Positions 1 through 64,000 of a DNA stretch of 64,000 bases are shown one piece after another. Location of the stretch: assembly GCA_023245865.1 (NCBI GenBank), contig JAHFJN010000001.1, positions 911,637 through 975,636 of the forward strand, in the 5' to 3' direction. The notes under the pieces are model-generated. The model was not told the origin of the DNA. It saw only the letters and a list, made by a program, of their open reading frames with translations, and did not search any database. Made by a program: the position numbers and the translations under genes. Positions within the stretch are counted from its first letter, which is position 1; each line of letters starts with the position of its first letter. This stretch comes from Candidatus Peribacteria bacterium (GTDB lineage: Bacteria; Patescibacteriota; Gracilibacteria; Peribacterales; Peribacteraceae).

Positions 1-394
1 CGCTGCCAAGGTATGGATTCACCGTGAGTGCGTCGATGGGACTGTTTTTTGAAAGGTAGGCGTCTGCATACGCCTCGGACGACGGACCGATGTCTCCTCG
101 CTTTCCATCCGCGATCACAATCAAATCCTGCAGCTTTGCGTATGCGCAGGTGTCGAAAAATACTTTCATTCCCTCCCACCCGAGCACTTCGTAGTAGGCC
201 ATCTGGATCTTGATGCAGCTTGCCGTGTCCTTCACCGCATCAATGATGCCGGTACCAAAGGTCAGCAGGCCCTTAGCGTCTCTCGTGATCCCCTCCGGCA
301 GTTTTTCGAGATTCGGGTCGAGCCCTACGGTGACAGCAGAAGTCGCCTTCACTCGCTTTGTCAGTGCGTCTGCAAAATGCATGGATGTCATCAT
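1..394 (-). CDS. pyrF: Orotidine 5'-phosphate decarboxylase, type 2 (N-terminal part)
   Basis: The reading frame starts at 394 (ATGATG) and stays open to the left edge, so only about 131 N-terminal residues are visible. The translation shows VGLDPNLEKLP near residue 22 and ADGKRGDIGPSSEAYADAYL near residue 95. These match the substrate-binding start and the catalytic D-x-KRGDIG segment of the longer 'type 2' OMP decarboxylases. The enzyme makes UMP from OMP in the last step of de novo pyrimidine synthesis. The start could also be the Met at 382, since no clear ribosome binding site is seen. It is divergent from comM. Identification is by motif only. Confidence 0.85.
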   Translation of the reverse strand, partial: MMTSMHFADALTKRVKATSAVTVGLDPNLEKLPEGITRDAKGLLTFGTGIIDAVKDTASCIKIQMAYYEVLGWEGMKVFFDTCAYAKLQDLIVIADGKRGDIGPSSEAYADAYLSKNSPIDALTVNPYLGS

Positions 395-459
395 AGCGCA
401 GATGCGCGCGGTAACCTAAAGGTGTACGATCGTCTACCTTAAATACTCGACAAATTAGG

Positions 460-475
460 TGTACGAAAGTACACT
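460..475. promoter_or_regulatory. Perfect hairpin with GAAA loop between pyrF and comM
   Basis: GTGTAC-GAAA-GTACAC is a perfect 6-bp inverted repeat in the divergent pyrF/comM intergenic region. A related GGTGTACGATCGTCTACC sits at 420-437. It could be an operator or an RNA hairpin. No T-run follows, so it is not a classical terminator. Confidence 0.35.
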
Positions 476-490
476 TCGACAAGCTCAGTG
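472..490. repeat. Dispersed CTTCGACaagCTCAG repeat
   Basis: Copy of the short palindromic family CTTCGAC-n-GCTCAGG (other copies at 5445, 27072, 28141, 28383, 28642, 37632 and 57408). This one lies just upstream of the comM start. Confidence 0.55.
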
Positions 491-512
491 TAAACACTCC
501 CTCCTTCATCCT

Positions 513-2015
513 ATGCTCACACAGCTGACATCGTTTGCGACACTGGGACTGCGCAGTGAAAAGATTACCGTGGAAATCGGCGCCACGCCCGGGGAGGGCG
601 GCATCATTATTGTAGGCCTCGGTGATACCGCCGTGCAGGAAAGTAAACAACGTGTCAGGTTGGCCCTACGCGCGAGCGGATACCGTATCAGTACCGGCCG
701 CAGTATCACCGTGAACTTGGCCCCCGCAGATATCAAAAAGATCGGTCCGCGCTATGATCTGCCGATCGCACTCGGGCTGCTGCTTGTAAACGACCTCGTG
801 GAGTTCCCGGCGAATGCTCTCAAAAGCATCGCGCTCCTTGGTGAACTCGCGCTCGATGGCAGTCTGCGCCATGTGTCGGGTGTACTTCCCGCTGCGATCG
901 CCTGCCGCGCACAAGGGATCGAAACTTTAGTGGTGCCGGCTGCCAATGGCCCCGAGGCGGCGCTCGTGCCGGGTATTCGCGTGATCGCACCTGCGAACTT
1001 CAAGGAACTCGTCGATATTCTTCTTGGTCTTCGCGAGGTGGATGCTATTGTGCCGCCCGCATCTTCTCCCGCTTCGGTTGCCGCGATCGATTTTGCCGAC
1101 ATACGCGGCCAAGAGCACGCGAAGCGTGCACTCGAAATCGCTGCCGCAGGCGGCCATAATGTGCTCTTGAGCGGGGCCCCGGGTTCGGGCAAGACCCTGC
1201 TTGCTCAAGCTCTGCGCGGGATTCTGCCACCGCTCTCGCGCGAGGAATCACTCGAAGTCACGCAGGTGTATTCCGTTGCAAACCTCCTGCCCGATACCAC
1301 CCCGCTTATCGAACAACGTCCGTTTCGCGCGGTGCATCACACGGCGAGTGGCGTCTCGATCGTTGGCGGAGGGACGATCCCCGGCCCGGGAGAAATCAGC
1401 CTTGCCCATCGTGGCGTCCTTTTCCTCGATGAACTCGCAGAGTTCCCCCCGAGTGTGCTCGAGGTACTGCGTCAGCCGCTCGAGGAACGTCACATCACAA
1501 TCACCCGCGCGCAGGGCAGTGTCACGTTCCCGGCCGACGTGCTCCTCGTTGCCGCCATGAATCCGCCGCAGTTCAGTATCGGCAGCGTGCGCAGGATGCA
1601 GCGTCGCATCAGCGGCCCGTTTCTGGATCGCATGGATCTGACGATCGATGTCCAAAATGTACCGATCGATGATCTCCAGCAACAGGCCCGCAACCAGGGT
1701 GAAACGTCTGCAGTCATTCTGGAGCGTGTCATTCGGGCGCGCGGGCTCCAGCAAGAGCGTTTCAAAGGACGCGCAATCTGCACCAACAAAGAAATGGGGA
1801 TCCGCGATCTTCATGAATTTTGCCTTCTCTCACCTGCGAGCGAGCAGCTGCTCAAGCAAGCCGCCGAGCGTCTCAAACTCTCCGCGCGCAGTTATCACCG
1901 GACCATCAAAGTAGCGCGGACCATTGCCGATTTGGCCGGATCCGCTGCGATCGATACCCCCCACGTCGCCGAGGCGCTCCAGTACCGCCAGAGCATCGGG
2001 CTGGATGCTGAATGA
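513..2015 (+). CDS. comM: ComM/YifB-type AAA+ ATPase (Mg-chelatase-like)
   Basis: 500-residue protein, the usual length of the YifB/ComM family. N-terminal Lon-substrate-like/ChlI domain (TLGLRSEKITVEI, VGLGDTAVQESKQRVR), then an AAA+ module with Walker A GAPGSGKTLLAQAL near residue 215 and Walker B GVLFLDELAEF near 305, followed by a C-terminal Mg-chelatase helical domain. Family members are hexameric helicases that promote branch migration during uptake or recombination of DNA. The ATG at 513 is chosen over an in-frame ATG at 459 because the conserved family N-terminus begins there and the extra codons overlap a dispersed repeat. The stop overlaps the start of yraN by 4 nt (ATGA), so the two are probably co-translated. 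Confidence 0.93.
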   Translation: MLTQLTSFATLGLRSEKITVEIGATPGEGGIIIVGLGDTAVQESKQRVRLALRASGYRISTGRSITVNLAPADIKKIGPRYDLPIALGLLLVNDLVEFPANALKSIALLGELALDGSLRHVSGVLPAAIACRAQGIETLVVPAANGPEAALVPGIRVIAPANFKELVDILLGLREVDAIVPPASSPASVAAIDFADIRGQEHAKRALEIAAAGGHNVLLSGAPGSGKTLLAQALRGILPPLSREESLEVTQVYSVANLLPDTTPLIEQRPFRAVHHTASGVSIVGGGTIPGPGEISLAHRGVLFLDELAEFPPSVLEVLRQPLEERHITITRAQGSVTFPADVLLVAAMNPPQFSIGSVRRMQRRISGPFLDRMDLTIDVQNVPIDDLQQQARNQGETSAVILERVIRARGLQQERFKGRAICTNKEMGIRDLHEFCLLSPASEQLLKQAAERLKLSARSYHRTIKVARTIADLAGSAAIDTPHVAEALQYRQSIGLDAE

Positions 2016-2455
2016 GTATGGAGTGGGTGATGTCATGGATTCGGCAAGCTCCCGCCTTCGCCTCTGGGCTACGGACGGGCAGGCACCATCACGTACGATC
2101 GGATCACTTTGCAGTTGGCGAAGAAGGTGAATCCATTGCTACCCAGTACCTGCGCACGCAGAATTACAAAATCCTCGATCGCAATGTGCGCGTCGGCAAA
2201 CACGACGAAATCGACATTATCGCTTTCGATCGTACGGAGCGAGTGATGGTCTTTGCTGAGGTAAAAACACGATTGCGGGAAGACGCTGATTATCGTCCCG
2301 AGCTCAATATCACACCTGAAAAACGTCACCGCATGTCACGAGCTGCGAGGCGGTGGATCGTTCGCTCCAAATATGACGGTGGCTACCGTCTCGACGTCCT
2401 CTGCGTCGCAGCAGGGAGGGTGATTGAACATTATAGGGAGGTACAGTGGGGATAA
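2012..2455 (+). CDS. yraN: UPF0102/YraN-family endonuclease-like protein
   Basis: 147 residues. The core from about residue 30 (EGESIATQYLRTQNYKILDRN) and the D-x(n)-E-x-K motif (DEIDIIAF ... VMVFAEVKTR) identify a UPF0102 protein, a PD-(D/E)XK nuclease-like fold. The cellular role is not firmly established. The conserved pairing of yraN with comM-like genes and the 4-nt overlap here suggest a DNA-processing role. The first about 25 residues look nonconserved, so the true start may be internal. Its stop codon directly abuts the convergent stop of pgl with no spacer. Confidence 0.88.
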   Translation: MSMEWVMSWIRQAPAFASGLRTGRHHHVRSDHFAVGEEGESIATQYLRTQNYKILDRNVRVGKHDEIDIIAFDRTERVMVFAEVKTRLREDADYRPELNITPEKRHRMSRAARRWIVRSKYDGGYRLDVLCVAAGRVIEHYREVQWG

Positions 2456-3145
2456 TTACCACTGTGCAATCACTTCTACATTCCCCACCTCCATCACTCT
2501 TTTCATCGGCCATCGTCTTTCATTTTCTTTACTTTGCATCATTTCCTCCCAAACTTTTTTCTTCTCTGTGCCTTTCAAAAGAATAATCGGATGCTCCGCC
2601 GCACAGATCGCATTCAAGGAAATCGAAATCCGATCGTGAACGGCAAAGCGGTCAGTCGTGGTGCCAATCACTAACCGCTCATCGCTAAGCGCTATGTCGG
2701 TTAATGGCGGAAACAGCGACGCAATGTGTCCGTCATCACCCATTCCTAGAATCATGAGATCGGGCAGATGCTGCGCCCAAAATTCCTTCAAATCTTTCGC
2801 ATACTTCGCAATACATTGATCTATCGGTAACGAGGTATCCGGGAAAATAAAAGTTACGTCATGGTGAGCTTGCCGAATCCATGAATCCTTCACCATTTTC
2901 TGATTACTCTCCTCACTCATTGCTGGACAATACCTCTCATCCACCAAAAAAAACGTCACCTTACTCCAGTCAATCAACTCACTTTTTGCCAGTGCCTCGT
3001 ACACAGGCCGCGGCGTCGAGCCCCCGCTTAAACCCACAATCGCGTTTCCATGGTCCTTAATTGCCGCCGTGATCACCTCTGCAATTTTGCTTACAGCCGT
3101 GGAGACGAAGGTGGAATCGGAAGAAGTGAGTGTGAGGTGATGCAT
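2456..3145 (-). CDS. pgl: 6-phosphogluconolactonase
   Basis: 229 residues, typical for DevB-type 6PGL. Visible motifs are GLSGGSTPRPVYEAL (phosphate-binding loop, residues 40-54), FFLVDERYCP near 73 and LMILGMGDDGHIASLFP near 135. It hydrolyses 6-phosphogluconolactone to 6-phosphogluconate in the cytosol, the step after zwf, which lies 65 nt upstream on the same strand. The spacer carries a short imperfect tandem (tgttattccgttactctgttattcc). No gnd gene is in the window. Confidence 0.93.
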   Translation of the reverse strand: MHHLTLTSSDSTFVSTAVSKIAEVITAAIKDHGNAIVGLSGGSTPRPVYEALAKSELIDWSKVTFFLVDERYCPAMSEESNQKMVKDSWIRQAHHDVTFIFPDTSLPIDQCIAKYAKDLKEFWAQHLPDLMILGMGDDGHIASLFPPLTDIALSDERLVIGTTTDRFAVHDRISISLNAICAAEHPIILLKGTEKKKVWEEMMQSKENERRWPMKRVMEVGNVEVIAQW

Positions 3146-3210
3146 GAATGCAGAATATCAGAATACCAGAGTATCGTGGTTCTGTTATTCCGTTACTCTG
3201 TTATTCCCAT

Positions 3211-4638
3211 TTAAAACCACCCCGCCCCCTCCTTCTTAATCCATCCCTCCATCTCCTTCGGTCCCGTGGAGCCTGCGCCGTACGGATAGAGCGGCGTGTC
3301 GGGTTTTTCGAGGTGTGATTGTAAGGGATCGATGAGGCGCCAGGCGGCGCGCACTTCCGGAAAGCTGACGAACCATTCTTGCTTGCCATGAATCGCTTCG
3401 AGGAGCAGCAGCGCGTGCTCGGGGAGGCAGTCGCCGTGACACACGAGCGGATCTTCCATGATGAGCGGGCGGAATTCCGGTTCCGTGCCTCCCACTTTCG
3501 TCTGTAGATAGACCTTCATCCCCGCTTCACCTTGGAGGATGATGTCGAGACGGTTCGGGGTGCTGCCCTTCCCGATGCTATGCGGTTCTTGGAACTGAAA
3601 CGAGATTCGCGTTTCTTTTTTGTCGAGACGTTTGCCTGACTTCAGATAAAACGGAACGCCCTCCCAGCGTGAAATACGCGTGAGTAATTGAAGCGCTATG
3701 AAAGTGTTCGTGCGTGAATGATCCTCGATATCCTGCTCCTCACTGTACCCGACCACATGTTCGCGCCCGATTTTTCCGCTTGTGTATTGGCCTTGCAGTA
3801 CGATGTCATTCAAGTTCGGTGCGGGAGGCAGATAGATTTGCTCGAGCGCATTCAGCCGACTCTCACGCAGTCCCTCTTCGTTCTCGCGCAGGCGCATCGT
3901 GAGAAGTGCGGTCATCAGGAGCAAGTGGCTCTGAAACATGTCGCGCAGTGTTCCGGTATTCTCGAAGTAGCCGGCGCGACCCTCGAGTCCGAGCGATTCC
4001 GAGGCACTGATTTCGACATGGTGGATCAATGTGTTTTTGAACAGCCGCTCGAGGATGGGGTTCGCGAAGCGAAGGTAATAAATATTGCGAAACGCTTCTT
4101 TGCCGAGGTAGTGATCGAGCAGATAGATTTCCTCTTCTTTAAAAGATTTCAGCAAGGTGCTGTGAATTTCCTCAAAACTTTTCAGATCATGCCCGACAGG
4201 TTTTTCGACGATGCAGCGAAACGCTCCGCCTCCTTCATGTACCTTCGCGCGGTTCAAATTCTCGATCACAGTTGTATAACTTTGCGGGGGGATCGAAAGG
4301 TACGCGAGGCGGACGCTTGTGTCATCTAATTTCTTTCGTAATTTTTTAAAATCTTCCACATCATCATATTGTCCTTGCTGATATTGCACATGACTCAAGA
4401 AATCCTTCAGAATTTTCTCATTCACTTCGATCATGTCCGAGCGGATTGATTCTTCGATGAATCGCCGGAAACTTTCGTCGGTCATTTCTGTCCGCGCGTA
4501 GCCGATGATCGAGTATGACGCAGGGAGCCTATTTTTAAGCGCAAGCACGTAGAGGGCAGGATACAGCTTCAGCTTGGCCAGGTTTCCCGAGGCGCCAAAG
4601 AGGATGAAGCTGAAGGGATGGGGGGCGGCAAGATTCAT
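3211..4638 (-). CDS. zwf: Glucose-6-phosphate 1-dehydrogenase
   Basis: 475 residues, full length. N-terminal Rossmann motif FGASGNLAKLKLYPAL near residue 13 (family consensus GASGDLAKRKL; Asn replaces Asp), EKPVGHD near 144, and the active-site RIDHYLGKE equivalent LLDHYLGKEAFRNI near 174. It oxidises glucose 6-phosphate to the lactone and makes NADPH. It forms an operon with pgl. TATAGT at 4652-4647 lies 8 nt before the ATG, predicting an almost leaderless transcript. Confidence 0.96.
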   Translation of the reverse strand: MNLAAPHPFSFILFGASGNLAKLKLYPALYVLALKNRLPASYSIIGYARTEMTDESFRRFIEESIRSDMIEVNEKILKDFLSHVQYQQGQYDDVEDFKKLRKKLDDTSVRLAYLSIPPQSYTTVIENLNRAKVHEGGGAFRCIVEKPVGHDLKSFEEIHSTLLKSFKEEEIYLLDHYLGKEAFRNIYYLRFANPILERLFKNTLIHHVEISASESLGLEGRAGYFENTGTLRDMFQSHLLLMTALLTMRLRENEEGLRESRLNALEQIYLPPAPNLNDIVLQGQYTSGKIGREHVVGYSEEQDIEDHSRTNTFIALQLLTRISRWEGVPFYLKSGKRLDKKETRISFQFQEPHSIGKGSTPNRLDIILQGEAGMKVYLQTKVGGTEPEFRPLIMEDPLVCHGDCLPEHALLLLEAIHGKQEWFVSFPEVRAAWRLIDPLQSHLEKPDTPLYPYGAGSTGPKEMEGWIKKEGAGWF

Positions 4639-4646
4639 GGGATCCC

Positions 4647-4652
4647 ACTATA
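4647..4652 (-). promoter_or_regulatory. -10 element for zwf (near-leaderless)
   Basis: TATAGT on the minus strand, ending 9 nt from the A of the zwf ATG. The -35 is weak. Predicted start of transcription is within about 2 nt of the start codon. Confidence 0.45.
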
Positions 4653-4692
4653 CGGCAATACTTCGTCGGAAAAAGGTCGTCGATTTGTTGAC

Positions 4693-4713
4693 ACGTCATG
4701 TAACAAATGACGT
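4693..4713. promoter_or_regulatory. Inverted repeat operator candidate between zwf and micro-ORF
   Basis: ACGTCAT-GTAACAA-ATGACGT, a perfect 7-bp inverted repeat with a 7-nt centre. It overlaps a plus-strand TTGACA (4688-4693) and lies upstream of the zwf -10. The position between divergent genes fits a transcription-factor site. Confidence 0.5.
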
Positions 4714-4734
4714 AAGTATACGTTTGTAGGGGTG

Positions 4735-4881
4735 ATGAGTAGAGAAACGCGCAATGTCGGCCTTACCTTCCTCCTCGCACTCGCGATCGTCGCGACCGTG
4801 AGTACGTCAGGAAAACTCCTCAATGAGAAATTGCAGGCAGAGACTGCGGTCGCACAGGCTACTTTGCTCGTGTGTCGATAA
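4735..4881 (+). CDS. 48-residue predicted membrane/secreted micro-protein
   Basis: ATG at 4735 is preceded by a GTAGGGGTG ribosome-binding-like stretch. A TTGACA (4688-4693) and a weak TAAGTA (4713-4718, 19-nt spacer) could be its promoter. The product begins MSRETRNVGLTFLLALAIVA, a basic head plus a hydrophobic segment that could be a signal anchor, then a polar tail (LNEKLQAETAVAQ). The 3' end overlaps the end of the convergent amidase gene by 23 nt. No family recognised. Support is coding layout only. Confidence 0.45.
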   Translation: MSRETRNVGLTFLLALAIVATVSTSGKLLNEKLQAETAVAQATLLVCR

Positions 4882-6829
4882 TTGTCCCCGGATAGTAATA
4901 TTGCAGTATCTGCTCCCCGGTTTTACCTTCGTTTGCTTGACCCTTAGCTCCGCACCCAGACATCCCGACGCCGTGGCCGGCAAGAGGAAGCCCCGCACAC
5001 CACGGATCATTTTTTGATGTGAAAATTTCTGCAAACGGAAAATTATTCCACCCGGCCTCTATGGGCGTTCGCGTGGTGCCGGTATCAGAGCTGAAGTAGG
5101 GAGGGCGAATCACTTCCCCATTTTTCGTGAGTACTTGATTCGCAGTATCCTTCACAGCTTTGACCCACTGCGGATTTTTTTTCGTGAAGTCTGGCCCGCT
5201 GTATTTCTGAAATGTCGCTGGGTCATCGGTTGCGTCGTAGGGTAGTCCCGGGAATTTGCGATGCGTGGGATCGAGATAATAGAGCGCGTATGTCCGCGCA
5301 GCAATCGCGAACGCTCGTTGCTTTTCATAGGGCTCGGTATCGGGCTCCTCGCCAAGGCCGAGCAAATATTCTTCGAGCGGGAGCGTGATGATGCGATTTT
5401 CGCGGGTAAGGAGGAGGTGCACCATTGTGTCATTTCGAGCTGGTGTCATCCTGAGCACAGTCGAAGGACGAAGCACAGACACAGGCCGGCGCTTTTCGAC
5501 AGAGCTCGAAGTGACATTTTTTATTCCTTGCCGCATCTTCTCCAACTGTGCCGCCCGTCCCCCGGTGCTTGCGGAGAGGCGTACGGCGGTGCGCATCTTG
5601 CGATCGATGCGCCCGAGGCGCCGGGCATCGACACTGGTCTCATCTTCACTTTGCGCTTCGGGTGGACCAATGGAGGGGGACCCAATTTCGCCAAGGTTTC
5701 GCGGGGCAGGGGGAGGGGGGAAATCGATCGCTGCAGTGATCAAGCCAGAACGCACGTGATCGCGCACTTGGCTCAAGGTAGACCGTACGTAATACCCCGG
5801 GCAATCGGTGCTGAGTAAGTCCCCATGCCCGAGGATCGCAGGTCGTGAAATTCCGTGATACGCAACGTCATTATTGGGGTTGATGTCGTATTCTTCCGAG
5901 AGGTATTTGAGCAGCCACTGGAGACTGCGCATTTGGCTTTGGGTCGGCTGCTCCGTGTCAAAATTCCCGAGCATCGCAATGCCGAGGGTAGCGGTATTGT
6001 GGCAGTACGCATGGCCACCGATGACAAATTTTCCGCCCGATTTTCCCTCGAAGATTTTTCCGTCGTCTCCAATGAGGTAGTGATAGCCGACGTCGCCCCA
6101 TCCGCGGTTCACACTGTGATATTGATACAGCGCGCGGACCTTCTCGGTACTGCTGCGCGTGTCGCCGCTTACGGCAATGGCCGTATGATGCACGACGAGC
6201 AGGGAGATCTTTTTGCTGTACGTGTGTGCCCAACGGAGCACTCGTCCGCCTTCTCCTTTGGTCACCTTCTTTCCGGTGCTTTTAAATTCATCGGGATACT
6301 TGTTCTGCGCTTGTTCGCAATCGATCTCGCGCTGCGATTTCTCGGGCGTGCTGGGAGTGCCATTCGTGTCCTTATCCTCGGTTTTTCCTTCAGGATGCTC
6401 GGTATCGACATAGAGCAACTCATCATTCGCCCCCCACTCACTTCGCGTAATGATGCGAGGCACGGTGAAGTCGTCGTTCGAGGCAGATATGAATTGGAGT
6501 GGAGTATGGGAAACCCGCACGGGGTGCAGAACGATTATTCGTTTCTCGTTATTCGTTTCTCGTAGCCCATGACTCGCAGCTCGCAGCTCAATCTGCACCA
6601 CGGATTTGGGGAATATCACCAAATTCGATTCATGGAGCGTGGGATCTTGCTCGTTTTCCAAATGCAACTCTTGCCACGCACCCCATGTCTCATCTTTACT
6701 CTGCCCTCGCACCTCCATTGTCTGTCCTTCCTCGATCTGCACGCTCAATGCATCGATCGGTGGGTCGAAATTCACCGTTTGCGTTTGGCTTAACAATGCG
6801 AGTGAAGTAAGCAGGCAAGACAAACACAT
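4859..6829 (-). CDS. Secreted PGRP-type amidase fused to SpoIID/LytB domain
   Basis: 656 residues with a short N-terminal hydrophobic signal (MCLSCLLTSLALLSQ). An amidase_2/PGRP domain covers about residues 200-355: LLVVHHTAIA, GDVGYHYLIGDDGKIFEGK and GHGDLLSTDCPG supply the His/His/Cys zinc ligands. A SpoIID/LytB-like domain covers about 470-650 (LEEYLLGLGEEPDTEP, FAIAARTYALYYL, GHGVGMSGCGAKGQANEGKT). The first should cut the stem peptide from MurNAc; SpoIID relatives are lytic transglycosylases on denuded glycan. Together they would process peptidoglycan in two steps within one polypeptide. The linker (about 405-450) contains a dispersed repeat translated as RPSTVLRMTPARND. Last gene of the leftward operon; 20 nt from the glycosyltransferase stop. 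Confidence 0.9.
   Translation of the reverse strand: MCLSCLLTSLALLSQTQTVNFDPPIDALSVQIEEGQTMEVRGQSKDETWGAWQELHLENEQDPTLHESNLVIFPKSVVQIELRAASHGLRETNNEKRIIVLHPVRVSHTPLQFISASNDDFTVPRIITRSEWGANDELLYVDTEHPEGKTEDKDTNGTPSTPEKSQREIDCEQAQNKYPDEFKSTGKKVTKGEGGRVLRWAHTYSKKISLLVVHHTAIAVSGDTRSSTEKVRALYQYHSVNRGWGDVGYHYLIGDDGKIFEGKSGGKFVIGGHAYCHNTATLGIAMLGNFDTEQPTQSQMRSLQWLLKYLSEEYDINPNNDVAYHGISRPAILGHGDLLSTDCPGYYVRSTLSQVRDHVRSGLITAAIDFPPPPAPRNLGEIGSPSIGPPEAQSEDETSVDARRLGRIDRKMRTAVRLSASTGGRAAQLEKMRQGIKNVTSSSVEKRRPVSVLRPSTVLRMTPARNDTMVHLLLTRENRIITLPLEEYLLGLGEEPDTEPYEKQRAFAIAARTYALYYLDPTHRKFPGLPYDATDDPATFQKYSGPDFTKKNPQWVKAVKDTANQVLTKNGEVIRPPYFSSDTGTTRTPIEAGWNNFPFAEIFTSKNDPWCAGLPLAGHGVGMSGCGAKGQANEGKTGEQILQYYYPGTIIDTRAK
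5445..5471. repeat. Dispersed CCTGAGCacaGTCGAAGG repeat inside a CDS
   Basis: GTCATCCTGAGC-ACA-GTCGAAGGAC lies in frame within the amidase/SpoIID linker and contributes the residues around STVLRMTPA. Same family as the copies at 28383 and 37632. Confidence 0.6.
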
Positions 6830-6849
6830 GTCGACATTCTAGAGGTGAT

Positions 6850-7941
6850 CTACGATTGCAAAAACAATTTCTCGTAAGTTTGGATCATGCGGTCCACAGT
6901 AAATAACTGTTTTGCCGTTTTTGCTCCTTCAATACTTAGTTTGTCTCTTGTCTCTTGCATCTTGCATCTTTCAATTGCGATCCTCAATGCTTCGCTCGAT
7001 CCTGCCTTCACCACCACTGCATCCACCCCATCCTTCAAATACCCGGCGATTCCGCACTGGTTCGTCACGATTACCGGTATCCCACACATCATTGCTTCTG
7101 CGGCAACAAGTCCGAAGGGATCGTGATCCCGGGAGGGTAATACGAGGAGGTCGATACCGTGATAGAAGGAGGTAATGTCTTCGACGAAGGGGATGATGTT
7201 GGTGTCATGGTGACACAGTTTTCCTTTTCCAACGATCGTCAACTTCACATCGGGCATATCCTTCACCGCTTCGATCAAAAGATCGACACCTTTTTCTTTG
7301 GAGAGGCGGGAGACACAACCGATATGAAGCTGCGAGTGAGTAGCGGGTAGCGGTAAGTCATGAGAAGCGTGCGTGCTATTCGCTATGCGCTTATCGCTCA
7401 TCGCTACACCGTTTGGTATGGCCACTGTTCCCTCTCTGCTCCATCCAAGCTCCAGATATTTTTTCCTGCTCAATTCCGACACGGTGATCGTGGTTGCAAG
7501 TTCCGATTGTCTGCGCAGCAGCCAGAGCCATGGGCTATATGTTAACCATGGGCCGATACGATCATGCTCGATCCAAAAAACTTTGATGCCCCGCCTGACC
7601 GCGAGGTCGGTGAGGAGGAGTTTTTCGGTCAGACTCAGCATGACAATGGCTTCGAGCTTCGAGTCAAAAGCTGCGAGTAATGTTGAAAGTTTTTTACGCA
7701 TGAAGGGGGCGCGCCAGAGGAAGCTGAGGGCGAGCCATTTTGTGACCGGAGGAGGACCTAATTGAAAATTGAGAATTGAAAATTGAGAATGAAGCGCTGC
7801 TTGAAGCAGCGCAGGACAACTGCCTGCGAACTTCACCGTGTGTCCGTGATCACGAAGACCACGCATCAAGCTGATCGTTTGCGTCTCCGCCCCGCCACCG
7901 GGAATGCTTTCAAGGGGGAAGCGGGTAAAGAGGAGGTTCAT
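6850..7941 (-). CDS. GT4-family glycosyltransferase
   Basis: 363 residues. The N-terminal domain contains a GGGAETQTISLMRGL nucleotide-fold loop. The C-terminal domain has GCVSRLSKEKGVDLLIEA and the donor-binding motif HDPFGLVAAEAMMCGIPVI. These features define a group 1 (GT4) retaining transferase, GT-B fold; acceptor unknown. ATG at 7941 overlaps the upstream stop as ATGA; an alternative ATG at 7950 is possible. Three segments (SQFSILNFQL near residue 70, SDKRIANSTHAS near 205 and CKMQETRDKL near the end) look derived from micro-repeats inserted in the gene. Confidence 0.88.
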   Translation of the reverse strand: MNLLFTRFPLESIPGGGAETQTISLMRGLRDHGHTVKFAGSCPALLQAALHSQFSILNFQLGPPPVTKWLALSFLWRAPFMRKKLSTLLAAFDSKLEAIVMLSLTEKLLLTDLAVRRGIKVFWIEHDRIGPWLTYSPWLWLLRRQSELATTITVSELSRKKYLELGWSREGTVAIPNGVAMSDKRIANSTHASHDLPLPATHSQLHIGCVSRLSKEKGVDLLIEAVKDMPDVKLTIVGKGKLCHHDTNIIPFVEDITSFYHGIDLLVLPSRDHDPFGLVAAEAMMCGIPVIVTNQCGIAGYLKDGVDAVVVKAGSSEALRIAIERCKMQETRDKLSIEGAKTAKQLFTVDRMIQTYEKLFLQS

Positions 7942-8318
7942 CGCCTCCATTCTACAAGAATATCCATCAATCTCCTCTCCACTTCATCCATCTGATACGT
8001 GGTACAAATGCAGGTTTCGGCGCCGGCTGCTTTTGCCTCCTCGCAATTACTCTGTTTATCACTCGAGCTCACGAGGGCAATGCGCGCGGCGGGATTTTTG
8101 CTTTTCAGATATCGGATAACCGCGGGGCCGAATTCCCGGTGCATGTAGTAGTCGATGAATGCAAATGCAATGTCCGGATGATCATCGATCATCTTTTTTG
8201 CTTCATCCGTACTGTAGGCTTTGTACATGGTTCCTTCCCACTTCGCTTTCCTCAGCATCAACGTCAGGAGCATCATCTTTGCCTCGGAGTCATCGGCGAT
8301 CAAGAAGCTGCCGCTCAT
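7938..8318 (-). CDS. Stand-alone receiver-like (CheY-fold) protein
   Basis: 126 residues with the receiver pattern: acidic pair in FLIADDSE (residues 5-12), phospho-acceptor candidate Asp in AFAFIDYYM near residue 56, and LVSSSD near 84. The conserved Lys of beta-5 is absent; the segment reads GAETCICTTYQMDEVE. No output domain follows. It overlaps the P-loop gene by 4 nt and the glycosyltransferase gene by 4 nt, so it is part of a tight operon. It may be a degenerate or non-canonical receiver. Confidence 0.72.
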   Translation of the reverse strand: MSGSFLIADDSEAKMMLLTLMLRKAKWEGTMYKAYSTDEAKKMIDDHPDIAFAFIDYYMHREFGPAVIRYLKSKNPAARIALVSSSDKQSNCEEAKAAGAETCICTTYQMDEVERRLMDILVEWRR

Positions 8319-8725
8319 GCGTGCTTGGAAAGATCCGTCACCAAGTCATCGAGAAATTTTGTAATCTCCTTCATGGATTTGCTCTTGGTATCAAAGACGT
8401 AATCGTACGTATCATCGTCTCGCGGTGCATCACCCAGATGGATCACGACGCAATTCGGGCGCAGACCCTTTTGAAGTAGGGTCAGATGTTCGTGCGCGTC
8501 GGGAAGCGACAAAATCAAGTGCAATCCCACTTTTTCCAATTCCTCCACGCATCGCTTCACGACTTGCAGATGAAAGGGGCGCTCATCGTCTTCTTCACCC
8601 TCGGGTGGGCGCATGTTCTCGATCACACCGAGTGCCAAGTGCTTCCACTGCGGATGGCGCTCGCTCACCTTCTCCGCAATCGCGGTGCGGCCGAGGTCGG
8701 ATGTTCCTTCGAGGAGGATGACCAT
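8315..8725 (-). CDS. Small P-loop kinase-like protein
   Basis: 136 residues starting MVILLEGTSDLGRTAIAEKV. GTSDLGRT resembles a Walker A loop in nucleotide or adenylylsulfate kinases, but the usual Lys is replaced by Arg. A Walker B-like hydrophobic strand (LHLILSLPD) follows near residue 73. The substrate cannot be inferred. An in-frame start at 8785 would add residues encoded by a micro-repeat (RFSIFNSPFSI), so the ATG at 8725 is preferred. It lies 49 nt from serS in the same operon. Confidence 0.6.
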   Translation of the reverse strand: MVILLEGTSDLGRTAIAEKVSERHPQWKHLALGVIENMRPPEGEEDDERPFHLQVVKRCVEELEKVGLHLILSLPDAHEHLTLLQKGLRPNCVVIHLGDAPRDDDTYDYVFDTKSKSMKEITKFLDDLVTDLSKHA

Positions 8726-8774
8726 ATAGATGATTATAATTGAGAATGGAGAATTGAAAATGGAGAATCGCCTC

Positions 8775-10073
8775 TCATTTCTCAATGATTTTCTTCCCTC
8801 CCATATACGGCCGTAAAACTTCCGGAATCGTCACACTGCCATCTTTATTCTGATAGATCTCGAGGATCGGAATGAGGATGCGAGGGCTTGCGATACACGT
8901 GTTATTGAGCGTGTGGACGAATTTTTTTGATCCATCCCGGGCGACATATTTCATATTCAACCGCCGCGATTGAAAATCGTAGAACGTCGAGCAGCTGTGC
9001 GTTTCGCCGTAGCTATTGCGGCTGGGCATCCAGGTCTCGATGTCGTTTTTGTACACTTGCCCTCTGCCCATGTCCCCCGTGCAGACATCGACGACGCGGT
9101 ACGGGAGTTCCAGTGCTTGCAAGACTTCTTCCGCGTTCTGTAAAATTTCCGCGTGCATCGCGGCACTGACTTTCGGATCATTTTCGCAGAGTACGACCTG
9201 CTCTACTTTTTGAAATTGATGAATGCGGTATAGCCCCTGCGTGTCTTTGCCGTACGTGCCCGCCTCACGTCGAAAACAATTGCTGATGCCGCAGTAGCGC
9301 TTGGGGAGTTCCTCAAGAGCCAATGTTTCGCCGCTGTGATAGCTCGCAACCGACACCTCCGAGGTGCCGATCAAAAACAGTCCGTCACTTTCGAGTGCGC
9401 CGTCTTTTTCTTTTTGTACGCCTATCGCGTACGCCTGTTCCTCGCCGCCCGGGAAGTAGCTCGTGCCCATCAGGGCATCGTAGTTCGCAAGCACCGGTGG
9501 AATGAACGGCGTGAAGCCTTTTTTTGCGAGATGATCGAGTGTGAACAGGAGCACCGCGAGCTCAAGCCGCGCGCCATCGCCCTTCAAAAAATAACTGCGG
9601 CTGCCTGCGATCTTCACCCCGCGCGGGACATCAATGATGTCGAGGTTCGTGCCAATCGTCATGTGTGACTGGATCTCGAATGCGAATTTTGGAATTTTTC
9701 CGTGCGTGCGAATCTCCACGTTCTCGCTGTCATCTTTTCCCACAGGAACGCGATCGAGCGGGATTCCCGGCAGAAGCAGCAGCGTGTGCTGAAACTTCAC
9801 TTCGATTGTCTGCAACTCTTCCTCTTTCGCTTTCAGTTCGTCGCCCAATTTCTTCATCTGCGCGATCGTTTTCTCTTTCTCTGTTCCCTTCATTGTGGGT
9901 ACCGCTTTACTCACTGCGTTCTTCTTCGCACGCATTTCGTCGATCGCGAGGATCAACCCGCGCCGCGTTTCATCGAGTTTCAAAAACGACCCCACATCCA
10001 CCGCGATCCGCTTCTTCTTCGCGGCATCTTGGTAGGCTTCAGGACGTGCACGCAGATCTGTCAGATCAATCAT
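8775..10073 (-). CDS. serS: Seryl-tRNA synthetase
   Basis: 432 residues, standard SerRS length. N-terminal coiled-coil tRNA-binding arm (MIDLTDLRARPEAYQDAA to about residue 105). Class II motif 2 is CFRREAGTYGKDTQGLYRIH and motif 3 ends with SPRILIPILEIYQN. It charges tRNA-Ser. The ATG at 10073 is chosen although the frame stays open upstream to 10358, because the family N-terminus begins here. The start overlaps the stop of the STAS-like gene by 8 nt. Confidence 0.95.
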   Translation of the reverse strand: MIDLTDLRARPEAYQDAAKKKRIAVDVGSFLKLDETRRGLILAIDEMRAKKNAVSKAVPTMKGTEKEKTIAQMKKLGDELKAKEEELQTIEVKFQHTLLLLPGIPLDRVPVGKDDSENVEIRTHGKIPKFAFEIQSHMTIGTNLDIIDVPRGVKIAGSRSYFLKGDGARLELAVLLFTLDHLAKKGFTPFIPPVLANYDALMGTSYFPGGEEQAYAIGVQKEKDGALESDGLFLIGTSEVSVASYHSGETLALEELPKRYCGISNCFRREAGTYGKDTQGLYRIHQFQKVEQVVLCENDPKVSAAMHAEILQNAEEVLQALELPYRVVDVCTGDMGRGQVYKNDIETWMPSRNSYGETHSCSTFYDFQSRRLNMKYVARDGSKKFVHTLNNTCIASPRILIPILEIYQNKDGSVTIPEVLRPYMGGKKIIEK

Positions 10074-10581
10074 CGGTTGGGAGTATAGCGGATCTTGATT
10101 GCCCATTCCTTGGCAATCTGCGTCGCATTCTTTTTTGGTTCTCGGCAATGATTGCCGCGATGTCGGCGGCTCTGGCTGAGGTGTGTGGACTGTCGGCGGC
10201 ATACATCCGGAACATGCCTTCTTCCGCCCGCATGAACATGCGAAACCAAACCATGGTGCGAATTTCCTCCTCCGGGTTATCGAGATAGATTTTTCTTCCG
10301 AGTTCTGCTTGATTATAGAGCATGCCGAAGGTGCCGGAAGGTAACTGGTACACGCCACTCATGTCGATGGTTACCTTCTTCTCAGATGTGCAGTACAAGG
10401 TTTCGCGTAGCGCACTGAGATTGCAGACATCCCAAATACAGATCTGACCATCTTTGCTTTCAGGCATGACGCGGAGAGTGATACCTGACATTGTCCGTTG
10501 GATATGGACGGAGCGCAGGCTTTCATTTGTCTCTTCCTCAAGATCTTCAAGATCGTAGTCGGCCTGTTTCAGTGCGGGCAT
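10066..10581 (-). CDS. STAS-like domain protein
   Basis: 171 residues, no signal or membrane segment. The middle (VTIDMSGVYQLPSGTFGMLY ... GRKIYLDNPEEEIRTM) resembles a STAS/anti-sigma-factor-antagonist fold: strand VTIDMSGV, helix around the Ser of LPSG, then strand KIYLDNP. The N-terminus is acidic and the C-terminus basic (KRMRRRLPR). STAS proteins usually work in phospho-switches or stressosome-like complexes; a receiver-like protein lies in the same operon. Assignment is by pattern only and remote. Confidence 0.55.
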   Translation of the reverse strand: MPALKQADYDLEDLEEETNESLRSVHIQRTMSGITLRVMPESKDGQICIWDVCNLSALRETLYCTSEKKVTIDMSGVYQLPSGTFGMLYNQAELGRKIYLDNPEEEIRTMVWFRMFMRAEEGMFRMYAADSPHTSARAADIAAIIAENQKRMRRRLPRNGQSRSAILPTDD

Positions 10582-10659
10582 GTGAATATTCTCCGCATTT
10601 TTTGTGAAGTGTCAAGTATAGGTACGTTTTAGGGTGGGGGTCATTGGAGCAAGCACTTA

Positions 10660-12666
10660 ATGTCTGTACAATACCTCGACATCCCTATGCTCAAGAATAA
10701 ACACTTTCGGCTCGTTGCCCCCTTTGTGCCCACCGGCGACCAGCCTGTGGCAATCGAAAAACTGGTTGCGGGGATAGAGGCCGGTCAAAAACATCAGACG
10801 CTCCTTGGCGCCACTGGCACGGGCAAAACCTTCACGATGGCCAACATCGTCCAAGCGATTCAACGTCCGACGCTCGTGCTCGCGCACAATAAGACGCTCG
10901 CCGCGCAGCTCTGCAGCGAATTTCAGGGATTTTTCCCCGATAACGCTGTCAGTTACTTCGTTTCCTACTACGACTACTACCAACCCGAGGCATACATTCC
11001 CCACACCGATACGTACATAGAGAAGGACGCAAGCATCAACGAAGAGATCGAGAAGTACCGCCACGCCGCAACCTTCAACCTGCTCACGCGGCGCGATGTC
11101 TTGATCGTCGCGTCCGTGAGTTGCATCTACGGACTTGGCAACGTGACCGATTACGAAGCACTTGCGATCACCTTAAAGCGCGGCGACCCGATGCAGCGCG
11201 ATCGACTGCTGCGCCGCCTCACGGACATCCAATACCGTCGCAGCAATCTGGAATTCAAGCAGCGGATGTTTCACGTTCTTGGAGACACCGTCGAAATCTT
11301 CCCGCCGAATGCCGACACAGTGATAAGAATCGAGATGCCGTTTGATGAAATCGAAGTGATCCAGGAAGTCGACAGCTTCACGGGCGAGGTGCTCCAGGAA
11401 CTGCAGGAGATAACCATCTTCCCTGCGGCCCATAACGTCACCACAAAGGAAAAAATTGATCGAGCGACAGAAGGCATTCTCAATGAAATGAAGGAACACG
11501 AGCAGTACTTCCTCAAGCGAAACGAGCTCGCGCGCGCGGAGCGTATTCGGATGCGCACCGAATATGATGTTGAGATGCTCAAGGAAACAGGCTATTGCAC
11601 GGGTATCGAAAACTACGTCCGCTACCTCGAGGGCTCCGCTCCCGGGAAGCCACCCAGTACGCTCCTCGATTATTTTCCCGATGATTTTCTCTTGATCGCC
11701 GACGAATCGCACATGAGCATCCCCCAAATCGGCGGCATGTACGAGGGCAACTACAGCCGCAAAGCAACACTCGTCGAGTACGGCTTTCGTCTCCCCAGCA
11801 GCCACGATAATCGCCCGCTAAAATTCTCGGAATTTGAGGAGCGCGTCGGTCAGAGGATCTACGTCTCGGCCACTCCCAGCAAGTACGAGTACGCTAATAC
11901 CCCGAAGGAATGCCTCGTTGAGCAGATCATTCGTCCGACAGGGCTGATCGACCCGCCCATTACCGTGAAGCCGACTAAGCATCAAATCGATGACATCACG
12001 AAGGAACTCCAAGAGACCATCAAACGGGGGGATCGCGCTCTCATTACGACCCTCACGAAACGCTCGGCCGAGGATCTGACCAAGTATCTGAAAGACGCAG
12101 GCTACAATGTGCAGTACATTCATAGTGACGTCGAGACATTGGAGCGAATCGAAATATTGCGGCAACTGCGGATCGGTGACATCGATATTCTCGTCGGCAT
12201 CAACTTGCTTCGCGAAGGACTCGACTTACCCGAGGTCAGCTTCATCGCGATTCTCGACGCGGACAAGCAGGGGTTCCTCCGCTCGCGCGATGCGCTTATT
12301 CAAACCATCGGCCGCGCCGCCCGCAACGTCCATGGCCATGTGACGCTCTATGCGGACAAAATGACGGACGCAATGAAAGGCGCGATCGGTGAAACCGATC
12401 GCCGCCGCGCGATTCAGCAAGCGTACAACACGAAGCACGGCATCACGCCGACCTCGATTGAAAAAGCGATCCACGATATCAGCGAAGAGGGGCGTAAATT
12501 GGAACTCCGCCGCCCGAAGCACGATCACCAGAAGATTCCCAAAGACGAGCGGAAGCGCTTGATGGAAGAGCTCGAGCAGCAGATGGAGATCGCTTCGCAG
12601 AACTTGCAGTTCGAGAAGGCTGCTGATTTGCGTGACGAAATAGAGCTCTTGAGGCGCGAGAAGTAA
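10660..12666 (+). CDS. uvrB: UvrABC system protein B
   Basis: 668 residues, full length. Walker A LLGATGTGKTFTMA near residue 45, beta-hairpin YYDYYQPEAYIP near 104, helicase motif ADESHMSIPQIGG near 347, motifs V/VI (GINLLREGLDLPEVS, QTIGRAARNVHG) and a C-terminal UVR domain (QNLQFEKAADLRDEIELL) for UvrC contact. It verifies damage in nucleotide excision repair. A GGAG about 10 nt before the ATG could serve as ribosome binding site. It is convergent with purA. Confidence 0.97.
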   Translation: MSVQYLDIPMLKNKHFRLVAPFVPTGDQPVAIEKLVAGIEAGQKHQTLLGATGTGKTFTMANIVQAIQRPTLVLAHNKTLAAQLCSEFQGFFPDNAVSYFVSYYDYYQPEAYIPHTDTYIEKDASINEEIEKYRHAATFNLLTRRDVLIVASVSCIYGLGNVTDYEALAITLKRGDPMQRDRLLRRLTDIQYRRSNLEFKQRMFHVLGDTVEIFPPNADTVIRIEMPFDEIEVIQEVDSFTGEVLQELQEITIFPAAHNVTTKEKIDRATEGILNEMKEHEQYFLKRNELARAERIRMRTEYDVEMLKETGYCTGIENYVRYLEGSAPGKPPSTLLDYFPDDFLLIADESHMSIPQIGGMYEGNYSRKATLVEYGFRLPSSHDNRPLKFSEFEERVGQRIYVSATPSKYEYANTPKECLVEQIIRPTGLIDPPITVKPTKHQIDDITKELQETIKRGDRALITTLTKRSAEDLTKYLKDAGYNVQYIHSDVETLERIEILRQLRIGDIDILVGINLLREGLDLPEVSFIAILDADKQGFLRSRDALIQTIGRAARNVHGHVTLYADKMTDAMKGAIGETDRRRAIQQAYNTKHGITPTSIEKAIHDISEEGRKLELRRPKHDHQKIPKDERKRLMEELEQQMEIASQNLQFEKAADLRDEIELLRREK

Positions 12667-12682
12667 GCGGGTTCCCGTGAGT

Positions 12683-12718
12683 CATTTACTTCCGTATTCT
12701 AGTATACGGAAGTAAATG
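12683..12718. terminator. Perfect 15-bp inverted repeat between uvrB and purA
   Basis: CATTTACTTCCGTAT and ATACGGAAGTAAATG are exact reverse complements around a 6-nt TCTAGT loop, 17 nt after the uvrB stop in a convergent gap. It lacks a U-tract on either strand, so a bidirectional terminator is plausible but not proven. Confidence 0.5.
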
Positions 12719-12774
12719 CGGACAAGGAAAAAACGAGGATAGGTTTTCGGCGGCAGGTGTACAAAAGTAGTTGA

Positions 12775-14247
12775 TCAAATATTGAGTTTGATCTTTTGTG
12801 TACGCCCGGGCCCGACTCCGATTCCCGTAATCGGACAGCCGAATAATTCCTGACAGCGCTTGAGGTGCCGCATGCAATTGAGAGGTATTTCATCTTGGGA
12901 ATGCATTGTACTGAGATCCTTATCAAATGGCTCAAAGTATTCATTCTCAACAACAACTGATCGCATCCTTGCATCGGTCATCGGGAAATTGTCGATCGGT
13001 TTTCCATTGATTGTATAGCGAACACCCAAGCGCATACCGGATTTTATTTTGGAATACAGACGAAGGAAATCCACCTGTGATAGAAAGATTTCATCTATCT
13101 GAGCAATTTCCACCGCATTTCCTGTCGCAACAGCATCTATCCACCCCGCACAACGCGGTCGTTGTGATTGCACACCGTAGTTGCGTGTTTCATGTCGGAG
13201 AGCGCGCCCAATCTCGAAATCATTGTCTGATCGGAGCATCTCATTGATTCTGTGGCCGAATTCTGCATGTTCCACATCTCGGACATGGCGTTTGCCGCCA
13301 TCCTCCATGGCATAATCTTCTGCCTGCTTGCCGCCAAATCGAGTAGGCATCGGACCAAAACCAACTCGTGTAGGAAAGCATTTCGTCACACCGATATTAC
13401 GAATCTTAAATTCGTCCATAGGAATAAAAAGACTGCTGAACAGAGCGCCGGGTGTCGTATCGCTTGCAGTGATGTTTGGTGTGATTCCCGTTTTTTTGCC
13501 CAAATATATCGACTGTGCACCCTCAAACAATACGCGTTGGCCACTGCGCATTTGTTTCACGATAAACAAGGGATCAAATTCCATGCAATGTTGTATTCTC
13601 GAAAAGGCAGCTTTTTGCCGATCAATACGTTCACTCACATTAAATTTCGCAGCGATTTCATCAATCTGTTTTTTATCAAGTTGATAAAAACCTCCGTGTA
13701 AACGTTCCAATTCAACCAGTAAATTACGTTCCATCAAATCAAAATAGTGATCCGGATTGTCGGCGATATCGCCGAACAATATATCAGTACGTCGATCTCC
13801 ATCGACACGCTCACACTGCGCTCTGTACACCCATCCGATTCCTCTTCCCGTTGTACCGACCATGGCACCTGAAGCCAAATCCTGCATAATATGATGCGGC
13901 TGAGTGACTGATGTATTGGCGGCAATGCGCAGACGTCCAAACACATTCGGCATGCCGATTGCCCTGGAAATTTTTTCCCCCTCGTCAACAAGGGCGGGCA
14001 TATCCAGCACGGAGCCAGGTCCGATGTACATCCACTTTTGCGGATTCTTTTTGATTTCAAAAACAATCGAAGGGATCTGACTTGTACTCACTTCCTCGCC
14101 GTCCACAACCACGGTATGTCCGGCATTATTTCCTCCATTATTTCGCACACCACCGTCATGTTGTTCTGCCAACTCATCAACTTTGTTTCCTTTTGCCTCG
14201 TCTCCCCAAGCCAAGCCCGTCACTGATGTGTGCGAGGATTTTTTCAT
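12775..14247 (-). CDS. purA: Divergent adenylosuccinate synthetase
   Basis: 490 residues, longer than the usual about 430. PurA hallmarks are recognisable but altered: WGDEAKGNKVDELAEQ (consensus WGDEGKGKIVD) with the catalytic Asp kept, NNGGNNAGHTVV with the catalytic His, TTGRGIGWVY, LFEGAQSIYLGKKTGITPNI, KCFPTRVGFGPMPTRFGG, and a C-terminal VGPGRTQKI in place of VGPDRTQTI. It should join IMP and Asp using GTP to make adenylosuccinate. No other purine gene is nearby. A specialised or relaxed role is possible. Confidence 0.8.
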   Translation of the reverse strand: MKKSSHTSVTGLAWGDEAKGNKVDELAEQHDGGVRNNGGNNAGHTVVVDGEEVSTSQIPSIVFEIKKNPQKWMYIGPGSVLDMPALVDEGEKISRAIGMPNVFGRLRIAANTSVTQPHHIMQDLASGAMVGTTGRGIGWVYRAQCERVDGDRRTDILFGDIADNPDHYFDLMERNLLVELERLHGGFYQLDKKQIDEIAAKFNVSERIDRQKAAFSRIQHCMEFDPLFIVKQMRSGQRVLFEGAQSIYLGKKTGITPNITASDTTPGALFSSLFIPMDEFKIRNIGVTKCFPTRVGFGPMPTRFGGKQAEDYAMEDGGKRHVRDVEHAEFGHRINEMLRSDNDFEIGRALRHETRNYGVQSQRPRCAGWIDAVATGNAVEIAQIDEIFLSQVDFLRLYSKIKSGMRLGVRYTINGKPIDNFPMTDARMRSVVVENEYFEPFDKDLSTMHSQDEIPLNCMRHLKRCQELFGCPITGIGVGPGRTQKIKLNI

Positions 14248-14280
14248 AGGGGGTCATCTTTCTCCACTTGCGTCTGTACG

Positions 14281-14580
14281 TCAATATTCAGCTTCGATCT
14301 CTTGTGGTATGGTCACCCCTTCGATCATTCCGCGAATAAGCTCTGTGATGTCTCTTTCCAATGGGACGTGCTCAGGAGCACGATATCGTTGAAGCAAACC
14401 ACACATTTCATCGAGGGTCTGATGGGTAAGGCGAAGTTGTTCATGATTGATCCATGCACCCGTTGCCCTTCCATTTTCGTACGCATCATTCAACTCGTCT
14501 TTCAATTGCTCAATTGTTGCCTCATCTGGTCTCCGAAAAGTCATGAATACATTGTATATCTTTCTTAACATCCTGTCCAC
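14281..14580 (-). CDS. Hypothetical 99-residue protein
   Basis: Starts with GTG at 14580, sharing one base with the galU stop (TAGTG), or at ATG 14571 or 14544. Soluble, acidic and helical (FRRPDEATIEQLKDELNDAY, RDITELIRGMIEGV). It sits between galU and purA on the same strand, so it is probably co-transcribed. No family recognised. Confidence 0.55.
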   Translation of the reverse strand: MDRMLRKIYNVFMTFRRPDEATIEQLKDELNDAYENGRATGAWINHEQLRLTHQTLDEMCGLLQRYRAPEHVPLERDITELIRGMIEGVTIPQEIEAEY

Positions 14581-15425
14581 TACCCCAGCACCCGCACGGC
14601 CTCCTTATAGCCTTCCGGCCTGCCCGTATCGAGCCGTATACCTTCCACTTGGTAGCCGTAGATCGGGATATCACGCACCTGTGCGATCAAGGCATCGATG
14701 ATTCTTATTTCCCTGCCCGCCGGGCAGGCGGGGTTACCATTATGCTGGAGCGTAGGGAGCACCGCAAAGGTGGAGCGGGGGATCAGATATTTTCCGACGA
14801 TCCCGAGCGTGCTCGGGGCGGCACTTGGTGCAGGTTTTTCGACGAGTCCGGTGACGCGCTTCAGGCGACCGACGGACTTCGTGTCATCCACGTTGACGAT
14901 GCCGTAACTGGCGGTCAGATCGCGGGCAATGTTTTCGAGGCAGAGCATCGCGGCAGCTCCCTGATCAGCTTTAGGCAAGCTGTCATAGGCGCTCGTGAGC
15001 TGCTGCAAGCCGTTTTTTGTGCCTGCGATCAGATCATCGCCGAAGAGAATCGCAACGGTATCACTTTTCACCCAGTCCGCCGCTTGGAGCACCGCGTGGC
15101 CGTCGCCGAGCTGTTCCTCCTGGTAGACGACGTGGAAATTCACTGAGTGATAGCGTGTGAGTTCACTGAGCGCATCTAATTTTCCTTTCTTCTTGAGCAG
15201 TGCCTCGAGCGTGGGATTGCTCAAAAAATACTCGGGGATCACTTCTTTTCCATGGCTGATGACGAAACAAATATCACGGATACCGACGCTCAGGGCTTCG
15301 TCGACAAGCAGCGCGACGATCGGTTGGTTGCCGATGGGGAGCAGCTCCTTCGGGACGACTTTTGTCCAGGGCAGGAAACGCGTTCCAAGGCCGGCTAATG
15401 GCAGAATTGCTTGGGTTAAATGCAT
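14580..15425 (-). CDS. galU: UTP-glucose-1-phosphate uridylyltransferase
   Basis: 281 residues, usual size. The nucleotide-binding signature LPLAGLGTRFLPWTKVVPKE covers residues 10-29. FGDDLIAG near 130, VGLVEKPAPS-type (TGLVEKPAPS) near 195 and a C-terminal DTGRPEGYKEAV follow. It makes UDP-glucose for surface glycans, in line with the GT genes nearby. NPACPAGREI near residue 232 is encoded by a dispersed CCTGCCCGCCGGGCAGG palindrome. The promoter TTGTCA-17-TACACT ends 8 nt before the ATG, so the mRNA should be nearly leaderless. Confidence 0.95.
   Translation of the reverse strand: MHLTQAILPLAGLGTRFLPWTKVVPKELLPIGNQPIVALLVDEALSVGIRDICFVISHGKEVIPEYFLSNPTLEALLKKKGKLDALSELTRYHSVNFHVVYQEEQLGDGHAVLQAADWVKSDTVAILFGDDLIAGTKNGLQQLTSAYDSLPKADQGAAAMLCLENIARDLTASYGIVNVDDTKSVGRLKRVTGLVEKPAPSAAPSTLGIVGKYLIPRSTFAVLPTLQHNGNPACPAGREIRIIDALIAQVRDIPIYGYQVEGIRLDTGRPEGYKEAVRVLG
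14711..14733. repeat. CCTGCC-GGCAGG palindrome inside galU
   Basis: CCCTGCCCGCCGGGCAGGCG is a near-perfect palindrome in frame in galU. Relatives occur at 38426, 57197 and 60667. Confidence 0.5.
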
Positions 15426-15433
15426 TGAGCCCT

Positions 15434-15483
15434 AGTGTAGAGATGGCTGTGCGTTTTGACAAAAGATTAAAAATAGCTATACT
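15434..15483. promoter_or_regulatory. Back-to-back promoters sharing a -35 region (galU / 75-aa gene)
   Basis: Minus strand: TTGTCA (15462-15457), 17-nt spacer, TACACT (15439-15434) for galU. Plus strand: TTGACA (15456-15461), 16-nt spacer, TATACT (15478-15483) for the gene at 15519. The two -35 hexamers overlap within CTTTTGTCAAAAC, so RNA polymerase should bind in only one direction at a time. Confidence 0.7.
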
Positions 15484-15518
15484 GGAGGGCGAAACATACA
15501 TCCATTCCCCTTTCCGCT

Positions 15519-15746
15519 ATGTCCGCCCTGACGATTGATATGAGTGCGATTTACGATCTCCTCGCGCTCTACCAGAGAATCATGATTGATGCGCGGGGGC
15601 TCAACCGTGAGGAGAAGGAACGCTTTGTAAAACTGACGAACCGTGCGCAGCGCGAGCGGTGGGCGGAGCGCGTGATGGGCGGCGAAGATGTGCTGCCGAG
15701 CCTGATCGCGACGCGGGATATTGTGAAGAAGAGGTTGGGGGCTTAA
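15519..15746 (+). CDS. Hypothetical 75-residue helical protein
   Basis: Strong sigma-70-like promoter at 15456-15483 gives an approximately 30-nt leader. The product is predicted all-helical and soluble: SAIYDLLALYQRIMIDA, then LNREEKERFVKLTNRAQRER. The C-terminus is basic (RDIVKKRLGA). No family recognised. Its stop overlaps the convergent hsp20 stop by 4 nt. Confidence 0.7.
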   Translation: MSALTIDMSAIYDLLALYQRIMIDARGLNREEKERFVKLTNRAQRERWAERVMGGEDVLPSLIATRDIVKKRLGA

Positions 15747-16207
15747 ACTTCATTGATCCTCACAATCTTCACCTTCTCCTCCTTCGGAACTAAAATCTTG
15801 AGGATGCATTCTTTATTGAAGGTCGCTTTTATTTTCTTCGGATCGATCGGGAACGGCAGCGTGATCTTGCGTGAGAACTCTCCCCAGAAGCATTCCTGCA
15901 AATAGTACTGGTCGTTCGGGACTTGATCGGTCTGTGCCCGCGTGCCGCGAATCACGATCACGTTGTCCGTGATTTCGATATCGAGATCGCTGAGCCGCAC
16001 CCCTGCGATGGGAGCTTTGATAATGTAGTAATTGTCGTGTTCGTAAATATCAACGGCGACCTGTCCTGCACCGCGCGCTGCTTTCGCACTCGTTGCCTTC
16101 TCTGCAGTCGTGTCATCATCCAACGTACCCTCGAATGACGGCGCTTCACTCGGCGGATTGGATCCGAGCGATGAAAAAATTCCGTGAAAGGGGAAGGGCG
16201 AAGGCAT
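15743..16207 (-). CDS. Hsp20/alpha-crystallin small heat shock protein
   Basis: 154 residues from the ATG at 16207. An alpha-crystallin domain spans about 50-150 (VAVDIYEHDNYYIIKAPIAG, DLDIEITDNVIVIRG, FSRKITLPFPID, ATFNKECILKILVP). The ILKILVP strand is followed by a short tail. It is an ATP-independent holdase chaperone. TATAAT at 16220-16215 ends 8 nt from the ATG, supporting this start and a leaderless mRNA; a longer frame to 16270 is disfavoured. Confidence 0.9.
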   Translation of the reverse strand: MPSPFPFHGIFSSLGSNPPSEAPSFEGTLDDDTTAEKATSAKAARGAGQVAVDIYEHDNYYIIKAPIAGVRLSDLDIEITDNVIVIRGTRAQTDQVPNDQYYLQECFWGEFSRKITLPFPIDPKKIKATFNKECILKILVPKEEKVKIVRINEV

Positions 16208-16214
16208 GTGAACA

Positions 16215-16220
16215 ATTATA
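16215..16220 (-). promoter_or_regulatory. -10 element for hsp20
   Basis: Perfect TATAAT on the minus strand, 7 nt between its last base and the hsp20 ATG. No good -35 was found. Confidence 0.5.
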
Positions 16221-16298
16221 GTATCCATCGTTCGTGCGCTCTGTGCAAACGAGCAGGCTGGCAAAAACAAAAGAGTATGAGATGGTTACGCATTCGAG

Positions 16299-16326
16299 TT
16301 GCGTGCAAAAATTCCTTCAGTAGAAT
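16299..16326 (+). promoter_or_regulatory. Promoter for XRE regulator
   Basis: TTGCGT (16299-16304), 16-nt spacer, TAGAAT (16321-16326). It lies about 50 nt upstream of the ATG at 16377. Confidence 0.4.
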
Positions 16327-16376
16327 TGCACCCTCGGTTGACACCGTGTACTCTCACTTCCTCTTCCTCACTTTCT

Positions 16377-16601
16377 ATGTCCGCCGTCACGCTCAAAAAT
16401 TCCATCCGCAGACTGCGCTTTGAGCATGGCATGACACAGGAGGAGTTGGCGCTGCGTACGGGAGTGAGCCGACAAACGATCATGTCGATTGAGCGCGGGG
16501 AGACGAATCCGTCAGTGTTGCTTGCGTTCAAAATTTCCTCCGCACTCAGTACGCCGATCACCCAGGTGTTTGATATGGAAGGACGGCTCGCGCCGGTGTG
16601 A
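16377..16601 (+). CDS. Small XRE-family HTH transcriptional regulator
   Basis: 74 residues from the ATG at 16377. Nearly the whole protein is one HTH_3 domain: LKNSIRRLRFEHGMTQEELA, then TGVSRQTIMSIERGETNPSV and a short C-terminal helix. It resembles YozG/Cro-like regulators that lack a sensor domain. It may control itself or neighbours. The 3' end overlaps the convergent recJ stop by 44 nt. Confidence 0.88.
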   Translation: MSAVTLKNSIRRLRFEHGMTQEELALRTGVSRQTIMSIERGETNPSVLLAFKISSALSTPITQVFDMEGRLAPV

Positions 16602-18222
16602 GCGAAAATCGCAGGTCTTGCACAAATAATTGCGGCTGCGTGCGCCCATTCCACGTACTGAGCCCGAGCCGGCAGACGAGATCGATGGGTTTTTTGGCAT
16701 CCATCGCGAGGTGGCCGAGATGGAAGCCGATGATTTTTACGTTGCCGACGATCGCTTGCACATGCTGATGGTCACTTCCGACCGTGCGGATGCTATCGAG
16801 CATGATATTTTTGACGAGGAACAGCGGTTCGGGGTTTCCCTGTCCGTAGGGTTCGAGTTCTTGCAACTGCGCGACGAGCGTGCTCGTGATGTTTGCGGCG
16901 TCGATGGTCGCATCGATCCGCAGCGCGGGAAGGAGCATGTCGCCAGACACATTTTCCTCAACATCACGGCAGAGCAGATCCGTGATCGCGAAGTAGTTGT
17001 CGAGTGCGAACGTGCATCCTGCGGCGTGTCGGTGCCCTCCCACACTTTCGCAAAGCGGCCGGATGCGGTCTAGTGCCGCCCTGAGATCATACGCAGCGGG
17101 GCTGCGGATGCTGCCGGTGCAGGTGGTACCTGCAATATGCACCGCCATGCTCGGCCGGCCGAATCGTTCCGTGAGTTTCCCTGCGATCAGTCCGATGATC
17201 CCGGGACTGTAGGAAGGGTCCGCGACCGCGAGGAATGGTTGCAGGGGTGAGGCTTCAATGGCTGCCAGCGCGTGGTCGAAACTCGTGCGCGTTTCTTCTT
17301 GTCGGAGAGTGTTTAAGTGCTCGAGCTCACGGAGATGCTCACCTCCTTCGAGGAGCGCCGTGAGCGCAAGGAGCGGATCACGCATGCGCCCCGCGGCGTT
17401 GATGCGGGGGGCGAGGCGAAAGGCGATGTCCGTCGATCGAAGCTGTGTGCCACTCCCTATGTGCTGCGCCAGCTCCGCGAGCGGCGTTTCATGAAGGTTG
17501 GCAAGGGCGTGTAATCCTTCCTGCACGAGCCGACGATTGTATCCTTTCAGTGGGACGAGATCGGCGACTGTCCCGATCATTGCAAGCGCGGCGTCGATGT
17601 CTCTGTCGGCCCATGGCCGAGATTCGAGTGTATGCAGGAAATGCCACACGACGCCTGCGGCGGCGGGCGCGGCTTTTGCAAAAAAGGATTCCCGTGCGAG
17701 TGCGGGATGCAGAACCGCTAGAGCCGGCGGCACAGAGGCAAAGTGGTGGTGATCGAGGACGATGATATCCATGCCGAGCGTCCGTGCGTGCATGATGGCA
17801 TCGTGCGCATTGATCCCGGTATCGACGGTGATGAGAAGCGTCACACCCGCTGCATGACATTCATCGATATGTTTCTTTTTGAGTCCGTACCCGTCGTGCA
17901 CGCGGTGCGGCAGGCGTACCAATGGCTCGGTGCCGTGTCGTCGAAAGAAGCGGACCATTTGTGCGGTCGAGGTCACGCCGTCACAGTCGTAGTCCCCGAA
18001 GATCGCGATCGTTTCGCGTGCGCCCACCGCTCGATGTACGCGCGCAGCCGCTTTGAGTGCATCGGGAAAGACGCCAGGATCCAACCACGATTGGCAGGTG
18101 TTGTCATCCGTGAGTCCGCGCTCCCGTTTCAGGCGCTCGATGAAACCTGTCGTTTCCCATACATCATCGGAAATCTCACACATACTCCAGCGCTTACCTG
18201 TGAGAGAAAGAGGTGGCGTCAC
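16558..18222 (-). CDS. recJ: Single-stranded-DNA exonuclease RecJ
   Basis: 554 residues. DHH phosphoesterase motifs: IAIFGDYDCDGVTSTAQ near residue 71, LITVDTGINAHDAI near 130 and IIVLDHHHFASVP near 152. DHHA1 motif SVGGHRHAAGCTF near 393; C-terminal OB-like region (YGQGNPEPLFL). It degrades ssDNA 5' to 3' in recombination and repair with two metal ions. It lies 9 nt downstream of a small exported protein gene, an apparent operon. Confidence 0.95.
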   Translation of the reverse strand: MTPPLSLTGKRWSMCEISDDVWETTGFIERLKRERGLTDDNTCQSWLDPGVFPDALKAAARVHRAVGARETIAIFGDYDCDGVTSTAQMVRFFRRHGTEPLVRLPHRVHDGYGLKKKHIDECHAAGVTLLITVDTGINAHDAIMHARTLGMDIIVLDHHHFASVPPALAVLHPALARESFFAKAAPAAAGVVWHFLHTLESRPWADRDIDAALAMIGTVADLVPLKGYNRRLVQEGLHALANLHETPLAELAQHIGSGTQLRSTDIAFRLAPRINAAGRMRDPLLALTALLEGGEHLRELEHLNTLRQEETRTSFDHALAAIEASPLQPFLAVADPSYSPGIIGLIAGKLTERFGRPSMAVHIAGTTCTGSIRSPAAYDLRAALDRIRPLCESVGGHRHAAGCTFALDNYFAITDLLCRDVEENVSGDMLLPALRIDATIDAANITSTLVAQLQELEPYGQGNPEPLFLVKNIMLDSIRTVGSDHQHVQAIVGNVKIIGFHLGHLAMDAKKPIDLVCRLGLSTWNGRTQPQLFVQDLRFSLTPARAVLPYQTPG

Positions 18223-18231
18223 CCCCGCATG

Positions 18232-18786
18232 TTACGCTGATTTTTCGCTTTGTCGTGCTCTATACATCGTCCATCCTGCAACCGCCAAGAGCAGGGCGAT
18301 GCTCACGTCGGTCGCGGGTCCGCTCGGGATCAGCGGTGCGCCGCTGTGAAGTGCAGCATCGCTTTGTGATCCGCCTGCCTCTTCGGCGATCTGCCTTGCC
18401 TTCACGCGTTCGAGGATCCTTTGATCGCGCAGTTCCTCGTCCGTCGGTATTGTGGATGTATCTGTTTCGTCGGTCGTGAGGGTGGCATCATCTGAGCTTA
18501 CTTCTTCGACCGCAGCTGCATGCATGGAGCTTGCAGAGGAAGCGCTGGAGCTGGTTTTTTTTACGAAAAGCTTTGCCTGCTCCTCCGCTCGGCGTGCGGC
18601 AGCGCTTGCTTGCTGCTCGGCAACGCGGTCGAGTGCCGCTGCGCCCCCGTGCGGAGGGGGTGAGAAGAAAAAAGCGGCGTTGTTGTCATCTGTCAGGGTT
18701 TCCTCGGGCGAGGTATACGCCACCGCGATGCTCGGGATGAGCAGAGCGGCTACGAGCCCCAGGCGGATGAAGTGTTTGGAAGACAT
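18232..18786 (-). CDS. Exported protein with C-terminal LIPSGP anchor-like segment
   Basis: 184 residues. N-terminal signal peptide (MSSKHFIRLGLVAALLIPSIAVA). The middle is rich in Ala, Glu and Ser with a likely helix (VAEQQASAAARRAEEQAKLF). The C-terminus reads APLIPSGPATD, a hydrophobic stretch (VSIALLLAVAGWTMY) and a basic tail (RARQSEKSA), similar in design to the VGxTGP signals at 38-64 kb. TATAAT at 18798-18793 lies 7 nt from this ATG and decides the start over 18804. Function unknown. Confidence 0.7.
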   Translation of the reverse strand: MSSKHFIRLGLVAALLIPSIAVAYTSPEETLTDDNNAAFFFSPPPHGGAAALDRVAEQQASAAARRAEEQAKLFVKKTSSSASSASSMHAAAVEEVSSDDATLTTDETDTSTIPTDEELRDQRILERVKARQIAEEAGGSQSDAALHSGAPLIPSGPATDVSIALLLAVAGWTMYRARQSEKSA

Positions 18787-18792
18787 CAGAGT

Positions 18793-18798
18793 ATTATA
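18793..18798 (-). promoter_or_regulatory. -10 element for the exported protein gene
   Basis: TATAAT 6 nt before the ATG at 18786, predicting transcription start on or next to the start codon. Confidence 0.45.
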
Positions 18799-18828
18799 CA
18801 TCATAGTGACAAGTAAGGCAATATCGCA

Positions 18829-19833
18829 TTAACAGTTTCCCTTCCCGGCGAGTAAGCATTTCATATACGGAATTTGGTCGCTGATGCCGTTGTCGGGTGT
18901 CGACCACTTCCGCGGGTCGCTTTCCCCTTGGTCCACCACTCCGTTGAGGTTTTTGTCTTCGCCGGCAAAAACCTGCTGGTTGTTACTCAGGCGGATCCGG
19001 CACATACCGTCGCAGAGTCCGTCGCGGTCACTGTCCCACGTGCGCGGGTCCGTTTCGCCGACGTCCACTTTTCCGTTCCAGTTCGCGTCTTCGATGCCGT
19101 CGATCAGGCCATCGCTGTCGCTGTCGCGCACGAGCGGGTTTGTGCGGTGCAAAAATTCCACGCCGTCCGTGATACCGTCACTGTCGGTGTCGGGATTATC
19201 GATCGCTGTTCCGATTTCCGTTTCCAATGCGTTGTTTAATCCGTCGTTGTCCGGATCGATGCCGATGGCAAGGGACTGTTCGCTCATTGCGTAGCAGAGC
19301 ATGCCCCCCTCAAAGACATCGAGTTGATGATGGATGATGCCGATGTGGCGCTCACTCAAGCGGTCGATCTGTTCCTTGCTCGGCAAATTGACGAGGGAGA
19401 AGGGTGCTTGTCGCGCCTTCTCCGCCTCCAGTCGGACTTTGCGCTCCTTCTCGGAGAGAAAGAGCAAGCCGGGCAATCCCGATCGACGATCCGTAATGGA
19501 TGCGTCATAGTTTGCGGGAAAACAGTATCCCCAGTAGCGCGTCGTGTCGCCCTTGTGACCGAGGAGCACTTCGCGATCGATCTCGTCGATGTCGTAGGGC
19601 ACATGAAACACCACGTTCATATTGCCGGGGATGGTGGCACCGCTTGCGACCTGCTCCTCGGTGAGTACTTTCCACCCTGTGTCCTGTCTTTTTTGTGAGA
19701 GATATGCCTGCAGCCCCGCGGGAGAATCGGAGCCTACGCTTCCGTAGATCACGAGCCCGAGAAACACGGCAAGGCCACCGATGGTCAGGCGTCGGAGGCT
19801 CTTTTCGAGTTTGTGGATGGAGAACGAAGGCAT
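18829..19833 (-). CDS. Membrane-anchored protein with calcium-binding (TSP3-like) repeats
   Basis: 334 residues. A basic head and membrane segment occupy residues 10-35 (RRLTIGGLAVFLGLVIYGSV). The C-terminal half carries thrombospondin type 3-like Asp repeats: DPDNDGLNNALE, DTDSDGITDGVEF, DSDSDGLIDGIED, DWD-type DSDRDGLCDGMC and DKNLNGVVDQGE. Each DxDxDG loop should bind calcium. It is predicted to be displayed outside the membrane. Extended -10 TGGTATAAT lies 6 nt before the ATG at 19833, which fixes this start. Role unknown; possibly surface adhesion. Confidence 0.8.
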   Translation of the reverse strand: MPSFSIHKLEKSLRRLTIGGLAVFLGLVIYGSVGSDSPAGLQAYLSQKRQDTGWKVLTEEQVASGATIPGNMNVVFHVPYDIDEIDREVLLGHKGDTTRYWGYCFPANYDASITDRRSGLPGLLFLSEKERKVRLEAEKARQAPFSLVNLPSKEQIDRLSERHIGIIHHQLDVFEGGMLCYAMSEQSLAIGIDPDNDGLNNALETEIGTAIDNPDTDSDGITDGVEFLHRTNPLVRDSDSDGLIDGIEDANWNGKVDVGETDPRTWDSDRDGLCDGMCRIRLSNNQQVFAGEDKNLNGVVDQGESDPRKWSTPDNGISDQIPYMKCLLAGKGNC

Positions 19834-19839
19834 CTCATG

Positions 19840-19848
19840 ATTATACCA
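19840..19848 (-). promoter_or_regulatory. Extended -10 promoter (TGGTATAAT)
   Basis: TGG-TATAAT on the minus strand ends 7 nt from the A of the ATG at 19833, giving a predicted leaderless mRNA. It is divergent from dnaJ. Confidence 0.6.
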
Positions 19849-19882
19849 CAGTGAGGCCTCTTTTGGTAGCACCCTTTTCCTG

Positions 19883-19888
19883 TATTCT
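19883..19888 (+). promoter_or_regulatory. -10 element for dnaJ
   Basis: TATTCT with a weak TTTTGG 16 nt upstream; the ATG at 19899 is 10 nt further. No CIRCE-type inverted repeat is visible. Confidence 0.4.
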
Positions 19889-19898
19889 ATGGCTTGCA

Positions 19899-20981
19899 AT
19901 GGCCAAAGATTACTATGCGATTCTCGGCGTTTCCCGTGATGCTTCTGCGGAAGATATCAAGAAGGCGTACCGGCGGCTCAGCAAAGAGCTGCATCCCGAC
20001 AAACATAAGGGCAAAAAAGACGCCGAGACCAAATTCAAGGAGATCAACCAAGCGTACGAAACGTTGAGTCATGCCGAGAAAAAAAAGATGTACGATCGGT
20101 TTGGAGAAGCGGGAAACGGTGCGGGGCCGGGTGGGGGTGAGGGAGGATTTGATTTTTCGGGATTCCAAGGGTTTCAGAGCGCCGAATTCAGCGATTTGGG
20201 AGACATGTTTCAGAGTTTCTTCGGGCGCGGCGCGGGGGCGGAGCCCGATCAGAATGCCGGACGCAGTTACGAAACGGAGGTCGAACTCACGCTTGCGGAT
20301 GTCTTGCGCGGTCGCACGATGCCGATAACGCTCAGTCGCCAGGTTGCGTGTCACACGTGTGCGGGGAGCGGTGCGGCCTCTGGAACGAGTACAAAAAAGT
20401 GCGAAGAGTGTGATGGAACGGGAACGATCATCGCCAACGTGCGGTCACTCTTCGGGAACGTGCAGCAGCGCATGCGGTGTAACACCTGTCGGGGGGCGGG
20501 CAAGATTCCAAAAGAGTTGTGCGTGACATGCAGGGGCGAAGGGCGCGTGCAGGAACGAAGCACGATCACGGTGAATATTCCCGCCGGTATCAATGCCGGA
20601 CAGTCGCTGCTCGTGCGCGGGCAGGGGGACGCCGGACGGCGTGGGGCAAAAGCCGGGGATGTGCGCGTCAAAATTCACATTCGGCAAGATCCGCGCTTTG
20701 AACGTCACAAGGAGGACATTCACTCGAGCATTGCGATCAGTGCGCTCGATGCGATCCTCGGCGCGGAAGTTCCGGTCGAGACATTGCATGGAACCTCAAC
20801 ACTCAAAGTCGACGCAGGACTCCAGCCCGGGCAAATTCTCAGGATCAAAGGCAAAGGTCTGCCCGAACTTGGCTCCAGCCGCCACGGCGATCATTACGTC
20901 ACCGTGAACGTGGAGATTCCGAAGAAATTAAGCAGAGAGGAGAGGAGGATTGTGGAGGAGTGGAGGAAAATAAGAGAATGA
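19899..20981 (+). CDS. dnaJ: Chaperone protein DnaJ
   Basis: 360 residues from the ATG at 19899 (MAKDYYAILGVSRDASAEDI). J domain residues 1-70 with HPD (LHPDKHKG), a Gly/Phe-rich linker (about 78-125), then four zinc-finger repeats CHTCAGSG, CEECDGTG, CNTCRGAG and CVTCRGEG (about 150-215), and the C-terminal substrate domain. It stimulates DnaK ATPase and delivers clients. dnaK and grpE are not in the window. The longer open frame to 19695 is noncoding upstream sequence. Confidence 0.96.
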   Translation: MAKDYYAILGVSRDASAEDIKKAYRRLSKELHPDKHKGKKDAETKFKEINQAYETLSHAEKKKMYDRFGEAGNGAGPGGGEGGFDFSGFQGFQSAEFSDLGDMFQSFFGRGAGAEPDQNAGRSYETEVELTLADVLRGRTMPITLSRQVACHTCAGSGAASGTSTKKCEECDGTGTIIANVRSLFGNVQQRMRCNTCRGAGKIPKELCVTCRGEGRVQERSTITVNIPAGINAGQSLLVRGQGDAGRRGAKAGDVRVKIHIRQDPRFERHKEDIHSSIAISALDAILGAEVPVETLHGTSTLKVDAGLQPGQILRIKGKGLPELGSSRHGDHYVTVNVEIPKKLSREERRIVEEWRKIRE

Positions 20982-21401
20982 TTTGTTCTTTTCTCATGGC
21001 CAGAAAAGAACCAAAAGCGCTCCGCCAGGTGGCGCCCCCTCCACCGGCCGCAACACCCCCGCGGCACTGGCGGGTTCCCCTCCATCTATCCTTGTGTCGT
21101 GGTTTCTATTCATTCAGCAATATCACGCGAAAAAGGAACATGCCTCCTTGGTTCAAGAACAGTCGGCACGTTGTTTGATCATGGAGGTGACCGCCGCCAC
21201 GGGGGGTGAAGGGGAAGCCCTGTAATTGCGAAGCAACATGACGAAGCAGACGTCGAAGCCCTGGAGACGTCTGCAAGGAATGACAGGGCGGGCGGAGGAG
21301 GATTGGCGGCGGTGCACTTTCTTTGCCACTTTCTTTGTGCACAGAAAAGAAAGTGGGACCCCGTGCGGCGGAGCTGCGTTCACATAAACGGAAAGGAATA
21401 A
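20982..21401. repeat. Gene-free 420-bp region with two REP-like hairpins
   Basis: No convincing gene. Hairpin 1 is GTTCTTTTCT/AGAAAAGAAC at 20985-21011 right after dnaJ and may end its transcript. Hairpin 2 is CCACTTTCTTT/AAAGAAAGTGG at 21326-21356, next to a direct repeat of CACTTTCTTTG. Both match the general style of bacterial REP-like elements, with GC-rich sequence between. Confidence 0.55.
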
Positions 21402-21947
21402 TCAAACATCCAAATTCTCGAGTCCATCCTCCGCCGCAATTACCGGTGAAAGTTCCTCGCCGCTTTGGATCGTTCCCTTTTTTTCTCCCTTCAGGCGCAG
21501 AACGATCTGGCGGTAGTCCCCTTCCCCCACGCTCTCCGTCGTGAGGTCTTGAAGCTGCGGGTCGTTGGCGACGTAGAGGTGGACGATTCTGCGGAAGTAC
21601 GGTGACATCGGACTGAGTGCTATACGAGAACCCGTGCGGCGGACGAAGTCGGCCTTCTGCTCGGCAATCTTTTTCACCTTCTCCTCCTGCATCCGGCGGT
21701 ACCCGTCGACGTCGACAATGATGAGCGGGGTCCGCTCGAGGTTGTCCGCCGTGCGGATGATCGACTTCAAGATGTGTTGGACCGAGTTCAAGGTTTCGCC
21801 GTGCCAGCCGATGATCCGACTCGCGTCATTTGAGACGATGTCGACGCGCGTCATGTCGCCTTCGAGAGTGACCGTGATCGACGTGTGCTCGAGTTTGAGC
21901 AGATCGAGGAGTGTGCCGAGAGTGGATTGAATATCCTTCGTATTCAT
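21402..21947 (-). CDS. khpB: KH/R3H RNA-binding protein (Jag/KhpB-like)
   Basis: 181 residues. A KH-like domain with RIIGWHGETLNSVQHIL (GxxG loop near residue 47) is followed by an R3H domain near 110-160 with SPMSPYFRRIVHLYV (R-x3-H) and ESVGEGDYRQIVL. The N-terminal Jag_N domain of longer homologues is absent. KhpB/EloR binds RNA and affects cell elongation in Gram-positives; the function in this lineage is inferred. A C-terminal acidic tail (AEDGLENLDV) is present. Confidence 0.85.
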   Translation of the reverse strand: MNTKDIQSTLGTLLDLLKLEHTSITVTLEGDMTRVDIVSNDASRIIGWHGETLNSVQHILKSIIRTADNLERTPLIIVDVDGYRRMQEEKVKKIAEQKADFVRRTGSRIALSPMSPYFRRIVHLYVANDPQLQDLTTESVGEGDYRQIVLRLKGEKKGTIQSGEELSPVIAAEDGLENLDV

Positions 21948-21986
21948 GAGGATCGCATACTAACATACGGAGGCCCCTCACCCCAA

Positions 21987-22007
21987 CCCTCTCCCACAGG
22001 GAGAGGG
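21987..22007. repeat. CCCTCTCCC-aca-GGGAGAGGG palindrome
   Basis: Perfect 9-bp hairpin with a 3-nt loop in the khpB/HU intergenic gap, inside a CCCCTCACCCCAACCCTCTC sequence of a type often dispersed in bacterial genomes. Confidence 0.5.
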
Positions 22008-22013
22008 GGGAAA

Positions 22014-22042
22014 GAAAAAGCCGCCCTCATGGCGGCTTTTTC
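22014..22042 (-). terminator. Rho-independent terminator after HU
   Basis: GAAAAAGCCGCC-ctcat-GGCGGCTTTTTC: a 12-bp GC-rich stem followed by T-runs on both strands, 20 nt past the HU stop. It can act in both directions. Confidence 0.85.
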
Positions 22043-22061
22043 TCAAAGACGATACAGACGT

Positions 22062-22337
22062 TTAGCGGACTGCGTCCTTAAGGGTCTTTCCTGCTTTGAA
22101 GGACGGAACCTTCATCGCGGGGATCGAAATTTTCTGCACCGGGTTGCGTGGGTTGACACCCATGCGCGCCGCGCGCTTGGAAACGCGGAACGTGCCGAAG
22201 CCCGTGATCGTCACGCGGTTGCCCCTCTTGAGCTCCTTCGTGATCATACCGGTCATTGCCTCGAGAGCACTGCCGGCAGCACGCTTCGTGATACCCGCGG
22301 CGTTCGCGATGTTTGTAATGAGGTCCTGCTTGGACAT
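22062..22337 (-). CDS. hup: HU-family DNA-binding protein
   Basis: 91 residues, classical HU length: MSKQDLITNIANAAGITKRA, then the signature GFGTFRVSKRAARMGVNPRN around residues 47-66 and a C-terminal FKAGKTLKDAVR. It bends DNA and compacts the nucleoid as a dimer. The ATG at 22337 is chosen; the frame extends upstream to 22625 but that part runs through the promoter and into topA. A terminator follows. Confidence 0.95.
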   Translation of the reverse strand: MSKQDLITNIANAAGITKRAAGSALEAMTGMITKELKRGNRVTITGFGTFRVSKRAARMGVNPRNPVQKISIPAMKVPSFKAGKTLKDAVR

Positions 22338-22376
22338 AAAAGAATGAGGAAGAAGGTAAAAAGAGATGATACGCGT

Positions 22377-22409
22377 AGTGTAGTAGCGAAGATGGCTTAC
22401 GCAAGCCAT
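22377..22409 (-). promoter_or_regulatory. HU promoter with inverted-repeat operator
   Basis: TACACT (22382-22377) with TTGCGT 16 nt upstream (22404-22399). The inverted repeat ATGGCTT-ACGC-AAGCCAT at 22392-22409 covers the -35, a layout expected of a repressor site. Confidence 0.5.
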
Positions 22410-22520
22410 TTGACAGAGGCTATTCTCGAGCTGAAGACAAAAAAACTTATCAATGGCCTCTGGAAGCCAAAATGAATGAGTACGAAAAATGATCAAAAAC
22501 ATGGCGTTTCGCCCGATTGT

Positions 22521-22550
22521 TTGACAATTCACCTTCTTTCTCCCTAGGCT
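22521..22550 (+). promoter_or_regulatory. topA promoter
   Basis: TTGACA (22521-22526), 18-nt spacer, TAGGCT (22545-22550), with the ATG starting 8 nt after the -10. Predicted leaderless. Confidence 0.6.
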
Positions 22551-22557
22551 CCGTCGC

Positions 22558-24939
22558 ATGCCAACGCATCTCGTGATCGTCGAAAGTCCCGCGAAAGCAA
22601 AAACGATCAAGCGTTTTTTAGGCAAAGACTACATCGTCGAGGCGAGCATGGGGCACATCCGCGATCTTCCCAAGAGCGGCCTTGGCATCGACATCGAGAA
22701 AGATTTTGAACCGACGTACGAAGTGTCCGAAGGAAAGGAATCTGTCGTGAAAAAACTGCGTGACGCTCTGAAAAAGGCGGACGATCTCTGGATCGCGACT
22801 GATGAGGACCGCGAAGGAGAAGCGATCGGCTGGCACCTCATCCAAGCGCTCAAGGTGAAGGATGCCGACACGGTCAAGCGGATCGTCTTCCATGAAATCA
22901 CCGAATCGGCCATCCAAGAGGCGATCAAACATCCCCGCACACTCGACAAAAAGCTCGTCGATGCGCAAGCGGCGCGGCGGATTCTCGATCGTCTCGTCGG
23001 CTATACGCTCTCGCCGTTCCTTTGGAAAAAAGTCTACTCGGGACTCTCCGCCGGCCGTGTGCAATCGGTTGCAGTGCGCATCATCGTCGATCGCGAACGC
23101 GAGATCAAAGCATTCAAGGCGCGCGAGTATTGGTCGCTCGAGGCTGAGCTGGAGACCGCGAAGAAGGAAACGTTCTCCGCGTTCCTGTCTGAGAAACAGA
23201 ATCAAAAGATAGAGCCGACGACCAAAGAGGAAACGGAAAAAGTTCTTGCCGACATCAAAGGTAAGCCATTCAATGTTTCGACGGTCGAAGAGAAAGAAGT
23301 ATCGCGCAATCCCGCTCCCCCGTTTACGACGAGTACGCTCCAGCAGGAGGCCGCGCGCAAACTCGGATTTTCCGTGAAGCAGACGATGGTCGTGGCGCAG
23401 CAACTCTACGAGGGCGTGAGTCTGGGTAAAGGCGAGGGACAGGAAGGTCTCATCACGTACATGCGTACGGACTCGGTGAACTTAAGTGAGAAGGCGCTGC
23501 AAGACAGCAAGCGCGCGATCGAGCGGGCGTTCGGGCGTGAATATGTGCTGAGCCAACCGCGAACGTACAAAACAAAAGCGAAGGGTGCGCAGGAAGCGCA
23601 CGAGGCGATCCGTCCGACGGAAATGGAGCGCACGCCGCAGTCGCTCGAGACCGTGCTTGATCATCAGCAGCTCAAGCTCTACACATTGATTTGGAATCGC
23701 ACGATGGCGACGCAGATGCCGGCGGCACAGTTTAAACGAGTTGCTGCGGATATAATCGTGGACAATTACACCTTCCGTGCAACGGGACAAACGGTTGTCT
23801 TCGATGGATTTTTGCGGGTGTACAGCGAGGGGAAAGATGATGATAGCGATGAGCGGCAAGCGGCAAGCGAAGAGCAAGATGGCGAGAAATTTTTGCCACC
23901 ACTCACGGTTGGAGATCCACTGAAGTGCAAGGAACTTAAAGACGAACAGCATTTTACAAAACCTCCCGCCAGGTACACCGAAGCGAGCTTAGTGAAAAAA
24001 CTGGAAGAAGAAGGGATCGGTCGCCCCTCCACCTATGCCCCGACCATCTCGACCATCCAGCAGCGCGGTTACATCCGCAAAGATGGGAAGAATCTCCTTC
24101 CCGAAGACATCGCCTTCACCGTCACAGATCTCCTTGCCGCGCACTTTCCCGATATTGTCGACCTCGCCTTCACGGCGGGCATGGAGCAATCGCTCGATGA
24201 TATTGCGGAAGGGGCCAACCAGAGCACGAAATTCCTCCACGGATTTTTTGATCCGTTTAAAAAACTTGTCGACAGCAAGACGAAGGAAATCAAAAAGACC
24301 GATGTGCTCAAAGAGCGCGTCCTTGGGCTAGATCCGAAAACCGGACTCGAGGTGCTCGTGCGCACCGGGCGATTCGGTCACTACGTACAACTCGGTCGCC
24401 TCGACATCGAGAAGGGCAAAAAAAAGAAGAAAGGGGAGGGACCGAAGACTGCGGGCGTTCCGAAACACTTGGGCGTCGATGATGTCACGCTCCCGCAGGC
24501 GCTGAGCCTGCTCAGTTTCCCTCGTGTACTTGGGAAGTACGATGGTAATGAACTCTCCGTGATCCTTGGACGCTTCGGCCCGTACATGAAGTGCGGTGAA
24601 ACGACCGCGGCGCTCCCGAAAGATGTGGATCCGGCGGCGGTGGACCTTGCACAAGCGATCGAGCTGCTCACGACTGCGGCAGAACGCAAAAAACAGGCGG
24701 CGCAGGCGCTGCGCACACTCGGGAAAGATCCGGAGTTCGGATCGGACATTCAGGTGAAGGACGGTCGCTATGGGCCCTACGTCACGGACGGCAAAACGAA
24801 CGCCTCCCTCGGGAAAAAATATGCGATCGATTCGATCACCCTCGAGGACGCGGCGGCACTTCTGCAGAAAAAGCGCACGTCGCCGAAGCGGGCGTGGAGG
24901 CCCGCCCGGATGCGGTCGGACGGGGGGAAGAGAAAATAA
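22558..24939 (+). CDS. topA: DNA topoisomerase I
   Basis: 793 residues. TOPRIM domain at the N-terminus (VIVESPAKAKTIKRFLG, TDEDREGEAIGWHL). The active-site Tyr is in GLITYMRTDSVNLS near residue 301. The C-terminus has no four-Cys zinc fingers but three topoisomerase C-terminal repeats: RTGRFGHYVQLG, LGRFGPYMKCGE and KDGRYGPYVTDGK. It relaxes negative supercoils. An insert near residue 430-445 (DDDSDERQAASEEQDGEKF) appears to come from an in-frame micro-repeat. Convergent with the sigma-like gene, 2-nt gap. Confidence 0.97.
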   Translation: MPTHLVIVESPAKAKTIKRFLGKDYIVEASMGHIRDLPKSGLGIDIEKDFEPTYEVSEGKESVVKKLRDALKKADDLWIATDEDREGEAIGWHLIQALKVKDADTVKRIVFHEITESAIQEAIKHPRTLDKKLVDAQAARRILDRLVGYTLSPFLWKKVYSGLSAGRVQSVAVRIIVDREREIKAFKAREYWSLEAELETAKKETFSAFLSEKQNQKIEPTTKEETEKVLADIKGKPFNVSTVEEKEVSRNPAPPFTTSTLQQEAARKLGFSVKQTMVVAQQLYEGVSLGKGEGQEGLITYMRTDSVNLSEKALQDSKRAIERAFGREYVLSQPRTYKTKAKGAQEAHEAIRPTEMERTPQSLETVLDHQQLKLYTLIWNRTMATQMPAAQFKRVAADIIVDNYTFRATGQTVVFDGFLRVYSEGKDDDSDERQAASEEQDGEKFLPPLTVGDPLKCKELKDEQHFTKPPARYTEASLVKKLEEEGIGRPSTYAPTISTIQQRGYIRKDGKNLLPEDIAFTVTDLLAAHFPDIVDLAFTAGMEQSLDDIAEGANQSTKFLHGFFDPFKKLVDSKTKEIKKTDVLKERVLGLDPKTGLEVLVRTGRFGHYVQLGRLDIEKGKKKKKGEGPKTAGVPKHLGVDDVTLPQALSLLSFPRVLGKYDGNELSVILGRFGPYMKCGETTAALPKDVDPAAVDLAQAIELLTTAAERKKQAAQALRTLGKDPEFGSDIQVKDGRYGPYVTDGKTNASLGKKYAIDSITLEDAAALLQKKRTSPKRAWRPARMRSDGGKRK

Positions 24940-24941
24940 AT

Positions 24942-25988
24942 CTACAACGGCGGCCTCATGGGAAATTTTGAAAACGGTGCATCCTGCAATCGTACGATTG
25001 CTTTCTTGATATGATTTTGGACAGCGGCACCGCAAATACCCATACCTTCCCCCAAATCACTCAAAGTGACTGATTGGTCTGCGCGAAGAGTAAGCCAGAG
25101 CCTTAGTGCTTCATACTGTCGCTCCGTCAATAATTTTTTTGCAAGGGGGAGAACCTGCCCGTTCATCTCTATCCTTTCTAGGTTGTATGCAGGGTCATTG
25201 CCTGTCTTTTCTTCGGGTATGAAGGTGGCGATGCCATAAGAAGATGCTGTCAGTTCAGAGTGTTCATTCGCATTTTCTTCATCATGCAATTCTTTCGCAA
25301 GCGTAGCTTTTACTTCCTCCAACGAAAGAGTTTGTGTTTTCCTTTGATATTCACGTTTCATCAGGTAAAAAAACTTGCCCCGCATGCGTGCGCTGACGTC
25401 CCTTGCCTGAAGTATCATTGGCCTGCGCGAAGTATTTGTAGAAAGAGGATCAATAAGAAGATGTTCTCCGTTGAGCAATATCCTCCATTCGTCGGCAATG
25501 TCATCGGATGACAGCCCCTCTTCTTTTAGTATCTCTGCAAGAATATTGAATGTATCGGCATTCTCTGCAACGGTGCTCTTGTCAGCAGTCTGTTGTGTAT
25601 TTTCTTCTTCCTCCACATCGTAATGGCCTTCCATACAATCCTTCGCACTGTTCAGTTTTTCCAGATAATAGACCATGCCTTCCTGGACTAATTCTTCCGA
25701 CACGTCTTTCTCCAGTCCCATATTATGAACCAGTGTCCGTATCCATTCCATTGCGTGCAGCACAAGGGTATCACGATCTGGTCGTATGCCGTCCGACAAG
25801 ATTCCTTCCGGATACAAAACGTGTGGATCATGTACATTGCTGAATGCTCTTGTAGCTTTCATGTCCGTGCTCCGACCTGCAGGTGTACCTCTCAAGTGGC
25901 GGGTCGCTCCATTGAGTTCGACGGCAGACTCCCAACGCGATAGCGTGCGACTGCTACACTCGTCAACAAATCCTTCATGATATTCCAT
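24942..25988 (-). CDS. Divergent sigma-70-like factor
   Basis: 348 residues. Near residue 98 EELVQEGMVYYLEKLNSA resembles sigma region 2.1/2.2 (DLVQEG-type core-binding helix). The C-terminal 60 residues (LTERQYEALRLWLTLRADQS, LSDLGEGMGICGAAVQNHIK, KAIVRLQ) look like region 4 with its HTH. The about 150 residues between are acidic and unlike standard region 3. It could be an alternative sigma or phage-like regulator. Region 2.4 is not clear. Divergent from the GT-C gene. Confidence 0.6.
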   Translation of the reverse strand: MEYHEGFVDECSSRTLSRWESAVELNGATRHLRGTPAGRSTDMKATRAFSNVHDPHVLYPEGILSDGIRPDRDTLVLHAMEWIRTLVHNMGLEKDVSEELVQEGMVYYLEKLNSAKDCMEGHYDVEEEENTQQTADKSTVAENADTFNILAEILKEEGLSSDDIADEWRILLNGEHLLIDPLSTNTSRRPMILQARDVSARMRGKFFYLMKREYQRKTQTLSLEEVKATLAKELHDEENANEHSELTASSYGIATFIPEEKTGNDPAYNLERIEMNGQVLPLAKKLLTERQYEALRLWLTLRADQSVTLSDLGEGMGICGAAVQNHIKKAIVRLQDAPFSKFPMRPPL

Positions 25989-26033
25989 AGGCGGGGCAGT
26001 GTAGTCTTTTGGCTATTGCACGCAAGATGTACG

Positions 26034-27878
26034 ATGAGAGATATAAGGCAAAAGAGAATCGTTATCGGCTATGCACTCCTCGTGTGTGCCCTCATTGCGA
26101 TCGCATACGGCAGGTCACTTTGGCAAGGGTTCGCGCCGGTCGACGATGACATCCTGATCTATAACAACTTGGCGGTGCGGGGGGTCACGTTTGATCACCT
26201 CAAAACAATTTTTACAACGTTCGATCCCGAGCTTTACATTCCGCTCACACTCCTGAGTTTTCAGATCGACTATCTGATCGGTGGACTCGATCCGTTCGTG
26301 TACCACCTCACGAATCTCTTTCTTCACGCAGCGAATGCGCTCCTCGTAGCATGGTTACTCATTCTTTTTACACACAAACGATGTGCGGGTCTGATGGGGG
26401 GTTTGGTGTTCGCTGTACACCCCCTCAATACCGAGGCGGTCGTGTGGCTTGCAGGGCGGAAGGATTTGCTCTCCGTGTTCTTCTGCCTGCTCTCATTTAT
26501 TTTGTACATTCACGCTCGTCGCGGCTCGCGGTTTTCGTACGGAGGAAGCATCATCGCATTTGCACTCTCACTGCTTGCAAAAGTATCAACGATCACCTTG
26601 CCTGCACTCCTCATTCTCTACGATATTTTGATAGAACGACGCAAGATCGATCGCAAATTTTTTCTTGATAAGGTTCCCTATGCATTTCTCTCTGGAATTT
26701 TCATGGTCATTGCACGCGCAGGCAAAGAACGCGTGCTTGCGGCAAATACATTCCTGGAAACGGTCCTGATGGCGGGCAAAAGCACGCTCTTTTACCTCGA
26801 GAAATTTTTCCTGCCGTGGAATCTCAGCATTTTTTACGAACACACCGGTCCGATTTCAATCGCCTCCGCAGAATTCCTCGTTCCTCTGACTCTTTTGACT
26901 CTTTTGCTTCTTTTAACTCTTCGCGGGGCGCGTCGCACGCACGCTCTCGTCTTCGGCTCGCTCTTCTTCCTCATCGCGCTTGCCCCCACCTTCCTCAATT
27001 TCAACAAAGCGGGCATCGTCTACTTCGCCGTCGATCGGTATATGTATCTGCCGATGGTGGGGTTATTGTACGTCACCCTGAGCCTGCCGAAGGGTGATGT
27101 TGTGCACGCCTGGTTCGGCAAGCTCACCAAGTCGTGCGTCCTCATCCTTTGTATGATCCTCTCCATCCTCCAAACCCGCATCTGGGACTCTCCATACTCT
27201 CTTTTTTCGCACTCCCTTGCGCTCTATCCCAATTCCATCACCGCGCGGACGGCGGTGGTTCAGGTATTGAAAGAGCAAGGAAAGACCGAGGAAGCATTCA
27301 ATGTCCTTCGTGACGGTCTCGCCTACGGCGATCATCTGCAACTACATCTGTCTGCCGGCACGCTCTACGCTTCCAATGGGCAACTCAGCGAAGCGCGCGA
27401 ACAGTTTGCGATCGCAGCGGGGATGGACGGCAAAAACCCCGAGCCGATCTTTTCACTCGGATCACTCGATGAACAGGCAGGTGATTTCAAGAGCGCTCAA
27501 GCCAACTACGAGCGCGCAGTCGCGCTCGACACATCGTATGTGTCCGCGCGCGTGCGGCTCGCGGGGCTGTATAAAAAGAACGGGAAATTTACAGAAGCGA
27601 AATTACAGCTTACCGAAGCGGTCACATGGAACCCGAATTCCTTCGAGGCGCTCCTTATGATGGGGCAATTGCTCGAAGAAGAGAAGAAATGGGAAGAAGC
27701 GATTACATTCTTAGGGCAGGCCGAGCAACTGCGTCCGAATGATATTCCTCTTCTCCTCGTGCTCGCACGTTATCAGCTTCACGCGGGAAATACGGATGCT
27801 GCAAAACAACTTCTCCAGCGTGTGCTCAAGATGGATCAGGGGAATACAGAGGCAATCAGTACATTAAAAAGCCTCTAG
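26034..27878 (+). CDS. Polytopic GT-C-like membrane protein with C-terminal TPRs (TMTC-like)
   Basis: 614 residues from the ATG at 26034; the ATG at 25977 would overlap the divergent gene. About ten membrane helices fill residues 10-400. The first extracytoplasmic loop has GFAPVDDDILIYNN, the acidic motif typical of GT-C enzymes using lipid-linked sugars. At least five TPRs follow (TAVVQVLKEQGKTEEAFNVL, LGSLDEQAGDFKSAQANYER, LAGLYKKNGKFTEAKLQL and others). This architecture matches TMTC/O-mannosyl-type proteins, so a role in glycosylating exported proteins is possible but inferred. LSLPKGDV near residue 350 derives from a dispersed repeat. Confidence 0.82.
   Translation: MRDIRQKRIVIGYALLVCALIAIAYGRSLWQGFAPVDDDILIYNNLAVRGVTFDHLKTIFTTFDPELYIPLTLLSFQIDYLIGGLDPFVYHLTNLFLHAANALLVAWLLILFTHKRCAGLMGGLVFAVHPLNTEAVVWLAGRKDLLSVFFCLLSFILYIHARRGSRFSYGGSIIAFALSLLAKVSTITLPALLILYDILIERRKIDRKFFLDKVPYAFLSGIFMVIARAGKERVLAANTFLETVLMAGKSTLFYLEKFFLPWNLSIFYEHTGPISIASAEFLVPLTLLTLLLLLTLRGARRTHALVFGSLFFLIALAPTFLNFNKAGIVYFAVDRYMYLPMVGLLYVTLSLPKGDVVHAWFGKLTKSCVLILCMILSILQTRIWDSPYSLFSHSLALYPNSITARTAVVQVLKEQGKTEEAFNVLRDGLAYGDHLQLHLSAGTLYASNGQLSEAREQFAIAAGMDGKNPEPIFSLGSLDEQAGDFKSAQANYERAVALDTSYVSARVRLAGLYKKNGKFTEAKLQLTEAVTWNPNSFEALLMMGQLLEEEKKWEEAITFLGQAEQLRPNDIPLLLVLARYQLHAGNTDAAKQLLQRVLKMDQGNTEAISTLKSL
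27072..27099. repeat. Dispersed CCTGAGCctgcCGAAGG repeat inside a CDS
   Basis: In-frame copy of the CTTCGAC/GCTCAGG family within the GT-C gene, encoding TLSLPKGD. Confidence 0.6.
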
Positions 27879-27931
27879 AGTTTGTAACATCTGGCCCATG
27901 CAGTCGAATATGAGTAAGCTGAGGTTGGCCT

Positions 27932-27949
27932 AGGCGCGTAGCTCAGTTG
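27932..27949 (+). pseudogene. 5' fragment copy of tRNA-Trp
   Basis: AGGCGCGTAGCTCAGTTG repeats exactly the first 18 nt of the tRNA at 28030, then diverges; no anticodon arm follows. A truncated duplicate about 100 bp upstream of the intact gene. Confidence 0.75.
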
Positions 27950-28029
27950 CCTAGCTGCGACTTGGCGCAGCGTCATTATAAGAACGCATGCTCGGTCGAC
28001 TCTCTGCTCTTTTTCTTACTCGGATACAT

Positions 28030-28105
28030 AGGCGCGTAGCTCAGTTGGTAGAGCACAGGTCTCCAAAACCTGGGGTCGCAGGTTCGATCCCTGCCGCGCC
28101 TGCCA
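28030..28105 (+). tRNA. trpT: tRNA-Trp (anticodon CCA)
   Basis: 76 nt with encoded CCA. Acceptor AGGCGCG pairs with CGCGCCT; D-arm GCTC-AGTTGGTA-GAGC; anticodon stem CAGGT/ACCTG with loop CTCCAAA (anticodon CCA); T-arm GCAGG-TTCGATC-CCTGC; discriminator G. It is flanked by a 5' fragment copy (27932) and a 3' fragment copy (28161). Confidence 0.95.
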
Positions 28106-28140
28106 TTGATATTCATATCAACGCGGCGGGGTGAGAAGTT

Positions 28141-28160
28141 TACCCTGAGCTTGTCGAAGG
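28141..28160. repeat. Dispersed CCTGAGCttGTCGAAGG repeat
   Basis: Copy of the family at the left edge of the duplicated tRNA 3' end; the two elements directly abut. Confidence 0.6.
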
Positions 28161-28180
28161 GATCCCTGCCGCGCCTGCCA
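28161..28180 (+). repeat. Duplicate of tRNA-Trp 3' end (att-like)
   Basis: GATCCCTGCCGCGCCTGCCA repeats exactly the last 20 nt of the tRNA (28086-28105), 75 bp downstream. Such direct repeats form at tRNA integration sites, but no integrase or cargo lies between. Confidence 0.75.
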
Positions 28181-28244
28181 CGTAAAGTCGCTCGTTTGGC
28201 GAGCAATCATGTGGCACAGCCACTACAAACATTGCACGATTTCT

Positions 28245-28252
28245 GCTATAAT
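28245..28252 (+). promoter_or_regulatory. Extended -10 promoter (TGCTATAAT) for M23 gene
   Basis: TG-C-TATAAT ends 7 nt from the A of the ATG at 28259, so the predicted transcript begins at the start codon. Confidence 0.6.
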
Positions 28253-28258
28253 ATCCAG

Positions 28259-29092
28259 ATGCTCAAAATCGAGATCGAGATTACTCGGCCGTGGCTGACA
28301 CTTGCGCTTCTGCTCGGGTTGGCTGTCGGCGTGATGACGTGGTCACAGAGTGGCGTGGAAGCGAGCGCGCCGGTGGGGGGGCCGTCCTTCGACTCCGCTC
28401 AGGATGACACAAAGACAGTGCAGCGTCTGCAAGATCTGCGCGCAGAGCAGCAGGTCCTTGATCACCGTGAGGAGATTTTGCGCACGGAACTCAATGCGCT
28501 CGAACAGTCCGATACTTCGGATGCGGATCAACTCAATACGACACGAAAACAATTGATTGCACTCCTGCAAGATCGCCACAGCGCCGAAGCCGAGATTCTG
28601 CAGTCGCTCCATGAACTGTGGGATGCGGAGAATGGTGCACTCGTCCTTCGGCAGGCTCAGGATGACGTAATTCCAACGCACTTCGAATGGCCGGTGGCGC
28701 CGCTCCTTGGAATTTCAGCACACTTCGATGACACCGCGTACCAAAACCGCTTCGGGTTTGCCCATCACGCGATTGATATCCCGACGCCGCAGGGAAGCAT
28801 TGTCCGCTCGGTCGCGGATGGCGTCGTTGCGAAAGTGAGTGATCAAGGAAAAGGTTTCAGTTCCATTGTCATTGCACACGGTGGCGGCCTCACAACGCTC
28901 TACGGGCACGTGAGTGGATTTTTGGTGAGCGAAGGTGAGCGCGTGAGCGCGGGCGACGCAGTGGCACTCAGCGGCGGGACACCGGGAACAAACGGGGCCG
29001 GGCACCTGACGACCGGGGCGCATCTGCACCTCGCATTCATGAAGGACGGGGTGGCGGTGAATCCTCTCCTCTTCCTCCCCGTTTTTCCCTAG
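28259..29092 (+). CDS. Membrane-anchored M23 peptidase with coiled coil
   Basis: 277 residues from the ATG at 28259. Membrane helix residues 8-28 (RPWLTLALLLGLAVGVMTW), coiled coil about 55-125 (VQRLQDLRAEQQVLDHREEI), then a LytM/M23 domain from about 140. The zinc motifs HHAIDIPTP (HxxxD) and HLHLAF (HxH) are intact, so it should be an active endopeptidase on peptidoglycan cross-bridges. PSFDSAQDDT near 42 and VLRQAQDDV near 130 come from dispersed repeats. An upstream in-frame ATG (28106) would read through the repeat and tRNA copy, so it is rejected. Confidence 0.9.
   Translation: MLKIEIEITRPWLTLALLLGLAVGVMTWSQSGVEASAPVGGPSFDSAQDDTKTVQRLQDLRAEQQVLDHREEILRTELNALEQSDTSDADQLNTTRKQLIALLQDRHSAEAEILQSLHELWDAENGALVLRQAQDDVIPTHFEWPVAPLLGISAHFDDTAYQNRFGFAHHAIDIPTPQGSIVRSVADGVVAKVSDQGKGFSSIVIAHGGGLTTLYGHVSGFLVSEGERVSAGDAVALSGGTPGTNGAGHLTTGAHLHLAFMKDGVAVNPLLFLPVFP
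28383..28410. repeat. Dispersed CTTCGACtccGCTCAGG repeat inside a CDS
   Basis: In frame in the M23 gene, encoding PSFDSAQDDT. Confidence 0.65.
28642..28667. repeat. Dispersed CTTCGGCagGCTCAGG repeat inside a CDS
   Basis: Second in-frame copy in the M23 gene, encoding VLRQAQDDV. Confidence 0.65.
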
Positions 29093-29100
29093 GAAAATAG

Positions 29101-30009
29101 CTATATTTCCTTCGTTTGAAAGCATTTTTGCATGATCACATGCGCTGCTTCCTCATGGCGCCGGATCATCGAAATACTCACTTGTCCCGGATGCTCGGCA
29201 GCGGTGTCGATGATGAGCGAACCGTAACGAAAGATGTAACTGATGATGCTCGGGTAGAACGGTTTGACGTTCGTGATAGAGCTGTAGTTCATCTGGTTGA
29301 TGCTGCGGCCGAGCAGATTTTGGTCCACAAAGATCAGACGATAGTTCGTGAGGTAAATGACGTCGTAACTGAAATCCAACCATGTTTTCCAGAGCAGTAC
29401 GAAGGCAAAAAGCAGGAGGATTGTTGCGACGCTGATGGCGACCGGCTGATTGTTTCCTGCAAACAAGATGCCGATCGCGAAACTTGCGGCGAGGGTCGGC
29501 GGAATGCAGCCGAGAAACAGGTACAGCGGATGTTTGGTAACGACGTACTGCACCTGCTCCCCTTCGACGAGTCCCATTCCCCTCTCCATGGTGTCCGCGT
29601 CTTCCACGGATGCAGCCGCGTCGATCTCGCCGAGCTTGAAGAAGCGTATCAAGCGCAGGACCCGGACGTACTCGGTGCCAAATAAGCCCGCATAGAACGG
29701 GACAATGGAAAGAGCATCAATGATCCCCCATAGGGAGAAGATGTATGCGGCTCGGTGCTCCGCACTATAGATCCGTAGGCCGTATTCCACGGTGAAGAGT
29801 GCGATGATGACGGACTCGAGCATGCTGATGGCTTGATCGAATGCGTGATACGTGGGCAGCAGCTCGAGTGGGAGAATCGCAACGGATACGAGAATAAGCA
29901 CAACGAGGAGAAAATTGAACGCGTGCCCGAGGCGCCCGCGGCCGTCGTGCAAAATGAGGCGCAGTTGCGTGCGAAAGGACACGGGCGATGGCAAAGTGAT
30001 GGCTTGCAT
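29101..30009 (-). CDS. Voltage-sensor domain fused to bacterial PH domain
   Basis: 302 residues. Residues about 30-130 form four helices like the S1-S4 voltage sensor of ion channels: ESVIIALFTVEYGLRIYSAE (S2), SLWGIIDALSIVPFYAG (S3) and EYVRVLRLIRFFKLGE (Arg-rich S4). No pore helix or selectivity filter follows. Two more membrane helices (about 172-215) lead into a bacterial PH-like domain (VIYLTNYRLIFVDQNLLGRS, YGSLIIDTAAEHPG). It may couple membrane potential to a cytoplasmic or lipid-binding module. Downstream of dGTPase with a 5-nt gap. Confidence 0.75.
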   Translation of the reverse strand: MQAITLPSPVSFRTQLRLILHDGRGRLGHAFNFLLVVLILVSVAILPLELLPTYHAFDQAISMLESVIIALFTVEYGLRIYSAEHRAAYIFSLWGIIDALSIVPFYAGLFGTEYVRVLRLIRFFKLGEIDAAASVEDADTMERGMGLVEGEQVQYVVTKHPLYLFLGCIPPTLAASFAIGILFAGNNQPVAISVATILLLFAFVLLWKTWLDFSYDVIYLTNYRLIFVDQNLLGRSINQMNYSSITNVKPFYPSIISYIFRYGSLIIDTAAEHPGQVSISMIRRHEEAAHVIMQKCFQTKEI

Positions 30010-30014
30010 GGATG

Positions 30015-31043
30015 TCAGGATAACACCGAGAGGGACTCCGCGGCGAATGCATCGGTCATGCCTGCGACGTAATCTTTGATCGCCTCGATCACAGTGCCGC
30101 CCGTGCGCGCTTGGAGGTGCGCTATTTTTTCGTTTGGGTGCTTGAGGAGAAGATCGCAGAGAGATGCGACGATCCGATGGCCCTTCATCGCTTGCTCCCG
30201 CACGGTCGGGTGCATGTACATGTGGTCCCAGAGAAAATTTCGCAGTTCCTTGAGTGATGCCGCCATGGCAGGAGAGAAGGAGATCGGTTCGTTGTCTTTG
30301 GAATCGAGTGAGGAATGCTTGAGTAAATCTTCGACGAGCATGTGCTGCAGCGCGCCGCGAATGTAGGTACCGCGCTCGCGTGTGTGTTCGTAGGCTTGGC
30401 GTGCGAGAGGGACGGTGAGGAGATCTTCACGCGAAAAAAGATCAGCCGTGAGGCCGTCGTCGCAGTCGTGAGAATTGTAGGCGATGCTATCTGCGATGTT
30501 GACCAGCCGTGCCTCGAGTGTGTGGTGGAGCGGTGAGTGCTTGAGCAGCCCTTCGACAATTTCCAGATTCAAGTTCAGCCCCGGGTACTTCGATGAATGC
30601 TTCTCGAGCACGGTGACGATCCGGTGGCTCTGTTCGTTATGTTCAAAGTGACCGCCGTGACCGTGCATCCATGCGTTCAGTGCTTCCTCCCCCGCATGCC
30701 CGAAAGGCGGATGCCCGAGATCGTGCGCGAGCGCGATGCATTCGCTCAGGTCTTCATTGAGCCCCAGCGTGCGAGCGAGGTCGCGGCTGATCTGCGCGAC
30801 TTCCATCGTGTGGGTGAGGCGCGTGCGCAGGTGATCACCCTCACCCGCGGCGAACACTTGTGTTTTTCCTTGGAGGCGCAGGAATGAATAGCTGTGGATG
30901 ATCCGATCGCGATCGCGCTGGAACGGAAAACGTGTTTCATCGGCAGGCTCCTCGTATGTGCGTCCGCGGCGACCTTCGTGGGGGGTGGCGGAGGGGATTA
31001 AAAGTGCATTTGCCTCCTGAATTCTTTGTGAGAGGGGCTTCAT
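30015..31043 (-). CDS. dgt: dGTPase-like HD-domain triphosphohydrolase
   Basis: 342 residues, size of the short dGTPase-like family. N-terminal RDRDRIIHSYSFLRLQGKTQ, then HD-domain metal ligands RLTHTMEVAQISRDLART (His) and CIALAHDLGHPPFGHAGE (His-Asp), with IADSIAYNSHDCDDG later. It hydrolyses dNTPs to deoxynucleoside and triphosphate and helps balance dNTP pools. Extended -10 TGGTATACT ends 10 nt before the ATG, predicting a leader of only a few nt. Confidence 0.92.
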   Translation of the reverse strand: MKPLSQRIQEANALLIPSATPHEGRRGRTYEEPADETRFPFQRDRDRIIHSYSFLRLQGKTQVFAAGEGDHLRTRLTHTMEVAQISRDLARTLGLNEDLSECIALAHDLGHPPFGHAGEEALNAWMHGHGGHFEHNEQSHRIVTVLEKHSSKYPGLNLNLEIVEGLLKHSPLHHTLEARLVNIADSIAYNSHDCDDGLTADLFSREDLLTVPLARQAYEHTRERGTYIRGALQHMLVEDLLKHSSLDSKDNEPISFSPAMAASLKELRNFLWDHMYMHPTVREQAMKGHRIVASLCDLLLKHPNEKIAHLQARTGGTVIEAIKDYVAGMTDAFAAESLSVLS

Positions 31044-31052
31044 GGATCATGA

Positions 31053-31061
31053 AGTATACCA
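31053..31061 (-). promoter_or_regulatory. Extended -10 promoter (TGGTATACT) for dgt
   Basis: TGG-TATACT on the minus strand; predicted transcription start about 3-4 nt before the dgt ATG. It means the structured region further upstream is not part of this mRNA. Confidence 0.55.
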
Positions 31062-31074
31062 CAAAAAAACTTGT

Positions 31075-31230
31075 CCCAGCCGGCCGTTGAGTCAGAAACG
31101 CTTAGTCCCTGGGTAACCAGGTGGGTGACCGCATCCCCTCGCCACAGCGGGGAGAGATTAGGCCTCCCGATAAGCGTAGTTAGAGAAGAAACGTATCTGC
31201 TCTGACGCGCCTCCGAGACTGAGGGTCACT
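31075..31230 (+). ncRNA. Candidate structured RNA, class unknown
   Basis: Nested complementary segments: GTCAGA (31091-31096) with TCTGAC (31201-31206); ACGCTTA (31098-31104) with TAAGCGT (31171-31177); CCTGG/CCAGG (31108-31121) closing a GTAA loop; and CCCC/GGGG (31135-31152) with an inner GC pair and CACA loop. The GTAA loop is a GNRA tetraloop only on the plus strand, so that strand is favoured. The gap has no gene and dgt has its own promoter. I recognise no known RNA family. Confidence 0.45.
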
Positions 31231-31252
31231 CTCCTCCTGTTACTTTTGATTG

Positions 31253-31963
31253 TCACTGGCGCAGGGTCTTCAACTGGCACGTGGTGACATTCGTCTGACC
31301 TCTGCGCACTGCATCGCGGTCCCCTCCTCGATAACTCCAGTAGAGATCCGATTGACAGCAGGTGCAGTCGGGGTGGCGCTCAATGTTGGATTGCAGCACG
31401 CCACATGTCCGTAACTCTGCATCGGCAATTCCCTGCAAATCGACACATCGTCCATCAAAAAATTTCGGATCGATCAATGGTAATTCTTTTGTTGGATCCG
31501 TAAACTCCGCGCATTTCTGACAGAGCGATGGACCCGCCGCGACGAATGTGCTCGCTGCATCGATGCCGAATTCTTTGTTGAGCGTTACGAAAAACTGTGG
31601 AATGGCACCATTGATAAGTCCGCGCCACCCCGCATGCAGAAGCCCGACGACATAATTCTGCGGAGCGAAGATGACAAACGATTGGCAGTCGGCGGTGCGA
31701 AGTGTGAGAGTGAGACCCGGGACATCGGTGATAACTCCATCCGCGTCCTGCGTTCGATTGCTTGGTGCGCGCGCAATAATTGTCCGATTGCCGTGGACTT
31801 GATTCAACGAAACGACGGAATCATTTTCCATAAACGAATCTGCTTTTGCATAGAGCCGAACATTCAGTCGATCTTGGAATTTTTGAGTGTCATGCCGAGT
31901 AAAAAACGTGTCGACCTTTCGACCGGGCTCAAGATGACACGTTTTTTGTATCGAGGCATTCAT
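31253..31963 (-). CDS. pgeF: Purine nucleoside phosphorylase/laccase-domain protein (YfiH/PgeF)
   Basis: 236 residues from the ATG at 31963 (31993 is an alternative). Family motifs: SLNQVHGNRTIIA, LTLRTADCQSFVI, VGLLHAGWRGLINGAI and AAGPSLCQKC, with His/Cys/His metal ligands. The family (DUF152) includes multi-specific purine nucleoside phosphorylases and an enzyme correcting wrong muropeptides. The C-terminus has an extra C-x2-C-x-C cluster (PDCTCCQSDLYW). The start overlaps nnrD by 35 nt. Confidence 0.88.
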   Translation of the reverse strand: MNASIQKTCHLEPGRKVDTFFTRHDTQKFQDRLNVRLYAKADSFMENDSVVSLNQVHGNRTIIARAPSNRTQDADGVITDVPGLTLTLRTADCQSFVIFAPQNYVVGLLHAGWRGLINGAIPQFFVTLNKEFGIDAASTFVAAGPSLCQKCAEFTDPTKELPLIDPKFFDGRCVDLQGIADAELRTCGVLQSNIERHPDCTCCQSDLYWSYRGGDRDAVRRGQTNVTTCQLKTLRQ

Positions 31964-32726
31964 GGAGGACATACGGAATCTGCTCAATGACATCGCGCGT
32001 CGTGTAGGTGAATCCTTTTTCTTCGCAGAGTCGATCCCCGCAGGATTTGATGACGGTGGTGGCGAGTGCGCAAGCTTCTGCCGGACTCATTTTCTGCGCG
32101 ATAAGGCCTGCGATGAGCCCTGCAAGCGCGTCCCCTGTTCCGCCGACCGTCAGGCCCGCGTTGCCGCCTGCGATTTCTTGAACGGTACCATCGGGTGAGG
32201 CGATTGAATCCACCGGTCCCTTTACGTGAATTGTGACTCCGTGCCGTTTTGCAGCTTCTCCGATGTCTCCATGGGCGATCCCCATCCGTTCGAGTTCGCC
32301 TAAGTGCGGCGTGAGGACGGCAATTTTTCCTTGGAGGAGCGCGAGCGAGTCTGGTTGCAATGCGGTCGCATCGAGCACGAGCGGACAGGGTGCCCCGCGA
32401 ATGATCTGTTCGAGTGAGCTCAGGCACTCCGCACCCCGCGAAAGTCCCGGGCCGATCACACAGCTATCCATGATCGCGAGCATCTGGAGAATGTAGCCGG
32501 TGTCCTCGCGGCTCAGCTCCTCTCCCTTGAACTGATGCACTTGGAAATTGAGCGATGCGTTCTTCGCGACGTTCTCGTGCGAAACGGGGATGCAGAGAAA
32601 GACAAGATCGACACCCGAAGCTTCCGCCGCGAGTGCGGAAAAGATCGGCGCACCGTGAATGTGCCGCGAGCCTCCGATGATCGCGACCTTGCCGTTTTCA
32701 CCCTTGTGAGAGTCGGGATTTCTCAT
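31929..32726 (-). CDS. nnrD: ADP-dependent NAD(P)H-hydrate dehydratase
   Basis: 265 residues from the ATG at 32726 (MRNPDSHKGENGKVAIIGGS). Ribokinase-like fold with CVIGPGLSRGAECL near residue 100, LVLDATALQPDSL near 123, VLTPHLGELERMG and the catalytic GGTGDALAGLIAGL near 222. It repairs hydrated NAD(P)H using ADP or ATP. The epimerase NnrE partner domain is not fused. The open frame upstream to 33152 is an antisense-frame shadow of the glycosyltransferase, so it is not included. Confidence 0.9.
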   Translation of the reverse strand: MRNPDSHKGENGKVAIIGGSRHIHGAPIFSALAAEASGVDLVFLCIPVSHENVAKNASLNFQVHQFKGEELSREDTGYILQMLAIMDSCVIGPGLSRGAECLSSLEQIIRGAPCPLVLDATALQPDSLALLQGKIAVLTPHLGELERMGIAHGDIGEAAKRHGVTIHVKGPVDSIASPDGTVQEIAGGNAGLTVGGTGDALAGLIAGLIAQKMSPAEACALATTVIKSCGDRLCEEKGFTYTTRDVIEQIPYVLHECLDTKNVSS

Positions 32727-33849
32727 GGAATGAGTGTAGCACTTCGTCCAGCAATTTTTTTCGAAATGTTTCTTGCGAGAACTGCGTTGCATGCGCACGA
32801 ATAAGCTCGCGATCGAAGGAATGTACGTCGAATCGTGCGAGGGCATCTTCCAGGCTCGTGAGCGATTGCTCGGCAAACAGTATCCCTGTCTCGCCCTCTC
32901 GTACGGCGTCCAGGGCCCCACCGGCTCTGTAGGCGATGACGGGAGTGCCCGAGGCCATTGCCTCCAGTGCGACGATGCCCGCGTCTTCGTGCTGCGGAAA
33001 GAGGAGTGCCTGTGCGCCCGCATACAAGGCAGGGAGCTCGCTTTCCGGTACGAATCCGAGAAATTCCACCGAAGGGCCTGCGAGCGCGCGCAGACGTGCT
33101 TCATCTTGCCCGGTTCCCGCGATCTTGAGGCGGATGCCGGATTTATTTGCAAGTTGAATCAACAGATCGAAGCGCTTGTAGGGAACGAGCCTTCCCACAG
33201 CCAAGAAATAGCGGTGAGCGGTGAGCGGTGAGCGGTCAGCACTATTCGCTATTCGCTGATCGCTATTCGCTGCAAAAAAACGTTCATGCACCGGTGGAGG
33301 AATCACAATACTGTCCCTTCCGTAAATCCTCTTGATGCGCTCCTGCGTGGCCAGAGAGTTTGCGATATACCGATCGACGCGCTTTGCGCTACTCATGTCC
33401 CACCGCCGCAATTGATTTAACTGTCGTTTGATCCAGGGACGAAGCAGTCGCGGCACGCGGAAATCATCGAGATATTCCTGTTCCATCTCCCACGCGTAGC
33501 GCACGGGCGTATGGCAGTAGCAGATATGAACGCACTGCGGCGCAACGATCACGCCCTTGCCGACGGCATGCGAAGAACTGAGTACTATATCATAGCCCGT
33601 AAGATCAATGCTTTCGATCGCTTGCGGCATCCACGGCAGCAGCACTTGATGATGTCGGATCACGTTGTACCAGCGCTGCAGAGAAGTGATGCGAATGTTG
33701 GCGTGTTCGAGCGGGCCGAGTCTCCCCTCTCCCTTTGCCCGCAATGTCGTAAACACCGGCGCCTCCGGAAACATCTGCGTGCATGCACTGAGCACATGTT
33801 CCGCTCCTCCGAAGGTTGTGAGCCAATCTGCAACGAGAGCAAGACGCAT
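32698..33849 (-). CDS. GT4-family glycosyltransferase (WbaZ-like)
   Basis: 383 residues from the ATG at 33849 (MRLALVADWLTTFGGAEHVL). The N-terminal domain has GGAEHVLSACTQMFPEAPVF. The C-terminal domain has YFLAVGRLVPYKRFDLLIQL, KIAGTGQDEARL and the donor site QHEDAGIVALEAMASGTPVI. It resembles mannosyltransferases of surface polysaccharide synthesis. SDQRIANSADRSPLTAHRYF near residue 205 is encoded by tandem micro-repeats (gagcggtgagcggtgagc...). It overlaps nnrD by 29 nt. Confidence 0.9.
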   Translation of the reverse strand: MRLALVADWLTTFGGAEHVLSACTQMFPEAPVFTTLRAKGEGRLGPLEHANIRITSLQRWYNVIRHHQVLLPWMPQAIESIDLTGYDIVLSSSHAVGKGVIVAPQCVHICYCHTPVRYAWEMEQEYLDDFRVPRLLRPWIKRQLNQLRRWDMSSAKRVDRYIANSLATQERIKRIYGRDSIVIPPPVHERFFAANSDQRIANSADRSPLTAHRYFLAVGRLVPYKRFDLLIQLANKSGIRLKIAGTGQDEARLRALAGPSVEFLGFVPESELPALYAGAQALLFPQHEDAGIVALEAMASGTPVIAYRAGGALDAVREGETGILFAEQSLTSLEDALARFDVHSFDRELIRAHATQFSQETFRKKLLDEVLHSFHEKSRLSQG

Positions 33850-33862
33850 GTGGGAAGTAGTA

Positions 33863-33868
33863 TATGAT
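33863..33868 (+). promoter_or_regulatory. -10 element for ftsQ
   Basis: TATGAT, 8 nt before the ATG at 33877; -35 weak. Predicted near-leaderless. Confidence 0.35.
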
Positions 33869-33876
33869 ACCACCCG

Positions 33877-34812
33877 ATGCTTCGCACGCCTCGGCATATT
33901 CCACAGCGTTTCAACCGGCAGGTGTCTCCTGCGACTCGTCAGATCGTCGCGCGGCGACACCAGCGACATCGCCGCTACCATTCACAGCGCATGGATCGCA
34001 TGATGCAACGTCTCGTACAACGCATCCTTTCGTACCGCGATCTGCTGCTGCGTTTTGCGGTCGGCATCGTCATCGGTTTGCTGCTACTTAGTGTCGGACT
34101 CGCACTTTTTTCGCCGATTCTCGAAATCCGCGAAGTGCGCGTTGCGCGCACCGACCTGCGTCTGAATGACGAACTGATTCAGCAGAGTCTCCGAATGATT
34201 TTTGGCAGGCACTTGGTACTGCTCGGCGCCCAAGAAATCGCGCCGCTCCTCACACAAGATATTCCGGCGCAGAGTCGCAGTGCGGTGCCGGATCTTGCAT
34301 CGGTCCGGATGACGAAACTCTACCCGTCGGCGTTGCAACTGCGTCTCACGCTCAAGCCCGTTGCGTATCGTCTCCGTGTGACGATCAAGGATCAAAACTC
34401 CGTACCGGTTGCGGGCAGCGGTGCGGATTTTTTGACGGATGACGGGCTGTATGTCACGTATCCTGCGAGTAGGATTGCGAGCGGTTCCTCGTTGCCGCTC
34501 CTGACGATAGTGGACTGGGGCGTACGACCGACGCCCTGGAAACCGCTTCTTCCTCGCGCGTTCTTACAAGACTTGCACGATGCGGAGGCGGCACTGTCGA
34601 AGGATTTTCAGCTAAGCATCCGCAGTCGGACCGTGTATCTGCGCGCGCGCGAATTTCATTTGCAGACGCCGTCGTATGCGCTTTGGTTTGACACTACCTC
34701 TCCCCTGACGCAGCAGCTGCAACGCTACCGTGTTTTTTTGGAGAGCACACCTCCGGGGGCGGTGAAGCAGTACGTTGACCTTCGCTTGACGAATGCGATT
34801 GTGTATCAGTAG
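33877..34812 (+). CDS. ftsQ: FtsQ/DivIB-like cell division protein
   Basis: 311 residues. An Arg/His-rich cytoplasmic head (about 1-55), one membrane helix (LLRFAVGIVIGLLLLSVGLA), a POTRA domain (LEIREVRVARTDLRLNDELI) and the FtsQ beta domain with KLYPSALQLRLTLKPVAYRL and a terminal YVDLRLTNAIVYQ. It links the divisome at the septum. It heads a run of wall genes (dacA, LysM-M23). An internal ATG at 33991 is possible. Confidence 0.8.
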   Translation: MLRTPRHIPQRFNRQVSPATRQIVARRHQRHRRYHSQRMDRMMQRLVQRILSYRDLLLRFAVGIVIGLLLLSVGLALFSPILEIREVRVARTDLRLNDELIQQSLRMIFGRHLVLLGAQEIAPLLTQDIPAQSRSAVPDLASVRMTKLYPSALQLRLTLKPVAYRLRVTIKDQNSVPVAGSGADFLTDDGLYVTYPASRIASGSSLPLLTIVDWGVRPTPWKPLLPRAFLQDLHDAEAALSKDFQLSIRSRTVYLRAREFHLQTPSYALWFDTTSPLTQQLQRYRVFLESTPPGAVKQYVDLRLTNAIVYQ

Positions 34813-34845
34813 AACATTTCGCACTTGTTCGGTAGACTTTTCCCA

Positions 34846-35697
34846 ATGATAGAACCTCTCCTTTCAGTACTCCTGATGGGCATGATTCCGGTGTGGGGAC
34901 TCTCGAGCGGATCGCAGGACACAGCGCAAATGACAATAGCTCCTCCCCTGACGATCACGGGCAGTCTCCGTCTGGAGCAGAGCCTGACGGCATCGGGTGT
35001 GATCGTGGTCGATTTAGCAAGTGCGCAAACGCTCTTTGAGCGTCGTAGCACGGTCGAACGTCCGATGGCGAGCCTCACAAAACTCATGACGGCTCTGATC
35101 ATCATCGAACATCACAATCTCACGGAAATCGTGACGATTCCCAAAGATATCGAACAAACGGTCGGTCAAAGCGAACACCTGCCTCCCGGGGACAAGTTCA
35201 CAGTCGGGGATCTTCTCTCCGCGCTTCTGATTGCCTCGAGCAATGACGCCGCCGTGGCGCTCGCACGCTTCCACAGCGGAACGGTTGCGGCGTTTGCAAC
35301 CGTTATGAATGACAGAGCGAAGACGCTCGGGTTGCTCCACACATCGTACGTCAACCCGATAGGGCTCGATGCGCCTCTGCAGCGTTCCACGCCGCACGAT
35401 CTCGCGTGGCTTGCGATGTTTGTCCTGCGCTCGCCGCAAATCGCACTGCGCATGGGAACGCCGGATACACAGATCACGAGTCTCGCTGGGAAGGTGATTC
35501 CACTCATCCACACGCACGCGATGCTGCACGAGGACAGTTTCGTCATCGCGGGAAAAACGGGCACAACGGACGCCGCTGGACAATGTCTTCTTTCCATTGT
35601 CGAAGTGAAGAAAAAGCGGTACGTGGTAGTACTCCTCCACTCCCGCGATCGCTATGCTGACATGCAGCGCATTCTCGCGGCACTTGCTCGTATCTGA
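34846..35697 (+). CDS. dacA: D-alanyl-D-alanine carboxypeptidase (PBP5/6-type)
   Basis: 283 residues from the ATG at 34846 (a TTG at 34825 is possible). N-terminal signal (MIEPLLSVLLMGMIPVWGLS). Serine-type catalytic motifs: SLTK in RPMASLTKLMTALI, SSN in IASSNDAAVALA, and KTG in IAGKTGTTDAAGQC. It trims the terminal D-Ala of peptidoglycan stem peptides. The C-terminal beta domain of long DacA proteins is missing, as in short homologues. Confidence 0.93.
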   Translation: MIEPLLSVLLMGMIPVWGLSSGSQDTAQMTIAPPLTITGSLRLEQSLTASGVIVVDLASAQTLFERRSTVERPMASLTKLMTALIIIEHHNLTEIVTIPKDIEQTVGQSEHLPPGDKFTVGDLLSALLIASSNDAAVALARFHSGTVAAFATVMNDRAKTLGLLHTSYVNPIGLDAPLQRSTPHDLAWLAMFVLRSPQIALRMGTPDTQITSLAGKVIPLIHTHAMLHEDSFVIAGKTGTTDAAGQCLLSIVEVKKKRYVVVLLHSRDRYADMQRILAALARI

Positions 35698-35705
35698 TCT
35701 CCGGC

Positions 35706-36725
35706 ATGCTCCATCATCCCCTTCGTCATTGGCTGTCCTTGCGCGTTCGCCTCGCGTGCGTCGTGACGTTTGTCATCGGGACGCTCTTGCCGCCGTATAT
35801 CCCCAAGGAAGCGCTCGTACAGAGTGGCAATGAACTGCCGGTATCGAACCCGCAATTTCTCCTCGTGGAGGATGGATTCCTCATGAAGTCGAGCTCATTG
35901 ACACAGCAAGGATCGCGCAGAGCCTACGCCGAAGGGTTGATCCACACGGTGGGCGATGGCGAGAGCGTGGAACGAATTGCACTAAAATATCACCTGAAAT
36001 CCGACACGGTCCGCTGGACGAATAACTTGAGTGACTCAGCGGCGCTGAAGCCGGGTCAGGAATTGATCATTCTGCCGGTCGATGGAATTTTGCATACCGT
36101 CTCGCGGGGTCAGACGCTCCACCGTATCGCGGAGCTCTACGGCGTACCGGCGGATGCCATCGAGCATCAGAATAAGATTGAGGGAGGTTTCATCCTCGCA
36201 GGACAAGAATTGATCATTCCGGGCGGACGTCCGATCATAGTCAAGCCCGTACAAATCGCAGTGAAACCGGGCACTCCCCCACCGAATGCCAATGGCCGCC
36301 CGCAGCCTCCTTCCCCGGGCAAAGCCACGGGTGTTACCGCGGAAGTCACGGCGGGAATTTTGCAGATGCCCTGTAACGACTGCTTCTACACGCAGTACTT
36401 CCACCCCGGTCACTACGCGGTGGACATCCAGGAGCGCGGAGGCGGGCCGGTCTTTGCAGCGGAAGCAGGGACGGTGATCCGCGCGGATGTAGGGTGGGAC
36501 GGTGGCTACGGCAACGTGATTGAGATCGATCATGGCAACGGGCTCGTGACGCTCTACGCCCACAATAAAGAACTCTATGTGAAAAAGGGTGACCACGTGA
36601 ACCGCGGACAGGAAATTGCCTTTATGGGTAATACCGGCCGCGTCTACGGTGCCACAGGGATCCATACGCACTTTGAAGTACGGGTGAATGGCGAAAAGAA
36701 GAATCCGCTGCTGTACTTGCAGTAA
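35706..36725 (+). CDS. Secreted LysM-LysM-M23 peptidase
   Basis: 339 residues. N-terminal signal (LRVRLACVVTFVIGTLLPPY). Two LysM repeats near 80-125 and 128-175 (HTVGDGESVERIALKYHL, HTVSRGQTLHRIAELYGV). A Pro-rich linker leads to an M23 domain from about 215, with the zinc motifs HYAVDIQERG and HTHFEVRV. It is a peptidoglycan endopeptidase targeted by LysM binding to glycan. It is 8 nt downstream of dacA. Confidence 0.94.
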   Translation: MLHHPLRHWLSLRVRLACVVTFVIGTLLPPYIPKEALVQSGNELPVSNPQFLLVEDGFLMKSSSLTQQGSRRAYAEGLIHTVGDGESVERIALKYHLKSDTVRWTNNLSDSAALKPGQELIILPVDGILHTVSRGQTLHRIAELYGVPADAIEHQNKIEGGFILAGQELIIPGGRPIIVKPVQIAVKPGTPPPNANGRPQPPSPGKATGVTAEVTAGILQMPCNDCFYTQYFHPGHYAVDIQERGGGPVFAAEAGTVIRADVGWDGGYGNVIEIDHGNGLVTLYAHNKELYVKKGDHVNRGQEIAFMGNTGRVYGATGIHTHFEVRVNGEKKNPLLYLQ

Positions 36726-36745
36726 TAAGGATATTATGTTATAAT
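36717..36745 (+). promoter_or_regulatory. Strong promoter for 36-aa micro-protein
   Basis: TTGCAG (36717-36722), 17-nt spacer, TATAAT (36740-36745) with an extended TG at 36737. It starts inside the last codons of the M23 gene. Confidence 0.65.
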
Positions 36746-36757
36746 GTCCTTGTTCCT

Positions 36758-36868
36758 ATGCAGCGTCTCCACAGCCTTCAACGCGAACTGATCACCGCCG
36801 CCGTCCTCTGGACGATGGTTGCGGGAGTGTGCGTGGTCGTCGCCAACGTGTGGGCCATGGGGGTGTGA
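36758..36868 (+). CDS. 36-residue membrane micro-protein
   Basis: ATG at 36758, 12 nt after a near-consensus promoter. The product starts MQRLHSLQRELITAAVLWTM and continues with a hydrophobic stretch (VAGVCVVVANVWAMGV), so it is one membrane segment with a basic amphipathic head. No family recognised. The dedicated promoter is the main support. Confidence 0.5.
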   Translation: MQRLHSLQRELITAAVLWTMVAGVCVVVANVWAMGV

Positions 36869-36875
36869 GGAGGAG

Positions 36876-36904
36876 TTGACATACATACTAAAATATTATT
36901 AGAT
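36876..36904 (+). promoter_or_regulatory. Promoter for 166-aa hypothetical gene
   Basis: TTGACA (36876-36881), 17-nt spacer, TTAGAT (36899-36904). The leader to the ATG at 36996 would be about 85 nt. Confidence 0.5.
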
Positions 36905-36995
36905 GTATCTGTCTGCACACAGCAGATCTTTCACATCGTGGGCAAATGGCGCTTGCGATACCAAGAGAAACTTCATTTCCAAGGAGCGTTCGATC

Positions 36996-37496
36996 ATGCC
37001 AATCACCAGACGACAAATCTCGGCAAAAAGGGCAGAGTTTGAGGCGCAGTGTCCATCGTTTTTCGTTGAATTTGAAGGGAGGCAATTCGAGTGTTTCGTT
37101 CTGCGTCAAAGTATGGAGCCTGCCCTCCACCAGTTTGCGTTCCAGATGGTGGCAGTCGACTTCGACTTTCAAGTCGACAGGGTCAGTGACCTCAATGAGG
37201 TCGCACTCTTTGGTGTCGCCGAGACCGTACCGGAGCACTGGCGACCCTTTATCATCCAGCATGAGATGAAGGAGTACCTTACGCCATGCTGCTGCGACGA
37301 CGCAGCGAGGTATGAAATCGATCTGGCTGAAAAAAATCTGCAACCCGGTGAATTCATCAATTATCTCAACAGACGTCGCAACTTCTTCCGAAGCCTCATC
37401 TCGTACGCGGAGGCGCGTGCCGGCTACGCTCCGGAAAAAGTCGCAGAATTTCGACTGTCACTCAGCGCCTTTGAGCGCGTATGTGGCGGAGTCTGA
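36996..37496 (+). CDS. Hypothetical 166-residue protein
   Basis: From the ATG at 36996 (MPITRRQISAKRAEFEAQCP), with GGAG about 12 nt upstream as ribosome binding site. Soluble. Visible features are FFVEFEGRQFECFVLRQSME, IQHEMKEYLTPCCCDDAARY with a Cys triplet, and a charged C-terminus (ARAGYAPEKVAEFRLSL). An ATG at 36903 would add residues overlapping the promoter. A rho-independent terminator follows. No family recognised. Confidence 0.65.
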   Translation: MPITRRQISAKRAEFEAQCPSFFVEFEGRQFECFVLRQSMEPALHQFAFQMVAVDFDFQVDRVSDLNEVALFGVAETVPEHWRPFIIQHEMKEYLTPCCCDDAARYEIDLAEKNLQPGEFINYLNRRRNFFRSLISYAEARAGYAPEKVAEFRLSLSAFERVCGGV

Positions 37497-37527
37497 TCCG
37501 CCGCGCCCATTATTGCCCACGATCACC

Positions 37528-37560
37528 AGCCCGCCCCCCACTCGGGAGCGGGCTTCTTTG
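37528..37560 (+). terminator. Rho-independent terminator
   Basis: AGCCCGC (37528-37534) pairs with GCGGGCT (37548-37554), followed by TCTTTG. It ends the 36996-37496 transcript. Confidence 0.75.
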
Positions 37561-37631
37561 ATTACTACACAAAACATGGCTGGAGGCCGTAAGCCGTAAA
37601 CCATAAGTGAGACGTTGTCGACCATGAGGAT

Positions 37632-37659
37632 GTCATCCTGAGCCCAGTCGAAGGACGAA
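37632..37659. repeat. Dispersed CCTGAGCccaGTCGAAGG repeat
   Basis: GTCATCCTGAGC-CCA-GTCGAAGGAC directly abuts the CCA end of tRNA-Asp. Same family as the copy next to tRNA-Trp. Confidence 0.65.
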
Positions 37660-37736
37660 TGGCGGACCCGACGGGACTCGAACCCGCGACCTCTTCCGTG
37701 ACAGGGAAGCGCTCTAGCCAGCTGAGCTACGGATCC
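37660..37736 (-). tRNA. aspT: tRNA-Asp (anticodon GTC)
   Basis: 77 nt with encoded CCA. Acceptor GGATCCG pairs with CGGGTCC (one G-T pair). Anticodon stem CTTCC/GGAAG with loop CTGTCAC (anticodon GTC). T-arm GCGGG-TTCGAGT-CCCGT. Confidence 0.95.
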
Positions 37737-37740
37737 ACGC

Positions 37741-37886
37741 AAAACAGCTGAGTGACAGTATCAGTTGGGCCCATGCACCGCAACTGCAATACCATGATGT
37801 GTTTCAGACGGCTCACGAAAAATTTCAAGTGATATCGTCCATCTCCTTATTCACGGAGGCCTCCATGGAGGGTACGATGGAGGCCT
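37741..37886. promoter_or_regulatory. Spacer with GGAGGCCTCC palindromes before HTH gene
   Basis: The last 35 bp (37854-37886) hold CGGAGGCCTCCATGGAGG and GATGGAGGCCTATG, overlapping the start codon at 37887. The rest shows nothing recognisable. Likely operator of the downstream HTH protein. Confidence 0.5.
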
Positions 37887-38423
37887 ATGACTGCCCCCCT
37901 CCTCACCATCGCCCAGGCCTCCACATTGATCGGACGTTCCCCGAGTACCGTCCGGCGTCTCATTCATGACATTACCGAGAAGAAGAACCACCCCGATCGA
38001 AGCGGGATCGATCCCAATGAGAGGCGGGAGGTCGCTTACAAGAAGAAGGGGGAGGCCTTCACATGGCGTATCCGACAGGATGTTCTCCTACGTAATTTCG
38101 GTTCAGCCCTATCCGGAGCCAAAAAAGTACCATTGACTACACAGGAAAAAAGAACGGATATACTCTCAATTTTAGAGAAGGAATTGGATCTCAAGAACCA
38201 ACAGATTGAAAAACAGTGGGAAGTGATTCATGCATTGAACGACCGTCTCCGTGAAGGAAACATTCTCATGGGCACTCTCCAGAAGCGATTAGCCCCTCCA
38301 GTGGAGGCCTCCACGGAGGCCACCATGGTGGAGGCCTCCACTGTGAAGTCCTCCACGGAGCCATCCATGGAGGGCTCCAGAAGGCCTCCACGGAGGGGGT
38401 TCATGCGTTTTTGGCTCAGATAA
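37887..38423 (+). CDS. HTH (MerR/excisionase-like) protein with coiled coil
   Basis: 178 residues. The N-terminal winged-HTH reads LLTIAQASTLIGRSPSTVRR, then a basic region (AYKKKGEAFTWRIRQDVLLR) and a coiled coil about 95-130 (ILEKELDLKNQQIEKQWEVI). The tail is an Ser/Thr/Glu repeat (VEASTEATMVEASTVKSSTE) encoded by tandem GGAGGCCTCCA palindromes, and ends basic (RRPPRRGFMRFW). It resembles DNA-binding replication or excision helpers. Its own start overlaps the same palindrome, suggesting autoregulation. Confidence 0.65.
   Translation: MTAPLLTIAQASTLIGRSPSTVRRLIHDITEKKNHPDRSGIDPNERREVAYKKKGEAFTWRIRQDVLLRNFGSALSGAKKVPLTTQEKRTDILSILEKELDLKNQQIEKQWEVIHALNDRLREGNILMGTLQKRLAPPVEASTEATMVEASTVKSSTEPSMEGSRRPPRRGFMRFWLR
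38298..38400. repeat. Tandem GGAGGCCTCCA palindromes in the 3' end of the HTH gene
   Basis: Imperfect units such as GTGGAGGCCTCCACGGAGGC, GTGGAGGCCTCCACTG, CCATCCATGGAGGGCTCC and AGGCCTCCACGGAGG, about 100 bp in all, in frame. Confidence 0.7.
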
Positions 38424-38425
38424 GG

Positions 38426-38446
38426 CCTGCCTGCCGGTAGGCAGGG
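38426..38446. repeat. CCTGCCTGCCGG palindrome between convergent genes
   Basis: CCTGCCTGCC-GGTAGGCAGG is 3 nt past the HTH stop and 12 nt from the convergent surface-gene stop. Relatives at 14711, 57197 and 60667. It could serve as a bidirectional terminator stem. Confidence 0.5.
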
Positions 38447-38457
38447 CTCCGCGAATT

Positions 38458-40452
38458 TTAGTATCTTCTCCTGCGTATCCACGCGTAGCCGGCCGAAGCC
38501 CCTGCAAGCATGATTGCGAGCGTTTCCGGGCCGGTTTTCCCGACCGGCGCATGTGCTACATTCAAAGGCCCACTGAGGACCGATGTATGTACCGAGAAAA
38601 CGTCTGCCGCGAGCGGTGCAAGGCCTGTGTGCATGCCAAAAGGGGATGCATCGAGAGGGCCGACAGTCATTCCTGGGGAGGTGCCAAACGGCATGAAGGG
38701 AAGGGCGACGAAGCTCCCCGGCAGTACTTCTGTCTCTTCTCTGATGGATGCAGCGGCATGGATCTGCGTTGCTTTGATCAGTGACGTAGAAGCCGCAAGA
38801 GATGAGCGAGTGGCGATAGGCGTTACGTCGCGAGGAGCAGTGGATTCCTCCACGATCAATGAAGGAGCCACAGGAGTGTTTGCGAGTACTTCAGAGTCAA
38901 CGGGGAGCAGCGAAAGGGAGAAAATGCTGCTCGTAGAAAAAGCTGAGCCGAAGGAAGAAGAGGTAACAGCAGAAGTGGAGGCAACAGAAGCAAGAGAAGA
39001 AAAAGAAGAAGGCGGCGCAGAGGAAGCGCTACCTGTACACACGATGCAAGGCAGGGAAGGGAGAGGGGCGCACAGTTGCTGCGTGGCGGCACAGAAGGCA
39101 TCGCCTCCCCCCAAGCATTCCGAGCCCGTGCACAGACCTCCGATAGTCACCGAGGAAGCGGACGAGGCATTCGATTGGGTGGACGAAGAAGGCCAATACG
39201 CTGTGCAGAGGGAATTTGGGCAGGTTGCACCCCAGTTCACCCCATTGCCTGCCTGGAAGACCGAGAAGCGTGGATCGCAGTTATCGAGCCACGGCCCGCT
39301 CGCCTGCACGCATTGGTTGATGTCTCGGCAGCAGTAGAGAGATCTCGCGCTGGAGGAGGTGTTGCAGCGAAGCGGATCGGCCACGCAAGGGTAAAATCCG
39401 TTCACCCCTCGGAAAATGCAGGACCCAAGAAGCGAGCAATCGTTTGCAGTGCAGGTGCTGTTACTGACGAGCGGCCCTCCTCCGCACGTTTCACATCGGC
39501 CGCAGAGATCGATCGATGAAGCACTGTTGCGTGCGCAAAGAGTTTGCGCGTAGATTGAGGGACAGGAAGATCCAACACCGCCTCCGCCGGTTACCGTGAT
39601 ACGAGGAAGTGAGGCATCGCACTCCGAGAGGCTTATTTTGGGAATGATGCACTTATCCACGGCTTTGCAGCAGATCGTGGTCACAACGGCGTCACAGATG
39701 CCGCTACCGCAAGAGGTATCGGATGATTGAGAGGCAGAGAGAGAAGAGACAGAAGATGAGGCGGAAGAAACAGAGGATGCTGATGAGCCGGAGGAAGCCG
39801 AAGAAACTGATGTATTCGAAGAATTGGAAGATCCGGATGATCGTGAAGAGGAAGAAGCTGAGGACGATAGTGAAGAAAGTGAGGATGTCGACGAAACGGA
39901 CGAGGCAGATGATGCAGAAGAAATGGAGGAATTATTGGAGGAGCTTGCGGCAGATGCTGACGAAACCGAAGATGCCGAGGAGGCTGATGACGCAGATGAC
40001 GCAGAAGAAGCCGAAGAAACGGAGGATCCATTGGAAGAGCTCAAGGAAGATACAGACGAGGCTGAAGAGCCGGAGGATTGGGATGAGACCGAAGAAGCCG
40101 AAGAAGTGGAGGAGGGTGCGGAACTACTTGCTGCCGAACTCGAGAGGGATGAATCGGCCGACGAAGAATTGACAGAAGAAGAGGAATCCGCGCATGCGCC
40201 GCAATCACCCGGGCAACTGTTGCAGTCTTCGCCGTTATTGCAGGCATTATCGCCGCATTGTCCTGAGCTGCTGACGAAAATACTGTTGCTGGATCCATTT
40301 ATACTGATGTCGTTGCTGCTACTGATCCACCAGCCCCCCGTCAGAGTGCGCGTAGGGAGTAGCTCGGGCGGTACAAGGAAGCCAAGACCAAGAATGAGCA
40401 CCAGTGCCACACCGATCTTGTTCTGCCGCAGATAAGAAAAAAAGGCTGTCAT
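38458..40452 (-). CDS. Anchored Ser/Cys-rich surface protein (array member 1)
   Basis: 664 residues from the ATG at 40452, which overlaps the upstream stop as ATGA. Signal anchor residues 10-35 (KIGVALVLILGLGFLVPPEL). A CGDNACNNGEDCNSCPGDCG module near 82, a serine-rich linker (about 105-240), then Cys modules: CGRCETCGG...CSLLGSC (module A), YCCRDINQCVQ...CDPRFSVFQ (module B) and CLGGGDAFCAATQQLC (module C). A second linker leads to the C-terminal signal HAPVGKTGPETLAIML + RRRRY. The array lacks SD-like spacing; coupling with member 2 is by overlap. Function unknown; predicted cell-surface display. Confidence 0.88.
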   Translation of the reverse strand: MTAFFSYLRQNKIGVALVLILGLGFLVPPELLPTRTLTGGWWISSSNDISINGSSNSIFVSSSGQCGDNACNNGEDCNSCPGDCGACADSSSSVNSSSADSSLSSSAASSSAPSSTSSASSVSSQSSGSSASSVSSLSSSNGSSVSSASSASSASSASSASSVSSASAASSSNNSSISSASSASSVSSTSSLSSLSSSASSSSRSSGSSNSSNTSVSSASSGSSASSVSSASSSVSSLSASQSSDTSCGSGICDAVVTTICCKAVDKCIIPKISLSECDASLPRITVTGGGGVGSSCPSIYAQTLCARNSASSIDLCGRCETCGGGPLVSNSTCTANDCSLLGSCIFRGVNGFYPCVADPLRCNTSSSARSLYCCRDINQCVQASGPWLDNCDPRFSVFQAGNGVNWGATCPNSLCTAYWPSSSTQSNASSASSVTIGGLCTGSECLGGGDAFCAATQQLCAPLPSLPCIVCTGSASSAPPSSFSSLASVASTSAVTSSSFGSAFSTSSIFSLSLLPVDSEVLANTPVAPSLIVEESTAPRDVTPIATRSSLAASTSLIKATQIHAAASIREETEVLPGSFVALPFMPFGTSPGMTVGPLDASPFGMHTGLAPLAADVFSVHTSVLSGPLNVAHAPVGKTGPETLAIMLAGASAGYAWIRRRRY

Positions 40453-43400
40453 CGCATGCGTCGTCGAACCCAACTGTAGCCTGCACTCGCACCTGCGACC
40501 ATGATGGCGAGACTGGCCGGGCCTGTCTGACCGATGGGAGCGTGGGAGGGGGACGCATAGATGGTGGTTGGTGGCATGGATGAGAGAGTGGCGGTGAGGG
40601 GGATACTGAGAGATTCAGAAGGTCTGGGGGCTACGCCGTGTGCAGAAGGCGATGCGAAGGGCAGTTCGATCACGCCGACCGGCAGCACTTCCGTTGCCGC
40701 GAGTGAGGGTTCTCTCTGGCAGCGTTCCGAACATCCGTCTCTGCTTTGCACGTTTCCATCATCGCACTGTTCGGAGGGTGGATCGACCACGTTGTCGCCG
40801 CAATGACTGCGTTGACAGTTCGGCCTGCATAGAGCTCCCGGAAGATTGCTATTTTTCGCACCTGCGTCGCACTGTTCGCCATTCTGCAGTTTGCCATCGC
40901 CGCAGAAGTTCTCAATGGTGAGGGATAGGTTCTGCAATTTCTGCGGGAGCTTCGCAATCATGAGGGGAGAACCGATAGTTTTTTCCGTTTTCCGGAGAGC
41001 GGCCGCAACCGCTGCCGGCGCGTAGCAACGAACGCATGGGGCAGGGGAGACGTTTAAGCAGGACATTCCGCGCAGGGAACACGCGTACGAACCTCCACGA
41101 TTGCACTCGTTACCATCACATGCACCATGTGCGACGTACCCGGGGGGGATGGTACTGAAAAGCGCAGGGTCTTGCGTAGAGAGTAGGGCGAGATCCTTTG
41201 CTGAAAGGCTGTCTCCGCGGGGGTTTGGGATGTAGAGCTTGTCGATGGTAGGAATATCGTTCGGATCTTGTGATAGATCAAAGATGCTCATGGCTGAGCT
41301 CTGGAGGGCGAGAGAGAAGTAAGAAAAAGAAGAAGAAGAGGAATAAGAAGAAACAGAAGAATAAGAAGAGGAAGGAAGCGAGGAGGCAATGGAAGCGGCT
41401 GACGAGCTGCTACTACAGGTGCAGTCGGCACTTAAACACTTGGCGATTTTCAGATCTCCGTTCGCTTCATCGAAATAACTGATGACCGGCTGTCGGTCAC
41501 CGGGGACCGTGAGAGCGGTAAAACCGCCGCTGAAGCCAGCTGTTTCAATGGCCATCGAGACGTTGCCGCTCGAACAATTGGCATTGCCGCAGAGCAGTAA
41601 TTTTTGCTCTGTTGTGGAGTAGCTGAGGATCGGCAGACCGCTGCTCGTCATATTGATCGCAATGGAATCGTGAGGAAAGGAACCACTATCAAGTGAGAGC
41701 GGACCGGAAAAGGAAGCGCACGTGGGATCAGAGCAATGAATAACCAGCACATGTGTCTTGGGGCCGTTCACGCGGAGGTATGCGATGATGGGATTACTGT
41801 CGCTCCCGATCGCAATCGCAGTGGCGGGTAACGCCCCTGCGGCAGGGTCGAGGGTCGTCGACACGTTCCCTGCCGTGCAGCCGGCATCGCCGCAGTGGAG
41901 CACTTTCAGATGCGTCCCGGTTTTATCTTGATAACTGATCACCGGTTTGCCGTCAGTGCCGATCGCCATTGAAACGCCATCTCCCACCGTTCCTGTGCTG
42001 TCGAGCTGCACTACGGTATTGCCTTGACTGCAATCCACGGAGCCGCAGCGTACGAACTTCAGATCACCGTTCGGCAGGTCGTCATAGTATGCAATCACCG
42101 GCTTGCCGTCGGTACCGATGGCGAGAGCGTTGGACTTACCGACATCGCCGAGGCTGTCCACGGTCACCTTCGTATTATTGCCCGAGCAGGTCGGTGTGCC
42201 GCATTTGAGCACTTTTAAATCTTTCGAGGGGGCATCGTAGTAACTGAGAACGGGGAGGCCGTCGGCGGGGTATTGGATAGATGTATGCTGTGCGTTCACG
42301 GTCCCGACGCCATCACCCGTGACCATGGCGCCGCCGACGATGCAGCCAGGGCTGCCGCACGCAAGAATTTTGAGTGCCTGATTCGTGACGTCGAAGTAGC
42401 TGACGACGGGGCGGAAATTCGTGTCGGTTGTCATGGAGGGCGCCCAGCCCGTCGTGCCTGCGGTATCGACGCTTGCTGTAAGCAAACACGCGCTCACGGT
42501 GGTGGAGGGTGCCGAGGCGATCGAAACAGCAGAGCCGACGGACGCTGCAGAGGAGGAAACGCCGGACGCGGCGGAGGAATTGGCGGATGAACCTTGTCGA
42601 GAAACCGGACAGGCGTTGGAACAGGTTTCATCGGAACATTTCAGGATTTTTAATCCTCCGCCCCCCGTCGTGATGGTGTCAACGTACTGCACGATCGGCA
42701 TGCCGTCACCGGCGATCATAATCTTGCTCCACATTCCCGCATTTCCGGCCGTATCCACCACGCGTGACACATTTCCGGTGGTGCAGGAGACATCGCCGCA
42801 GTGGGTAAGCCCGAGATCGCCCGAGTCGTAGGCCGTTCCTCCGGGGCCCGTATACTGGATATCGTAACTGAGCACCGGAAGCCCGTCGGATCCTATCGCA
42901 ATGGAGGGAGGAGTGAATCCCGCAGCGGGCGCGGGTAATGCGGTCCGCGCAATAGACACCGTACTTGCATTGCATGCACTGTCGGCGCATTTGAGGACGC
43001 TGACATTCAAGCCTCCCGTCTGTCCGAGAAGTGCAAAAATCGGCTTCCCGTCGGAACCGATCGCGAGAGAAGTCGGCCCTTCTCCGCTCTGCTGAATATT
43101 TTTCGTCGTATTGCCCGACGTACATGCAGCATTTCCGCAGTGAATGACGTGCAACATCATATTGCCGTTGTTGTCGGAGGGCGTGCTGTAGGAAATGAGC
43201 GGCAGATTGTCGGATCCGATCGCAAGCAGATAATGATACATAACGTTGTTTGCAAACAGGAGCGTGTCCGTGTTGCCCGCGGAACAAGTGCTGTCTCCGC
43301 ACTTCATGACATGTAACCCGAATTGCGCCGAACCGATCGTTCCTCCGATGTATAAAATCACGGGCTTCCCATCACTCCCGAGCACCATGCTCGCTTTCTG

Positions 43401-46400
43401 ATTGGCGGTGTCGTACGTCGAAGCCCCCAGCGCTTTATAGACATTGTTTGCGGAGCAGGTCGCATTGCCGCACTTCACGACCACCAGATCTTCCGTCAAT
43501 TGCTGAGCGTTGTAATTCGTCCTTTCGCCGACGAGCAGAATCGGGAGTCCGTCACTGCCGAATGTCATGGCGAGTGGCGCTCCTCCTTTCATGGGACTCG
43601 GCAGAGAAACCGTTGATGTGGTGCGATTTTGACAGGCACTATCACTGCATTTACTTACATTCACATTCATGAGAAAACCATTGGTGCTGCCAGGTGACAG
43701 CATGACGGGGAGACCGTCGGGCGCCACGCCAAAAACCTCAAATACCGAAACTCCGTTCGGGATAGTTGTTTTTACATTGCTGCAAGACTCGCTCGATGCC
43801 GCACTACTCACGCTCGACGCACTCGAAATACTGCTCGCGGAGGATGCTGCACAGACACAGGTCGCGGTCGAGCAAAGAACGTTCTTCACCGCATTTGTGA
43901 CGGGGTCCCAGGAGAGCATCAGCGGCATCGATTGCGGGTTTGCGGCGATGACACTCTCCATCGCAGGGGTGGCGACACTCGTGATGATATTGCCCGCATT
44001 GCAGAAGCTGTTGCCGCACTTGATGATCGTGGCAGTCGGCGTGACGCCGGCTCTCACGGTAAAGCCGATGACCGGTGAGCCGTCGACAGGAAAGATCATC
44101 GATAGATCATCGAAGGTTTCCGTTCCGGTGGCCGTCTGCAGAATGGTGGAAATGTTATTGGACGAACAGATGGCGTCGCCGCATCGAATCAGGATCAACT
44201 GTGCATGATTGCTCGCATCGGTGTTCACGTAGAGAATGCGAGGTTTTCCATCCGGACCAAGGGCCATCGGCAGGCGCGTGTTTGCGGTATTGATGATGGC
44301 GAGGACGGTGGATGTGTTGCCCGTAGTGCACGTTTGGTTGCCGCAATTCAGCAGGGTGAGGGTCTGATTATTTGCTTTGTGGTAGACGATGAGCGGTGTG
44401 GCACCGGAGCGCAGCAACAAGGAAGACGGGTACACGGTCGAGGCATCGAGCACGGTCGTCGCGTTGCCCGACGTACAGTCCACACTGCCGCAGGTGAGTA
44501 TCTTGAGTCCGTCGGTTGCGGAGCGGTACACAAGGACCGGCTGATTGGATCCGTTGAAGCCGATCGAGACCGGTCCGTAGTTTCCGGCACTCGTGTCGAC
44601 GGTCGTCACGGTTTTTGTGGTGCAGAGCGGGTGCGTGCAGCGCGCAAAACGCAGGGATGTTGTCGTGCTGTCGACGTACGCGAGGACCGGCAGCCCGTCC
44701 GGTGCGCCGACCATGGAGAGCCCGTAGAATCTGCCTCCCGTGTCGACGGTCGTTGTCGAAAGAACACTGCTGCAGGAGAGATTGCCGCACTTCGCTACCT
44801 GCACGGTGGCGTTTGTTTGCGCATCGGTGAATGCGACCATGGGGACGCCATCGGAGCCCATGAGTACTTGGGGACTTTTTGCATTCGTCGCGACTGTCGC
44901 CTGCTGCAAGCAGGCGACGTTTCCGTTGGAAGAGGCGGACGCTGCGCTGGCACTGCTAAAACTCGATATGCTTGCGATGCTGGAAACAGAAGAAATCGCA
45001 CTGCTGCTCGCAACACTCGAGGAAAGCACCGAACTGCTGCTGACAGATGACGCTTGCGAGGAGGCAGAGCTGCTCGCGACACTCGAGGGAGGTGACGAAC
45101 TACTGCTCGATGAACCGCCACACGCATACACCAGATTGATAGGACTTGCGGTATTGTTCGCAGGGTTGGGATCAGTGGCTTGCGCACTCACGACAGGCTG
45201 CAACAATTTTGATTGATTACATGCCATCGTTCCGACCCCGAGCACGATCTGAAAACTTGTGCTCTGACCCTGCGCCACCGCTCGTCTGCAGTACAGCTCG
45301 CCGGCCGCGTTTACGGAGCACGCTGGATCCGACTGCGCCGCATTGTAGGAAAATGACGGGCTTGCGTTTGTCAGGTACATGAACGCTTGACCGATGGAGA
45401 CATCGTCCGGACCGGCATTTACGATGGTGATGGTGTACGTTGCCGTTCCACCGGGGCTGATCGTTGTCGGTCCGGTCATCGAAATCGACATATCTGCAGT
45501 CTTGGTTTGACAGGCACAGGAGAGTGACGACGTACATTTTGCAACCTTGAGATTGGAACCGGTCATGTCGACGTAGGCCATGAAGGGCATTGCATCGGTC
45601 GGTGCAAGCATGGCGACGGCATAGCCCATGTCATTGGGTGCATCGACGGTGTCGATGACATTGCCCGTGCTGCACGCCGCATTGCCGCAACGAACGATCT
45701 TCAGATCCTTCGGAGTTCCGGAATCGTAGTAACTGATAACAGGCAAACTGTTGATGATTTTTATGGAAGTGGAAGCCCAATAATCCGCATAGGTGGTGAC
45801 GAGAGACAGAGTGTTTCCGGCACTGCAGGCGGCATTGCCGCACTTGGCCACCTTGAGCCCGCTTGCAGCTTGGCTGTAGTAACTGACGACCGGAAAACCG
45901 TCATTGCCAATCGTGATGCCGGGGAGACCGTTCGTTGTGCTCGAGCCGATATTCTCCAGGGCGGTCGTGACGTTTCCGCTCGTACAGAGATTGTTGCCGC
46001 ACTTTGTTACAGCGACACTGGTGCCAGTGTAGTGAGCGACGACCGGCAGGCCGTCATTTCCCTTGATGATGGTGCCAGAGACCGGAAACCCCGTGGGGAG
46101 GACAGATGTGACATTGCCCGCGCTGCAGGCGGCATTGCCGCATTTTACGACTTTGGGGATGACGATGGCAGGGGTCGCGACATCGGCAAACTGAAAAAAT
46201 ATCACGGGCAATCCGTCACTGCCGATCAAGAGTCTGGACCCCGTACTTTTATTGGTCGCAATTTCCGTTGTTGTATTTCCCGCTGAGCAGGACGCATTGC
46301 CGCACTTCACCACTTTGATGACATTGTCATCACCGTTCGTTTGCTGATCAAATGAAAGCACAGGCAACCCATCCGACCCGATGCCGACGGAAGGATCGCG

Positions 46401-46760
46401 AACCCAGTTGTAGGTACTGTAAAAAGGAATCGTCGCAACGGTCGAGACCGTGCTCGTCGAACAATTCGCATCGGAACATTTGGCGACTTTGATGTCGTTG
46501 CCGTTCGCCAGGAGCTGCGTATCGTCATAGGCAATCACCGGTAACCCATCGTTGCCAATGGCTACGGAAGGCGACACGCCGTACGAATTTCCGCTGTACC
46601 CCGCTCGTGCAACGGTACTGCAGACCGCCGTCGGACCACCCACCAATTGCCCGCGCAATGAATCACCGCGCAACGTATGACTGCCAACATACATGCCGCC
46701 GCCAATAATAATTGCGAGCAGGAGGCCGAGTGCTATGTTGCGGGTATATAACGCGGGCAT
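40449..46760 (-). CDS. Giant surface protein with four seven-repeat propeller blocks (array member 2)
   Basis: 2103 residues. Signal anchor 8-28 then SLRGQ. Repeats of about 50 residues (consensus IGSDGLPVISYYD...LKVAKCGNAAC) come in four blocks of exactly seven: about 46-415, 612-970, 990-1385 and 1422-1782. Each block starts with a Cys and its last repeat ends with an extra C-x-C or similar. A DUF11-like Ig domain (about 420-545: MTGPTTISPGGTATYTITIV) lies after block 1. Ser-rich linkers separate blocks. C-terminal: module C (CNRGGSYACSLRGMSC), DUF4215-like Cys repeats (CGDGKLQNGEQCD, DQCDDGN-type) and the signal HAPIGQTGPASLAIMV + RRRMR. Predicted seven-bladed beta-propellers for binding; ligand unknown. 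Confidence 0.88.
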   Translation of the reverse strand: MPALYTRNIALGLLLAIIIGGGMYVGSHTLRGDSLRGQLVGGPTAVCSTVARAGYSGNSYGVSPSVAIGNDGLPVIAYDDTQLLANGNDIKVAKCSDANCSTSTVSTVATIPFYSTYNWVRDPSVGIGSDGLPVLSFDQQTNGDDNVIKVVKCGNASCSAGNTTTEIATNKSTGSRLLIGSDGLPVIFFQFADVATPAIVIPKVVKCGNAACSAGNVTSVLPTGFPVSGTIIKGNDGLPVVAHYTGTSVAVTKCGNNLCTSGNVTTALENIGSSTTNGLPGITIGNDGFPVVSYYSQAASGLKVAKCGNAACSAGNTLSLVTTYADYWASTSIKIINSLPVISYYDSGTPKDLKIVRCGNAACSTGNVIDTVDAPNDMGYAVAMLAPTDAMPFMAYVDMTGSNLKVAKCTSSLSCACQTKTADMSISMTGPTTISPGGTATYTITIVNAGPDDVSIGQAFMYLTNASPSFSYNAAQSDPACSVNAAGELYCRRAVAQGQSTSFQIVLGVGTMACNQSKLLQPVVSAQATDPNPANNTASPINLVYACGGSSSSSSSPPSSVASSSASSQASSVSSSSVLSSSVASSSAISSVSSIASISSFSSASAASASSNGNVACLQQATVATNAKSPQVLMGSDGVPMVAFTDAQTNATVQVAKCGNLSCSSVLSTTTVDTGGRFYGLSMVGAPDGLPVLAYVDSTTTSLRFARCTHPLCTTKTVTTVDTSAGNYGPVSIGFNGSNQPVLVYRSATDGLKILTCGSVDCTSGNATTVLDASTVYPSSLLLRSGATPLIVYHKANNQTLTLLNCGNQTCTTGNTSTVLAIINTANTRLPMALGPDGKPRILYVNTDASNHAQLILIRCGDAICSSNNISTILQTATGTETFDDLSMIFPVDGSPVIGFTVRAGVTPTATIIKCGNSFCNAGNIITSVATPAMESVIAANPQSMPLMLSWDPVTNAVKNVLCSTATCVCAASSASSISSASSVSSAASSESCSNVKTTIPNGVSVFEVFGVAPDGLPVMLSPGSTNGFLMNVNVSKCSDSACQNRTTSTVSLPSPMKGGAPLAMTFGSDGLPILLVGERTNYNAQQLTEDLVVVKCGNATCSANNVYKALGASTYDTANQKASMVLGSDGKPVILYIGGTIGSAQFGLHVMKCGDSTCSAGNTDTLLFANNVMYHYLLAIGSDNLPLISYSTPSDNNGNMMLHVIHCGNAACTSGNTTKNIQQSGEGPTSLAIGSDGKPIFALLGQTGGLNVSVLKCADSACNASTVSIARTALPAPAAGFTPPSIAIGSDGLPVLSYDIQYTGPGGTAYDSGDLGLTHCGDVSCTTGNVSRVVDTAGNAGMWSKIMIAGDGMPIVQYVDTITTGGGGLKILKCSDETCSNACPVSRQGSSANSSAASGVSSSAASVGSAVSIASAPSTTVSACLLTASVDTAGTTGWAPSMTTDTNFRPVVSYFDVTNQALKILACGSPGCIVGGAMVTGDGVGTVNAQHTSIQYPADGLPVLSYYDAPSKDLKVLKCGTPTCSGNNTKVTVDSLGDVGKSNALAIGTDGKPVIAYYDDLPNGDLKFVRCGSVDCSQGNTVVQLDSTGTVGDGVSMAIGTDGKPVISYQDKTGTHLKVLHCGDAGCTAGNVSTTLDPAAGALPATAIAIGSDSNPIIAYLRVNGPKTHVLVIHCSDPTCASFSGPLSLDSGSFPHDSIAINMTSSGLPILSYSTTEQKLLLCGNANCSSGNVSMAIETAGFSGGFTALTVPGDRQPVISYFDEANGDLKIAKCLSADCTCSSSSSAASIASSLPSSSYSSVSSYSSSSSFSYFSLALQSSAMSIFDLSQDPNDIPTIDKLYIPNPRGDSLSAKDLALLSTQDPALFSTIPPGYVAHGACDGNECNRGGSYACSLRGMSCLNVSPAPCVRCYAPAAVAAALRKTEKTIGSPLMIAKLPQKLQNLSLTIENFCGDGKLQNGEQCDAGAKNSNLPGALCRPNCQRSHCGDNVVDPPSEQCDDGNVQSRDGCSERCQREPSLAATEVLPVGVIELPFASPSAHGVAPRPSESLSIPLTATLSSMPPTTIYASPSHAPIGQTGPASLAIMVAGASAGYSWVRRRMR
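41414..42492 (-). repeat. Propeller block 4 of array member 2 (seven repeats)
   Basis: Seven protein repeats, each ending C-x4-C (CGSPGC, CGTPTC, CGSVDC, CGDAGC, CSDPTC, CGNANC, then CLSADCTC). Begins with ACLLTASVD. Confidence 0.8.
42610..43786 (-). repeat. Propeller block 3 of array member 2 (seven repeats)
   Basis: Seven repeats ending CSDSAC, CGNATC, CGDSTC, CGNAAC, CADSAC, CGDVSC and CSDETCSNAC. Begins SCSNVKTTIP. Confidence 0.8.
43852..44921 (-). repeat. Propeller block 2 of array member 2 (seven repeats)
   Basis: Seven repeats ending CGNLSC, CTHPLC, CGSVDC, CGNQTC, CGDAIC, CGNSFC and CSTATCVC. Begins ACLQQATVAT. Confidence 0.8.
45097..45500. repeat. 404-bp near-identical DUF11 segment (copy 1)
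   Basis: Encodes the DUF11-like domain of member 2. It matches 52413-52816 in member 3 with few mismatches and no indel (constant offset of 7316 bp). Confidence 0.8.
45514..46622 (-). repeat. Propeller block 1 of array member 2 (seven repeats)
   Basis: Seven repeats ending CSDANC, CGNASC, CGNAAC, CGNNLC, CGNAAC, CGNAAC and CTSSLSCAC. Begins VCSTVARAG. Confidence 0.8.
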
Positions 46761-46771
46761 TATCCGCCAAC

Positions 46772-46777
46772 AGTATC
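46772..46777 (-). promoter_or_regulatory. -10-like element for array member 2
   Basis: GATACT on the minus strand, 11 nt before the ATG at 46760. The same GTGATAC sequence precedes members 3 and 4. Confidence 0.35.
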
Positions 46778-46825
46778 ACGACTCATGTGTGAACAAATCA
46801 CAGCTTGTAGCAACAGCAAGGGATA

Positions 46826-49800
46826 TCAGTGATTTTCCACAATGGAACTTTTTTTCCTTCGCATCCATGCAAGCCCCGCGCTCGCTCCCGCGATCATGAT
46901 GACGAGTGTTTCGGGGCCGGTGCTTCCGACGGGGGCATGTGGGGGCACCGGAAGGAGCTCCGCAGACAGAGGTTCATACGAGACGGGAGCCGGCGGTGGC
47001 GGGAAATCCAGAACGGACTCCGTGGGAGGGAGGGGGGCAACGCCGGGAGCGAACGGAAGCTCGATCGTAGTGGCATGCAGAACTTGCGACGGTGTAGCGG
47101 CTTCTTCGGCACAGAGCACACTGCAGCCATCACCATTCACAGTATTGCCGTCATCACACGCTTCAAGCGGGGGATCGACCACGCCGTCGCCGCAGCGAAA
47201 AATTCTGCAGTCCGGTCTGCAGAATGTATTGGGTGCGGCGCTATTTTTCTGTCCGTCATCACACTCTTCACCCGTCTGTCGGATACTATCGCCGCAGAAC
47301 CCAAGTGTGAGTGAGGGTGCTGCCTCCGTCATGCAGCGTCCCTGTACACAGGTCTTGCCGCTCCCACATGCCGCCCCTATGCCGCAGGAAACACACTGTC
47401 CCTGCAGACATAATCCTGATGCACATTCATGGTCACTTCTGCAAAGAACGCCTTGTTGGATTGTCCCCGTCGGAGCCACGAAGTCGGTGGGGCGTGAAGA
47501 GGCGGCAGCGTGAACGGTGGAGGAGAGAACGCAGCGCATGCATGGAAGAGCATTGATGTTTTCACAGGATTTACCCTGCAGACTGCAGCCATACGTGCCA
47601 CCGCGCTGACATTCGTTTTGATGGCAAGGGCCTGTCGCTACGATGGTTGCAGAGGATGTATGGTTCTCCAGCGGTGTCGGCTGCTCCAAGACCGGGCCGT
47701 TCGTTCCGGGTGTGACAGGGAAAGAGGTACCATTTGTGCCGGGAGTCGGCGGAAAGAAACCGCCGTTGGGGTTGGGCACGTAATACGGATTGATCGTCGG
47801 AGGAGGCGTGACATTATTGGCATCGAATGTCACCTGCGCGGTACCGCCGCAGCGAACGGGATCCGCTCTGCAGAGACCATTTTGGAACAAGCACGGACCG
47901 AGGAGAGCGCACTGGACTTGGTCGCATGCCGCGAACGCGCCGCACGACACACATTGTCCGCAGAGATACGGATCATTGGCGTAGTTTCCCGAGGGCGTTG
48001 TGGTGCTGGAGGCGTTGATGGAGGACGACCCCACGACGCTCTGCTGCGCAGAGCTTTGCGGGGCGGGGGAAGAATAAGAGGAGCCAGAGGAGAAAGAGGA
48101 ACTCGACCCTACGACGCTCTGCTGCGCAGAGCTTTGCTGGGCAGGGGAGGACGTCGATGAAGCTTGTGAAGCGAGAGACGAGGAGGAAGGAGGGGGTGGC
48201 GGGCAGAGACAATCTGCGCCCAAGCACTTCGCAATTTTCAGATCCTGCGCCGTGCCGTCGTAGTAGCTCATAACGGGGAATGTATCAGTGCCGATTGCGA
48301 GCGCGGTATTCAAGCCGATATTTCCTTGGCTCTCCACGGGCATTCGCACGTTGCCGTTCGTACACGATGCATTGCCGCAGAAGAGAATTTTGAGGGTGCC
48401 CTGGTAGTAGTTGAGGACCGGAAAGCCGCTATTGCCGATCGCAACCGAGACCGCGTTTCCCGCAGCACTGCCGGCATCGAGAGCGGAGAGTCCCGACACG
48501 GCACTGCATGCGGCGTTCGAACATTTGGCGAGGACAAGCGATGTGTTTGCCGGCTGCCCGCGCTGATACGCGATCACAGGGAAACCGTCGGAGCCGATCG
48601 CGATACTCGTCGTCGCGCCAACAAGACCCGATGCATCGATCGTCGTGATCGTATTATTCGCCGCACAGGAAGGAGTGCCACACTTCAGAACTTTCAGATA
48701 TGCATTGCCTTTGTCTTGGTAGCTGATGACCGGCAGGCCGTCATTGCCGAGTGCGATCGACACGCCGTCCCCCACGCTGCCGGCACTATCCACGCGTGTG
48801 ATCACATTGCCGGACGTACACGATGCATTGCCGCATTTTGCGACTTTGAGGTCGGCATTCGGGAGATCATCAAAGTATGCGATGACGGGGTTTCCATCAC
48901 CCCCGAGCACCATCGCGTTTGCAGCCCCCACATTGCCGGGACCGTCCACGGTCGTGAGAATATTGCCCGAGGTACAGGCGGCATTACCGCACTTGATGAA
49001 TTTCAAATCTTGATTCTGACTGTCGTAGTAGCTTGCAACCGGCGAACCGTCGGAGAGGAGACGGAGCGACGCTTGCATGACGCCGATCGTTCCCTCGGTA
49101 TCGGCGGTCGTGAATGTGTTATTCGTGAGGCAGGCCGGGTTGCCGCAACTGAGCACTTTCAAGAGTTTATTGGTCACGTCGAAGTACCCGACAGTGGGCC
49201 GACCGTTACTCTGGACTGCGATGGAAGGGGCATAGCCGCTGTTACCGCCGCTGTCGACCGCGGTATGCGCCAGACATGCTGTCGATGTCGTGGCACTCAC
49301 TTGCGTGAGGGGAGGAGCGGAGAAGGAGGCGGAGGACCCCACGCCGCTCGAGATCGAGCTCTGCGGGGCAGGGGAGGAGGAGGAAACCGCGGCGCAGGCG
49401 CACGTGAGGTTACTGCATTTGATGACAGGTCGATTCGGTATTTGTATGACAGGCGATCCGTCCGCTCCCAGTTGCGCGGGTGACGGCGTTTGGAAAGGCC
49501 AAGCAGCCCCATTGGTTTTGTATTGCGTGCTATTTTCTCTCGAGAGGACTACAGGAATTCCATAGCTGGGCGCTAGGGAAAGGGAAATAAGTTCGACACC
49601 TATTGGAGATGTAGTGACGAGTGATGTTTCGAAGCCCGAAGTACAGCCGGGATTGCCGCAGCTGAATTGTCGTATCTCCTCATCGGATGTCGTAGTCGAT
49701 CGCTGGCGATAAGCGATGACCGTCCGTCCGTCCGGCCATGAATCAGCCAACATACTCACGACATTCGCTTGATCAAAGGTTTGCATTTGAGCGTCGAAAA

Positions 49801-52800
49801 ATTGAGAAGCCCGATTCGTACATGTGTTATTAAAACATTTCACAAATTTGATCAGATCTCGATTCAGAGAATCACGCATGACGTACACAAAGATCGGATG
49901 ATTGTCTGTCGGCAAAAAAGACTCAGAGAGAACGACGGGCCTTTGTGCGACAGCTGCGGATGTCTCCAAAACGATGCTCGTTGGGTCTCCCAGCATGGAA
50001 AAAGAAAGGTCCCCATCGATTCTCGTCAGCGGAGGGCCAGGAAGAGGGGGCCTTGGCATGGCGTTGGGCCCAAGCGTGATCGGTTGATTGCATTCGTTGA
50101 CGGCATTCGGCGACACGGAACTTACAACCGAGGATGCTATGGAGGAAGAGACTTGTGATGATGCAACGGACGACGGAACGCTGCTGAGCGCGGAGCTACT
50201 GCTGCCGCATTGTGCGGGGCTCGGGGTGCAAGAATTACTCAGAAGCCCGCTCTGAAAAACGCACGGCCCGAGCCCCGCACATTCAGTGGCGTCACAGGTA
50301 TCGAGGAGTCCGCTCTTGCAGCTGGCGCAGGCGGCGCAGCCAAACGGTATGGACGATGCACTGGACACAGGAGAGAGCGCCGAACTGCTGCGTGAGCTGC
50401 TGCTGGGGGGAGGCGGACAGGGGATAGCTACCGAGAGAGGCGGGCTCGTGTTATTTGCAGCGTTGGTGTCCGTGAGATTTGTGGTGATGACTGTCGTCTG
50501 AAGACTCACGGTCGTACTGCAGGTGACAGCATTGGTATCGAAGAGCACCTGCTTTGTGTACGTTTGACCGGGCTCGATGTAGCTGAGCGTGTTGTATGTG
50601 TAGACACCGTTGGAAACAATGCCGCCGAAACCTTGCGGATCGCGTATGAGACTTTGCGCATTGACGCTCATTCCCGCCGGAACAGGAATGGAGAATCTAA
50701 AATATGTTCGGACGCTTCCGAGGTTGGCCAGCGAGACGGTGAAGGCCGTTCCCGCTTGATAGTTCATGACGGAGGAAGGGCCGCTTATGACTGCGGACAG
50801 ATCGCCGGTGGCTCCGGGGCCTGCGACAGTCTGGAACGTGGAACAGCTGCAGGAGGCGTTGTCGCAGGTGCTCGTGTAAATTTTCCCCATATTCGTCCCC
50901 GACATATAATCCATGTACGAGAGAATGGGTTTGCCGTCGCTCGCGATCGCAATGGACGGATTGTAAAAGCCGTCCGGGAACTGAGAAACGGTCGGAGTCG
51001 CCACACAGTAGGCATCATTGCATTTTGCGATGCGTGCATATTGGTTCGGACCCTCTTCAAAATTGTATGCGAGGACGGGGAGTCCGCTGCTTGGTATCAC
51101 CATGGAAACCTTGCCATGGTTCGAGGCCAGGTCGAGGGCGGGGATCTGGTAGGTGCGACAATCGCTTGTCATGCACGTGAAGACGCGCAATTTGTCAAAA
51201 TCCGTTCCGATTTTTCCCGAAAATGCGACCATGAGTTGATTGCTTGTACTGATGGCAAGGACGAGAGGGGACGTAATGATGCCATTGGGATCCCAACTGG
51301 CGTTGATATTGTTATTGTTGGAGGAACAGGTCGCATCACCGCAGCGAATGATCCTCATCGGCGTCGAGAACAAGTTCGGGGCGTACGCAACGATCGGGTT
51401 GCTTCCCGGCGGAATCAGAATCGATGGCGGTGTGACGAAGGATGACGTTGTATTGATGGCCTCAAGGTTCGCGACGGTATTGCCTGCCGTACAGCTCGCG
51501 TTGCCACAGGTGACCACTTTCACCTGGGTTGGGGAAAGATACGTGAGTACGGGCATGCCGCCGGCATTGAAAGCGATTGCGTTTCCAATCAACGTGGTCA
51601 CGGACGATGGCAATACCTGATCAATGGTTGTCGAGGTGTTGTTGGCGGAGCACGATGCATTGCCGCAACGATAGAGTTTCAGCGAATTTGTCGATGCATC
51701 GATATTCGCAATAAGAGCGATGCCGTCCGGCCCGATATTCATGAATGCCGTCCGGCCCATTGTGCCCGCAGTGAGGTCGGCGATCTTGGTGATCGACGAG
51801 GCGGATGTACAATTTGCATTCGCGCATTTGGCGACTTTGACCGCCCGTTCGGACTGACTCGTAAAGAGCACCAAAGGAAGCCCGTCGGATCCTGTGAGAA
51901 TTTGAGGGAAATAATTACTGCCTGTGACGATTTGATTCTGTTGTGTGCATGCATTCCCTGAGGCAGATGCAGCGGGCACACTCGAGGAAGCAGGAGGGGT
52001 GCTGCTCGGTGCGCTGCTGGCAGAGCTTACACAAGTGAAGGTGGTCGTAACGGTGGCGCTCGTATTATTGGCGGGATTCGCATCCGTCGGAGTGACGGTT
52101 TCCGTAAAACTTCTTGTCGTATTACATGCCACGCTCGCTCCGGCGATCAAAGAAATGCCAAATCCCTGCACCCCCGGCAGCACAGAGGCAGTGCACGACA
52201 CCGCGTTATTCACTAACCTGCAGGTGGGATCCGAACCGGGTGCATTGAACGTGATGCCACTCGGGAGTGGAAGATTGAGTGTGAGAGAAGCAGCGGTAGT
52301 GCTTCCATTCCCGATCATGCCAAGGAAGCGGAAGGGAGTACCGATAACAGCAGTCGCATCGCCGCTGAGGGAAGTGTAATAATCTGTGGTGGGTGTACTG
52401 GAGACTGGAGCCGAACTACTGCTCGATGCACCGCCACACGCATACACCAAATTGATAGGGCTTGCTGTATTGTTTGTGGAATTGGGATCAGTGGCTTGCG
52501 CGCTCACGACAGGCTGCAACAATTTTGATTGATTGCATGCCATCGTTCCGACCCCGAGCACAATCTGAAAACTCGTGCTTTGACCGTGCGCCACGGCCCG
52601 TCTGCACGTTAGCTCGCCTGCTCCGTTTACGGAGCACGCAGGATCCGACTGAGCCGCGTTGTAGGAAAAAGACGGATTGACGTTTGTCAGGTACATGAAC
52701 GCTTGACCGATGGAGACATCGTCCGGACCGGCATTTACGATGGTGATGGTGTACGTTGCCGTTCCACCGGGGCTGATCGTCGTCGGACCGGTCATCGCAA

Positions 52801-53746
52801 TCGACATATCCGCAGTCGGATTGTTCGGCGCGGACGAGGAAGATGGACATGCAAACGTAGTGGAGACAGTGTTACTCGTGTTATTGCTCGCGTTCACTTC
52901 ATGCGTCACTCCGTTCACCGCGGTGGAATAGGCGGACACGTCTGCCGTGAAATCGAACCCTGACGGGCAGGGATTTTGTACCGTGGAGAAGGCGATCTGA
53001 AACGTGCGTGTGCCGGGCGCAAAAGAACCGATGTCGCAGTAGATGTCGCCGCCGCGATCGTCGGTACGGGTGCTCGTGCAGCCGGCAGTGGAGAGTGAGG
53101 CGTTGAAGGTGATGCCGGAGGCGTAGGTCATACCGGCGGCCGGACCGCTGCGGTAAAGCCCCGGTTGCGGCATATGGAGGCGCATTCCCGTCGTATCGGG
53201 TCCCGCATTCGTCACAGTCGCTGTGTAGGTGATGGTATTGCCTGCGAGAGAGCTCGTCGGGCCGCTGAGCGTTACGGAATAATCGACATACTGGTCGGTG
53301 ACAGCAGCTGCAGGAAAACGGCACCCGACGGAGGTCGACGGAGTTTCATTGGTGAGGCGGACGCTGTTCGTGCAGTTTGTGCCGTGTCCACTGCCGTCTT
53401 GCCCAAAGCACAGGTAGATATTCTGTCCGAGAGATTGTGCTCCGGAATTCCAGAACCACGTCCACCCGACGGCACTTGCGGAGTACGGGGAGGACGTTGT
53501 TGGCGTGAAGGGGCCGGAAAGCTGATACGCGAGCGTGTTATCGTAAAGAGTCGCAGTGGGGCCGCTCGCTGCGGACGTGCGTATATACACACTGTTGCAA
53601 TTCAGTGCGACACTGTTGAGTGTGATACTTGATACCTGCCCCAAGAAATTTTTGAGAGTCCACCGGCTCCCAACTGCCAAAATTCCCGCGAGCCCAACCG
53701 TCAGGAGCAAACCAAGAACGACGCTACGGCGAGAGAAAGCGGGCAT
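46826..53746 (-). CDS. Giant surface protein with propeller blocks and Ig-like domains (array member 3)
   Basis: 2306 residues from the ATG at 53746; the frame to 53878 is upstream sequence. Signal anchor (SRRSVVLGLLLTVGLAGILA), then FLGQVSS. Three DUF11/CARDB-like domains (about 150-575), seven-repeat block A (about 599-968), a fourth DUF11-like domain, module A (CAACASCKSGLLDTCDATEC), a degenerate block of about three repeats (1217-1450), seven-repeat block C (about 1490-1848), a second module A, module C (CQRGGTYGCSLQGKSC), DUF4215-like repeats (CGDSIRQTGEECDDG) and the signal HAPVGSTGPETLVIMI + RRKK with a 7-residue tail. Predicted surface adhesin or ligand-binding protein. Confidence 0.88.
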   Translation of the reverse strand: MPAFSRRSVVLGLLLTVGLAGILAVGSRWTLKNFLGQVSSITLNSVALNCNSVYIRTSAASGPTATLYDNTLAYQLSGPFTPTTSSPYSASAVGWTWFWNSGAQSLGQNIYLCFGQDGSGHGTNCTNSVRLTNETPSTSVGCRFPAAAVTDQYVDYSVTLSGPTSSLAGNTITYTATVTNAGPDTTGMRLHMPQPGLYRSGPAAGMTYASGITFNASLSTAGCTSTRTDDRGGDIYCDIGSFAPGTRTFQIAFSTVQNPCPSGFDFTADVSAYSTAVNGVTHEVNASNNTSNTVSTTFACPSSSSAPNNPTADMSIAMTGPTTISPGGTATYTITIVNAGPDDVSIGQAFMYLTNVNPSFSYNAAQSDPACSVNGAGELTCRRAVAHGQSTSFQIVLGVGTMACNQSKLLQPVVSAQATDPNSTNNTASPINLVYACGGASSSSSAPVSSTPTTDYYTSLSGDATAVIGTPFRFLGMIGNGSTTAASLTLNLPLPSGITFNAPGSDPTCRLVNNAVSCTASVLPGVQGFGISLIAGASVACNTTRSFTETVTPTDANPANNTSATVTTTFTCVSSASSAPSSTPPASSSVPAASASGNACTQQNQIVTGSNYFPQILTGSDGLPLVLFTSQSERAVKVAKCANANCTSASSITKIADLTAGTMGRTAFMNIGPDGIALIANIDASTNSLKLYRCGNASCSANNTSTTIDQVLPSSVTTLIGNAIAFNAGGMPVLTYLSPTQVKVVTCGNASCTAGNTVANLEAINTTSSFVTPPSILIPPGSNPIVAYAPNLFSTPMRIIRCGDATCSSNNNNINASWDPNGIITSPLVLAISTSNQLMVAFSGKIGTDFDKLRVFTCMTSDCRTYQIPALDLASNHGKVSMVIPSSGLPVLAYNFEEGPNQYARIAKCNDAYCVATPTVSQFPDGFYNPSIAIASDGKPILSYMDYMSGTNMGKIYTSTCDNASCSCSTFQTVAGPGATGDLSAVISGPSSVMNYQAGTAFTVSLANLGSVRTYFRFSIPVPAGMSVNAQSLIRDPQGFGGIVSNGVYTYNTLSYIEPGQTYTKQVLFDTNAVTCSTTVSLQTTVITTNLTDTNAANNTSPPLSVAIPCPPPPSSSSRSSSALSPVSSASSIPFGCAACASCKSGLLDTCDATECAGLGPCVFQSGLLSNSCTPSPAQCGSSSSALSSVPSSVASSQVSSSIASSVVSSVSPNAVNECNQPITLGPNAMPRPPLPGPPLTRIDGDLSFSMLGDPTSIVLETSAAVAQRPVVLSESFLPTDNHPIFVYVMRDSLNRDLIKFVKCFNNTCTNRASQFFDAQMQTFDQANVVSMLADSWPDGRTVIAYRQRSTTTSDEEIRQFSCGNPGCTSGFETSLVTTSPIGVELISLSLAPSYGIPVVLSRENSTQYKTNGAAWPFQTPSPAQLGADGSPVIQIPNRPVIKCSNLTCACAAVSSSSPAPQSSISSGVGSSASFSAPPLTQVSATTSTACLAHTAVDSGGNSGYAPSIAVQSNGRPTVGYFDVTNKLLKVLSCGNPACLTNNTFTTADTEGTIGVMQASLRLLSDGSPVASYYDSQNQDLKFIKCGNAACTSGNILTTVDGPGNVGAANAMVLGGDGNPVIAYFDDLPNADLKVAKCGNASCTSGNVITRVDSAGSVGDGVSIALGNDGLPVISYQDKGNAYLKVLKCGTPSCAANNTITTIDASGLVGATTSIAIGSDGFPVIAYQRGQPANTSLVLAKCSNAACSAVSGLSALDAGSAAGNAVSVAIGNSGFPVLNYYQGTLKILFCGNASCTNGNVRMPVESQGNIGLNTALAIGTDTFPVMSYYDGTAQDLKIAKCLGADCLCPPPPPSSSSLASQASSTSSPAQQSSAQQSVVGSSSSFSSGSSYSSPAPQSSAQQSVVGSSSINASSTTTPSGNYANDPYLCGQCVSCGAFAACDQVQCALLGPCLFQNGLCRADPVRCGGTAQVTFDANNVTPPPTINPYYVPNPNGGFFPPTPGTNGTSFPVTPGTNGPVLEQPTPLENHTSSATIVATGPCHQNECQRGGTYGCSLQGKSCENINALPCMRCVLSSTVHAAASSRPTDFVAPTGTIQQGVLCRSDHECASGLCLQGQCVSCGIGAACGSGKTCVQGRCMTEAAPSLTLGFCGDSIRQTGEECDDGQKNSAAPNTFCRPDCRIFRCGDGVVDPPLEACDDGNTVNGDGCSVLCAEEAATPSQVLHATTIELPFAPGVAPLPPTESVLDFPPPPAPVSYEPLSAELLPVPPHAPVGSTGPETLVIMIAGASAGLAWMRRKKSSIVENH
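48203..49277 (-). repeat. Propeller block C of array member 3 (seven repeats)
   Basis: Seven repeats ending CGNPAC, CGNAAC, CGNASC, CGTPSC, CSNAAC, CGNASC and CLGADCLC. Begins ACLAHTAVDS. Closest in sequence to block 4 of member 2. Confidence 0.8.
49400..50095 (-). repeat. Degenerate propeller-like block of array member 3
   Basis: Only about three recognisable repeats (CFNNTC, CGNPGC, CSNLTCAC); spacing and DG motifs are decayed. Still begins with a Cys (NECNQPI) and ends C-x4-C-x-C. Confidence 0.6.
50842..51950 (-). repeat. Propeller block A of array member 3 (seven repeats)
   Basis: Seven repeats ending CANANC, CGNASC, CGNASC, CGDATC, CMTSDC, CNDAYC and CDNASCSC. Begins ACTQQNQIVT. Confidence 0.8.
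52413..52816. repeat. 404-bp near-identical DUF11 segment (copy 2)
   Basis: Counterpart of 45097-45500 in the neighbouring gene; DNA identity is much higher than the rest of the two genes. Confidence 0.8.
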
Positions 53747-53754
53747 TATCGCAC

Positions 53755-53760
53755 ACTGTA
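53755..53760 (-). promoter_or_regulatory. -10-like element for array member 3
   Basis: TACAGT within GATACAGTG, 8 nt before the ATG at 53746; predicted near-leaderless. Confidence 0.4.
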
Positions 53761-53795
53761 TCACCTTCCTTCCTGCACCAAATATTGCCACATAC

Positions 53796-55736
53796 TTATC
53801 GACAATCCACACAAGGGAACTCTTGCAATCCAAAGCACCTCTTCCCCTGCGGCGCGCAGAATGCATCTCCTCCCTCACTGCATACCGTCACCGGACATAC
53901 GCCTCCCACAGCTGCCGCAGAAGAAACAGAGGAAACAGCAATCGGTGTCGGCCACGACTGCATGCAGAGAATGGCAGGACAACTCATTCCCCAATCCAAC
54001 CCCGGCCCCGGCTGGAACGTATCAAAATGTGCATCGCAATTCTCCAAATATTGCCCCTGTCCCTGCACGCACTGGTTCGCACCGCTGCAGCAATACACAA
54101 GACCTACCGCACTGCTCGAAGATGCACTCGAACCACACTTCACACTGTCCGGCACACACTGCGTAAACTTCCCTGCTCGGAACGTACAATCTCCCAGTGC
54201 CGTACATTTGCTCTGCGTACAATTCAAAAGCCCCTCCGGCCCTATTCCACAGCTCACACATTTGTCACATCTACCTATACTGGAAGGAGACAAAGATGAG
54301 GATGAACTCCCCACTGTCCCATTCAAAAATCCCGGGGTTCCAAGGATCACAGGTCCTGGATCAAATCCCCGCGTTGTCACGGCAGTTTTCCAGTTACTCT
54401 GCAAAGTTCCCACAGTCAGAAGACTGAGTCGCTCCATACTCGCTTTCGGTTGCCCGGCTGCATTCACTCCGGCAAATGGAGCTCCCACACCGTCATCCGC
54501 CGCATCCACCATTTGTCCCTCCGCATTATACAAACGAATGGAGAGATCCTTGTCCGGCAGCATCATGTTCGTCGAGGCCAAAACAGGTATTACCGCCAAT
54601 CGAGAATCTTTCTCTGGATATCGACTCACTACTACGAACTCTCCCACTCCGATGCGGATTCCCTGTGGGAGGGTTGCAAGAATTACTTCACCTGCACCTT
54701 TCCCCGCTCGCAGTGTATATCCACTCACATCCATCCATCCGCCGATCGCTCCTCCTATTCTCTCCACTGCCGTCAGTTCCACCCACTGATCATCAATTCC
54801 TTTATCACTTCCTGCCCACATTACTTCACTGATGACGACAATCGGACCCTGCACTACAGCATCCCCGAGGAGGGAGGAGGTTGATGAGGAATGAGAGGAA
54901 CTAGAAGAATAAGAGGAAATAGAAGAAAGAGAAGAGCGTGAGGAAATGGAGACAACAGACGAGGCTTTGGAAGCTAACGAAGCTGCTGAAGCTGACGAAG
55001 CTATTGACGAGGAACTCGATTCACTCGAAGACGATGACCCCACGTCGCTTTTGCTCGAAGAAGAGCTTTGCGGGGCAAGCGAAGAACTGCTACTTGAAGA
55101 ATTTGAGGAACTTGATGACGCGGATGAAGAGGAGCTGCTGCTCGACAAGCTCGATGAACTGGATGATGAGCTGCTGCTACTGGACGAACTCGATTCGCTG
55201 GAGGAAGAGCTGCTGCTTACGCTCGATGAAGATGAACTGCTGCTCGAGGCGATGCTGCTCGAAGAAGCCGCACTACTACTGCCATTGCCTACTCCGCAGC
55301 TTAAGGTGATGTCTCCGAATTTCTGACAGCCCACGTTCGGGTCGCCTCCGCATACCATGTGGTCGATCTTCACCGAACAACTTGCGTTTCCCGCGCAGCC
55401 CGCCACAGCCTGGTTACAGGGAAGGCCCGGGTTCGTACACGCCGCAAACACATACTGCCCATGCGCGCCGTAGATGGCGCTGATCGCGGTGATCACCGAT
55501 CCGCCGTCGCACCCGATCGTGGTCGGACCCGGTGCAGCCTCACCCGGAATTTGTATCAAGCAGTTTTGTGCGTTCGCGCCGCATGAACACTGCTCCGTGG
55601 CACACCCCGGACCCTCGCCTCCCGATTGCCCGCGCAGACGGCCTCCATGCACATCAAAGACAATCACTCCTCCCACGATGATGGCGACAATCGTGACGAC
55701 ACCGAGAATCCATCGGGAGGGAATGCGTCGAATCAT
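53796..55736 (-). CDS. Secreted lectin-like/LTD protein without C-terminal anchor (array member 4)
   Basis: 646 residues from the ATG at 55736 (55745 is an alternative). Signal anchor (RWILGVVTIVAIIVGGVIVF) then GRLRGQSGG. Residues about 55-155 resemble a SUEL/rhamnose-binding lectin domain (DGGSVITAISAIYGAHGQYV, CAGNASCSVKID, FGDITLSC). A Ser-rich linker (about 155-300) follows, then a lamin-tail (LTD) domain about 305-450 (VVISEVMWAGSDKGIDDQWV, GYTLRAGKGAGEVI). Modules A (CDKCVSCGIG), B (YCCSGANQCVQ) and C (CSEGGDAFCAPQGKRC) close the protein, which ends CVDCR with no VGxTGP signal. Possibly released or held by another member. Confidence 0.85.
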   Translation of the reverse strand: MIRRIPSRWILGVVTIVAIIVGGVIVFDVHGGRLRGQSGGEGPGCATEQCSCGANAQNCLIQIPGEAAPGPTTIGCDGGSVITAISAIYGAHGQYVFAACTNPGLPCNQAVAGCAGNASCSVKIDHMVCGGDPNVGCQKFGDITLSCGVGNGSSSAASSSSIASSSSSSSSSVSSSSSSSESSSSSSSSSSSSSSSLSSSSSSSSASSSSSNSSSSSSSLAPQSSSSSKSDVGSSSSSESSSSSIASSASAASLASKASSVVSISSRSSLSSISSYSSSSSHSSSTSSLLGDAVVQGPIVVISEVMWAGSDKGIDDQWVELTAVERIGGAIGGWMDVSGYTLRAGKGAGEVILATLPQGIRIGVGEFVVVSRYPEKDSRLAVIPVLASTNMMLPDKDLSIRLYNAEGQMVDAADDGVGAPFAGVNAAGQPKASMERLSLLTVGTLQSNWKTAVTTRGFDPGPVILGTPGFLNGTVGSSSSSLSPSSIGRCDKCVSCGIGPEGLLNCTQSKCTALGDCTFRAGKFTQCVPDSVKCGSSASSSSAVGLVYCCSGANQCVQGQGQYLENCDAHFDTFQPGPGLDWGMSCPAILCMQSWPTPIAVSSVSSAAAVGGVCPVTVCSEGGDAFCAPQGKRCFGLQEFPCVDCR

Positions 55737-55749
55737 TGCATGCATCGTA

Positions 55750-57066
55750 TCACCTGCAGTCCACACACGGAAATTCACTCAGTCCATGGCATATTTTTCC
55801 CTGAACTCCGCAGAATGCACTCCCTCCAGTACTGCACGCATCCACCGGACAATCTCCCCCCATCGTCGCAGTTGCAGAAGAGATCGATGACGCGGTGCTC
55901 GTCGGCCACGACTGCATGCAGAGAATGACAGGACATCCCGCATTCCAATCCAACCCCGGCCCCGGCTGGAAGGTGTCGAACGTCGCATCACAATCATTTC
56001 TTCCTTGCATATTCACGCACTGATGCGCAGTCGTGCAGCAGAAGACGGGGGATTGGGAGGAGGAAGCCCCCATGACGCTCTGCATAGAAGAAGCGGAGCC
56101 TGTCCCGAGCGAGCCGAGGGACGGGGCAAGGGGGCCAGAGGAAGAAGACGACAGGGAGAAGTGAGAAGAAAGAGAAGATTGTACCGCGCTACTTGATGAT
56201 GCCGTTTGTGGCGAAGCCACTGCCGCTTGATGCATCTCATTGAAAGAAGACAGAGACGAAGATGATGAAGCCGCGAAAGTGGATGGCGAAGAAGAGGCCG
56301 AAGAAATTGACGTGCGAGTTGCTAGAGAAGAAAGAGAGGAGCCAATGGAAACTACAGATGAATAACTCGATTCACTGGAAGATGAAGGATTCATGGAGTA
56401 GCTGTTGGTCGAGAAGCCTGATGAAGAGAATGAGGAAGACGAACTGCTGCCTAAAGAAGGAGAAGAGGATGACAAGGGTGGTGAGTTGCTCAAAGAAGAC
56501 ATTGATGACGACGGAGAAGAGTCGCTGCTGCCTGCACTGCATGCTCCGCAATCTTGGGGGCACCAGCTGCACGTTTCATACCCATCGCACGCACCATTGC
56601 CGCAGTTTGCTGGATTGGTACAGATGTTTTGTCCGTTATAGGAGTGACATGTCAGATTATTTGCGCATTTGCGTTCACCGACTCTCATAACGCCGCATAC
56701 TGTGCAGCAAGGGAAAATAGCGTCGCAGACGTTTCCTTCGCCGTACGGAAGATTGACATCGTCGTTTCCATTATAATCGCAAGGGGCAGCGGCAATGCCA
56801 GCGGGGCTTTCACATTGACCTGGGGATTGTGTGTATCCACCCCAATACGCACAACCTCCCTCGAATGCATTCGGTATTCTTTGGCAATCATTGGTGCAAA
56901 ACCACGAAGGGGGGTCACACTGTTCTCCGGGGTCCATATTGGTATTGCCGCAGAGCCCTCCCACTTGTCCGCGCAGGTCCCAAGAACGCAACGGCTGCCA
57001 ATGCGAGAGCGCAACAAAAAAAACAACCATCACTCCGAGCGATCCAATTAGGAGTCCTCGACGCAT
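55750..57066 (-). CDS. Secreted Ser/Cys-rich protein without C-terminal anchor (array member 5)
   Basis: 438 residues. Signal anchor (MRRGLLIGSLGVMVVFFVAL) then WDLRGQVGG. DUF4215-like start (CGNTNMDPGEQCDPP), a Cys-rich region, CGNGACDGYETCSWCPQDCG near 152, a Ser-rich linker about 175-330, then module B (CCTTAHQCVNMQGRNDCD) and module C (CSTGGSAFCGVQGKIC). Ends CVDCR like member 4, without VGxTGP. TATGAT at 57078-57073 is 6 nt before the ATG, predicting a leaderless mRNA. Confidence 0.85.
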   Translation of the reverse strand: MRRGLLIGSLGVMVVFFVALSHWQPLRSWDLRGQVGGLCGNTNMDPGEQCDPPSWFCTNDCQRIPNAFEGGCAYWGGYTQSPGQCESPAGIAAAPCDYNGNDDVNLPYGEGNVCDAIFPCCTVCGVMRVGERKCANNLTCHSYNGQNICTNPANCGNGACDGYETCSWCPQDCGACSAGSSDSSPSSSMSSLSNSPPLSSSSPSLGSSSSSSFSSSGFSTNSYSMNPSSSSESSYSSVVSIGSSLSSLATRTSISSASSSPSTFAASSSSSLSSFNEMHQAAVASPQTASSSSAVQSSLSSHFSLSSSSSGPLAPSLGSLGTGSASSMQSVMGASSSQSPVFCCTTAHQCVNMQGRNDCDATFDTFQPGPGLDWNAGCPVILCMQSWPTSTASSISSATATMGGDCPVDACSTGGSAFCGVQGKICHGLSEFPCVDCR

Positions 57067-57072
57067 GAGGGA

Positions 57073-57078
57073 ATCATA
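57073..57078 (-). promoter_or_regulatory. -10 element for array member 5
   Basis: TATGAT ends 7 nt from the A of the ATG at 57066; transcription should begin at the start codon. Confidence 0.5.
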
Positions 57079-60000
57079 CTATAGTTTTCTCCTTCGTACC
57101 CACGCCACTCCCGCACTTGCGCCCGCGGCGATGATCACGAGGAGTTCCGGCCCGGTGCTGCCGACGGGGGGATGTTGGATCAAACTTGGGTTTGGGCCTG
57201 TCTGCCGGGGAGGCAGGTTGGGACGAGGGGTGCCTGGGCTGCCGGCGAAGGGAATTTCAAACATACTTGCGGGGAGAATCAGGATTCTGTCCGGCTGTTT
57301 TGTGTCTTGCGACCGGACCGTGCCTATGATGGAAGGATCATTCATCCCGAGAGGATTCATCGCAGTGATCTGCGTACTTGCGACGCATGCGCCATGAATA
57401 CAACGAAATCCTGAGCTTGTCGAAGGACCACAATCGATGTCCGTTCGACACTCAAGGCATTGCTGATCGATGCAGATACCCGTCTTGCAATGTTCGTCGC
57501 GCGTGCAGCGTGCCGGCGGCGGTGTTTCCACGCAGTGCATGCACGGGAGTTCTGCGATATTCTCACAGCTTTTTCCCTGCAATTTGCATCCGTACGTTCC
57601 GCCGCGCCCGCAGGCATCTGCAGGGCACGTTTCCGTCACTACGGTGGTTCCGCCTATTTCAGTATCGACTTTCTCTCCAACACATCGCATGCAGGGCGGC
57701 TGACCCATTGCGACGCATGTCGCGCCCTTATTGCGGCAGATTGTGTCTCCCACAATTGCGCACTCATAGCCGCTGCAGATACCATTATTGGTTATAGCGG
57801 AGGAGTTCACAGACCACATCGATTGCAAACTTGCGGCAGATGAAGGGCCATAGAATACCAGTGACGATTGCTCGCTGAATGCACTCCACATACTCCAAGA
57901 ACTCGCAGACATTGCGGAGGACCATGCAGAGGAGCTTCCGCTCATACAGATGACACACGGCAACAGCATTGTTTCCTGACAAGTTTTCCCCTGAGCGGTA
58001 CAGAATGCATTGCCACCCTGCACACACGCGAATCCCGGACATTCATTGGAAATGGACGAAGCAGAAGATCCATTCGAGAAAGATGAAGTACTGCTGCCCG
58101 ATGATGCACTGAGGGAAGAAGCCGCTCGATGTACGCACTGCATGCAGTTTCCATCAGGCAGATTAACGCAGATCTGCTGCAATTGGTCGCAGATCAGATT
58201 TCCGAATTGTGCGCAGGTGGTTCCGTTGCAAGCATTGGAGGAGAGGGAAGAAGAAATAGACGATATGTTGCTGCTATTTCCCGACGAATTTGCGGACGAA
58301 TTCCCACTGCTCCCCTGGCTCCCGCACGCCGATCCTCCAAAAAAACTGGGGCACTGCCAACTCGTTCCACAACACAAGGGAGAATCGAAGAAGCAGAAAG
58401 GTCCGGGAGGAGTACAACCAGTGCTGCTGGCGGAGGAATTCGTACTGCTTTGCTGAGAGGAATTATTTGAAGAATTCATGGAAGAGTTGGTGCTGCTTTG
58501 TTGGGAAGAATTATTGGAACTCTGCTGGGACGAATTATTGGAAGAGTTTGCGGACGAATTTCCACTGCTCCCCTGGCTCCCGCACGCCGATCCTCCGAAG
58601 AAACTGGGGCACTGCCAACTCGTCCCACAACACAAGGGAGAACCGAAGAAGCAGAAAGGTCCCGGAGGAGTACATGCCGTACTACTCGTGGAGGAATTCG
58701 TGCTGCTCTGTAGAGAAGAGTTATTCGAGGAATTCGTGGAAGAGTTGGTGCTACTTTGTTGGGAGGAATTCGTGCTGCTCTGTAGAGAAGAGTTATTCGA
58801 GGAATTCGTGGACGAATTCCCACTGCTCCCCTGGCTCCCGCACGCCGATCCTCCGAAGAAACTGGGGCACTGCCAACTCGTCCCACAACACAAGGGAGAA
58901 CCGAAGAAGCAGAAAGGTCCCGGAGGAATACATGCCGTACTACTCGTGGAGGAATTCGTGCTGCTCTGTAGAGAAGAGTTATTCGAGGAATTCGTGGACG
59001 AATTCCCACTGCTATTTCCCGAGGAATTCGCGGAAGAGTTGGTGCTGCTTTGTTGGGAAGAATTATTGGAACTCTGCTGGGAAGAATTATTGGAAGAGTT
59101 CGCGGATGAATTCCCACTGCTATTTCCCGAGGAATTCGCGGAAGAGTTGGTGCTGCTTTGTTGGGAAGAATTATTGGAACTCTGCTGGGAAGAATTATTG
59201 GAAGAGTTCGCGGACGAATTTCCACTGCTATTTCCCGAGGAATTCGCGGAAGAGTTGGTGCTGCTTTGCTGGGGGGAATTGCTACTGCTAGAGGACATTC
59301 TGCTTCCGGAGATGTTTGACGAGAAGCCACCGCTGTTACCTGACGAGCTTGAGGAAGAGTTACTACTATTCCCCGATGAGCTTGAGGAAGAGTTACTACT
59401 ATTCCCAGATGAGTTTGAGGAAGGAGGAGAGCCGCCGCTGCTATTGCTTGATCCGGCCGAGCAGTTGCCGCCCTGGTGACCGGTGACGGTGCACGTGATA
59501 TTGATGGGCGGCACGCTGCAATTGCCACCAACCCAATAGGACACACTGGCTCCTTCAACGTAACTGCCGCACAGGTTTTGACCGTTGCAGGAGCATCCGA
59601 TGGTATGTCCGCAGTACGGCGGAGTGAGAGTGGAGAAGCCGGTTCCGTGTGTGACGCCGTCGCCGCCGATCCATGCCATGTTGGAGCCGCATTCATCCTT
59701 GCAGGTTTTGGAGCAGCCGTCGTCATCTTTCACGTTGCCATCATCACACTCTTCGTTGGGATCCACTCTATTGTTACCGCAAATATTCTTCTGGCACACA
59801 TTGGAGCAGGCATCGTTATTTACGGTGTTACCGTCATCACACTCTTCGGGGGCATCGGTCACGCCGTCGCCGCATCCGGTACATTTTTTCAATGTATCGT
59901 TCCAGGTGGTTGTCGCCGGACAGACGCAACTGCTTACCCCGGGGGGTTCTCCATTAGGAACGGTGTTCGCTTCGCATTTACAAGCATTGCAATGGCTGCC

Positions 60001-60531
60001 CGACGAATCTTCGCCGGGATCACATTGCTCCACAAATCCGCTATGGTTCGGTGTTTGTTGCACTCCATCCCCGCACTTGGTGAATTTGCAACTGAGACAG
60101 TCATTACTCATTTTTGCTTGGTACGGCCAGTTGTAGTGATTGTTGTAACCATCATTGCCTATGTCACAGTCTTCATCGGTCCCGACGATACTGTCTCCAC
60201 ACAAAACACAGGGGTGTTGCCACAATCCACTCGCAAGTCCAGAATGGTTACACGCATTCAGCGCCTGAGCGGCGCTTTCAAAATTCCCTGACCAGGCGCA
60301 ATTGGAGTCGGAGTAATATGGTCCGCCACTGCCTTCGGGATATGCGACGCATGTTTTGCCATGCAAGGAATATTGTGGCCCCTGCGAATCCGTCGGGCAG
60401 CAATAGAGAACATCCCCTCCCCCCGCCTGCCCGCGCAGCTGAGATGGTGAAAGTTTTAGTCCCCCAACAACAGCCAGAAAAAATATGACGATTGGAATCA
60501 ATAGGCTGATTACCCTTCGGTTCATCTGCAT
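57079..60531 (-). CDS. Anchored NSS-linker surface protein (array member 6)
   Basis: 1150 residues from the ATG at 60531 (60525 is the alternative). Signal anchor (RRVISLLIPIVIFFLAVVGG), then SQLRGQAGG. DUF4215-like Cys repeats about 100-300 (CGDGVTDAPEECDDGNTVNN, CGNNRVDPNEECDDGN). Residues about 370-760 are NSS-rich linkers (SSGNSSANSSNNSSQQSS) broken by three copies of a compact Cys domain (PPGPFCFFGSPLCCGTSWQC). Then four module C copies, CKTGICIDQQCLECRTDIDC, and the signal HPPVGSTGPELLVIIA + RRRKL. PSTSSGFRC near 1065 comes from a dispersed repeat. TACACT is 6 nt before the ATG. Confidence 0.87.
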   Translation of the reverse strand: MQMNRRVISLLIPIVIFFLAVVGGLKLSPSQLRGQAGGGDVLYCCPTDSQGPQYSLHGKTCVAYPEGSGGPYYSDSNCAWSGNFESAAQALNACNHSGLASGLWQHPCVLCGDSIVGTDEDCDIGNDGYNNHYNWPYQAKMSNDCLSCKFTKCGDGVQQTPNHSGFVEQCDPGEDSSGSHCNACKCEANTVPNGEPPGVSSCVCPATTTWNDTLKKCTGCGDGVTDAPEECDDGNTVNNDACSNVCQKNICGNNRVDPNEECDDGNVKDDDGCSKTCKDECGSNMAWIGGDGVTHGTGFSTLTPPYCGHTIGCSCNGQNLCGSYVEGASVSYWVGGNCSVPPINITCTVTGHQGGNCSAGSSNSSGGSPPSSNSSGNSSNSSSSSSGNSSNSSSSSSGNSGGFSSNISGSRMSSSSSNSPQQSSTNSSANSSGNSSGNSSANSSNNSSQQSSNNSSQQSSTNSSANSSGNSSGNSSANSSNNSSQQSSNNSSQQSSTNSSANSSGNSSGNSSTNSSNNSSLQSSTNSSTSSTACIPPGPFCFFGSPLCCGTSWQCPSFFGGSACGSQGSSGNSSTNSSNNSSLQSSTNSSQQSSTNSSTNSSNNSSLQSSTNSSTSSTACTPPGPFCFFGSPLCCGTSWQCPSFFGGSACGSQGSSGNSSANSSNNSSQQSSNNSSQQSSTNSSMNSSNNSSQQSSTNSSASSTGCTPPGPFCFFDSPLCCGTSWQCPSFFGGSACGSQGSSGNSSANSSGNSSNISSISSSLSSNACNGTTCAQFGNLICDQLQQICVNLPDGNCMQCVHRAASSLSASSGSSTSSFSNGSSASSISNECPGFACVQGGNAFCTAQGKTCQETMLLPCVICMSGSSSAWSSAMSASSWSMWSAFSEQSSLVFYGPSSAASLQSMWSVNSSAITNNGICSGYECAIVGDTICRNKGATCVAMGQPPCMRCVGEKVDTEIGGTTVVTETCPADACGRGGTYGCKLQGKSCENIAELPCMHCVETPPPARCTRDEHCKTGICIDQQCLECRTDIDCGPSTSSGFRCIHGACVASTQITAMNPLGMNDPSIIGTVRSQDTKQPDRILILPASMFEIPFAGSPGTPRPNLPPRQTGPNPSLIQHPPVGSTGPELLVIIAAGASAGVAWVRRRKL
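57197..57217. repeat. CCTG..GCCGG..CAGG palindrome inside a surface gene
   Basis: CCTGTCTGCCGGGGAGGCAG lies in frame near the 3' end of member 6, encoding NLPPRQTG. Same family as 60667. Confidence 0.5.
57408..57429. repeat. Dispersed CCTGAGCttGTCGAAGG repeat inside a CDS
   Basis: In frame in member 6, encoding GPSTSSGF. Confidence 0.65.
58321..59280 (-). repeat. Tandem repeats in array member 6
   Basis: Three copies of a Cys-domain unit start at 58321, 58579 and 58837, an exact 258-bp period, followed by shorter NSS-coding repeats to about 59280. Copies are nearly identical in DNA. Confidence 0.8.
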
Positions 60532-60537
60532 AGCACG

Positions 60538-60543
60538 AGTGTA
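60538..60543 (-). promoter_or_regulatory. -10 element for array member 6
   Basis: TACACT ends 7 nt from the A of the ATG at 60531; predicted leaderless. Confidence 0.5.
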
Positions 60544-60550
60544 GCATGAA

Positions 60551-63500
60551 CTATTTTCTCCTTCGTACCCACGCCACTCCCGCACTTGCGCCCGCAGCGA
60601 TGATCACAAGAAGTTCCGGCCCGGTGCTGCCGACGGGGGGATGCTGGGCCAAGGCCGGGTTAAGGACTGCCTGCCGGGGAGGCAGGTTAGGACGAGGGGT
60701 ACCTGGGCTACCGAAGAAGGGGATTTCAAACATGCTCGCGGGGAGAGCATTGATCGTTGTGCTCTGGTGTTCCAACTGACAGGTATGACTACACCCGTCA
60801 CCATCTTTACGGTTTGCGTCATCACACACTTCGAGTGGTGTATCGACGACACCGTCCCCGCACCGCCCCGGCGTACAGTCCGGTCGACACGCGGCATTGG
60901 GTGCTGCGCTATTGAGCCGTCCATTGTCACAGAGCTCCCCTGTGTCCAAGCGGCCGTTGCCGCAGAAGGGGTTCGGACTCTGGAATTGTACGCTCGCGAC
61001 GCATGCTCCATTGACGCAACGCCCCCCCGCCCCACACTGCGCGTCATTCCTGCATCCGCTGCATTGTCCATTGAGGCAGATCCCCGTAATACACTGTGCG
61101 TCATTCAGACATCGGCACATGCCGCGGGTACAGAGTCCGCTCTGGCACTGGACATTGCTCACGCACGCTTGGCAGGCTCCGTTGATACATATTCCTGTTC
61201 CGCACTGTGCATCACGCACACACTGCGGCACGGAAGCAGCGGAAGCTTGCGATGGGGCAAGCGAAGAGGAGGTCTTTGCCACGCAACTCGCACACGGGAG
61301 CGTGGGGAGGGAGACACACACTTTCCCTTGCAGCCCGCAGGCATAGCTTCCCCCAAGCGTGCACTCATCGCCGTAGCACACGGGCCCCGCGGACGACGCA
61401 CCGCTCCCGAGTGAGGATCCTCCCGAGGACCCTCCCACGCACTGCACGCAGGGACGATTGTTGATCGTGATGCAGCTCTTGCCTTGCCGGTTGCACGCGA
61501 TCGATCCTCCGATGATGCATTCATCCCCGCGACATAATCCCACACTGCTGAATGACGTGACGCATCGTTTGCATGGCGGGCCGACCAATGGTTGGCATGT
61601 CATGCCCTGGTTCGCGCAGACCAGATCGCTGCCGCACTCATTGCCGGTGCAGAAGGTGATGCTGCTGAAACCTCCCGAAGACAGTGACCCGTGACTGAGC
61701 GAAAATGCCGACGAGCTGCCGCCACCCAAACACTGCATGCATGGCGTGTCATCCAGTTGCGCGCAAATCATTCCTTGATTCATGCAGAAGAAATCTCCAA
61801 TGTCGCTGCACTCCGTGTGGGTGCAGATGATGGACGATGAAGAGGATGGAGAGGATGAAGAGGATGGAGAGGATGAAGAGAATGGAGAGGAAAAAGAAGA
61901 ATAAGAATAAGAATAAGAATAAGAGTAAGAGTAAGACGAAAGAGATGAGCCGTTCGAAAGCCCCGACGACACCGAACTATGACTCAGCGATCCTGCCGAT
62001 GAAGACCCCCCATTATTGCACTGCAAGCACGGGAAATCAGGGAGTGTCTGACACGTCTGCCCTTGCTGTGCGCAGAAGAAGTCCCCTCCGCCACTCGCAC
62101 ACTCCGTCCCGTCACAATCATTGGTACTGGAGTTACTTGAATTTCTCGAACTTCTACTCACACTGCTATTGGATCCTGAACTTAACTGTCCGTTACACCG
62201 CATGCACGGATCGACATTCAACGTCTGACATCCTTGCCCGATCTGGCTGCAGAGCACATTCCCGATGATCGTACATTCATTGCCGTTGCATGCTGCAGAG
62301 GAAGAGGAACCGGAGAAACCAGAGGAACTGGAAGAATAAGAAGGGCCAGATGAACTGGAGCCCGCGTGATGGAGCGACGAACTGCTCGACGACCCCCCAT
62401 TATTGCACTGCAAGCACGGGAAATCAGGGAGTGTCTGACACGTCTGCCCTTGCTGTGCGCAGAAGAAGTCCCCTCCGCCACTCGCACACTCCGTCCCGTC
62501 ACAATCATTGGTACTGGAGTTACTTGAATTTCTCGAACTTCTACTCACACTGCTATTGGATCCTGAACTTAACTGTCCGTTACACCGCATGCACGGATCG
62601 ACATTCAACGTCTGACATCCTTGCCCGATCTGGCTGCAGAGCACATTCCCGATGATCGTACATTCATTGCCGTTGCATGCTGCAGAGGAAGAGGAACCGG
62701 AGAAACCAGAGGAACTGGAAGAATAAGAAGGGCCAGATGAACTGGAGCCCGCGTGATGGAGCGACGAACTGCTCGACGACCCCCCATTGTTGCACTGCAA
62801 GCAGGGGAAATCAGGAAGTGTCTGACACGTCTGCCCTTGCTGTGCGCAGAAGAAGTCCCCTCCGCCACTCGCACACTCCATCCCATCACAATCATTGGTA
62901 CTGGAGTTACTCGAATTTCTCGAACTTCTACTCACACTGCTATTGGATCCTGAACTTAACTGTCCGTTACACCGCATGCACGGATCGACATTCAACGTCT
63001 GACACCCCTGCCCGATCTGACTGCAGAGCAACGTCCCGATCGCGGCACAGGCATCGCCGGGACACTGCGCGGAGGAACCCGAAGACTGAGACGACCCCGA
63101 AGAATTATTGGACACCCCCGAGGACACCGAACTATGACTCAGTGATCCTGCCGATGACGACCCTCCTCCCCCGCAGCTGAAGCAGAATTCAGAGTCGTCA
63201 TTGCTGCAGTCGAGCCCCTGCTCGGCACAAACGACATCGGCACCAAAAGAACATGCATCGATCCCATCGCAAATTCCGCTTGAGGATTTTGAGCTTGAAG
63301 AGAGACTGGAAACAGTCGACGACGAGGCGAAGGAAAATGAAAGCGAACTGCTCCGTGAGCTGTAACTCAGCGACTGCGAAGAGCTGCCATTGTTATCGAT
63401 GCAATGGATGCAGGTATCGGGATCGTCAGAAACATCCACGCATGTTGCATTTGTCTGAGCACAGACAAAATCTCCAAATTGTGCGCACTCATCGCCGTGG

Positions 63501-64000
63501 CAGCGCTCGGAACTGTCCGAACTATTACCGGATGCAGACGACGAAGAATCGGAAAAATTACTGCTTCGCGAGCTGCGGCTGAGCGAGAACGACGAACTGG
63601 AACCCGCAGGGATGCATCGCTTGCAGGGCGAGGTTGTAAGATTCTCACAGATCAAACCTACTTGCGGACAGAGTGTATCGTTCGCGCATGGGTTCTGGGG
63701 ACACCCGGAAGCGGAAGACGAGGCTGAAGATAATGTGAGAGGACATCGTGCAGGATTTTGCACGCAGGAAACAATTCCATATGGGAGCGTCGGTTGCATG
63801 CCGCAGAGGCCTCCTTTTTTCGAGCAGCACCCCGCATTACTCCCGCACGCCGCGCACGCGCTGCAGCACACTATTGCTTGCGTACAACTATTCGGGCAAC
63901 AGTCGATCACGCCCGGAACCGCATCGCAGGTGTCGCGCGGTTGCCAGACATACGTGCAACCGACAGGAGGTGTATTACATGTGAGTATGGCTGAACAAGC
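60551..64000 (-). CDS. Anchored Cys-module surface protein, N-terminus beyond the window (array member 7)
   Basis: 1150 residues visible; the frame is open through the right edge, where it reads ACSAILTCNTPPVGCTYVWQ, so the signal anchor is outside the window. Module A-like start (CCSACAACGSNAGCCSKKGG), then about eleven module C copies (CDGMECASGGGDFFCAQQGQ ... LPDFPCLQC) separated by Ser-rich linkers. Then CGTGICINGACQACVSNVQC-type repeats, DUF4215-like repeats (CGNGRLDTGELCDNG) and the signal HPPVGSTGPELLVIIA + RRRK. An internal GTG at 63910 should not be taken as the start. Confidence 0.87.
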   Translation of the reverse strand, partial: ACSAILTCNTPPVGCTYVWQPRDTCDAVPGVIDCCPNSCTQAIVCCSACAACGSNAGCCSKKGGLCGMQPTLPYGIVSCVQNPARCPLTLSSASSSASGCPQNPCANDTLCPQVGLICENLTTSPCKRCIPAGSSSSFSLSRSSRSSNFSDSSSSASGNSSDSSERCHGDECAQFGDFVCAQTNATCVDVSDDPDTCIHCIDNNGSSSQSLSYSSRSSSLSFSFASSSTVSSLSSSSKSSSGICDGIDACSFGADVVCAEQGLDCSNDDSEFCFSCGGGGSSSAGSLSHSSVSSGVSNNSSGSSQSSGSSAQCPGDACAAIGTLLCSQIGQGCQTLNVDPCMRCNGQLSSGSNSSVSRSSRNSSNSSTNDCDGMECASGGGDFFCAQQGQTCQTLPDFPCLQCNNGGSSSSSSLHHAGSSSSGPSYSSSSSGFSGSSSSAACNGNECTIIGNVLCSQIGQGCQTLNVDPCMRCNGQLSSGSNSSVSRSSRNSSNSSTNDCDGTECASGGGDFFCAQQGQTCQTLPDFPCLQCNNGGSSSSSSLHHAGSSSSGPSYSSSSSGFSGSSSSAACNGNECTIIGNVLCSQIGQGCQTLNVDPCMRCNGQLSSGSNSSVSRSSRNSSNSSTNDCDGTECASGGGDFFCAQQGQTCQTLPDFPCLQCNNGGSSSAGSLSHSSVSSGLSNGSSLSSYSYSYSYSYSYSSFSSPFSSSSPSSSSSPSSSSSIICTHTECSDIGDFFCMNQGMICAQLDDTPCMQCLGGGSSSAFSLSHGSLSSGGFSSITFCTGNECGSDLVCANQGMTCQPLVGPPCKRCVTSFSSVGLCRGDECIIGGSIACNRQGKSCITINNRPCVQCVGGSSGGSSLGSGASSAGPVCYGDECTLGGSYACGLQGKVCVSLPTLPCASCVAKTSSSLAPSQASAASVPQCVRDAQCGTGICINGACQACVSNVQCQSGLCTRGMCRCLNDAQCITGICLNGQCSGCRNDAQCGAGGRCVNGACVASVQFQSPNPFCGNGRLDTGELCDNGRLNSAAPNAACRPDCTPGRCGDGVVDTPLEVCDDANRKDGDGCSHTCQLEHQSTTINALPASMFEIPFFGSPGTPRPNLPPRQAVLNPALAQHPPVGSTGPELLVIIAAGASAGVAWVRRRK
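60667..60686. repeat. CTGCCTGCCGG..CAGG palindrome inside a surface gene
   Basis: CTGCCTGCCGGGGAGGCAGG in frame near the 3' end of member 7, at the equivalent position to 57197 in member 6; the flanking about 190 bp are also near-identical. Confidence 0.55.
62011..63020 (-). repeat. 387-bp tandem repeat in array member 7
   Basis: The same sequence recurs at 62011, 62398 and 62785, an exact 387-bp (129-residue) period, about 2.6 copies with only scattered mismatches. Each full unit codes for two module C domains and their Ser-rich linkers. Confidence 0.85.

Follow-up and report, generated by a model that had tools for sequence, protein, structure and literature searches.

A probable 6S RNA gene between pgeF and dgt in a Peribacteria-type CPR bacterium, missed at the standard Rfam threshold

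In the 64,000-nucleotide stretch of DNA analysed here (the window), a gap of 209 bases (31044-31252) separates two genes of the minus strand, pgeF upstream (31253..31993) and dgt downstream (30015..31043). The former is recognized by PF02578 (E 3.8e-39), its TIGR00726 score of 108.6 bits being under the cut-off of 141.15, and the latter, a dGTPase gene, by TIGR01353 (257 bits, above its cut-off). The initial annotation placed a possible structured RNA in this gap, read from the plus strand and fitting no known family. What is this RNA, which strand encodes it, and does it belong to dgt or stand alone? With the gathering threshold applied across the whole window, Rfam reports two tRNAs only and nothing between pgeF and dgt, and ARAGORN finds neither tRNA nor tmRNA in the pgeF-dgt region. 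We have little doubt that the locus is the 6S RNA gene (ssrS), in single copy, of a Peribacteria-type CPR bacterium; it is encoded by the minus strand and has a run of T at its end. 6S RNA, a global regulator of transcription, is a regulatory RNA that captures RNA polymerase by resembling an open promoter. The RNA is therefore not a new class but a member of a known one; what makes it of interest is which bacteria carry the gene, and that the standard threshold misses it.

A sensitive Rfam scan of positions 30950-31330 matches the 6S/SsrS family RF00013 at 31223..31068 on the minus strand, with 36.6 bits (E 5e-6) and over the whole model (positions 1-187). The gathering score of this family, 46.4, is a threshold set by curators and not a biological feature; the default scan is blank at the locus because the window copy scores under it, while the syntenic orthologs of two related genomes, G033 (54.4 bits) and G006 (52.8 bits), lie above. 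In 59 related genomes RF00013 finds a match in 24, at one place each, and this place is mostly the syntenic site to which an independent search by DNA similarity also points; among control genomes, E. coli, B. subtilis and others are matched as well. Our own model R1 reaches 141.6 bits on the minus strand (G000:C3:942705-942859), its only match in the genome up to an E-value of 10. Taken together, the two models delimit a gene at 31069..31223 (minus strand), with the 5' end of the RNA near 31223, or perhaps as much as some 10 nt further upstream, and the 3' end inside the T-run. Some weak plus-strand Rfam matches (ZEB2_AS1_2, a trypanosome snoRNA) were dismissed as chance.

The structure of the RNA emerges clearly only from the comparison of relatives and not from the folding energy of one sequence, which is unremarkable (z -1.88 for the plus strand, -0.66 for the minus strand, and -1.54 for the minus strand with the full RNA ends). 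Alignment A1 contains 28 family members from as many species, and its RNAalifold consensus has 42 pairs in five helices: a closing stem, P2, an internal stem, an apical hairpin and a small hairpin on the 3' side of the bubble. In this consensus 94% of the cells are paired, and 23 of the 42 pairs have changed on both sides. For covariation the consensus scores 0.426, compared with 0.237 in shuffles and 0.08-0.14 in slid versions, and a scan blind to the structure places the eight strongest of 13,203 column pairs all inside it. Covariation thus supports the 6S architecture of closing stem, central bubble, and internal plus apical stem. The covariance search and the comparison of relatives proposed in the initial annotation therefore yield a 6S match below the cut-off together with compensatory changes, and its view that a structured RNA lies between pgeF and dgt holds.

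Following the minus strand from the 5' end, the closing stem is formed by 31197..31219 (consensus columns 5-28) and 31074..31095 (columns 138-161), and 10 of its 17 pairs show changes on both sides. Next comes P2, the ground-state helix flanking the central bubble, which joins 31190..31193 (columns 34-37) to 31099..31102 (columns 131-134) with 94.6% of cells paired. The 5' side of the bubble (31169..31189) is unpaired in the consensus from P2 to the internal stem. It overlaps a conserved pyrimidine tract, UUUCUUCUCU (31182..31191, A1 columns 36-45), which we propose, by analogy, as the template for the pRNA start. The internal stem pairs GGGAGGCC (31161..31168, columns 60-67), containing GGGAG, with the conserved GGUCACCC (31123..31130, columns 100-107), containing CACCCACC, and 99% of its cells are paired. 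GGGAG and CACCCACC, the 6S signature motifs of the internal stem, fall mostly in columns that are invariant or near-invariant in the 28 species. All ten pairs of the apical hairpin (31134..31155, columns 74-96) have changed on both sides, and the small hairpin CUGG..CCAGG on the 3' side of the bubble (31108..31120, columns 110-124) is paired in 95.5% of cells. Directly past the closing stem is a run of seven T (31063..31069), the likely point of intrinsic termination. In three relatives, G035, G002 and G013, the loop of the apical hairpin contains about 50 extra bases (L023:1363-1569, L026:1362-1566 and L031:1366-1569).

All the sequence words quoted in the initial annotation are located as claimed (GTCAGA at 31091-31096, TCTGAC at 31201-31206, ACGCTTA at 31098-31104, TAAGCGT at 31171-31177 and GGTAACC at 31112), and the two long-range pairings built from them fare differently. 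For GTCAGA/TCTGAC, the family does pair the same strands, as GCAG/CUGC plus CGU/ACG, but the exact register is unique to this genome. ACGCTTA/TAAGCGT is absent from the ground-state fold. On the minus strand it joins ACGCUUA in the distal 5' bubble (31171..31177) to UAAGCGU (31098..31104), which includes the 3' strand of P2, and it coevolves across relatives. Strands from the same species pair at -7.08 kcal/mol, against -5.27 kcal/mol when they are swapped between species, and none of 5000 permutations, which ignore the tree, does as well. A swap with the nearest relative, too, makes the helix weaker (-6.28 kcal/mol against -7.08), and no coevolution signal appears in 11 control segment pairs. 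The 3' strand of P2 thus keeps two mutually exclusive pairings. The same segments pair in the collapse helix defined for B. subtilis 6S-1 and A. aeolicus 6S RNA, which is believed to help free RNA polymerase once pRNA has been made (PMC8876501). ACGCTTA/TAAGCGT matches this published definition of the "central bubble collapse helix" (PMC8876501), and its strands coevolve as a B. subtilis-type rearrangement predicts. Coevolution supports the predicted pairing itself, and by analogy with B. subtilis 6S-1 it would act in polymerase release.

A model of the RNA at work can be proposed from the known 6S RNAs. It would form a rod made of the closing stem, the central bubble, and the internal and apical stem, mimic an open promoter, and occupy the RNA polymerase carrying the primary sigma factor as growth slows. 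When nucleotides return, the polymerase would use the 5' side of the bubble and the P2 strand as template for a short pRNA. Once P2 had opened, its 3' strand, UAAGCGU, would be free to pair with ACGCUUA in the distal part of the 5' bubble, and this pairing would collapse the bubble and release the polymerase. By the same analogy, the RNA is presumably expressed, bound by RNA polymerase and used for pRNA synthesis. B. subtilis 6S-1 is likewise a rod with a central bubble, it has the small 3'-bubble hairpin already in its free form, and the 3' strand of its P2 can pair with the distal 5' bubble (PMC8876501); it differs in length (about 200 nt, against about 155 nt here), sequence, promoter and neighbouring genes, which here are pgeF and dgt. 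E. coli 6S RNA (SsrS) shares the overall architecture, as the full-length RF00013 covariance match indicates, but the Peribacteria copy falls under the gathering threshold of that family and has the pgeF and dgt neighbours found in Peribacteria. In its small 3'-bubble hairpin and collapse helix it resembles the B. subtilis type more than gamma-proteobacteria, whose 3' bubble forms a long release hairpin. Consistent with a 6S RNA, sigma-70 region 2 genes are present: there are five matches, of which two strong ones lie in long open frames (G000:C3:220774-220986 and 720754-720960) and three are weaker, so that a genome of about 1.1 Mb would have several sigma factors.

The reading as a new plus-strand class, with two long-range pairings and a hairpin capped by a GNRA loop, draws on pairings that are indeed present in the sequence and on a plus strand that, in the window copy, folds slightly better than its complement. 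Among the 28 homologs, however, 23 fold better in the minus sense. When the alignment is read as minus strand, the non-Watson-Crick cells comprise 160 G-U against 19 A-C, and at locus L140 R1 scores about 145 bits in this sense against about 25 in the opposite one; the RNA is therefore read from the minus strand, where RF00013 also places it. The plus-strand GTAA loop occurs in only three of the 28 sequences, so there is no conserved GNRA element, and a new plus-strand class has next to no chance of being right. A minus-strand leader or riboswitch acting on dgt in cis would suit the position of the RNA, which is directly upstream of dgt and on the same strand here and in most relatives: at 19 of 31 family loci it is preceded by pgeF and followed by dgt, all in one orientation. 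Yet the RNA is inverted between the two genes at two of the 31 loci and inverted relative to dgt at a third, it is up to about 900 bases from dgt at others, and at 43 loci in other groups of the CPR neither pgeF nor dgt was detected near it. From these inversions, the variable spacing and the 43 loci we conclude that the RNA is an independent gene; its single match in this genome fits a stand-alone intergenic gene. The T-run and a TATACT element also separate it from dgt. The initial annotation was thus right that this is not the leader of dgt, a role that we consider highly improbable.

It is harder to tell from structure which form of the polymerase would be bound. In Actinobacteria, Ms1 is an RNA polymerase-binding RNA of related shape, yet it binds the sigma-free core enzyme (PMC9130861), and therefore structure alone is no proof of the target. 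A 6S-like RNA devoted to another form of the polymerase could find a place in a genome with five sigma-70 region 2 matches. Against this, the 6S match is full-length, the sensitive scan finds no Ms1-type match at the locus up to E 10, nor one to any other RNA polymerase-binding RNA family among those modelled in Rfam 15, which may or may not include Ms1, and the alternation between P2 and the collapse helix fits a release driven by pRNA. We regard such an RNA as very unlikely, and keep the primary-sigma polymerase as the presumed target.

How this 6S RNA gene is transcribed can be outlined from its surroundings. A consensus sigma-70 scan of 30900-31400 finds no promoter. At the 6S loci of relatives, a TAnnnT element ends about 8 bases ahead of a conserved GTCTC; the sequence aligned with it here is TAACAG (31237..31242, minus strand), shortly after the stop codon of pgeF, which is the best candidate for the -10 element of the 6S promoter and yet a weak one. 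On the other side, TATACT (31053..31058, minus strand) is a candidate -10 element for a separate promoter of dgt, beyond the 6S terminator. It lies just past the T-run and about 10 bases ahead of the dgt start codon, and with so short a distance dgt may be nearly leaderless. The sole terminator-like site returned by the scan, on the plus strand at 31221, was rejected as incompatible with the conserved RNA.

Outside this family, an exact-motif scan gives matches in named genomes of Peribacteria, Saccharibacteria and many Parcubacteria lineages. Most of these are borne out by R1, which matches them along much of the molecule and also recovers most of the out-of-family loci found by RF00013 alone (L151-L163), so the two models agree. 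The broader model R2 matches 129 of the 287 genomes sampled from the phylum, a figure to be read as an estimate because R2 was built partly from motif-chosen loci and run on genomes of this phylum only; its specificity rests on E-values, on the near-uniform single match per genome, and on the single match of its parent R1 in the present genome. In the same 287 genomes RF00013 matches 21 at the E-value used for R2, and 3 over the gathering cut-off. 6S RNA genes thus appear, from sequence comparison, to be present in a large part of the ultra-small CPR bacteria (Patescibacteria). The counts suggest that genome reduction in this large group has spared a general control of RNA polymerase, one that default annotation overlooks. 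More tentatively, and in our view less likely than not, 6S RNA could be a widespread and possibly ancestral CPR regulator missed by standard annotation, which in these host-dependent bacteria may couple the activity of the polymerase to the host's nucleotide supply. In the part of the open literature searched, which lacks the surveys Wehner 2014 and Barrick 2005, no paper treats 6S RNA in CPR bacteria.

Two of the genomes surveyed depart from the general picture. R2 finds one match per genome except in G109, the only sampled genome with two (C16:2395-2542 and C1:6215-6351), which possibly carries two 6S RNAs, as Bacillus does. At locus L082, a contig labelled Kiritimatiellales has pgeF, the 6S RNA and dgt in the Peribacteria arrangement, and has probably been mis-binned.
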